34,591 nucleotides of DNA. Source: Pseudomonadota bacterium. GTDB lineage: Bacteria; Pseudomonadota; Gammaproteobacteria; GCA-001735895. Positions within the stretch are counted from its first letter, which is position 1; each line of letters begins with the position of its first letter. Location: the NCBI GenBank assembly GCA_022563685.1, contig JADFMY010000020.1:1-34591 (forward strand). Direction: 5' to 3'. Shown here one piece after another: positions 1 to 34,591 of the stretch. A program made the translations under genes and the position numbers. The notes under the pieces are model-generated. The model was not told the DNA's origin, ran no database searches, and was given only the letters and a program-made list of their open reading frames with translations.

Positions 1-2
1 GC

Positions 3-191
3 TTGCTGGCTTCACCGATCAAGCCCAGTCAGCTACTGGTAGAATTTCACCACCGTTTCCCAGGCATCAGTCTCGACTCGACAGCCGACATGGTCAAACG
101 CCTGCGACAGACGGGCTACAAAATCTTCGCTGTCTCGGAAACCGGTCGGGAAGTCTCGTTCCTTCGGGTTGGTTATTTTTTTGATCTTTAG
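3..191 (+). CDS. FkbM-family methyltransferase, C-terminal end (cut by window edge)
   Basis: Only the last 62 residues are present; the reading frame is open to the left edge, so the start lies outside the window. The visible part has the layout of the C-terminus of FkbM-type SAM-dependent methyltransferases: a VEFHHRFPGI strand-loop, then a helix, then GYKIFAVSETGRE and a final SFLRV strand. These enzymes methylate sugar or small-molecule hydroxyls, often in surface polysaccharide or secondary metabolite loci. The catalytic SAM-binding part is not visible, so substrate and completeness cannot be judged. A second methyltransferase follows on the opposite strand, which hints at a surface-glycan or modification locus to the left. 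Confidence 0.6.
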   Translation: MLASPIKPSQLLVEFHHRFPGISLDSTADMVKRLRQTGYKIFAVSETGREVSFLRVGYFFDL

Positions 192-271
192 CGTGTTTGA
201 TAAAGATTCAATATATCAGAGCACTACTTCTGGAAGTACCGTTGAGTAGCCAGCTCATTCATTGCTGATCA

Positions 272-880
272 TCAAATTCCCATACAATTTTCATTTTTAT
301 AGAATATCGTTGTTCGATAACCACTCGTTCTACCCGGTTTTAACCCTTCAAAATCCAGTTTTTTGAAACCTTGTTTTTGTAATTGGTCAATAACTGAATG
401 CCAACCTTCCCCTTTGGAGTCATCCAGAATCATCACACCTTTTTCAGTTAAACAACCCTGAGCATTTATCAGGCAATTAACTCTATCTTCGCCATCAACA
501 ACTACGACATCAAACTTTCTCTCCTGCTGTTGAATTATTTTGGAATATGTTTCACTATCAAAAGGATCACAAAGAATAAGTTTTACGTTTTCCGGCATAC
601 TTTCAACGACATACTCATACCATTCGCGGTTGCACTCGACCGATACTACGCTGCTTACAAGATTTGAAAAAAACAATGTTGAATTACCACTACCATATTC
701 AAATAAAGACAGATCTTTACTTAATCTCTGCTCCAGAAAAGAGATAATACTGTAATTCATCCAGGGTAAAGGCGAGCCGTCCCGCCTTATTGGCTTGTAA
801 TTTATCGCAGATTCCAGGTATCCCGATTCTTTTAAATAAGATCTTTTCGCGTAAAGCAAACTCATTCCCTTAAAAAACAC
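272..880 (-). CDS. Class I SAM-dependent methyltransferase-like protein
   Basis: A 202-residue protein with a Rossmann-type methyltransferase core. Motif I is LFEYGSGNSTLFFS (about residues 59-72), followed by the acidic strand VVSVEC, the FDVVVVDGED strand (motif II region) and GVMILDDS. The family is usually 200-230 residues, so it looks near full length. The start is uncertain: the open frame begins at a GTG (880), but an ATG six codons inside (865) is equally possible, and neither has a clear ribosome binding site. The start lies only about 25 bp from the end of the ISL3 element, so the native promoter, and possibly a few N-terminal residues, may have been lost. The substrate is unknown. 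It is convergent with the FkbM gene. Confidence 0.65.
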   Translation of the reverse strand: MFFKGMSLLYAKRSYLKESGYLESAINYKPIRRDGSPLPWMNYSIISFLEQRLSKDLSLFEYGSGNSTLFFSNLVSSVVSVECNREWYEYVVESMPENVKLILCDPFDSETYSKIIQQQERKFDVVVVDGEDRVNCLINAQGCLTEKGVMILDDSKGEGWHSVIDQLQKQGFKKLDFEGLKPGRTSGYRTTIFYKNENCMGI

Positions 881-903
881 GACTAATCTAGGAAAGTATT
901 TTC

Positions 904-928
904 GCCTCCTCAGAAAAATTCGTGGGTA
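904..928 (+). repeat. ISL3 left terminal inverted repeat
   Basis: Read left to right it begins gcctcctcagaaaaattc and pairs with the right end with four mismatches in 25. It contains the transposase stop codon. Confidence 0.8.
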
Positions 929-2163
929 GTTATCGGTACCGGTAACGCCCCAAGTGCGTGATATAAAGCGATTTCAGCCGCTTTATAGGTTCGAAAACCG
1001 TACGCTTTTCTGGTAGTCAGTTTTGCTTTGGTATTAAAACCCTCCACAATGCCACTGGAAAACTGCTTTTTAGCCCGAAACCAGTTCAGTAGTAAGGGGT
1101 GATGGCGTCTGAGCATCCTGGCTACTTTCTTCATCGGTTCAATTTTCGATCGCATCGTTTTCGTACACCACTTATCTAGAAATTCTCCCGCCCAGTAGGG
1201 TGAGATGTACTGCCAGAATAACTGGAACTCTTCCTTCAGAAGATAACTCCTGATTGATTTCAAATTGTACTGTAATAACTCGGCCAATTTGGTCTCCTGA
1301 TGTTCTGTCAGGTTTTCGGGCCGCTTCAATAATAACCAGCGCGATTTGGTTAGTATCGGCTCATAGCCCTTTTCTTTCAGCTCCTTGACCTCCTGGGCAC
1401 GAACCTCGTCGATCGCCTTGCTCAGGTGCGTCATGATATGAAACCGATCCAGTATATGAATCGCTTGCCATGCCTTCTTTTTGATCACTTTCAAGTAGGG
1501 CTTCCACATGTCGCTACAGATATAACGCAGCTCCTTTGTCCGCTCCTGACCAAACCAGCGGAAAAAACCCAACAGGGTCTTAACCTTTCGTTTCTTGCCG
1601 ATCCACAGTAATCTTTTGCAGTTCGCATCGATCTGGTAAACCAGGGTCAGGTACTGATGGCCGCGCTGCCACTGGATTTCATCGATTCCCACGGCTTCGA
1701 TTCCCGACAAATCCTGATGCGTCCGCCCCCAGCTCACAGCACGCTCAACCGAACAGAAAACATGATCCCAGGTGGTGCGAAATGCATCAGCTACCTCCTT
1801 CCAACTCAGCCGCTTCGCCCAGCCGGATAAATACCAGGCATAGACCTCTGTCAACCTGTGTTTGCCTGATACCCAAGGCATCCGTTCTACCCGAATACCA
1901 CAGCTGGGACAATCAACTCGGCGCGGCGCATAGCGAAAAAATACCTTATGCCCCCACATCGGGATGAACTCAAACAAACGCTCTGGTGAGCGATCGTAAC
2001 CTGGTCTTTTATGGCCGCAACCACTGCATATTGGGCGGCTGTTTGACCGCGGCTGTATCTCAATTTCCAGGGTCGGTACCATCGTACCTTCCACCAGTTG
2101 TACTGCTCCGTACACAAATGATTTGAATTTCTGTACCCGATTTAGGATAGTCTTGATCTGCAT
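910..2163 (-). CDS. tnp: ISL3 family transposase
   Basis: DDE-type transposase of about 417 residues. An N-terminal zinc-finger region with two CxxC pairs (CSGCG and CPSCG) is followed by an HTH region and the catalytic domain. The probable acidic triad is D in GIDEIQW, D in CSDMWKPY and E in GIVEGFNTKAK, the last being a conserved ISL3 signature. Length matches the family (about 400-440). An upstream GTG at 2232 would add 23 residues with no family likeness, so the ATG at 2163 is preferred. The gene has no frameshift, so the element may still be active. Its C-terminal codons are part of the left terminal repeat. Confidence 0.88.
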   Translation of the reverse strand: MQIKTILNRVQKFKSFVYGAVQLVEGTMVPTLEIEIQPRSNSRPICSGCGHKRPGYDRSPERLFEFIPMWGHKVFFRYAPRRVDCPSCGIRVERMPWVSGKHRLTEVYAWYLSGWAKRLSWKEVADAFRTTWDHVFCSVERAVSWGRTHQDLSGIEAVGIDEIQWQRGHQYLTLVYQIDANCKRLLWIGKKRKVKTLLGFFRWFGQERTKELRYICSDMWKPYLKVIKKKAWQAIHILDRFHIMTHLSKAIDEVRAQEVKELKEKGYEPILTKSRWLLLKRPENLTEHQETKLAELLQYNLKSIRSYLLKEEFQLFWQYISPYWAGEFLDKWCTKTMRSKIEPMKKVARMLRRHHPLLLNWFRAKKQFSSGIVEGFNTKAKLTTRKAYGFRTYKAAEIALYHALGALPVPITTHEFF

Positions 2164-2283
2164 CCTGTTCTTTTTCTCTGTCAGATAGTTAGTTCGCACT
2201 TTCCATCTTCTCAGAGTAGGGGCAGGATGCACTACCCCTTATTCCTCAAAACTATCTATCTCACTACAAATTCGATATATTTT

Positions 2284-2308
2284 TACCCACTAATTTTTCC
2301 GAAGAGCC
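2284..2308 (-). repeat. ISL3 right terminal inverted repeat
   Basis: Read on the minus strand it begins ggctcttcggaaaaatta. The junction with the interrupted aminopeptidase gene is at 2308/2309, and the repeat supplies the last codons and the stop (at 2290) of the truncated frame. Confidence 0.8.
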
Positions 2309-2634
2309 ATAATTCCCTGGTAACTTAATGAGAATAAACATGTCGCTTTGGGAAAACTCAATTGATAAATTTCGGTGGGAACATTGCCATCAAGATCTTT
2401 TATCTTTTTAATTTGGACGCCAGGAGTTTGTGATTGAGGGTTAAGCCCCTTATGAAGTCTAAAGTTTAGCGATCCCTTCTGACAGAGCTCTGCGGTTAAT
2501 GAGATTTCATCCACAACTTCAAGAAAAGAACGGCTGGGCTCAATTTTTACCTCTAACTGATGATAGATTTGTGATGCTAAAAGTTGGTTAGGAAATAGAG
2601 TTAGAAAGATGAAAAAAAGCCTATAGTTAGACAC
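2309..2634 (-). pseudogene. M1-family aminopeptidase-like gene, 5' fragment truncated by the IS
   Basis: The fragment encodes about 110 residues. It has a signal peptide (two positive or polar residues, then RLFFIFLTLFPNQLLA) and then the start of an M1 aminopeptidase N-terminal beta domain: HQLEVKIEPSRSFLEVVDEI, a FRLHKGLNP strand and LSYQG, as in secreted M1 peptidases. The frame runs into the ISL3 repeat and stops after five foreign residues. The zinc-binding HExxH part is absent on the other side of the IS. The start is best placed at the GTG at 2634, which has gggag five bases upstream; an upstream TTG is less likely. Family assignment rests on a short segment and is moderate. Confidence 0.55.
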
Positions 2635-2785
2635 AGGAACTCCCAAAAAAAGTTAACACTAACTTATTTATTTTTAAAATATTCGTCAAACGTTTCTTAG
2701 ATTATTCTTTCTAGTTTATCTTCATTATGGCCATGTATAGTTTTATTGCACTTATGTTCCACCAGTATTTTAGGCTGATTTAGTA

Positions 2786-2881
2786 ATGGATGAGGCTGGT
2801 GTTGATTTTCGTGTAACCAAAGATTTTAACATTGTGCTTTGTGTCGAGGCACTGGATACGAGCTTTGCTGATGCGTTCTGA
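2786..2881 (+). pseudogene. Remnant of a nucleotidyltransferase-type gene
   Basis: A 31-codon frame reads GVDFRVTKDFNIVLCVEALD followed by TSFADAF and a stop. The segment [AT]RxTKDxDIVL...EALDxxFAxAF is the signature I associate with AbiEii-like nucleotidyltransferases that are usually paired with a HTH partner. In this remnant the central Asp of the expected DxDIV is Asn (DFNIV). Only the first part of the domain remains. It is fused end to end with a remnant of the HTH partner family, which confirms decay by deletion. The assignment comes from motif memory, not a search. Confidence 0.5.
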
Positions 2882-3032
2882 ACCTTTATTTAAATCGGCA
2901 CCCTATGCTGTACGGCAGGATGCAGAGTTGTATGCATTGTTGGCTTTGGTCGACGCAATAAGGATTGGCCAGCCCCGCGAGCACAATTTAGCGATTAAAC
3001 TTCTGGGTAAGCATCTGGGGAATGTGCAGTGA
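2877..3032 (+). pseudogene. Remnant of a HTH (MarR-like) partner protein, C-terminal third
   Basis: From the Ser codon at 2877 the frame encodes EPLFKSAPYAVRQDAELYAL, then LALVDAIRIGQPRE and a short tail. It aligns at roughly 60% identity with residues 124-170 of the HTH-MNT protein at 14661 (PLYKSAP, LYELLALVDAIR, RE). The N-terminal HTH part is missing. The open frame can be extended upstream only by reading the nucleotidyltransferase remnant in the wrong frame. It ends 22 bp before the metallophosphoesterase start. Confidence 0.7.
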
Positions 3033-3054
3033 GGAATGCCGAACCTCGCCTACC

Positions 3055-3852
3055 ATGAAAATCCAGTTGCTGAGCGACCTGCACAACGAATTCCTGCGAA
3101 ACGGCAAAACCAGTCCAAACCACTTATGGTCGGGTTCAATACCAGAAACAGATGCGGACATTATCATTCTGGCAGGTGATATCGATACCGGTATAAGCGG
3201 TGCCGAGTGGGCGATTTCAGAATCGGAGCGCCTTGAAAAAAATATTATTTATGTGTTAGGTAACCATGAGTTCTATGGTCACGAATACCATAGCATGAAG
3301 GAAAAAATTTCAAAACAATGTAAAGGTACAGGCGTGCATTGTCTGGATCCTGATGTGTATGTTGAAGATGATGTGCGATTTATCGGTGCCACCTTATGGA
3401 CCGATTATACGGCCGATATCAGCGTGCCCCAGGATCTGGCTATGTTCTATGTAGATAAAGCACTGATGGATCACAGGGTGATTAAATACAGGTCGGGCGA
3501 TTCGTATCGAAGATTTAAACCGCATGATGCGCTTGCGATCCATTTAAAAGAATTAAACTGGTTAAAGCAGAAATTAGACAATCATCATCAAGGCAAAATA
3601 GTGGTTGTGACCCATCACGGCCCCCATCCCGTATGCCAGCATCCGGACTATTTAGTTAATGAAATGAGTGCTGCTTTTCATTCAGACCTGGGTCATTTGA
3701 TCGCAAAAAATGATATTGATGTATGGGTGTATGGCCATACCCATGCCAATCTGGATAAAGTAATTTTTGATACTCGTATTCTCTCTAATCAGGCGGGTTA
3801 TCCGGGGGAAAATGTGCGGGGCTTTGATGCTGGTTTTACGATTGAATTATAA
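3055..3852 (+). CDS. Calcineurin-like metallophosphoesterase, copy A
   Basis: A 265-residue protein with the complete metallophosphoesterase ligand set in order: SDLHNEF (D8, H10), AGDID (D42), LGNHE (N70, H71), VVTHHGPHP, and YGHTHAN near the C-terminus. Two metal ions would therefore be bound and a phosphoester hydrolysed; the substrate is unknown. No signal peptide is visible, so it is probably cytoplasmic. The start at 3055 is chosen because it aligns exactly with the start of copy B at 13636. An in-frame ATG at 3022 with tgggga upstream would add 11 residues. The two copies are about 80% identical over full length. It follows the HTH/nucleotidyltransferase remnants, and copy B likewise sits beside a member of that HTH family. 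Confidence 0.85.
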   Translation: MKIQLLSDLHNEFLRNGKTSPNHLWSGSIPETDADIIILAGDIDTGISGAEWAISESERLEKNIIYVLGNHEFYGHEYHSMKEKISKQCKGTGVHCLDPDVYVEDDVRFIGATLWTDYTADISVPQDLAMFYVDKALMDHRVIKYRSGDSYRRFKPHDALAIHLKELNWLKQKLDNHHQGKIVVVTHHGPHPVCQHPDYLVNEMSAAFHSDLGHLIAKNDIDVWVYGHTHANLDKVIFDTRILSNQAGYPGENVRGFDAGFTIEL

Positions 3853-3975
3853 TCCTGGCCCGCGGGTAATCAACGGTGTATTTAACCCATGGCAGTTAGT
3901 CTATGAGTCGTTAGAATCTATTGCTTGTTGACAGGAAGTTCGATCTCACGGCGAAGTTATCGGCCTGCTAAAAAA

Positions 3976-4626
3976 ATGAAAAAAATATTTTCGGTAAAAC
4001 AAATACCACGACTCAAGTGGAGCTCACCAACCCCGTTTAATTTACGACCCAGGGTGATTACCCTGTGCTATTTAAATTTCGGCCTGGTGCTCTTTGGCCT
4101 CGGTGAATCACTGTTAATCGCCAGTGGTGCGGGGGTCAGCCCGTGGACTGTTCTGGCTCAGGGGATCTCGTTCAAAACCGGCTGGAGCATCGGCTTTACC
4201 ACTATGGTGGTGAGCTTTTTTATCTTGTTACTCTGGATACCACTAGCGCAAAAACCGGGTATCGGAACCATTCTTAACGCGTTGATTATCGCCTTTATGA
4301 TAGATTTTTCATTGGTCTGGTTGCCTTATCCGCAGTTGCCGGTGTGGCAACTCATTCAATCTGTATTCGGCGTTTTCATAGTCGGTATCGCCTCGGGCAT
4401 CTACCTGACAGCTAATTTGGGTGCGGGTCCGAGAGACGGATTAATGACGGGGTTACAGGCAGTCACTGGACTGCCCATCGCGTCGATCCGTGTCGCCATA
4501 GAAGTGACGGTCGTTGCTGCTGGCTGGTATCTGGGTGGCGTGGTTGGTGCCGGCACATTATTGTTTGCCTTTGGGATCGGGCCTTGCGTTGCGATAGGGA
4601 TATTGTTCGTGCGGAGGTTTTTTTAG
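3976..4626 (+). CDS. YczE/YyaS/YitT-type integral membrane protein
   Basis: About 216 residues with five or six hydrophobic segments. It resembles the YczE family of small membrane proteins: an early LFGLGESLLIASGAGVSPW segment, a GIGTILNALIIAF loop-helix, and LGAGPRDGLMTGL near residue 150. Function in the family is poorly defined. The start at 3976 is chosen because the decayed paralogue at 9453 begins at the same place (MKKIFSVKQIP against MENFFSVKQVP). Upstream in-frame codons from 3925 look non-native. The gene stands alone, with copy A of the metallophosphoesterase upstream on the same strand. Confidence 0.75.
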   Translation: MKKIFSVKQIPRLKWSSPTPFNLRPRVITLCYLNFGLVLFGLGESLLIASGAGVSPWTVLAQGISFKTGWSIGFTTMVVSFFILLLWIPLAQKPGIGTILNALIIAFMIDFSLVWLPYPQLPVWQLIQSVFGVFIVGIASGIYLTANLGAGPRDGLMTGLQAVTGLPIASIRVAIEVTVVAAGWYLGGVVGAGTLLFAFGIGPCVAIGILFVRRFF

Positions 4627-4954
4627 GGTCGGTGTTTCGGAATTATGGGGACTGGTCTTACATTACACATTTGACAGCCAATAACCTGCTCGACTGGTAT
4701 TTTTAAGTCGATCAAAATCGCAAAAGGCGCATGTGATCGTAGGACCTTTAAGGATTGGATTCGCTAGCGTGCAAATTATAGGGTCACAAATTATCGGGTC
4801 TACCTTTTACCTTCTCCCTGGCAGCAAAACGCTCGACCTGGCCCCAAAGGTTTGTATGTTGATTGGTGGCAGACATACGGTTGGATTGGGATTTCCAAAG
4901 GTACTCGGCTAAACTATTTGTGCTTGCACATGCTATTTTTAAACTGGACAATCC
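4627..4954. other. Intergenic stretch with a possible minus-strand gene remnant
   Basis: 328 bp between YczE and DUF2956. On the minus strand, 4784 to about 4915 encodes a plausible protein C-terminus (LAEYLWKSQSNRMSATNQHT, then NLWGQVERF and a charged tail). It has no start of its own except through the reverse of the DUF2956 gene. I do not recognise the family, and it may be a chance frame. A dispersed motif lies just after the YczE gene. No clear promoter or terminator was found. Confidence 0.3.
4645..4663 (+). repeat. Dispersed ATGGGGAC-type motif, copy 1
   Basis: The segment atggggactggtcttacat also occurs after the YczE fragment near 9581 with two changes. It resembles the GGGGTCAGA-type dispersed repeats seen elsewhere in the window. 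Confidence 0.45.
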
Positions 4955-5302
4955 ATGGCTAAATCTTCCCAAAAAAAACGAGTGTCGGATCAAACGAAAG
5001 AAGATGCGATGAAAATCGCACTCGGTACTCAAAAGCCTGGTCAGACTAAGGAGCAAACCAGGTTAATCGCCCAGGGTATTCAAAAGGGCATTGAGCAATA
5101 CAAGAAGAAACAAAGCGAAAAGAAACGTGAGTTAGATAAGAAGTTAAAGAAAGCCTCGGCGAGAATTGCTGCGCCTGAGCCTTTGGTTGATACCGTGGCT
5201 GTTACTGATGATGTTAAACCTGGTAAACTGCCCTGGGTTTTGTTGCTGTTGACCTGGATTGGTTTTGCGGTTTATTTTTTTAAATCAATGATGGCGGTCT
5301 GA
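4955..5302 (+). CDS. DUF2956 family protein
   Basis: A 115-residue protein. The N-terminal two thirds is Lys/Gln/Glu-rich and probably helical, with the DUF2956 hallmark MKIALGTQKPGQTKEQT and LIAQGIQKGIEQYKKKQ. The C-terminus has a single transmembrane segment (LPWVLLLLTWIGFAVYFF, about residues 90-108). The family is small, gammaproteobacterial and of unknown function; topology suggests a cytoplasmic charged domain anchored by its C-terminal helix. The ATG is preceded by a weak purine stretch (actggacaatcc). It looks intact and is probably a core gene inside otherwise accessory DNA. Confidence 0.85.
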   Translation: MAKSSQKKRVSDQTKEDAMKIALGTQKPGQTKEQTRLIAQGIQKGIEQYKKKQSEKKRELDKKLKKASARIAAPEPLVDTVAVTDDVKPGKLPWVLLLLTWIGFAVYFFKSMMAV

Positions 5303-5316
5303 ATCGATTCCACCCT

Positions 5317-5469
5317 GTGAAAAAGCAACCTGTGATACCTCTTCTTAAACATTCATTTCTTGCAGCTGGTTTAACCCTGACAGCATTGCTGTCCTCAACG
5401 GTATGGGCAGGCATACCCGGTGAGGTCGAGAGCGACCTAATTGCGCGATGCAACGCTGCACGGGATTAA
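5317..5469 (+). CDS. Very small exported peptide or truncated exported protein
   Basis: A 50-codon frame from a GTG 14 bp after the DUF2956 stop. It begins with a convincing signal peptide: basic MKKQPV, a hydrophobic core FLAAGLTLTALLSS and a TVWA cleavage site. Only about 19 mature residues follow (GIPGEVESDLIARCNAARD), then a TAA stop. Either it is a tiny exported peptide or, more likely, the 5' end of a larger exported protein whose remainder has been lost. There is no clear ribosome binding site (caccct). Confidence 0.4.
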   Translation: MKKQPVIPLLKHSFLAAGLTLTALLSSTVWAGIPGEVESDLIARCNAARD

Positions 5470-5507
5470 CCGCAAGACCAATCCTTTTCCACTGCTGTCA
5501 CAATGCG

Positions 5508-5756
5508 CTAATTTGACGGTAAGATCAATTCAACTTCCGCGAATTGCGCGGTCTGATCTTTGATCCGTCCCTGCTCGACAAACACGGCCAGCTCAGGATA
5601 AGAGAGCCCGACGAGATTGGGGTCGCCCTTGAACAAGATTAACGAAATCAACTGCGCATAGCCAGGATGGCTGACCACGATATGGATATGACGCGCGCCC
5701 CATACGCCGGGCGCGCCCGGAATGTACCCGAGTATGTTTTCATAAGTATTAATCAT
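5508..5756 (-). pseudogene. Intradiol ring-cleavage dioxygenase-like fragment (C-terminal half)
   Basis: 82 codons containing GVWGARHIHIVVSHPGY and LFKGDPNL. This matches the iron-ligand region R-x-HIH-x-x-V-x-x-x-GY and the following LxFxGDP of catechol or protocatechuate intradiol dioxygenases. Only the C-terminal part of the fold is present (families are about 180-300 residues), and the upstream Tyr ligands are missing. The first codons (MINTYEN) lie inside the repeat array, so the 5' part appears to have been replaced by the array. It is probably non-functional. Confidence 0.45.
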
Positions 5757-5942
5757 TTTTCACAATACCTTCCAGGAATTGATGGTTTCTCATAAGTTTT
5801 AATCATTTTTCACAGCTCTTAGGAGAAAATAATCGTTTCTCATAAGTTCTAATCGTTTTTCACAGTTCTTAGGAAAAAATAATCGTTTGTCATAAGTTCT
5901 AATCATTTTTCATAATAACAGCGATATTTAATCATTTTTCAT
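5737..5942. repeat. Direct repeat array, exact 50-bp period, upstream of fic
   Basis: The unit cataagttctaatcattttt starts at 5741, 5791, 5841 and 5891, exactly 50 bp apart, with 1-3 changes between copies. A partial fifth copy lies at 5925-5942. Within each unit the sub-motif AATCRTTTYTCAYA occurs twice, giving about eight boxes at alternating spacings of about 20 and 30 bp, that is whole numbers of helical turns. The array ends 18 bp before the fic start codon. This arrangement suits cooperative protein binding (an operator array) or a repetitive leader RNA. It is not a CRISPR: the intervening sequences also repeat. Confidence 0.8.
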
Positions 5943-5960
5943 GGATATTGAATCGATACC

Positions 5961-7520
5961 ATGACACTATGCGAGTCGTTCGATAAGCTAAATTCACAAA
6001 TATTGAATATTCACCTCACAAATATATTGCCTGAAGCAAAAGCTAAGCCTGCTGGTTACATAGCGCTTATATCAAAGTATGAGCTAAAGGTACCATTGCC
6101 TAATTCAATATGCGCAATTGGAGAAAAGCATAAAAAGTATGAAAAAGACCAATGGCGGGTATTTACGCCGAGGCACGAGCCCGAGGATTCTCTTTATGGT
6201 CATCTAACCTTTGCACTTAAGCAGGAAGGTATAGATCTGGCGGTTCTCAAGGCGATTTTTTCTAGAGTCGATTCAGCGGCGATAGTCGATATAGTTCGGA
6301 GAGAACCTACTGGCGCATATAGCCGAAGAATTTGGTTTTTATACGAATGGCTGCTCGATTATAAGTTAGATTTACCAGATGCCAGCCTGGGAAATTATGT
6401 TTTCCTGGTCGATAAAAAAATCCAATATGAAGGCGCATCAAATCGCTCTCGGCGCCATAGGGTAGACAATAATTTACCAGGCCGACGAGGTTTTTGCCCG
6501 TTAATCAAGCGAACAAAAAGGCTGGACCAATATATCGATCTAGATCTATCCCATAAAGCGGAAGAATATATTGGGACAACACATAAAGATCTGATAACTC
6601 GTGCGGCTGCTTTTTTATTACTCAAAGACTCCAAGGCCTCTTACGATATTGAAGGTGAATCGCCACCACATAATCGAATCGCACGGTGGGGTAAAATCAT
6701 TGGGCAAGCAGGTGATAGACCCCTGAATTTCGACGAACTGCAAAACTTGCAAAGTATTGTAATCGTAGATGATCGTTTCACTATGCCTGGCTATCGCAAC
6801 GCGGGAGGGTTTGTTGGCGTGCATGACCGAACGACGGGGATGCCAATTCCAGATCATATTTCCGCACGCGCGGAAGACCTGCATGAATTATTGTCCGGCT
6901 TATTCGAAACCTATGAGATGCTCAAGCAAGCCCAGTATAATCCGGTCTTAATGGCTGCAGTGCTTGCGTTCGGGTTTGTTTTTATACATCCCTTTGAAGA
7001 TGGTAATGGGCGTATTCATCGTTATCTGTTTCATCATATATTAGCCGAAACGTCATTTGTCCCAGCAGGGCTGGTGTTCCCTATTTCTGCGGTCATCCTT
7101 GAAAGAATAAAGGAGTACAGGGAAGTTCTGGAAGCCTTTTCGAAACCTCGGCTTGAATTGATTGAATGGAATCCTACCAGCGATAACAATGTTCAGGTGA
7201 CGAATGAAACAATTGATATGTACCGCTATTTCGACGCGACAAAGCAAGCCGAGTTTTTATTTTCATGCGTTGAAAAAACGGTCAATGAAACCTTACCCGA
7301 GGAAGTTAGATACCTGGAAAAACACGATCGACTTACGAACTTTATTAAGAGCTATATCGACATGCCGGATAAGATGGTTGACATGCTGATACGTTTTCTC
7401 GATCAGAACAATGGGGTTTTATCGAAACGTGCCAGGGAAAAAGAGTTTGTCAAACTAACGGAAAGCGAAGCACAGGCCATTGAGGTGAAATATGCGGAGT
7501 TTTTTCAGGACAACGACTAG
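5961..7520 (+). CDS. Fic domain protein (probable AMP transferase) with N-terminal inhibitory motif
   Basis: 519 residues. The canonical Fic motif HPFEDGNGRIHR is at about 343-354, with the catalytic His and all nucleotide-binding residues intact. A class II inhibitory motif (S/T)xxxE(G/N) appears as SYDIEG at 227-232, so the enzyme should be autoinhibited by an N-terminal helix. Fic enzymes usually transfer AMP from ATP to Ser, Thr or Tyr hydroxyls of target proteins. Residues 1-210 are long and unassigned. Residues 400-519 are helical and may recognise the target or DNA. No adjacent antitoxin is seen, consistent with the built-in inhibitor. Base composition is more AT-rich than the metabolic genes, suggesting transfer. 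The ribosome binding site is weak, and the repeat array directly upstream probably controls it. Confidence 0.9.
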   Translation: MTLCESFDKLNSQILNIHLTNILPEAKAKPAGYIALISKYELKVPLPNSICAIGEKHKKYEKDQWRVFTPRHEPEDSLYGHLTFALKQEGIDLAVLKAIFSRVDSAAIVDIVRREPTGAYSRRIWFLYEWLLDYKLDLPDASLGNYVFLVDKKIQYEGASNRSRRHRVDNNLPGRRGFCPLIKRTKRLDQYIDLDLSHKAEEYIGTTHKDLITRAAAFLLLKDSKASYDIEGESPPHNRIARWGKIIGQAGDRPLNFDELQNLQSIVIVDDRFTMPGYRNAGGFVGVHDRTTGMPIPDHISARAEDLHELLSGLFETYEMLKQAQYNPVLMAAVLAFGFVFIHPFEDGNGRIHRYLFHHILAETSFVPAGLVFPISAVILERIKEYREVLEAFSKPRLELIEWNPTSDNNVQVTNETIDMYRYFDATKQAEFLFSCVEKTVNETLPEEVRYLEKHDRLTNFIKSYIDMPDKMVDMLIRFLDQNNGVLSKRAREKEFVKLTESEAQAIEVKYAEFFQDND

Positions 7521-7745
7521 CCTTACCGACTCCTGATTATCTAAGCACCAATTTATATCATTTTCACCGGAGTGATAGCCTGGAAACGAAACTCGACAAT
7601 CTAAACCGGGGCTCTCGCTGTTATATGATTAACACCACCGGGTGTTGGCCAGATCGTCTCTGTGGACTTTAACGAAAGGGGCATCTATTCTAACGCTACC
7701 TAACAAGGCGAAGGGGGTGCTCACGGTGATCGCGGTCGAACAGTC

Positions 7746-8621
7746 ATGACGAGAATCGGTGTTTTGGGATTCGGCGAGGCCGGCTCGACCTTTGCCAGCG
7801 CCCTTGCTGATGCCGGTGCCGTTGTCGACAGCTACGATCGGTTGTGGGAACAGGGTGACGCCCGGAGTTTGCGTGAGCGTTCCGCCGAATATCCCGGCAT
7901 CACGTTTAGCTTACTGCCGGAGTTGCTGGCGTCGGCGGAGGTCATCCTGTCGACGGTGACGACCGACGCCGCGCTGGATGCGGCAAAGACCTGTGTGCCC
8001 CACTTAAGGCCAGGGCAAACCTACTGCGATCTCAATTCGACTGCACCGTCGGTCAAGCTGCAACTCGATGACCTGCTCAAGCCCAGTGGCGCCGGGTTCG
8101 TCGAAGGCGCTATTCTCGGGGCGATCGGCGTGACCGGCGCCGGGACGCACATCCTGCTCGGTGGCAGCCAGGCGCAGGCATTGTCCGAAACGCTTAATCG
8201 CCTCGGCTTGAACACGTCGGCCTATAGCCAGGACATCGGCAAGGCTTCCACCTTCAAGATGCTGCGCAGTGTGTTTTCGAAAGGCCTGGAAGCGTTAATC
8301 ATCGAATTTCTGATGGCTGGTGAAAAAGCCGGACTACAGCAAGATCTCTGGCAGGAGGTGACCACGCTTATGGCCGACGGACGCTTCGAGGGTGTGGCGC
8401 GCAACTGGGTCTGCTCTCATGCCGTGGCGCACGAGAGGCGCTACCACGAAATGGTTCAGGTAAACGACCTGCTGAGAGACATGCAGTTCGAGCCGGTTAT
8501 GACCGAGGCAACCAAGCGGTTCTTCAGGCGCTCGACCGAACTCCATCTTGCTGATGATTTTAGCGCTAAACCCGAACTGATGGACGATGTCATCGAGGCG
8601 TTGTTGCGCCGCATCTCGTAG
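7746..8621 (+). CDS. NAD(P)-dependent dehydrogenase, 6-phosphogluconate DH-like with DUF1932 C-terminus
   Basis: 291 residues. An N-terminal Rossmann domain (IGVLGFGEAGSTFASAL) leads into a beta-hydroxyacid-dehydrogenase-like core and a C-terminal DUF1932-type helical domain around KASTFKMLRSVFSKGLEAL, which carries the expected catalytic Lys region. The family includes 3-hydroxyisobutyrate DH-like enzymes that oxidise or reduce short hydroxyacids or sugar acids. The stop is 11 bp before an HpcH-type aldolase, so the two form an operon. The likely role is breakdown of a hydroxy- or sugar-acid; the exact substrate is not readable from the sequence. GC content is higher than the neighbouring Fic and metallophosphoesterase genes. 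Confidence 0.8.
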   Translation: MTRIGVLGFGEAGSTFASALADAGAVVDSYDRLWEQGDARSLRERSAEYPGITFSLLPELLASAEVILSTVTTDAALDAAKTCVPHLRPGQTYCDLNSTAPSVKLQLDDLLKPSGAGFVEGAILGAIGVTGAGTHILLGGSQAQALSETLNRLGLNTSAYSQDIGKASTFKMLRSVFSKGLEALIIEFLMAGEKAGLQQDLWQEVTTLMADGRFEGVARNWVCSHAVAHERRYHEMVQVNDLLRDMQFEPVMTEATKRFFRRSTELHLADDFSAKPELMDDVIEALLRRIS

Positions 8622-8632
8622 GAGCTTGTTGA

Positions 8633-9415
8633 ATGAAAACCAATCAGATGAAAATGAAACTGCTGGCCAACGAAGCGGCACTGGGCTGCTCGATCATGGT
8701 GCCGTCGCCGCAAATGGTGGAGATGGTAGCGCATGCGGGTTTCGATTGGGTATTGATCGATCTCGAGCATGGGACCATAGACCTGGAAACGGCTGAGCTG
8801 ATGATCATGGCCGCGGAAGCAAGCGGCATAACGCCGATCGTCAGGCCGAGGAGCAGTCAGAAACAGGATATTTCCAGTGTCATGGATCGTGGGGCCATGG
8901 GCGTGCAGGTGCCACATGTGAATAATGCGGAAGATGCGCGGCGAGCGGTTTCGGCTGTCAAGTTCGGCCCCGGGGATAACCGCGGGCTCGCTGCGGGCAC
9001 GCGGCCCGATAGCTATGGGCTGGCCAGGTCGATGGGCGATTTTGTCAAGCACAGCAACGAACAGACCCTCGTCTGCGTGCAACTCGAGCACGCGGCCGCA
9101 ATTGAGAATGTCGATGAGATTCTCGCGGTCGAAGGCGTGGACGTATTCTTCATCGGCCCGTCCGACCTGTCGCAATCGATGGGGTATCCGGGTAATCCCA
9201 AAGCGGAACCGGTAGCCAATGCGATCGAGCGCACGCTGTTGAAAATTACGGCTGCCGGCAAGATACCCGGCATGCCGGCCTCGATGGACAACCTCGACAC
9301 TATTCTTGGCTCGGGTGCAAGGTACATCTATACGCATCTGCCGAAGCTCGTTGGCGCCGGTGCGTCCGGGTTCCTCGGCAAGGCGCGTAAAATCAAACAG
9401 GTGAGTGTCGATTGA
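8633..9415 (+). CDS. HpcH/HpaI family class II aldolase
   Basis: 260 residues forming the TIM-barrel of metal-dependent pyruvate or oxoacid aldolases. Visible residues are LIDLEHGTID (catalytic His about 46), the RP substrate Arg region, GAMGVQVPHVN, VQLEHAAAIEN (metal Glu) and FIGPSDLSQSMG (metal Asp). Such enzymes cleave 4-hydroxy-2-oxoacids, for example 2-dehydro-3-deoxyglucarate or 4-hydroxy-2-oxoheptanedioate, to pyruvate and an aldehyde. Coupling to the upstream dehydrogenase suggests that the aldehyde or hydroxyacid product is processed further. The ribosome binding site aggagc lies about 7 bp before the ATG. No transporter or regulator is adjacent. Confidence 0.85.
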   Translation: MKTNQMKMKLLANEAALGCSIMVPSPQMVEMVAHAGFDWVLIDLEHGTIDLETAELMIMAAEASGITPIVRPRSSQKQDISSVMDRGAMGVQVPHVNNAEDARRAVSAVKFGPGDNRGLAAGTRPDSYGLARSMGDFVKHSNEQTLVCVQLEHAAAIENVDEILAVEGVDVFFIGPSDLSQSMGYPGNPKAEPVANAIERTLLKITAAGKIPGMPASMDNLDTILGSGARYIYTHLPKLVGAGASGFLGKARKIKQVSVD

Positions 9416-9452
9416 TATCCGTTGGCGCTGACCGTTTTGTTTTTCCTAAGTA

Positions 9453-9581
9453 ATGGAAAATTTTTTTTCGGTAAAGCAGGTGCCACAACTCGAGTGGAGT
9501 TCAGCAACCCCGTTGAACCTTCGGCCAAGGTTAATCACCATCTGCTACTTGAACCTGGGCCTGGTGATCTTCGACGAATAA
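9453..9581 (+). pseudogene. YczE-like gene, 5' fragment (paralogue of the gene at 3976)
   Basis: 42 codons, MENFFSVKQVPQLEWSSATP and then NLRPRLITICYLNLGLVIF, matching residues 1-40 of the YczE-like protein at about 70% identity. The frame then stops (DE*). Immediately after the stop comes the atggggacagg motif that also follows the intact gene. This is best explained by duplication followed by internal deletion. Confidence 0.8.
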
Positions 9582-9599
9582 TGGGGACAGGACTAACAT
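9581..9599 (+). repeat. Dispersed ATGGGGAC-type motif, copy 2
   Basis: atggggacaggactaacat matches the copy after the intact YczE gene except for two or three bases, in the same position relative to the paralogous frame. Confidence 0.45.
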
Positions 9600-9609
9600 T
9601 CCTACATTT

Positions 9610-10314
9610 CTATATCGCACTTGGTAACTCCACCGATAAGTACTTTTCAGCACCTTTACACCAACCGATTATCAGTCGGGGGCCCTCGCTGAGTTCGATT
9701 TCGTACAAATCGTCAGTTAGATGTTTCCCGCCGACAGCCACAGCAAACGCTTCAAAATCTTCGCGCCACCGGGAATCGGGACTAAAGGAATGTACCAGCA
9801 TCACAGCGATACCAGCGTGAAAGGAACGGGCAGTTAATATGGCCGAAACCGTTCGGTGTAATAGCTGATAGCGGATTCTGTCTTCCAGGGGTGAAGCACA
9901 ACCCAATTTGCGTTCTAGATAGGTAATCCTTTCCAATTGGCCTGCCGACGGATTCGTTTTTTTCTCGCCAAGGGTTGGCCCAAATGGTTCGTCGACTTTG
10001 GCTTCAACACCGAGAATTACGAGTCCAAGTTTATTTCTGGTGATGGCTAGAATATCGGTCTGCGAGGGTCGGGTACCCCCGGGCAAATCTACTTCCCATT
10101 CTGGGATGGCCGCCAGCAACTCAAGTGAGGTAAGTGATTTATCGCCGCTTGCTTCGAGCACATTTGTTATTTCACCAGGTAACTTTGGCTCGTTCTCCTC
10201 CCAGCATGCTGCTGCGGACATAGCAGACCGCCCCATTTTCCAGTGCAATTTTGGCTTGCCAAGAAGGCGCTGCCAATCGGAACCGGAAACTGTTGGGACA
10301 AAAATTCGTTTCAT
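9610..10314 (-). CDS. Conserved hypothetical protein, possible PD-(D/E)XK nuclease fold
   Basis: 234 residues. The N-terminus MKRIFVPTVSGSDWQRLLGK and the core (LLAAIPEWEVDLPGGTRPSQ, then TDILAI, LGVEAKVDEPFG) resemble a conserved uncharacterised family I recall as DUF6946-like. The arrangement TDILAI - strand - VEAK looks like the D...ExK active site of PD-(D/E)XK enzymes, so nuclease activity is possible but inferred from motif alone. It sits downstream of and on the same strand as the YefM-YoeB pair, in a block rich in toxin-like genes. It could be a defence or housekeeping protein; I am not sure. The start ATG has no strong ribosome binding site. Confidence 0.6.
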   Translation of the reverse strand: MKRIFVPTVSGSDWQRLLGKPKLHWKMGRSAMSAAACWEENEPKLPGEITNVLEASGDKSLTSLELLAAIPEWEVDLPGGTRPSQTDILAITRNKLGLVILGVEAKVDEPFGPTLGEKKTNPSAGQLERITYLERKLGCASPLEDRIRYQLLHRTVSAILTARSFHAGIAVMLVHSFSPDSRWREDFEAFAVAVGGKHLTDDLYEIELSEGPRLIIGWCKGAEKYLSVELPSAI

Positions 10315-10350
10315 GACTGTACCTGTTGGGATTTAACGTTCGATTCACGT

Positions 10351-10378
10351 GCAAAGTTTGCACGCAGCGAAACTTTGC
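10351..10378. terminator. Inverted repeat after the yoeB-like gene
   Basis: gcaaagttt pairs with aaactttgc across a 10-nt loop, 23 bp downstream of the toxin stop on the minus strand. It has no T-run, so it is either a weak terminator or an operator for the downstream gene. Confidence 0.4.
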
Positions 10379-10401
10379 CACAGTGCAACCGCTTATAGGT
10401 C

Positions 10402-10662
10402 TTATTCATAGTGCGTCCAGAGGCGTAATATTTTTATTGCCTTTTCTTCTTCAAGAACCTGGTAAACCAATCGATGGTGTATATTTATGCGTCTTGAGTA
10501 GGCCCCACTGAGATCGCCAACAAGCTTTTCATATGGTGTTGGATTTTGATAGGGATCTTCCTGGATAGTGGCGAGCAACTCTAGCGCATTAATTTTCAAG
10601 CTGGCTGAGGCCAGTATTTTTGCATCTTTTTTTGCTTGTTTGGTGTAGTAGATATCCCACAT
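10402..10662 (-). CDS. yoeB: Txe/YoeB family toxin (ribosome-dependent mRNA endonuclease)
   Basis: 86 residues from the ATG at 10662, which overlaps the antitoxin stop by one base (taATG). An upstream TTG would add two residues but is less likely. Family features: MWDIYYTKQAKKDA start, YEKLVGDLSGAYSRRIN, HHRLVYQV, and the C-terminal HY pair (LWTHYE) that holds the catalytic His/Tyr of YoeB. YoeB enters the ribosomal A site and cuts mRNA during translation. Overlap with the antitoxin gives translational coupling. The protein looks complete. Confidence 0.9.
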   Translation of the reverse strand: MWDIYYTKQAKKDAKILASASLKINALELLATIQEDPYQNPTPYEKLVGDLSGAYSRRINIHHRLVYQVLEEEKAIKILRLWTHYE

Positions 10663-10904
10663 TACCAATCAAGATCCTTCGAACATTCGTCCAGGTCTGT
10701 ATCCATTCCTTCCCGAATGGAATCTCGCATTCCAGGTACAGATAATAGAAAAAGTGTTTCGTTAATCGCATTCCAGTCATCTTCAGCTAACAGGACTGCA
10801 TTTCCTCTCTTTCCTGTAATTACAATGGGTTGATGGGTTTTAGCAGTTTCATCGATCAATTTGTAAAGCTTTGACCTTGCTTCAGTTGCATTAAGGGTTG
10901 TCAT
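10662..10904 (-). CDS. yefM: YefM/Phd family antitoxin
   Basis: 80 residues: MTTLNATEARSKLYKLID N-terminal DNA-binding/dimerisation half, PIVITGKRGNAVLLAEDDW core strand, then an acidic C-terminal tail (DTDLDECSKDLDW) that would wrap the toxin. It is the first gene of the pair, preceded by caggagatgagca (a good ribosome binding site) and a palindromic operator. In this family the antitoxin, with or without toxin, represses its own promoter. Confidence 0.92.
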   Translation of the reverse strand: MTTLNATEARSKLYKLIDETAKTHQPIVITGKRGNAVLLAEDDWNAINETLFLLSVPGMRDSIREGMDTDLDECSKDLDW

Positions 10905-10925
10905 TGCTCATCTCCTGATGCGCAA

Positions 10926-10954
10926 AGCGTACGTATTAACGTACGAAGTGTCAA
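10926..10954 (-). promoter_or_regulatory. yefM-yoeB promoter and palindromic operator
   Basis: On the minus strand TTGACA (10954-10949) is followed after 17 bp by TACGCT. The palindrome cgtacgtattaacgtacg (10928-10945) lies between and over these elements and contains two GTAC cores, as expected for YefM operators, which have a TGTACA core in E. coli. Repressor binding would block the promoter. Confidence 0.65.
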
Positions 10955-10969
10955 GGAGAGCTATTATAG

Positions 10970-11327
10970 TAAATCTATCAGGCCGGTGACTTTAATTATT
11001 ATTATCGGGTGTACCTGACAATTCGCTTGGCGATGGTGCGGTTGTTGGGGGTGGTTGAGCGGGAGTTGATGCTGGGCGGTAGTCGTAATAGGCAAGGATT
11101 GTTCCGACAACCCTATTGCATTTCCACCGTCCCTGGCGGTCATTCCGGCTCGAGGGCGGGAATGACGGGGTATATTGGGCCGGAATGACAAAAATTGGGG
11201 ACCCCGGCAATTTTAATTATTTTTACAAGTTGAATGTATCATGGTGCCTCAATGAACAATAAAGGTTTTTAATAATGAGTGTCCTCGGAATCCTCCGGTT
11301 TATAGTGTCTATTGGAAGCATTGCTTT
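10970..11327. other. Intergenic stretch with hairpin repeat and a short upstream reading frame
   Basis: No gene is supported. It contains a ttccggct...gggaatgacg repeat (11143-11190). A pair of similar AT-rich boxes near 10983 and 11203 share about 17 of 21 bases (both include tttaattatt). An 18-codon frame starts at 11275 and its stop overlaps the ATG of the beta-lactamase-like gene (ATGA), which could couple translation. Confidence 0.4.
11143..11190. repeat. TTCCGGC-type hairpin repeat, copy 1
   Basis: ttccggctcgagggcgggaa followed by tgacgg and a second half-unit gggccggaatgaca. It matches copies near 12543, 14564 and 16451, always between genes. Confidence 0.65.
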
Positions 11328-12338
11328 ATGATTTTCCGACTTCCAACTCTAGCTGTTTTACTCGCGATCCTGCCGCAGGGGGTTGTGAGCGCAGAGGGGG
11401 ACCGGATAAACGCCGCTACCCTGGTTGACGAGGTATTTCGCGTTGGCCCGATTAACAGTTTTTTGGTGCAGCAAGCTGGGGAGCTGTTAATAGAGGAGTA
11501 TCGCAGAGGCATGCACGCCGCACGGGCTACTAATATTAAATCCGTGTCTAAAAGTATCATTTCGCTTCTGGTTGGTATCGCGATCGAGCAGGGGCATCTG
11601 GACGGGATAACACAAAATATAGGCGACTTTTTCCCAGACTATTTTAAAGCCCACCCCGATCCCGAAAAACAGTCAATTACACTTCAGGATTTGCTCACCA
11701 TGCGAGCGGGTCTGGCATCGACCAGTCGTGGTAATTATGGATCCTGGGTGCTGAGCGATAACTGGGTAGAGTTTGTTCTCAGTCAACCATTGGTAGAAAA
11801 ACCCGGTGGAGAGATGGTTTACAGTACTGGATCCACGCATTTGCTCTCGGTGATTTTAACCCGAGCCACTGGGATGAGCACCCGGGAGTTTGCCAAAAGA
11901 TACTTATTCGCTCCCCTTCATATTTCGATCGGTGGCTGGGACCGCGACCCTCAGGGTAATTACATGGGCGGCAATAATATTGCGCTGTCACCTTCGTCCC
12001 TGCTAAAAATAGGCACCATGGTGATGAACATGGGCGTTTACCAACAAAAACAGATTGTGCCGCGGGACTGGATAGTTGAATCAATGCAGATTTATACCCG
12101 TAGTGATTTTAATCCCTACGATTACGGCTATCTCTGGTGGCAACGAAAGTTGAATGGTTACACCGTGCTATTTGCCTGGGGTAATGGGGGTCAGTACATA
12201 CTGATGCTACCTGCGCTCAGGACTGTTGTCGCGATTACATCTAGCAACGAGAGTAATGAAAAAAGCAGGGCAAGTCGACGCAGGCTTTTTAGTTTTATCG
12301 AAAGCAGGTTAATCAGGTATCTGGAACAAAATGTATAG
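11328..12338 (+). CDS. Exported serine beta-lactamase-like hydrolase (class C / esterase type)
   Basis: 336 residues with an N-terminal signal peptide (LPTLAVLLAILPQGVVSA). SxxK appears as SVSK at 72-75, the Tyr motif as YSTG (Y165, in place of YxN) and a GNGGQ motif near 285 where classical enzymes have KTG. This pattern fits the large beta-lactamase-like serine hydrolase family (esterases, peptidases) better than a true resistance enzyme, because YxN and KTG are both altered. It acts outside the cytoplasm. Flanked by hairpin repeats and apparently a single-gene unit. The start overlaps the stop of an 18-codon frame. The substrate is unknown. Confidence 0.8.
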   Translation: MIFRLPTLAVLLAILPQGVVSAEGDRINAATLVDEVFRVGPINSFLVQQAGELLIEEYRRGMHAARATNIKSVSKSIISLLVGIAIEQGHLDGITQNIGDFFPDYFKAHPDPEKQSITLQDLLTMRAGLASTSRGNYGSWVLSDNWVEFVLSQPLVEKPGGEMVYSTGSTHLLSVILTRATGMSTREFAKRYLFAPLHISIGGWDRDPQGNYMGGNNIALSPSSLLKIGTMVMNMGVYQQKQIVPRDWIVESMQIYTRSDFNPYDYGYLWWQRKLNGYTVLFAWGNGGQYILMLPALRTVVAITSSNESNEKSRASRRRLFSFIESRLIRYLEQNV

Positions 12339-12620
12339 GGTTATTTGAGAAAGGAGAAATGGTTTAGAGAGCAATTGCTCCTGATAATAGCGAACACAGC
12401 AGATGTTCCGGGCATTCAAAATGCGCTGCCTATTTATTTGGAGAAACAGTATTAGGGGTATATGACTTACCATCGGGATGTTATTTTTAAGGAACGAATA
12501 TTATAGACTGCTCCGTTAGGTTCCCTGGTTGGTTTGAATGGATTCCGTACCGGATCGAGCCCGGCATGACGGGACCGGAATGACGATGGACTCGGGATAG
12601 GGGTAGATATATATAATTCT
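12339..12620. other. Intergenic stretch, possible small gene remnant
   Basis: About 280 bp. The plus-strand frame ending near 12455 reads REQLLLIIANTADVPGIQNA then LPIYLEKQY and a stop. It looks protein-like but has no start and no recognised family. The rest is a hairpin repeat and AT-rich sequence just before mtfA. Confidence 0.25.
12543..12588. repeat. TTCCGGC-type hairpin repeat, degenerate copy 2
   Basis: ttccgtaccggatcgagccc followed by ggcatgacgggaccggaatgacg. Shares the ccggaatgacg end with the other copies. Confidence 0.5.
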
Positions 12621-13391
12621 ATGTTTCAAATCATCCGAAACTGGCTAGATCGACGCACACTCCAGCGCTCATCCATCACATCGGCGCAGTGGGAAGTGGC
12701 GTTTGCCTCACTGCCGATACTGCAAGGGTTAACGACCGATGAAAAGCACAGGTTGCAGGAGTTGGTCATTTTGTTTTGTCATCACAAGGTATTCGAGGGC
12801 GCCCATGGCATTGTCGTCACGCAACCGATGGCATTAATTATTGCCCTGCAAGCCTGCTTGCCGGTATTGAAGCTGGGGTTGGGGGGATACGAGGGATGGG
12901 TTGCGGTGATTGTTTATCCGACCGGGTTTGCGCCAAAGCGTGTTATTCGGGATGAATATGGCGTGGAGCATCATGTACAAGCAAATTTATCCGGTGAAGC
13001 CTGGCAACGTGGGCCAGTGGTGTTAGCCTGGGATGAAACCGAGCGCGCCGGTATTATCGATGGTCATAATCTGGTGATCCACGAATTTGCTCACAAACTC
13101 GATATGCAAAATGGGATCGCCAATGGTTTTCCGCCTTTGCACCCAGGGATGGATTTAACCGCGTGGACCGAGGCCTTCAGCGCCGGGTTTGAGGATTTAC
13201 GACACAAATGCAGTGCTGGAGAGGACATCGGCATCGATTGCTACGCGGCGAGTTCACCGGCGGAATATTTTGCGGTGTTGAGTGAAATGTTCTTTGAACG
13301 ACCCGATATACTTCAGCGACACTATGCCGCAGTTTATGGACAAATGCGGCAGTATTATCGGCAGGACCCGTTAACACGATTGTGTCAATGA
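12621..13391 (+). CDS. mtfA: MtfA-family zinc peptidase (M90)
   Basis: 256 residues. The zinc motif is HEFAH (H154, E155, H158), followed by KLDMQNG as in MtfA, with the third ligand probably Glu in PAEYFAVLSEMFFE. Length and arrangement match E. coli MtfA (about 265), a cytoplasmic aminopeptidase that also binds the repressor Mlc and so influences glucose PTS genes. The start ATG is preceded by AT-rich sequence without a strong ribosome binding site. The gene stands alone. Whether an Mlc partner exists is not shown here. Confidence 0.9.
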   Translation: MFQIIRNWLDRRTLQRSSITSAQWEVAFASLPILQGLTTDEKHRLQELVILFCHHKVFEGAHGIVVTQPMALIIALQACLPVLKLGLGGYEGWVAVIVYPTGFAPKRVIRDEYGVEHHVQANLSGEAWQRGPVVLAWDETERAGIIDGHNLVIHEFAHKLDMQNGIANGFPPLHPGMDLTAWTEAFSAGFEDLRHKCSAGEDIGIDCYAASSPAEYFAVLSEMFFERPDILQRHYAAVYGQMRQYYRQDPLTRLCQ

Positions 13392-13409
13392 GCAGAAATT
13401 GGAGAAATT

Positions 13410-13461
13410 GGGGTCAGAACATAATATTTTCTAATATTAGAATCAATTGTGATCTGACCCC
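13410..13461. repeat. GGGGTCAGA...TCTGACCCC inverted repeat
   Basis: ggggtcaga (13410-13418) pairs with tctgacccc (13453-13461). Between them lies a 14-bp palindrome ttctaatattagaa. It follows the mtfA stop by 18 bp and could terminate transcription or be a REP-type element. The same GGGGTCAGA word forms the hairpin after mdh. Confidence 0.7.
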
Positions 13462-13635
13462 GGTTTTAGTGAAGGAAGAATAGGGCGAATTCAAGCCTTA
13501 AATGCCACGGTTTAATAAAACATCGAAATATATACCGGAGGTTTACTATTAAATAAAACAATAAACTGGAAAATGTGTGGTACGGATAAATAATGTCTGA
13601 GTCTAACCATCAAAAGCAAATGGATTAAATGTTTA

Positions 13636-14433
13636 ATGAAAATTCAGCTCCTGAGTGATCTGCATAACGAGTTTCTAAGAAACGGTGAAAAGAGTCCCGG
13701 TCATAAATGGGCGGGCTCTATTCCAGACACTAATGCTGACATTATTATTTTGGCTGGTGATATAGATACAGGAACAAAAGGTGCTGAATGGGCGATTTCA
13801 GAATCAGAACGCCTGGCGAAAAACATTATTTATGTGTTAGGTAACCATGAGTTCTATGGAAATGAATACTATAGTTTGAAACAAAAAATTTCAAAACGAT
13901 GCGAAGGAACAGGCGTGTATTGTCTGGACCCCGATGTGTACATTCAAGAGGGTGTGCGTTTTATCGGTACAACCTTATGGACGGATTATAAAGCTGATAT
14001 CAGTATGCCCCAGGATTTGATTATGTATTATGTGGATAAAGCCCTGGCTGATCATAAGGAGATTAAATACAAGTCAGGCAATTCATATAGAAGATTTAAG
14101 CCTCTCGATGCGCTTGCGATACACATAAAAGAATTAAACTGGATAGAAAGGCAATTAGACAGTCTTCATGAAGGCAAAACAGTCGTTGTTACCCATCACG
14201 GACCGCATCCTGTCTGTCAACATCCGGTCTATCCTGTCGATGAAATGAGTACCGCTTTTCATTCGGACTTAAGTAGCCTGATCGCAAAAAATGATATTGA
14301 TGTATGGGTATATGGACATACCCATGCAAACCTGGATAAAGTTATTTTTGATACCCGAATTATCTCTAATCAGGCGGGCTGCCCCGGGGAAAATATCAGT
14401 AATTTTAATGCAAGTTTTACGTTCGAATTATGA
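13636..14433 (+). CDS. Calcineurin-like metallophosphoesterase, copy B
   Basis: 265 residues and about 80% identical to copy A at 3055, with all metal-ligand motifs kept: SDLHNEF, AGDID, LGNHEFYG, VVTHHGPHP and YGHTHAN. Both copies are under constraint at the catalytic residues while varying at surface positions, so both are probably functional. No signal peptide. There is no strong ribosome binding site before the ATG. The next gene, 228 bp downstream on the same strand, contains the HTH family whose remnant precedes copy A, so the association has occurred twice. Function is unknown beyond phosphoester hydrolysis. Confidence 0.85.
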   Translation: MKIQLLSDLHNEFLRNGEKSPGHKWAGSIPDTNADIIILAGDIDTGTKGAEWAISESERLAKNIIYVLGNHEFYGNEYYSLKQKISKRCEGTGVYCLDPDVYIQEGVRFIGTTLWTDYKADISMPQDLIMYYVDKALADHKEIKYKSGNSYRRFKPLDALAIHIKELNWIERQLDSLHEGKTVVVTHHGPHPVCQHPVYPVDEMSTAFHSDLSSLIAKNDIDVWVYGHTHANLDKVIFDTRIISNQAGCPGENISNFNASFTFEL

Positions 14434-14563
14434 GCTGAATCCGTGAATCCACAGCGGTTGAAAAATAGCCGCTTAACCTGGTTGCATCGCCTGTTAAACC
14501 CTGGCGTTTTTCAGATTATCGAGAACGTATCGATTCGTTTAATGGTTTGTTACTAGTAAAACC

Positions 14564-14592
14564 TTCCGGCTCGGGGGCCGGAATGGCGGAGT
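14564..14592. repeat. TTCCGGC-type hairpin repeat, copy 3
   Basis: ttccggc and gccggaa pair perfectly around a tcgggg loop, followed by tggcgg. It lies between metallophosphoesterase copy B and the HTH-MNT gene and may separate their transcripts. Confidence 0.65.
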
Positions 14593-14660
14593 GAGGTAGC
14601 TTGACATTGCCTGCGTAGTTGTTATTCTCTATTCGTGAATTGCGAACAAAGAATATTGAA

Positions 14661-15530
14661 ATGAATTTAAAACCACAGGATATTTTGTTTTTGCTGAAGC
14701 TGGTTTCAGTGGGGAGGAATCCCTGGTCTTTCAATAAGATAGCGCTCGACCTCGGTATGAGCCCCTCAGAAATACATGCAGCTTCCAAACGTACGCTTGC
14801 TGCCAGGTTAGCCATTAAAGAAGGCAGCAATATTTGGCCGAATATGCGGAACCTGGAAGAATTTATATTGCATGGCCTCCAGTACGTTTTTATCCCCGAG
14901 AGGGGTGCATTAAACCGTGGTATGCCAACTGCTTATGCCGCTGCACCAATGGATGCCTACTTTGCGCGAGATAACGAACCACCGCCGGTATGGCCCGACC
15001 CAGAAGGAAAAGTAAGAGGGGAGTCGTTTTCGCCCCTGTATAAATCCGCACCATTTGCAGCGAAGAATGATCCCGCATTATATGAGTTACTGGCCTTAGT
15101 CGATGCAATTCGTGGGGGTAATTCAAGAGAGCGTGAGATAGCTAGAAAGGAACTGAAAATGCGATTTTCTTCTGCAGAAGAAGCAACGAGTAATCAACTT
15201 GTGAATGATCAAGATAAGCTTGTGATTGGTGGATCGCTTGTGGTTTCTCGAACAGCGCTTAAAAAACTGGCGCAACGCTATCATATTCGCCGGCTTGCGT
15301 TATTTGGTTCTGCCGCTCGGGGCCAACTCAACCCGGATAGTGATATTGACCTGCTGGCAGAGTTCGAAAATGGCAAAGCACCTTCACTAGGCGGTATGGT
15401 GAAAATAAACGATGACTTCGTTACCTTGTTCGGTGGCCGAAAGGTAAATGTGTCCACGCCTGCCATATTGAAAAATCCTTATCGTCAACGTGCGATTGAA
15501 AGGGATATAGAAGAACTCTATGCAGCCTGA
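14661..15530 (+). CDS. HTH domain fused to MntA-type nucleotidyltransferase antitoxin
   Basis: 289 residues in two modules. Residues 1-170 match a winged-HTH family: MNLKPQDILFLLKLVSVGR, an HTH at about 20-50 (IALDLGMSPSEIHAASKRTL) and the tail PLYKSAP...LYELLALVDAIR. I know this part mainly as a stand-alone protein. Residues 185-289 form a complete MNT domain with GSX10DXD: G216-S217, then D228 and D230, in LFGSAARGQLNPDSDIDLL. In MntA-HepT systems this enzyme transfers AMP to a Tyr of the HEPN toxin and neutralises it. The stop overlaps the toxin start by 11 bp. The ATG at 14661 is preferred over an upstream TTG because the HTH family starts there. The HTH suggests the antitoxin also regulates its own operon. 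Confidence 0.82.
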   Translation: MNLKPQDILFLLKLVSVGRNPWSFNKIALDLGMSPSEIHAASKRTLAARLAIKEGSNIWPNMRNLEEFILHGLQYVFIPERGALNRGMPTAYAAAPMDAYFARDNEPPPVWPDPEGKVRGESFSPLYKSAPFAAKNDPALYELLALVDAIRGGNSREREIARKELKMRFSSAEEATSNQLVNDQDKLVIGGSLVVSRTALKKLAQRYHIRRLALFGSAARGQLNPDSDIDLLAEFENGKAPSLGGMVKINDDFVTLFGGRKVNVSTPAILKNPYRQRAIERDIEELYAA

Positions 15531-15879
15531 AGACAGGGACCCGGCTTATTTGTGGGATATGCTACAGGCGGCCAGGGAAGTTCAGGCCATGTTGGGTGAT
15601 TACAATCTATCAGAGTTTCTCGCCGATCGTGTTATGTTGAGGGCAATAGAGCGCAGTGTTGAGATTATTGGCGAAGCTGCTCGATGTGTATCTTTGCCCT
15701 GCAAAGATGCTCATCCGGAAATACCATGGCGAGAAATCATTGGTCAACGCAACTTGTTAGCGCATGAATATGGTCAAATCGATCATGAATTGCTTTACAA
15801 AACCGCAATCGACGATATACCCAAACTGGTTGTGCAGATTAATAAATTATTGCCGCCGTTGGAAGAGAACGATTTATGA
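15520..15879 (+). CDS. HepT-type HEPN RNase toxin
   Basis: 119 residues, all-helical HEPN fold. The signature RX4HXY is exact: R77-NLLA-H82-E-Y84 in QRNLLAHEYGQ. Arg and His form the RNase active site, and the Tyr is the residue AMP-modified by MntA-type partners in characterised systems. The upstream VEIIGEAARC segment and IPWREIIGQRN are also typical. The start overlaps the end of the HTH-MNT gene by 11 bp, giving strong translational coupling. Apparently intact and therefore toxic unless neutralised. Confidence 0.9.
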   Translation: MQPEDRDPAYLWDMLQAAREVQAMLGDYNLSEFLADRVMLRAIERSVEIIGEAARCVSLPCKDAHPEIPWREIIGQRNLLAHEYGQIDHELLYKTAIDDIPKLVVQINKLLPPLEENDL

Positions 15880-15923
15880 GTAATATCTCGACTGCAAGGA
15901 AAAATTAGTTCTAAGGGAATAAA

Positions 15924-16424
15924 ATGAAAATATATTTTTCACATGGGAAGGAAAGTGGCCCCTGGGGCACCAAGATTAAAAGGTTGGCAACCATTGCTAC
16001 AGAGCTGGGATGCGACGTCGATAGTATCGATTATACGGATTTGATGGATCCAGACCTTCGCGTGGAACGCCTCCTTTCCGTTTTAAACAAGGAAGAGGAC
16101 AGCTTTATTCTGGTGGGCTCTAGCATGGGGGCTTATGTTTCATTGGTGGCGTCTGAATCGGTCGATGCAAAAGCGGTATTCCTGATGGCGCCTGCTCTGT
16201 ACATACCCACTTATAAAAAACAGCAGTATCGCTCTAATTCAAAACATATTGAAATCGTGCACGGGTGGTCTGACGATATTATTCCTGCAGAGCATTCGAT
16301 TAAATATGCAAAGGATGCTGACTGTACGCTGCATTTAATTAGCGGAGATCATGCCCTGAGTGGCTCGCTTGAAGTCGTCGCAAATCTTTTTGAACGGTTT
16401 CTTCGTAAGGCTATGGGCCGATAA
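15924..16424 (+). CDS. Small alpha/beta hydrolase
   Basis: 166 residues with a catalytic triad in order: Ser67 in VGSSMGA (nucleophile elbow G-x-S-x-G), Asp in HGWSDDIIP (about 117) and His143 in SGDHALSG. Opens with MKIYFSHGKESGPWG, as in YqiA-like esterases. No signal peptide, so it is cytoplasmic. A good ribosome binding site (taaggga) lies 45 bp after the toxin stop, so it may share the operon. Its role with the toxin-antitoxin pair is unclear and it may be a bystander. Confidence 0.75.
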   Translation: MKIYFSHGKESGPWGTKIKRLATIATELGCDVDSIDYTDLMDPDLRVERLLSVLNKEEDSFILVGSSMGAYVSLVASESVDAKAVFLMAPALYIPTYKKQQYRSNSKHIEIVHGWSDDIIPAEHSIKYAKDADCTLHLISGDHALSGSLEVVANLFERFLRKAMGR

Positions 16425-16450
16425 ATTCGAGCCGAGTGCTTTTTGATAGA

Positions 16451-16500
16451 TTCCGGCTCGGGGGCCGGAATGACGATTTGTCGTGTGGGCCGGAGTGGCA
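16451..16500. repeat. TTCCGGC-type hairpin repeat, copy 4
   Basis: The 20-nt hairpin with ttccggc/gccggaa arms is identical to copy 3, followed by tgacg and a second half-unit gggccggagtggca. It marks the right edge of the accessory block. Confidence 0.7.
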
Positions 16501-16581
16501 GATTTGCTGCTCTTTTGCTGAATCATTGGTGAGGATTCGATCATGTATGAAAAAATTGTGAACATTTAACCGAAGCCAATT

Positions 16582-17532
16582 TTGAATAGTGTCCTCGAAA
16601 TTACCGTGCCGGTATTCGGTATCGGGCTGCTCGGTTACCTGGCCACCCGGCTGGGATTGTTTTCCGCGCAGGCGGGGGAGGGGCTGGCGCGGTTTGTTTT
16701 CGATTTTGCCATTCCCGCGCTATTGCTGCGTACCTTTGCGAATGCCGATTTACCCGAGGATATGCCGCTCGATCTGATTGGCAGCTATTATTTGCCTATC
16801 GCGGTTTTTTACCTGTTGGGCATGTTGGTCGCCAAAGAGTTTTACGCGCGCCCGTTGAGTGGGCAGGTGATTACCGGCTTTTCATTTTCATACGGCAACG
16901 CGGTGTTGCTCGGCTTGCCGCTGGTGTTGTTGACTCTGGGTGACGAGGGTTCGCTGCCCTACTTTATATTGTTATCGATACATGCCCTGTCGTTGTTCAC
17001 GGTGACCACCGTGTTGCTGGAATACAGTCGCCACCGCGATACGAGCCCGCTCAAACTGATCGGCAAGGTATTCCTCAATTTACTTAAAAACCCGATCCTG
17101 CTCGGTATTGTTGGTGGTATCGCATTAAACTGGCTCGGTCTGCCACTGACCGGTGCGCTGGATACCACGGCGAGCTACCTGCAAAACGCGGTCGCGGCCT
17201 GCTCGCTGTTCGCGCTCGGTGCCTCGATGACGAAATACCGCATCGCGGGCCAGCTCAAGCAGTCGCTCACCGTTGTGCTGGCGAAAAATATCGCTTTCCC
17301 CGTCTGTGTCTATCTTACCTGCACCCAGGTGTTTGTATTATCTGCACACTGGACATTTATTGCGGTATTGATGGCGGCGCAACCTACCGGGGTGAACGCT
17401 TATATATTTGCCGAGCGTTACCAAACCGCGCAGGCGCTGGCAACCACGACGGTATTCTTATCCACGGCGTTTTCGTTACTGACCATTCCGGTACTACTGT
17501 ATCTTTACCAGTCGGGCGTGTTTTTTGGGTGA
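16582..17532 (+). CDS. AEC family transporter (auxin efflux carrier-like)
   Basis: 316 residues with about ten hydrophobic segments in two similar halves, as in AEC carriers: VLEITVPVFGIGLLGYLATR at the start, YGNAVLLGLPL in the first half and LKNPILLGIVGGIALN leading the second, with the cross-over motif AAQPTGVNAYIF near residue 270. The family exports or exchanges small organic acids such as malate. mdh follows 128 bp downstream on the same strand, which makes a dicarboxylate a reasonable but unproven substrate. The start codon is TTG (16582), with no ATG nearby that keeps the first helix complete. Confidence 0.85.
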   Translation: MNSVLEITVPVFGIGLLGYLATRLGLFSAQAGEGLARFVFDFAIPALLLRTFANADLPEDMPLDLIGSYYLPIAVFYLLGMLVAKEFYARPLSGQVITGFSFSYGNAVLLGLPLVLLTLGDEGSLPYFILLSIHALSLFTVTTVLLEYSRHRDTSPLKLIGKVFLNLLKNPILLGIVGGIALNWLGLPLTGALDTTASYLQNAVAACSLFALGASMTKYRIAGQLKQSLTVVLAKNIAFPVCVYLTCTQVFVLSAHWTFIAVLMAAQPTGVNAYIFAERYQTAQALATTTVFLSTAFSLLTIPVLLYLYQSGVFFG

Positions 17533-17660
17533 TTTAATAGGCCAGCTCAATACTGTGTATGAATAGTTACTGCCCGGCATCGTGGCGGCTTGTCAATCTC
17601 AGGGTCCACCGATATGATGCTGCTTCAATTATTCCCCTTTGAAACCTGACGAGGTTCGCT

Positions 17661-18596
17661 ATGAAAGTTTGTGTGCTGGGAGCAGCCGGTGGAATCGGGC
17701 AACCGCTTTCGCTGTTATTAAAATTGCAGTTACCCGCAGGTAGCCAGTTATCGCTTTACGATGTTGCACCTTTTACCCCGGGGGTGGCGGTCGATCTGAG
17801 CCATATCCCGACCGATGTGTCGGTGCGCGGCTTTGTCGGCGATGATGTCGAGGCCGCGATGGCCGGCGCCGATATCGTCGTGATTCCCGCCGGCGTACCA
17901 CGCAAGCCCGGCATGACCCGTGACGATCTGTTCAACATGAACGCCGGCATCGTCAAAAAGCTGGTTGCCGCCGGCGCCAAAGCCTGCCCCAATGCCTGCT
18001 TCGCGATTGTCACCAACCCGGTTAATTCGACCGTGCCAATTGCCGCCGAAGTATTGAAGTCAGCCGGTGTATACGACAAGCGCAAGCTGTTTGGTGTGAC
18101 AACGCTCGACGTGATTCGCTCACAAACCTTTGTCGCCGACCTTAAAGGCAAGAGTTGTGACGATGTTAACGTCAATGTCATCGGTGGCCACAGCGGCGTA
18201 ACTATTCTGCCCCTGTTATCGAGTGTCCCAGGCGTAGAGCTGAGTCAGGATGAAATCGAAAGCCTGACACTTCGTATCCAGGAAGCAGGTACCGAAGTGG
18301 TCGAAGCCAAGGCTGGCGCCGGTTCGGCGACCCTGTCTATGGCACAGGCGGCAACACGCTTCACCCTGTCGCTGGTCGTGGCCATGAACGGTGAATCGGT
18401 CGTAGAATGCTGCTACGTACAAACCGGAGACGCTACCAGCAGCTTCCATGCGCAGCCGGTGAAGCTCGGCAAAAACGGGGTCGATTCGATTCCTGCTCTT
18501 CCGGCACTGAGCGATTACGAGCAAAAGCTACTCGACCAGATGCGCGACACCCTCGAAGCTAATATCAGCAAAGGCCTCGAGTACGCCAACGCATAG
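17661..18596 (+). CDS. mdh: Malate dehydrogenase (NAD+), E. coli type
   Basis: 311 residues, the usual length of the gamma-proteobacterial/mitochondrial type. The Rossmann start [16 protein letters not shown], the substrate loop [13 protein letters not shown] with its two Arg, TNPVNST, LDVIRS and the catalytic IGGHSGVT His are all present. It interconverts malate and oxaloacetate in the TCA cycle. gacgagg lies 6 bp before the ATG. A strong hairpin follows the stop, so it is probably transcribed alone. Confidence 0.97.
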
Positions 18597-18603
18597 ATTC
18601 CGG

Positions 18604-18628
18604 ATCAATGGGGTCAGACCCCATTGAT
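18604..18628. terminator. Perfect hairpin after mdh (GGGGTCAGA type)
   Basis: atcaatgggg pairs perfectly with ccccattgat around a tcaga loop: 10-bp stem, 5-nt loop, followed by ttt. It ends where the next promoter begins. It probably terminates mdh, and by sequence it is related to the inverted repeat at 13410. Confidence 0.65.
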
Positions 18629-18655
18629 TTGAAAGGAACTATAATTTGATATAAT
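18628..18655 (+). promoter_or_regulatory. Probable sigma70 promoter for the 2-oxoacid dehydrogenase operon
   Basis: TTTGAA, 16 bp, then a consensus TATAAT (18650-18655), about 45 bp before the E1 alpha start. The alternative -35 TTGAAA would give a 15-bp spacer. Confidence 0.55.
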
Positions 18656-18700
18656 CGCTCCAATTCCCAGGCTAAGCAGTATATTAACGGGGGTCGAAAT

Positions 18701-19774
18701 ATGCAGGGTTCTGAATTTAACATCGAAACCATCGAGACACTCGATCCCGAGGGGCATCTCCAGCGGCCGTTGCCCGAGGCTCTTCGCGAGCGTGACCAGC
18801 TCATCAAGCTTTATCAAATCATGGTATTGACCCGTGTGTTCGATCGCGAGGCGATCAATCTGCAACGCACCGGGGCCATGGGTACTTATCCATCTAACGA
18901 AGGACAGGAAGCGATAGGCACAGGCATCGGGTTCGCGATGCGAGAGGACGATGTATTTGTGCCCTATTACCGCGATGTCGCAACCCAGATCCAGCGCGGT
19001 GTGCTCATCGAAGAAATACTGGTCTTTTGGGGTGGTGACGAACGCGGCCAAAACTACCAGCATCAGTCGCAGGATTTTCCAGCGTGCATTCCGATCGCAA
19101 CCCAGTCCTGCCATGCGGTCGGCATCGCATTTGCAATCAAGTATCGAGGGCAGGACCGCGCCGTGGTCACTACCTGCGGCGATGGTGCAACATCAAAGGG
19201 CGATTTCTACGAATCGATCAATGTCGCGGGTGCCATGGGCCTGCCGGTGGTATTTGTGGTGAATAATAATCAATGGGCGATTTCGGTGCCGCTGGCCAAA
19301 CAAACCGCCGCGCAGACCATTGCGCAAAAGGCTTTTGCGGTGGGTATCGAAGGCATCCGTGTGGATGGAAATGATCCGATTGCGGTGTTTGAGGTGGTGA
19401 GCGAGGCGCTCGAACGTGCCCGACGCGACTGCCAGCCCACCCTTATCGAAGCCCTGAGTTATCGGCTTTGCGATCACACCACGGCCGACGATGCGTCACG
19501 CTATCGCGATCAGCAGGAATACGATGAAGCGCGAGCGCTCGAACCGTTGATTCGTTTTAAACTTCTGTTGCAAAACGAGTATCAATGGAGCGAAGCAGAC
19601 GACAAGGCGCTTTATGATGACAGCGATCAGCGGGTGAAAAAGGCGATCGAAGTCTACCAGGCCACGTCCGACCAGGCCCCGGGTGAGTTTTTCGACTACA
19701 TGTTTGCAAAACCGACCACCCCTCTGGAACGACAGAAAAAAGCCTGGCTCGATGAGGCGAAGCGCCATGCCTGA
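18701..19774 (+). CDS. pdhA: 2-oxoacid (pyruvate or branched-chain) dehydrogenase E1 alpha
   Basis: 357 residues. The thiamine diphosphate motif is GDGATSKGDFYESIN ending with NNNQWAIS, the classical GDG...NN. The entry segment GTYPSNEGQEAIGTG and the substrate loop with SYRLCDHTTADD are also present. It decarboxylates a 2-oxoacid and passes the acyl group to the E2 lipoyl arm. gggggt lies 7 bp before the ATG. The E1 beta start overlaps its stop by 8 bp. Sequence alone does not separate pyruvate from branched-chain specificity; heterodimeric E1 genes of this kind are often annotated pdhA or bkdA1. Confidence 0.88.
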   Translation: MQGSEFNIETIETLDPEGHLQRPLPEALRERDQLIKLYQIMVLTRVFDREAINLQRTGAMGTYPSNEGQEAIGTGIGFAMREDDVFVPYYRDVATQIQRGVLIEEILVFWGGDERGQNYQHQSQDFPACIPIATQSCHAVGIAFAIKYRGQDRAVVTTCGDGATSKGDFYESINVAGAMGLPVVFVVNNNQWAISVPLAKQTAAQTIAQKAFAVGIEGIRVDGNDPIAVFEVVSEALERARRDCQPTLIEALSYRLCDHTTADDASRYRDQQEYDEARALEPLIRFKLLLQNEYQWSEADDKALYDDSDQRVKKAIEVYQATSDQAPGEFFDYMFAKPTTPLERQKKAWLDEAKRHA

Positions 19775-20747
19775 ATGGACGTTGCTGGAGGCGGTGAATC
19801 AGGCCTTCGCGCATGAGATGCGAGCGGATAAAGATGTGGTGGTGCTCGGCGAAGACGTGGGGGTCAACGGTGGAGTGTTTCGGGCCACAGATGGGTTGAT
19901 CGAAGAATTTGGCAGTGATCGGGTGGTCGATACGCCACTGGCCGAATCGGTCATCGTCGGCATGAGCATCGGCATGGCAGCGCAGGGTTTAAAACCTGTG
20001 GTTGAACTCCAGTTTATGGGGTTCATCTACCCGGCAGTCGATCAGATTATCAACCATGCTGCGCGCCTGCGAAACCGTACGCGCGGGCGACTGACCTGCC
20101 CGATGGTGATCCGCGCACCCTTCGGTGGTGGTATCCATGCGCCGGAACATCACTCCGAGAGCACCGAAGCGATATTTGCGCATATGCCCGGCGTGCGTGT
20201 GGTGATTCCCTCCTCACCCGCGCGTGCCTACGGACTACTACTGGCAGCTATCCGTGACCCGGACCCGGTGGTATTTCTCGAACCCAAGCGGGTGTATCGC
20301 CTGGGTAAACAGGAAATCGAGGATAATGGCGAAGCCTTACCACTCGATAGCTGTTTTATATTGCGTGACGGCGTCGATGTCACGCTCGTGAGTTGGGGTG
20401 CCTCGATCAAGGAAACCCTGGAAGCTGCCAACGAACTCGCGCAGCAGGGAATCGACGCCGAAGTGATCGATGTTGCAACCATTTCACCGCTCGATATCGA
20501 TACCATACTCGATTCGGTTTCGCGTACCGGACGTTGCGTGATCGTCCACGAAGCGGCGCGAAGTTTTGGCGTGGGGGCAGAGATCGCCGCACAACTCGCC
20601 GGAGAGGGTATTACCTCGCTACTCGCTCCGGTGAAGCGCGTCACCGGGTTCGATACCGTGATGCCGCTTCATCGTTACGAACAGGATTACCTGCCGGGTG
20701 TAAATCGAATTGTATACGCGGTCAAACAAAGTATGGAGTACCGATGA
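19767..20747 (+). CDS. pdhB: 2-oxoacid dehydrogenase E1 beta
   Basis: 326 residues from the ATG inside the last codons of E1 alpha (MPEWTLLEAVNQAF); longer upstream frames are only overlap with that gene. Conserved parts: VVLGEDVGVNGGVFRAT, with the Glu that activates thiamine diphosphate, the VELQFMGFIYPAVDQIINHA segment, and PFGGGIHAPEHHSES, which has the active-site His. It forms the alpha2beta2 E1 with the preceding product. It overlaps the E2 gene by ATGA, so all three genes are translationally coupled. Confidence 0.9.
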   Translation: MPEWTLLEAVNQAFAHEMRADKDVVVLGEDVGVNGGVFRATDGLIEEFGSDRVVDTPLAESVIVGMSIGMAAQGLKPVVELQFMGFIYPAVDQIINHAARLRNRTRGRLTCPMVIRAPFGGGIHAPEHHSESTEAIFAHMPGVRVVIPSSPARAYGLLLAAIRDPDPVVFLEPKRVYRLGKQEIEDNGEALPLDSCFILRDGVDVTLVSWGASIKETLEAANELAQQGIDAEVIDVATISPLDIDTILDSVSRTGRCVIVHEAARSFGVGAEIAAQLAGEGITSLLAPVKRVTGFDTVMPLHRYEQDYLPGVNRIVYAVKQSMEYR

Positions 20748-21838
20748 AGATTTTTAATTTACCCGATCTTGGCGAAGGCTTACCCGATGCGGAAATAGTC
20801 GAATGGTACGTGAAGCCGGGCGATGAAATAGAACAGGGGCAGCCGCTGGTGTCGATGGAAACGGCCAAGGCTATTATTGATATACCCTCACCACAGTCGG
20901 GTCGCGTGAATCGCCTCTATGGCAAGGAAGGTGACGTGATCGAAACCGGCAGACCGCTGGTCGCATTTGGCGAAGGTGAAGTTGTCGATACGGGTACCGT
21001 GGTGGGCAAAATGGAATCAACCGAGGACGTGATTCCAGAACAGGCGGTCGGCGTGCATCACAGTGCAAGCAGTGTTAAAGCAACGCCTGCGGTGCGGGCA
21101 CTGGCCAATCGAATGGATGTCGAATTATCGATGGTGACACCGAGTGGCCACGATGGTCTGATACTGGTCGACGATGTACGGCGCGTGGCACGCATTCTGG
21201 CCGAACACGGTAAAATGGAACCCTTGCGCGGTGTACGACGCGCGATGGCGCGCAACATGGCGCAGGCGCATGCCGAGGTGGCCCCTGCCACCATTGTCGA
21301 TGATGCCGATATTAGCCATCTGCAATCCCGGGCCGACATTACCCCGGCTCTGATTCAGGCATTGGTCGCCGGTTGCAGGGCGGAACCATCACTCAATGCC
21401 TGGTACGATAGCCATGCCAATGGTCGGCGCGTGCTGGAGAGAATTCACCTCGGGCTTGCGGTCGATGCACCGCAGGGTCTGTTTGTCGCGGTGATGCAGG
21501 ATATCCAGGAGGATGACCAGGAAGGTGTTGTTGAAAGACTGGTAGCGCTTAAGGAAAAAATTAAAAATCGTTCATTAAAACCGGCTGAATTGCGCGGAAA
21601 CAGTATTACCCTGTCTAATTACGGTGCGATCGGCGGGCGCTATGCAGCACCGATGGTATTACCCCCCACGGTGGCAATACTCGGTGCGGGCGAATCGCGC
21701 GACGAAGTGGTCGCACGCGATGGGCAGGCCGTGATTCGGCACATGTTACCGCTGGCGCTCACCTTCGATCATCGCGCGGTTACCGGCGGTGAAGCGGCAC
21801 GCTTTCTCAAGGCCGTGATCAAAGATTTGCAGCAATAG
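20744..21838 (+). CDS. pdhC: Dihydrolipoamide acyltransferase E2 of the same complex
   Basis: 364 residues in the normal order. A lipoyl domain occupies about 1-77 with Lys42 in METAKAI, a linker and E1/E3-binding domain lie at about 107-147 (ATPAVRALANRMDVEL...LVDDVRR), and the acyltransferase core runs to the end. The core is compact and the protein shorter than multi-lipoyl E2s. The active-site motif is DHRAVTGG (about 342-349): the His is kept, but the usual Asp of DHRxxDG is Thr. No E3 (lipoamide dehydrogenase) gene follows, so E3 must come from elsewhere in the genome. Confidence 0.88.
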   Translation: MKIFNLPDLGEGLPDAEIVEWYVKPGDEIEQGQPLVSMETAKAIIDIPSPQSGRVNRLYGKEGDVIETGRPLVAFGEGEVVDTGTVVGKMESTEDVIPEQAVGVHHSASSVKATPAVRALANRMDVELSMVTPSGHDGLILVDDVRRVARILAEHGKMEPLRGVRRAMARNMAQAHAEVAPATIVDDADISHLQSRADITPALIQALVAGCRAEPSLNAWYDSHANGRRVLERIHLGLAVDAPQGLFVAVMQDIQEDDQEGVVERLVALKEKIKNRSLKPAELRGNSITLSNYGAIGGRYAAPMVLPPTVAILGAGESRDEVVARDGQAVIRHMLPLALTFDHRAVTGGEAARFLKAVIKDLQQ

Positions 21839-21843
21839 CGGGT

Positions 21844-23886
21844 CTAAAGGTCTTTCACCAGACGTAATGCGTCATAAATGGCTGCGTGGATATTGCGTGA
21901 CGCTACCGCGTCACCAATTCGGAACAATTGAAACTTGCCGTCGGGATTGCTGGTAATAGTCTGTTTGGTGCCCTGGATTAACGCCTCGTGATCGACTTCA
22001 CCCAGGTTGCTCGACCCTGGCTTAAGTTGATAGTACAGCTCGTCGACCGGAATGGTTCCATGTTCGACGATTAACTGATCGACCACGCGTTCGGATTCAA
22101 AATCTCCATAGTCGCTGCCAAGCACGACCTTGATGCGGTCTCCCTGCCGTTTAGCGCGAAGCGCACGGCGGCACAGGGTGAAGCGAATATCGTGAGGCAA
22201 TAGCGAACGCATGTATGGGGTAAGGTTGGTGCCACCCATGTCGGGTGAAATCTGGCGTTCCGGGGTAACGTATTCCAGATTTGCACCGCTTTTGGCGATG
22301 ATTTCAGCCGCCTGCATACCCGGGTGATCGGCGCCATCATCATATAGCATCACGTCACCCGCGGGTTTAACGTCACCGCTGATGATTTCCCAGCTCGAAA
22401 TGCTGAGTTCGTTGCCGGATTGCAGAAGGTTCCGATCGGGCAGGCCGCCGGTTGCTATGATGACGACGTCGGCATTTTCGGCGAGAACTTCATCGGCTTC
22501 GGCGTAGGTATTGAATCGAAATTCGACGCCGGCAGCCTCGCATTGCGCAACGCGCCAGTCGATTATTCCGATCAGCTCTCGGCGGCGTTGGCTTTGCGTA
22601 AGCAATAGTACCTGACCACCCGGTTTGGGTGTGGCTTCGAAGACTATGACCTGATGACCGCGTTGGGCGCCAATGCGGGCGGCTTCGAGACCGGCGGGTC
22701 CGGCACCGACGACTACCAATTTCCTGGGGTGCTCAGCCTTGGTTTCGATTTGATGCGGCATCGTCGCCTCGCGTCCGGATGCCGGGTTATGAATACACAA
22801 TGCTTCTCCCGCCAGGTAAATGCGGTCGAGACAGTAGGTGGCGCCGACGCAGGGACGTATATCCTGCTCACGGCCCTGCATCAGTTTTTGTACGATAAGA
22901 GGGTCGGCGATATGCGCACGCGTCATGCCTACCATATCGAGTTTGCCACTCGCAATCGCGTGACGGGCGGTTGCGATATCGGCGATTTTCGCTGCATGGA
23001 ATACCGGGAAATTGACCTCTGCTTTTATTTCACCAGCGAAGTCGAGGTGAGGTGACGCCGCCATGCCCTGGACCGGAATAATGTCGGTAAGGGCCGCATC
23101 GGTATCGATATGTCCTCGAATAATATTGAGGAAATCGACCTGACCGGTTCTAATCATACGATGAGCGATTTCGACGCCTTCTTTACGCGTAATTCCATTT
23201 TCTATCTGTTCATCGGCGACCATGCGCAGGCCGACGATGAATTCGTCACCAACCCGCTTGCGGATTGCATCCAGTACCAGGTGGGTAAAGCGTAGGCGGT
23301 TGTCGAGCGAACCACCCCATTCATCTTCGCGGTGATTGGTAGCGGGTGACCAGAATTGATCGATCAAGTGGCCGTAACACTGAAGTTCGATACCATCGAG
23401 ACCGGAGGCCTGCATGCGTTCGGCGGCATCGGCGTAATCCTCGACAATGCGTTCGATATCCCAGGCTTCGATGGTCTTGGGGAAGGCACGATGCGCGGGC
23501 TCGCGTATTCCAGAAGGCGATACAGTTGGCAACCAGTCAGAGTGATTCCAGTGCGCGCGACGCCCCAGGTGCGTGAGCTGAATCATGATTTTGGTATCGT
23601 ACTGGTGACAGGCGTCGGCCAGTTCACGCATCCAGGGAAGTACTTCATCCTTATAAGCCAGTATATTGCCAAATGCAGGTGGGCTGTCTCTGGATACGAG
23701 TGCCGAGCCTGCGGTCATGGTCATTGCGACACCCGCCTTAGCTCGAGCTTCGTGATACAACCGATAACGCTGTTTGGGCATGCCATCTTCGGTATAGGCG
23801 GGCTCGTGCGAGGTAATCATGAGCCGGTTGCGCAGCTTGAGATGCTTTAACTGAAATGGTTGTAGTAGAGGGTCACTACTCGCCAT
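21844..23886 (-). CDS. DgcA-like FMN/FAD oxidoreductase (N-methyl amino acid demethylation)
   Basis: 680 residues, built like trimethylamine dehydrogenase and 2,4-dienoyl-CoA reductase. An N-terminal FMN barrel (1-340) contains ELQCYGHLIDQFWSP and NHREDEWGGSLDNR. A cysteine-rich linker (346-364) follows, then an FAD/NAD(P) domain from VVVGAGPAGLEAA (391). Overall likeness to dimethylglycine demethylase DgcA is strong, including the end LFRIGDAVASRNIHAAIYDA. Last gene of the carnitine operon, 95 bp after the transporter, so it probably oxidises dimethylglycine or a related N-methyl amine formed from glycine betaine. The cluster motif keeps three of the four Cys seen in trimethylamine dehydrogenase. 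Confidence 0.75.
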   Translation of the reverse strand: MASSDPLLQPFQLKHLKLRNRLMITSHEPAYTEDGMPKQRYRLYHEARAKAGVAMTMTAGSALVSRDSPPAFGNILAYKDEVLPWMRELADACHQYDTKIMIQLTHLGRRAHWNHSDWLPTVSPSGIREPAHRAFPKTIEAWDIERIVEDYADAAERMQASGLDGIELQCYGHLIDQFWSPATNHREDEWGGSLDNRLRFTHLVLDAIRKRVGDEFIVGLRMVADEQIENGITRKEGVEIAHRMIRTGQVDFLNIIRGHIDTDAALTDIIPVQGMAASPHLDFAGEIKAEVNFPVFHAAKIADIATARHAIASGKLDMVGMTRAHIADPLIVQKLMQGREQDIRPCVGATYCLDRIYLAGEALCIHNPASGREATMPHQIETKAEHPRKLVVVGAGPAGLEAARIGAQRGHQVIVFEATPKPGGQVLLLTQSQRRRELIGIIDWRVAQCEAAGVEFRFNTYAEADEVLAENADVVIIATGGLPDRNLLQSGNELSISSWEIISGDVKPAGDVMLYDDGADHPGMQAAEIIAKSGANLEYVTPERQISPDMGGTNLTPYMRSLLPHDIRFTLCRRALRAKRQGDRIKVVLGSDYGDFESERVVDQLIVEHGTIPVDELYYQLKPGSSNLGEVDHEALIQGTKQTITSNPDGKFQLFRIGDAVASRNIHAAIYDALRLVKDL

Positions 23887-23981
23887 AATGTCACCAGGAA
23901 ATCAGGTCGATTACGATTGATATTAGCAGTTGGCAAGGCAGGAAGGCAATGTGATCAGTTTCGCCCTGGTGCCTGAATTTA

Positions 23982-24887
23982 TCAATCGCTTTTCTGGAGC
24001 CTTGGGTTATGTACTGCCCGGATGCGGGTAAGCGCGATACCACCGAGAATCGTTGTGAGCGCCAGAATACTATGCCATTCCATCGGTTCAGACAGGATTA
24101 TCACACCGGCAAAAAAGGCGACGACCGGAATCAGATAATTAATCGTCGATAAAAAGGTAGGCCCGGCGCGCTCTATCACCGCAAACAGGATGATGGTCGC
24201 GATCCCGGTTGGGCCGATTCCCAACCAGATCATGGAATTGATCGATTTCAGACTCATGCCCGAGGCATCATAGGGTGCGAGAAAAAACCAGATCGGCAGC
24301 ATCGTGATACTGGCTGCGACCATCACACCAGTACTACCCACCAGCGGGGTGAAACGAGGCAGGCGGCGAACCAGAATCGTATTGACCGCATAACTGGTGG
24401 CAGCGATAAAAATCGCGATGCCGCTGAACATCGCGCGGCTTCCCCCTTCAAAAACCGGCCCCAGCAAGATCGTAACTCCGGTGATGCCCATCGCAAAGCC
24501 GACGATTTTATAGCGCGTCAAATTTTCACCTTCGACAAAATAATGCGCGAGCAGCATGGTCATCAACGGCATGATTGCCATGATCATTCCAGCGGTCCCC
24601 GAGTGCACCGATAGCTGGCCCCAGGAAATCAGAAAGAATGGTAAAAGGTTACCCATGAAACCCATGAGCAGAAAAGCAAGCCAGGCGTTTAGCGTCATCG
24701 GAATTCGATGGCCCCGTGCCACCACGATGCCCAACAGTACGATTGCCGCCAGCACGACCCGGAAAAAAACCAGCGATAACGGATCGATGGTTTCAACCGA
24801 AATCGAGATGAACATGAACGAAGTGCCCCAGAGTAGCACCAGGCTCAGCAATAACGACCAGTTGATCAGTGAACTTCTGAAATCCAT
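23982..24887 (-). CDS. EamA (DMT superfamily) transporter
   Basis: 301 residues with ten predicted membrane helices in two EamA repeats (LLLSLVLLWGTSFMFISIS at the start, and the second repeat from about residue 150). The GP-containing helix ends LGPVFEGGSR and WLGIGPTGIATIILF are typical. Such proteins usually export small metabolites. It starts 3 bp after the acetoacetate-CoA ligase, so it is inside the carnitine operon. Export of a methylated amine or an organic acid by-product is conceivable, but the substrate cannot be read from the sequence. Confidence 0.88.
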   Translation of the reverse strand: MDFRSSLINWSLLLSLVLLWGTSFMFISISVETIDPLSLVFFRVVLAAIVLLGIVVARGHRIPMTLNAWLAFLLMGFMGNLLPFFLISWGQLSVHSGTAGMIMAIMPLMTMLLAHYFVEGENLTRYKIVGFAMGITGVTILLGPVFEGGSRAMFSGIAIFIAATSYAVNTILVRRLPRFTPLVGSTGVMVAASITMLPIWFFLAPYDASGMSLKSINSMIWLGIGPTGIATIILFAVIERAGPTFLSTINYLIPVVAFFAGVIILSEPMEWHSILALTTILGGIALTRIRAVHNPRLQKSD

Positions 24888-24890
24888 GCG

Positions 24891-26831
<1,941 letters not shown>

Positions 26832-26839
26832 AGAGAAAA

Positions 26840-27622
26840 CTACTTCCCTTTCCACACCGGCTCGCGCTTTTCCGCAAAAGCCTTGAAACCTTCCAGGCCA
26901 TCTTCACTGCCGTAAAGGATATCGACCGTGGCAAACTGGCGTTTGGTGATGCGGTTCAGCGCATCCTGAAATTTCATGCCTTCGGCTTCGCGCGCGACTT
27001 CTTTGATCGATGCAAAAACCAGTGGCGGCCCCGACTCAATTTGTTCGGCAACTTCCCAGACGCGGTCCATCAGCTTGTCTGCGGGCAGGACCTCATTCAC
27101 CAATCCCCAGCGATGCGCTTCCTGCACATCCATCCAGCGTCCGGTGTACAGCATTTCCATCGCCACATGGTAGGGAATCCGTCTGGGTAATTTCAAAGTC
27201 GCCGCGTCGGCCAGGGTGCCGGCCTTGATCTCGGGTAAGGAAAAACTCGAATGATCCGAGGCATAAATCAAGTCGGCAGACAGCGCCAGTTCGAAGCCAC
27301 CACCGACTGCCATGCCATTGACTGCGGCGATGACGGGCTTGTTCAAGCCACGTAATTCCTGTAAGCCCGCGAAACCGCCGACACCATAATCGGCATCAAC
27401 CGCATCACCATCCGCTGCGGCCTTGAGATCCCAGCCGGCGCTGAAAAACTTGTCACCCGCGGTGCGGATGATGGCCACGTGTAGATCTGGATCGTCGCGG
27501 AATTCCCTGAAAGTTTCACCCATCAAACGGCTGGTAGGCAGGTCGATGGCATTGGCTTTGGGCCGGTCGAGAGTGACTTCGAGTATGCCGCCGACACGTT
27601 TGGTTTTTACCACTTCGGACAT
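26840..27622 (-). CDS. caiD: CaiD-like crotonobetainyl-CoA hydratase (carnitinyl-CoA dehydratase)
   Basis: 260 residues, the length of E. coli CaiD, with close likeness along the chain: EVTLDRPKANAID, FREFRDDPDLHVAII, KFFSAGWDLKAAA, GGFAGLQELRGL, GGGFELALSAD and the ending FAEKREPVWKGK. Both crotonase-type acidic residues are kept (Glu in GGGFEL and in FSLPEIK). The reaction is reversible hydration of crotonobetainyl-CoA to L-carnitinyl-CoA. The start at 27622 fits the aggagaa site and the family N-terminus. The loop after the second Glu reads AGTLADAATL, where I recall LGIVPDSGG in E. coli. It would sit between the acyl-CoA dehydrogenase and carnitine dehydrogenase steps. Confidence 0.85.
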   Translation of the reverse strand: MSEVVKTKRVGGILEVTLDRPKANAIDLPTSRLMGETFREFRDDPDLHVAIIRTAGDKFFSAGWDLKAAADGDAVDADYGVGGFAGLQELRGLNKPVIAAVNGMAVGGGFELALSADLIYASDHSSFSLPEIKAGTLADAATLKLPRRIPYHVAMEMLYTGRWMDVQEAHRWGLVNEVLPADKLMDRVWEVAEQIESGPPLVFASIKEVAREAEGMKFQDALNRITKRQFATVDILYGSEDGLEGFKAFAEKREPVWKGK

Positions 27623-27626
27623 GAGT

Positions 27627-29681
27627 TCATTTCTCCTGTAAAACAATCAGTGCATCGGCAGCGAAAACGCCTTTGCCTTCTGCGCATAATAATAATGGAT
27701 TGACGTCGAGCTCCAGCAGACGATCCGATGCATCGATGGCATAGTGTTGTATCGCCAGGATCGCGTCAACCGCAGCTTTAATATCTGCTTTTGGTTTGCC
27801 ACGATAGCCTGCGAACAAGGGCGCCGATTTCAGCTCGGCGAGCAGGTTTTCTATCTGGCTGCGAGTTGCAGGTATCACCAGAGTGCGACTGTCTTTCATG
27901 ATCTCTACCAGAATACCGCCGCTGCCTATGGTCATTACCAGACCGAATTGAGCGTCATGGGTGATACCGACAATGAGTTCGGCAACCACGTCTTCGACCA
28001 TCGATTCAAGGTAAAGTCTATCGCTTAGCTCGAGCAATGCATTTGCGGCCTTAGCCACCGCATCAGCCGATTGCAAATTTAAACGCATCGCATTGGCTTC
28101 GGTTTTGTGTACGATTCCAAGTGCCTTGAGTACCAGTGGATAGCCTGTTTTATCTGCGTTCTCTACTGCTTGCTGAACCGATGTGACGAGATGGCTCGAC
28201 GGTATCGGTACTTCAAAGCTGGCTAGCCTTTGCTTGGCGCTGGCTTCATCGAGCGTTATTTTTTCGGGATGGGTCGCCGTTGGCTCTAACACGGGATCGC
28301 TGTGTTCGTGTTGCCAGGCCTGCCCGATGTCCGCCGCGATTTCGGCGGCCTTCAAAGCTTCTTCGAAACCGTACAGGCTGACGATGCCCCGCTCCATAAA
28401 TGCCTCGGTATAGCTCTCAGGAATGTTTTCCGACATCGAAATGGCAAGCGCGCCTTTGGCTTTGTTGGCCTTGAGTGCTGCTTCGAAAGCATCCACCGCG
28501 ACCAACCACTCCGAGTCGTCGCAGCGCTCGCTGTGTGGAAAGTCGAGTACCAGAAAATTCATATCGAAGCCGTTGCCCACCATTGCGGTATAAGCCCGGG
28601 TCATCACATCGCTATTGCCCCAGCAATAGTTATGGTAGTCGAGCGGGTTCGAAACCGTGACCAGTGGACCCAGCGCGTCTTGCACCGGCTTTTTCTGTGC
28701 CTCATCGAGCGCTGGGAAATAAACTTTTTTACCGACCGCAGTGTCAGCCATGATACTCGCTTCACCGCCGGAGCAACTCATTGATGAAATGCGATATCCG
28801 TTCAGGGGTCCGTGTACGTGCAACAGTTTGAGCGATTCGAGAAATACCGGTATCGAATTCGCCTGACCGAATCCATTACGCTTCAGAAAGGCGCTCGCAG
28901 CCGCCTGCGACCCGGCCAGCGACGCGGTATGCGAGAGCGTCGCCACCTGTGCCTGTTCACTCTCGCCGACCTTGAAGACAACGACAGGCTTACCCAGTGT
29001 TCGGGCTCTTTGCGCCAGCGTCTCCATCGCGGCGATCGAATCGAAGCCCTCGATATACAGTCCCAGCGCGCTCACACGCGGGTCGTCGAGCATGTTCAGG
29101 GCGAGGTCCGACATACCAACCTGCGCCTGATTACCCACGGTTAGCATATACGCGAGTGGCAGCCCCCGGCGTTGCATGGTGAAATTTATCGCGATGTTGG
29201 AGGACTGGGTAATGATCGCCACCCCGGTATGACCCTCTGGCAGACGACGACCACCCTGTTGATCGGGCCACAACAGTGCACCGTCGGCATAGTTGATCAA
29301 GCCGTAACAATTTGGCCCGATGATGGGCATATCGCCAGCGGCCTCGATTAACTCAGACTGTAACTGTCCACCGGTTTCGTCGGATTCGAGAAACCCGGAG
29401 GCGTAGCATACGGCACCACCGGCACCTATAGCCCTGAGCGATCTGACTACCTCGATAGTCAGGTGACGATTGACGCCGATAAAGGCGGCGTCGGGAGCGC
29501 CGGGTAATTCTTCTACCGAGGCGTAGGCGGGGAGTCCCCTCACCTCGGTTTTACTCGGATGTACAGGCCAGATTTCGCCTTCGTAGCCCATCAACTGGCA
29601 CTGTTCGACCACCCGGCTGGCCTGCAGGCCACCGATCGCGGCAATCGATTTAGGTCGTAACAGTCTTTCCAGTTTCATCAT
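27627..29681 (-). CDS. NDP-forming acyl-CoA synthetase (acetyl-CoA synthetase ADP-forming type)
   Basis: 684 residues. A CoA-binding Rossmann domain (RPKSIAAIGG, about 8-130) is followed by a succinyl-CoA-ligase-like domain with LSHTASLAGS (probable phospho-His) and a C-terminal ATP-grasp domain (YPLVLKALGIVHKTEANAM ... VAELIVGI ... LELDVNPLLL). These enzymes interconvert acyl-CoA + NDP + Pi with acid + CoA + NTP. In this operon it could activate gamma-butyrobetaine, crotonobetaine or carnitine, or run in reverse on betainyl-CoA and make ATP. The start is the first of two adjacent ATG codons, 13 bp after the dehydrogenase stop; the longer open frame is overlap only. Confidence 0.82.
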   Translation of the reverse strand: MMKLERLLRPKSIAAIGGLQASRVVEQCQLMGYEGEIWPVHPSKTEVRGLPAYASVEELPGAPDAAFIGVNRHLTIEVVRSLRAIGAGGAVCYASGFLESDETGGQLQSELIEAAGDMPIIGPNCYGLINYADGALLWPDQQGGRRLPEGHTGVAIITQSSNIAINFTMQRRGLPLAYMLTVGNQAQVGMSDLALNMLDDPRVSALGLYIEGFDSIAAMETLAQRARTLGKPVVVFKVGESEQAQVATLSHTASLAGSQAAASAFLKRNGFGQANSIPVFLESLKLLHVHGPLNGYRISSMSCSGGEASIMADTAVGKKVYFPALDEAQKKPVQDALGPLVTVSNPLDYHNYCWGNSDVMTRAYTAMVGNGFDMNFLVLDFPHSERCDDSEWLVAVDAFEAALKANKAKGALAISMSENIPESYTEAFMERGIVSLYGFEEALKAAEIAADIGQAWQHEHSDPVLEPTATHPEKITLDEASAKQRLASFEVPIPSSHLVTSVQQAVENADKTGYPLVLKALGIVHKTEANAMRLNLQSADAVAKAANALLELSDRLYLESMVEDVVAELIVGITHDAQFGLVMTIGSGGILVEIMKDSRTLVIPATRSQIENLLAELKSAPLFAGYRGKPKADIKAAVDAILAIQHYAIDASDRLLELDVNPLLLCAEGKGVFAADALIVLQEK

Positions 29682-29694
29682 TGGGCGCGAGTGT

Positions 29695-30855
29695 TTATCC
29701 ACCGAGGGGGCGTAGCAGCTCACGCGAAATGATGTGCCGTTGGATTTCCGAGGTGCCATCCCAGATACGCTCGACGCGTGCGTCGCGCCAGAAACGTTCC
29801 AGTGGTAATTCATCCATCAAACCCATGCCGCCGAAGATTTGGATCGCTTCGTCGGTTACCCGCGCGAGCATCTCGGTGGCATAGAGCTTGGCACTGGCGA
29901 TTTCGCGGTTGGCATCCATACCCTCGTCGAGACGCCAGGCTGCCGCCAGGGTGAGCCAGTCGGCGGCATCGATTTCGGTAATCATGTCAGCGAGTTTGAA
30001 TGACACGCCCTGGAACTTGCTGATCTGCTGGCCGAACTGTTTGCGCTCGGTGGTGTAGGGCAGGGCGTATTCGAATGCGCGACGCGCGCGACCGACACTG
30101 GTGGCTGCGACGGTCAGACGCGTCGCATAGAGCCAGTCGTTGGCGATATCGAAGCCATGGTGTAGTTCACCCAGAATTTGGGATGCAGGCAGGCGGCAAT
30201 TGTCAAAGTTTAAAATACAGTTTTTGTAACCGCGATGGCTCACCGAGTTGTATCCGGGTCGAATCTCGAAACCGGGTGTACCGCGGTCTACCAGAAAGCA
30301 GGTGATTTTCTTTTTGATCCCGTGCGAGGTTTCTTCTTCACCGGTGGCGACAAAAACGATCACGAAAGCGGCAATATTGGCGTGGCTGATGAAGTGTTTG
30401 GTGCCGTTCACTACCCAGTCGCCGCCGTCGAGTTTGGCGTTGCATTTCATACCCCGCACGTCCGAACCTGCTTCGGGTTCGGTCATTGCCAGGGCGTCGA
30501 ATTTTTCGCCCTTGACCGCCGGAAACAGGTACTTTTCGCGTTGCTCTTCGTTGCAGGCCTGCAAAATTCCAGAAGGTCGTCCGAAGAAAACCGTAAGGCC
30601 GTTCGAGGCGCGACCGAGTTCGCGTTCGAGCAGCGTAAAGTCCAGATGGCCGAGGCCACCGCCACCGAATTCCTCGGCGATATTGGCGGCAAAATAACCG
30701 GCGTCGAGACACTTGTCGCGAATTTCGTGCCCAAGCTCCAGCGGTACTTCGCCGGTTCTTTCGATTTCGGCTTCGTGCGGATAAATTTCTTTCTCGACAA
30801 ATGCTCGCACCGTGTCGACGATCATTTCCTGCTCAAAACTTAGACCAAAATGCAT
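29695..30855 (-). CDS. Acyl-CoA dehydrogenase, probable gamma-butyrobetainyl-CoA dehydrogenase
   Basis: 386 residues with all ACAD parts: helical N-terminus, FAD-binding ALAMTEPEAGSDVRGMKC (about 121-138), the RKQFGQQISKFQG segment and the C-terminal QIFGGMGLMDE. The position of the catalytic Glu in the usual YEGTSEIQ is Asp366 in IWDGTSEIQRHI. In an operon with CaiD and carnitine dehydrogenase the fitting reaction is oxidation of gamma-butyrobetainyl-CoA to crotonobetainyl-CoA, feeding the hydratase. Electrons would go to ETF, whose genes are not here. It starts 26 bp after the carnitine dehydrogenase stop, with a gctctc-poor but plausible ribosome site (ggagagc on the minus strand). Confidence 0.8.
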   Translation of the reverse strand: MHFGLSFEQEMIVDTVRAFVEKEIYPHEAEIERTGEVPLELGHEIRDKCLDAGYFAANIAEEFGGGGLGHLDFTLLERELGRASNGLTVFFGRPSGILQACNEEQREKYLFPAVKGEKFDALAMTEPEAGSDVRGMKCNAKLDGGDWVVNGTKHFISHANIAAFVIVFVATGEEETSHGIKKKITCFLVDRGTPGFEIRPGYNSVSHRGYKNCILNFDNCRLPASQILGELHHGFDIANDWLYATRLTVAATSVGRARRAFEYALPYTTERKQFGQQISKFQGVSFKLADMITEIDAADWLTLAAAWRLDEGMDANREIASAKLYATEMLARVTDEAIQIFGGMGLMDELPLERFWRDARVERIWDGTSEIQRHIISRELLRPLGG

Positions 30856-30881
30856 ATTAGCTCTCCAGGGGAACCCTTCAG

Positions 30882-31889
30882 TTACTCGTCGTTGGCCGCT
30901 GTCTGTGCCTGATCGATCAATTGTTGCTCGTACCTCGCCAGGGTTTTTCCAGCACCCCAGTTGGTACCCTTGAGTGCCTGCAAGATCGCAATCAGGTTGT
31001 CATCACGGATGGATTCCAGATCGCGTGGTGACAGACCCTTAGCCTGGGTCTCGCATTGATCTCCGACTTCGTTAACAAATTCATCGGTTAATTCTGGTAC
31101 ATCCATGAGCTTGGTCCAGGGCCATTTGAGACAGGGGCCAAACATCGCAAGCATGGCCCGCATCCCGCCTTCCCCGCCTGCCAGATGGAAGGTCTGCATG
31201 GTACCCATTTGCGCCCATCTGAGTCCAGGGCCATAGGCGATGGCAGTGTCAATTTCCTCTGCGGTGGCGATCTTGTCATGCAGCAGCCATAGCGCCTCGC
31301 GCCACAGGGCTTCCTGCAGGCGGTCGGCGATAAAGCCTTCTATTTCCACCCGGCAATGCAGCGGGTGCATACCGATTTCTGCGTAGAAGGTCTTTGCCCA
31401 CTCGATGTATTTCGCCTCGGTCTTTTCTCCGCCGACGAGTTCAACCAATGGCAACAGGTAAACCGGGTTGAAGGGATGGGCAACCATCAGTCGCTCCGGA
31501 TGTTGCATCTCCCGTTGCAGCTCGGTTGGCATGATGCCGGAGGTGGATGAAGTAATAACGGCATCGGTTGCCGCCGTGGTTTCGATTTCCGTAAAGACCG
31601 CACGCTTGATATCCGGTCTTTCAGGCACCGACTCGATAATCAATTGAGCGTCGCCAGCGGCGGCGGCAACTGTATCGTGCCAGCGAATAGACCCTTTTTT
31701 CGGACGGGGTGCGGTGGTCAGTTTCGCCAGGGCGCGCTCGGCATTTGCCAGCACCGCATCAAATTTGTCTTTTGCGTCCGCAGCGGGATCAAATACGGCA
31801 ACATCGATACCGTTCTCGATCAACCGTGCCGCCCAGCCCCCGCCGATGACGCCGCCGCCTATGATGGCAGCCGTTTTTACTTCAGACAT
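30882..31889 (-). CDS. cdhA: L-carnitine 3-dehydrogenase
   Basis: 335 residues of the 3-hydroxyacyl-CoA dehydrogenase fold. The NAD-binding motif IIGGGVIGGGWAARL (10-24) is followed by SSTSGIMPTEL, HPFNPVYLLPLVELVGG with the catalytic His, and a C-terminal helical domain (FIADRLQEALWREALWLL). It oxidises L-carnitine to 3-dehydrocarnitine with NAD+. It is the single-domain form: some homologues carry a fused betainyl-CoA thioesterase at the C-terminus, which is absent here and ends in a short polar tail. Second gene of the operon, 12 bp after the BKACE gene. Confidence 0.9.
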   Translation of the reverse strand: MSEVKTAAIIGGGVIGGGWAARLIENGIDVAVFDPAADAKDKFDAVLANAERALAKLTTAPRPKKGSIRWHDTVAAAAGDAQLIIESVPERPDIKRAVFTEIETTAATDAVITSSTSGIMPTELQREMQHPERLMVAHPFNPVYLLPLVELVGGEKTEAKYIEWAKTFYAEIGMHPLHCRVEIEGFIADRLQEALWREALWLLHDKIATAEEIDTAIAYGPGLRWAQMGTMQTFHLAGGEGGMRAMLAMFGPCLKWPWTKLMDVPELTDEFVNEVGDQCETQAKGLSPRDLESIRDDNLIAILQALKGTNWGAGKTLARYEQQLIDQAQTAANDE

Positions 31890-31901
31890 AGTAATCTCCG
31901 C

Positions 31902-32819
31902 TTATTTAGAAACCGGAGCGCGTTTTTGCAGTTGCAGCTTTTCGCGCACTTCGGCAGGGGACATCAGGGTAGCACCCATATTGGTGACGATAGTCGCTGC
32001 CTTTTCAACTAGCTGCGCGTTGGTCGCGAGCTTGCCTTTTTCCAGCCAGAGGTTGTCTTCGAGCCCGACGCGCACATTGCCGCCAGCCAGCATTGCCGCC
32101 GCCGCATAAGGCATTTCATTGCGACCGATTGAAAACGCGGAAAAAGTCCAGTTGTCTGGCGTATTGTTGACCATCGCCATGAATGTGTTCAAATCGTCGG
32201 GCGCGCCCCAGGGAATGCCCATACACATTTGAATCATCACCGGATCCTGGATAATACCTTCTTCGACCAGTCGTTTGGCGAACCACAGGTGGCCGGTTTC
32301 GAATACCTCGATCTCGGGACGTACGCCGAGGTCGGTCATCATTTGCCCCATCGCGCGTAACATGCCGGGGGTGTTGGTCATCACATAGTCGGCCTCGGCA
32401 AAGTTCATCGTGCCACAGTCGAGGGTGCAGATTTCGGGCAGACACTCGGCTACGTGCGCAATGCGTTCAGTCGCGCCCGCCATATCTGTGCCGGCCTCGT
32501 TCAATGGCAACGGATTTTCCGAATCGCCAAATACCAGGTCACCACCCATGCCCGCGGTGAAATTCACCACGACGTCGATTTCAGAGTCACGTATGCGATC
32601 GATTACTTCGCGATATAACTCAGGACGACGGCTGGGTGCGCCGGAGTCGGGTTCGCGAACGTGACAGTGCACCACTGCGGCACCAGCCCTGGCCGCGTCG
32701 ATTGCGCTCGCGGCTATTTGCTCGGGCGAGCGCGGTACATGTGGTGAGCGATCCTGGGAGCTACCCGAACCGGTTACAGCACAGGTGATAAATGGGTTTA
32801 AGTTGACTGTTAAGGGCAT
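31902..32819 (-). CDS. cdhC: BKACE-family enzyme, dehydrocarnitine cleavage
   Basis: 305 residues, a beta-keto acid cleavage (formerly DUF849) barrel. Zinc-site motif VVHCHVREPDSG with two His, the VNFTAG strand, TLDCGTMNF, EVFETGHLWFA and GLEDNLWLEKG with the acidic ligand. BKACE enzymes condense a beta-keto acid with acetyl-CoA. With dehydrocarnitine they yield betainyl-CoA and acetoacetate, which matches its neighbours carnitine dehydrogenase and acetoacetate-CoA ligase. First gene of the operon, with ggaggaggt 7 bp before the ATG, the best ribosome site of the cluster. Confidence 0.88.
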   Translation of the reverse strand: MPLTVNLNPFITCAVTGSGSSQDRSPHVPRSPEQIAASAIDAARAGAAVVHCHVREPDSGAPSRRPELYREVIDRIRDSEIDVVVNFTAGMGGDLVFGDSENPLPLNEAGTDMAGATERIAHVAECLPEICTLDCGTMNFAEADYVMTNTPGMLRAMGQMMTDLGVRPEIEVFETGHLWFAKRLVEEGIIQDPVMIQMCMGIPWGAPDDLNTFMAMVNNTPDNWTFSAFSIGRNEMPYAAAAMLAGGNVRVGLEDNLWLEKGKLATNAQLVEKAATIVTNMGATLMSPAEVREKLQLQKRAPVSK

Positions 32820-32909
32820 GGCCGACCTCCTCCAAATCGATGCGCAATCATGTCACGGATTTTTCCAATATGCTTGTGCTTTTACGCAATAGTTTTAATA
32901 TTTTGCGAA
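32820..32909. promoter_or_regulatory. Divergent control region between cdhC and cdhR
   Basis: This 90-bp gap separates the operon from its divergent regulator and should hold the CdhR binding site and both promoters. On the plus strand ttgtgc (32874) and aatatt (32897) are 17 bp apart and could serve cdhR, though the start point would then be very close to the ATG. I could not define an operator by eye. Confidence 0.45.
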
Positions 32910-33890
32910 ATGACTATCTTTACTAGCAATGATGAATCTCTGAAAGTTACGCTGCTGCTGATACCGGAGTCGTCGATGATGTCACTTGCCTCAGCGCTCG
33001 ACACCATGCGTGCCGCCAACCGCATTGCCAGTCGTGATCTATTCCACTGGAAGATTGTCACGCTGGATGGTGAACCGGCTAATCTGACTTGCGGTATCCC
33101 GATTGCAGCACAGGGTAAGCTCGATGATCGGGACAGCGGTGATGCCCTGTTTGTGATCGCAGGGTTTAATCAAAAAAAACACGTGGGTAAACCCGAGTTG
33201 AAATTGATCAAGCAGGTGAGCCGTCGTTTCGATACGGTCGGTGGAATCGAGGCCGGTAGCTGGCTACTCGCCCGTTGTGGACTGCTCGATCAGAAACAGG
33301 CGACCACACACTGGGAAGATATGGAAGAATTTTCGACACAGTTTCCGCGTGTACAACTAAAGGCCGACCGCTTTGTGATCGACGGTTCGGTGTTTACTAC
33401 AGGCGGTGCGTCCCCCACCTTCGATTTGATGCTACACCTGATCCGAACGCGTTACGGTTACCCGCTGGCACTCGAAGTATCGAGCGCATTTATTTACGAC
33501 AGTTCGCACCGTGCCACTGATACCCAACCGCTGGTATCGCTTGGTTCACTGGAAAATCGGGAACCGCGCGTGGCCGCGGCAATTCATCTAATGGAGCAGC
33601 ATATCGATGAAACGATATCGATTGCAGAGATTGCTGAGCGACTGAAGCTGTCGGTGAGAATGCTCGAATACCTGTTTGCGCAAACGCTGGGTGCGTCACC
33701 CGGCGCCTATTACCGCCGGCTCCGATTGCAAACAGCCCGCCGCCTGGTAGTCGATACGCGCCTGCGCATGCAGGAGATAGCGATCCGCACCGGATTCAAT
33801 TCGCTACCGTCGTTTTCGCGCATGTTTAAAAGTTACTACCAGCAATCGCCTGTGGCATGTCGCAGGATGTTAATGGACAATATTAAATAG
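32910..33890 (+). CDS. cdhR: CdhR-like GlxA/AraC-family regulator of carnitine catabolism
   Basis: 326 residues. An N-terminal DJ-1/PfpI-like amidase-fold sensor (about 1-190: VTLLLIPESSMMSLASALDT, GGIEAGSWLLARCGLL) without an obvious catalytic Cys triad is followed by an AraC-type double HTH (about 215-320: ISIAEIAERLKLSVRMLEYL and MQEIAIRTGFNSLPSFSRMF). In pseudomonads CdhR, of the same architecture, activates the carnitine operon in the presence of carnitine. Its divergent position next to cdhC supports the same role. An upstream ATG at 32850 would add a hydrophobic, Cys-rich 20-residue stretch unlike the family, so 32910 is preferred. Confidence 0.85.
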   Translation: MTIFTSNDESLKVTLLLIPESSMMSLASALDTMRAANRIASRDLFHWKIVTLDGEPANLTCGIPIAAQGKLDDRDSGDALFVIAGFNQKKHVGKPELKLIKQVSRRFDTVGGIEAGSWLLARCGLLDQKQATTHWEDMEEFSTQFPRVQLKADRFVIDGSVFTTGGASPTFDLMLHLIRTRYGYPLALEVSSAFIYDSSHRATDTQPLVSLGSLENREPRVAAAIHLMEQHIDETISIAEIAERLKLSVRMLEYLFAQTLGASPGAYYRRLRLQTARRLVVDTRLRMQEIAIRTGFNSLPSFSRMFKSYYQQSPVACRRMLMDNIK

Positions 33891-33897
33891 TCTGAGG

Positions 33898-33990
33898 TTA
33901 CTCCGGCAACCCCGGCTTGCCTTCGATATTGTCTTTGACGAGGCCTGACAGGAATTCGGTGAGCGGCTTGATGTTCTGATCTCCAGGTTT
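33898..33990 (-). pseudogene. Possible C-terminal gene remnant after cdhR
   Basis: The minus-strand frame reads KPGDQNIKPLTEFLSGLVKD then NIEGKPGLPE and a TAA. An in-frame TGA lies just upstream (33993-33991). It looks like a genuine protein C-terminus cut off from its gene, but I do not recognise the family. The bases from here to 34150 show no gene. Confidence 0.35.
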
Positions 33991-34154
33991 TCATTCGATA
34001 CTAACCATATTGATTCTTACTGCTGTAACACAAACCCGATGGATTGATTCCGGCGGTATTTTTGCACTTCGAGCCGGAATTGGAGACAATGCCGCCCATC
34101 CGTCCGGATCGGCGATCCTCTTTCTCAGTGGAAGGTCATCGCCACCGCCTCTAA

Positions 34155-34591
34155 TCTCGAAAATGGCTGTATGGCTTGAACTGGTTCCATCGTCTGCCCG
34201 ATAACCTGAAAGGTATCGCATATTTGATGCTGGCTTCGATTGTGTTTTCGCTGATGGCCTTGCTGATCAAGCTGCTCGGGCAGCGCCTGCATATCACGCA
34301 GATATTGCTCGTGCGTCAAATAGGCATGGTCATCATGGTAGCGCCGGCAATACTGCGGAACTTCCCCGGTTCGCTACACACTGCGCGTCCCGGATTGCAG
34401 CTGATCCGCCTCCTTTGCGCACTGGTGGCGATGCTTTTCGGATTTACCGCGGTCATCCACATGCCATTGGCGGATGCTACCGCGATCTTCTTTGCCAAAA
34501 GCTTTTTCGTCACAGTTTTCGCGGTGTTTTTTCTCGCTGAAACCGTGGGCGTGTACCGCTGGAGTGCGGTGCTGATCGGATTCGTCGGTGT
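34155..34591 (+). CDS. EamA (DMT superfamily) transporter, N-terminal part (cut by window edge)
   Basis: The frame is open from 34155 to the window end. From about 34176 it encodes LNWFHRLPDNLKGIAYLMLA, then four hydrophobic segments with SLMALLIKLLGQ, LLVRQIGM, LIRLLCALVAMLFGFTAV, LADATAIFFAKSFFVTVFA and AETVGVYRWSAVLIGFVG, the standard first EamA repeat. The start is unclear: no ATG precedes the first helix in frame. TTG at 34176 or CTG at 34167 are the only candidates after the stop at 34152, so either a rare start is used or the 5' end has a small frameshift. The rest lies outside the window. Confidence 0.72.

Follow-up and report, generated by a model that had tools for sequence, protein, structure and literature searches.

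Metallophosphoesterase genes beside HTH and nucleotidyltransferase genes in a bacterial contig: a plausible candidate eraser of nucleotidylation switches

Two metallophosphoesterase (MPE) genes of one contig, each lying next to HTH and nucleotidyltransferase (NTase) sequences, raise the question whether such a phosphoesterase may remove what a neighbouring enzyme has transferred, or whether it is found there for other reasons. The return of AMPylated HepT, an RNase toxin, to its active state is an open question in the literature (PMC7641770, PMC11586414). According to a 2020 study, the phosphodiesterases that take AMP off HepT 'have yet to be identified' (PMC7641770), a putative phosphodiesterase was postulated for the HEPN-MNT system of Legionella (PMC11586414), and a HEPN survey described a HAD phosphoesterase, not a metallophosphoesterase, in operon with DUF86-type HEPN (PMC3710099). 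In the literature searched, an incomplete collection, no paper was found in which a metallophosphoesterase is joined with HEPN/MNT modules in such a way. An MPE whose gene adjoins that of a tag-adding enzyme, apparently shares an operon with it or is fused to it is a directly testable eraser candidate.

The two phosphoesterase loci of the window

The window, i.e., the whole stretch of 34,591 nucleotides analysed here, corresponds to contig C174; the draft genome to which it belongs comprises 2.99 Mb in 201 contigs. The window contains the following features:

2774-2878, plus strand: fragment of an AbiEii-like NTase, 35 codons, homologous to a gene of G016 and ending in TGA
2880-3032, plus strand: C-terminal fragment of a PDC-M21A-type HTH protein (PDLC04515), about 50 codons with its own stop
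3055-3852, plus strand: MPE copy A, 265 aa, intact (PF00149, 1.1e-13, 52.5 bits)
13636-14433, plus strand: MPE copy B, 265 aa, intact (PF00149, 5.4e-15, 56.8 bits)
14601-14628, plus strand: sigma70-like promoter of the HTH-MNT-HepT operon, TTGACA-16-TATTCT, recognised by consensus match only
14632-14646, plus strand: operator-like palindrome TTCGTGAATTGCGAA before the HTH gene, recurring upstream of HTH-family genes
14661-15530, plus strand: PDC-M21A-type HTH fused to a minimal nucleotidyltransferase (MNT) with the motif GSX10DXD (PDLC04515, 2.3e-42; PF01909, 5.3e-11)
15520-15879, plus strand: HepT-like HEPN RNase toxin with the motif RX4HXY, here RNLLAHEY (PF01934, 5e-23)

Both MPE copies belong to PF00149 (cut-off 21.5 bits), whose metal-binding motifs were invariant across the relatives and are intact in copy A (DLH, GDID, GNHE, THH, GHTH) as well as in copy B. 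The copies share 79% of their protein and 80% of their DNA sequence, and with a dN of 0.11 and a dS of 1.02 they were mostly kept under constraint since their split.

Remnants of an HTH protein and an NTase before copy A, as proposed in the first-pass annotation, were confirmed. The NTase fragment reads ADLVMDEAGVDFRVTKDFNIVLCVEALDTSFADAF in frame, followed by TGA just before the HTH fragment; it shares 83% identity with residues 27-61 of an intact gene of 260 aa in the congener G016 (E 2.8e-16), and the second Asp of its TKDFD motif is replaced by Asn. Three further intact homologues occur in one other genome of the same family, and all four genes are preceded by a protein of ~330 aa reading as a winged HTH. 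The NTase fragment had no PADLOC match and is not of the M21B family. The HTH fragment covers positions 157-202 of 205 of the PDC-M21A profile PDLC04515 (E 1.3e-15), thus the C-terminal quarter of the protein, matches residues 125-176 of the intact HTH of the window, and ends 22 bases before the start of copy A. The remnants are joined pieces of two different systems. A gene for an ISL3-family transposase (910-2232) adjoins the decayed stretch. In G035 (L184, L185), a pair of AbiEii-like NTase and ~340-aa winged-HTH genes lies directly upstream of a gene resembling, by eye only, BREX PglZ.

Copy B is followed by an intact HTH fused to an NTase, again as annotated at first, and additionally by the HepT gene, which had been missed and which overlaps the HTH-MNT gene. 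The same three types of protein occur at both copies, but the NTases differ (AbiEii-like versus PF01909 MNT), and the supposed mirrored layout at 13.6-15.5 kb is contradicted by the gene orders, NTase-HTH-MPE versus MPE-HTH-MNT. Segmental duplication was considered as the source of the double pairing and rejected, as outside the MPE frame the DNA flanking the two copies shows no significant similarity, and as the HTH fragment shares 69% identity with its closest full protein, the HTH of G112, but 51% with the one after copy B.

The MNT motif GSX10DXD is GSAARGQLNPDSDID in the window, and this motif and RX4HXY are both kept in four homologous pairs, the window's included. The same HTH-MNT fusion occurs in G262, G261 and G044, and three HTH genes outside the window carry the form with MNT and HepT. 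No M21B-type gene was found in the window, the partner of its HTH being MNT plus HepT. The operon looks like a type VII MntA/HepT toxin-antitoxin system; since the pair scored 28.4 and 33.0 bits against NCBIfam equivalog cut-offs of 60 bits, it is termed MntA/HepT-like and not an equivalog. HepT had no sequence match in the PDB.

Between copy B and the operon lies a gap of 227 bp with the promoter-like site and the palindrome. The number of sigma70-like sites in the region was at chance level, and the position of the site at 14601 fits. With at most three mismatches the palindrome was detected upstream of 29 of the 44 HTH-family genes, with a mean of 0.88 in shuffled sequences, and upstream of none of the NTase or MPE genes tested, copies A and B among them. 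It is probably an autoregulatory operator of the HTH protein, and separate transcription of copy B and the operon is likely. For the window site together with the loci L081-L122, the palindrome is given as TTCGNGAATTNCGAA.

Further observations concern the remainder of the window: a dispersed, hairpin-capable repeat of 25 bp, TTCCGGCTCGGGGGCCGGAATGACG, at 11143-11167, 14564-14588 and 16451-16475, and two small frames on the minus strand (10402-10904) resembling, by eye only, a YefM/YoeB toxin-antitoxin pair.

Recurrence of the gene association elsewhere

Neighbourhoods were surveyed in the same 369 gammaproteobacterial genomes for MPE, HTH and PF01909; the MPE query matched 62 of them and the HTH profile 45. 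NTases were counted only if confirmed by HMM or Pfam, a scan by regular expression having given mostly false matches. HTH genes lay within 3 kb of an MPE five times, two of these in the window, versus 0.03 expected in the 369 genomes, and PF01909 NTases four times versus 0.48 expected in the genomes carrying an MPE. Because both expected values presuppose that genes are placed uniformly and independently, and leave common ancestry and clustering in islands out of account, the p-values of about 2e-10 (HTH) and 0.0015 (PF01909) are optimistic. Most PDC-M21A HTH genes adjoin an M21B nucleotidyltransferase. In a Pfam tally of direct MPE neighbours housekeeping genes lead, and nucleotidyltransferases account for 3 of 147, a figure without M21B, which matched no Pfam model.

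Apparent HTH-NTase-MPE operons with overlapping or closely spaced genes were encountered in G064, G282, G341, G830 and on a plasmid of Legionella adelaidensis (NZ_LR134433.1), i.e., in four arrangements from different GTDB families plus the plasmid. Those of G064, G282 and G341 carry an MPE of a sister subfamily that shares 23% identity with copy B. Five of the 12 loci seen of this subfamily are of the HTH-NTase-MPE type; one (G354) has MPE, HTH-MNT and a HEPN-like gene in the order found at copy B, one (G831) an MPE whose frame shares an overlap with the end of a RhuM-Fic gene, two stand beside other toxin-antitoxin-like genes (G834: HigBA-like; DUF4160-like plus HTH), and at three no such neighbour was recognised.

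For the window's own subfamily the link to NTases is rarer, most of its members having other surroundings. One relative (G189) is fused to an MNT in a single frame of 360 aa with another MNT 12 bp upstream, one (G201) is followed by an HTH-MNT fusion, and one (G049) lies 181 bp from a Fic gene. Among own-subfamily relatives outside the window genome no HTH co-occurrence was found and MNT at only two, and at 30 further loci neither an NTase nor an HTH gene lay within 1.5 kb. The nearest relatives, in G172 (61%) and G438 (51%), have neighbours other than NTases: in G438 a second MPE and a HAD-like gene, in G172 two small genes that read as HigBA-like, to which NCBIfam gave no match. MPEs near HipA-like genes were found in G298 and G356. 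A search of 398 genomes of the phylum and of plasmids detected no further full-length MPE-MNT fusion.

The excess of HTH and NTase neighbours around homologues, named in the first-pass annotation as support for a functional link, was thus found, but with strong cases mostly in the sister subfamily; the converse expectation, a pairing confined to this genome, is refuted by G064, G282, G341, G830, the L. adelaidensis plasmid and the MPE-MNT fusion. The co-occurrence of MPE, HTH and NTase is real and recurs, chiefly within the sister subfamily, and it is one toxin-antitoxin context among several. Pure coincidence, two MPE paralogues having ended up close to toxin-antitoxin genes within a single decaying stretch rich in insertions, would fit the debris near the ISL3 transposase gene that neighbours copy A and the unrelated flanks of the two copies; it is already disfavoured by the five HTH genes near an MPE versus 0.03 expected and by the recurrence outside the window genome, and is considered very improbable.

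Fold, proposed role and competing readings

The fold of copy B, modelled with AlphaFold2 (pLDDT 80.7), was compared with solved structures, of which PptH (6unc) ranked first by Foldseek (3.5e-9) and by VIA-align (Z 19.5 over 237 residues, rmsd 3.3; next entry 16.2); the sequence profile of copy B pointed to the same protein (E 1.4e-6). PptH releases phosphopantetheine from carrier proteins by hydrolysing the phosphodiester linkage between them, and it opposes the transferase (PMC8557913). It is a chemical precedent for the removal of AMP from a protein and not evidence that the MPEs of the window do so.

By analogy with MntA/HepT, we infer that the MNT part of the fusion would block the HepT RNase by transferring AMP onto the Tyr of RX4HXY, while the HTH part would repress the operon via the palindrome at 14632. 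The MPE would be the eraser, hydrolysing the phosphodiester bond between the NMP tag and the protein and thereby resetting the switch; for other NTases it would cut the tag from whichever RNA or protein they modify. Copy A would likewise be an eraser, the switch it belonged to having decayed. AMP is also transferred by Fic enzymes, and a Fic-type gene of ~515 aa (5961-7520, plus strand; HPFEDGNGR, by motif scan) lies 2.1 kb downstream of copy A; it is cited as context only, with at most a possible link to the MPE. Fic genes of similar length were seen near an HTH-NTase locus in G080 and 181 bp from an MPE in G049 (loci L118, L134), and just upstream of the window's Fic gene a 50-bp repeat, TTCTCATAAGTTTTAATCATTTTTCA..., stands in three tandem copies (5737-5912).

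A role of the MPE as eraser of nucleotidylation switches, i.e., as a de-AMPylase, is plausible and is put forward tentatively, short of probable. It is preferred here since no other reading explains at once the tight gene arrangements, the fusion and the PptH-like fold. Also in its favour are the excess of HTH and MNT neighbours over chance, the MPE overlapping a Fic gene in G831, the kept metal motifs and the constraint on both copies, and the need for such an enzyme stated in the literature. The 227-bp gap with its promoter-like site and operator counts against it, as do the missing operators before both MPEs, the nearest relatives and 30 loci without NTase, the HipA-like neighbours in G298 and G356, and the housekeeping genes on top of the neighbour tally. 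The MPE appears moreover dispensable, since the HTH-MNT-HepT homologues of G262, G261 and G044 had no MPE match in the stretch examined. The wider proposal, that the family is the missing de-NMPylase of NTase-based toxin-antitoxin switches including HEPN-MNT, with a three-part write/erase system in some lineages, is regarded as rather doubtful.

About equally likely as the eraser role is that the MPE is an independent mobile or defence gene gathering in toxin-antitoxin islands with no biochemical tie to NTases, a serious possibility that we hold short of probable. It would explain why MPEs stand beside so many kinds of conflict genes, HigBA-like (G172, G834), HipA-like (G298, G356), Fic (G049, G831) and DUF4160-like plus HTH (G834), and it agrees with the likely separate transcription in the window, a weak match to the PADLOC profile PDC-S10 (4.7e-9) and the occurrence of relatives both on plasmids (103) and in phage records (93). 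Membership in an island alone, however, does not predict the MPE-MNT fusion, and the four tight HTH-NTase-MPE arrangements in different GTDB families and on the plasmid speak against it. In viral contigs copy B had one distant relative, and neither the sister-subfamily MPE nor the HTH-MNT protein had a confirmed one; a scan of genome contigs gave distant relatives only. The 93 phage records (hits H94-H105) carry relatives of copy B, and in several Rhizobium phages the match also covers a feature annotated as GTP-binding protein.

The MPE might instead process 2',3'-cyclic or other RNA ends, or nucleotides, arising from RNase toxins (HepT, HigB) or RNA-modifying NTases. Unrelated RNase toxins (HepT, HigB-like) are among its neighbours, phages carry relatives, and Rv0805 and the RNA debranching enzyme Dbr1 appear in the fold list for copy B; yet both are outranked by PptH in the fold and profile comparisons, and the M21B neighbours read as nucleotidyltransferases, not RNases, so that this activity is judged unlikely.

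Relation to known systems

In comparison with PptH (Rv2795c of Mycobacterium tuberculosis), the closest solved fold and sequence profile, the MPE of the window is alike in fold to a metal-dependent phosphodiesterase that opposes a transferase by taking a phosphodiester-linked group off a protein; identity is about 18%, and the transferase next to the MPE is not a phosphopantetheinyl transferase. With type VII MntA/HepT (PMC7641770, PMC11586414) the operon shares an MNT with GSX10DXD and a HepT with RX4HXY in overlapping genes, but its MNT forms the rear part of a fusion with a PDC-M21A HTH domain, the pair scores below the equivalog cut-offs, and an MPE lies upstream. The PADLOC single-gene candidate PDC-S10 matches the MPE weakly, the 33.8 bits coming from only a part of its profile. 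The PADLOC phage-defence candidate PDC-M21, composed of the M21A HTH and the M21B NTase, has the same HTH family and the same operator-like palindrome; the window locus matches its M21A HTH (2.3e-42) and not its M21B NTase, in whose place fused MNT and HepT are found, and some of the M21 loci found add an MPE that matches no PADLOC model.
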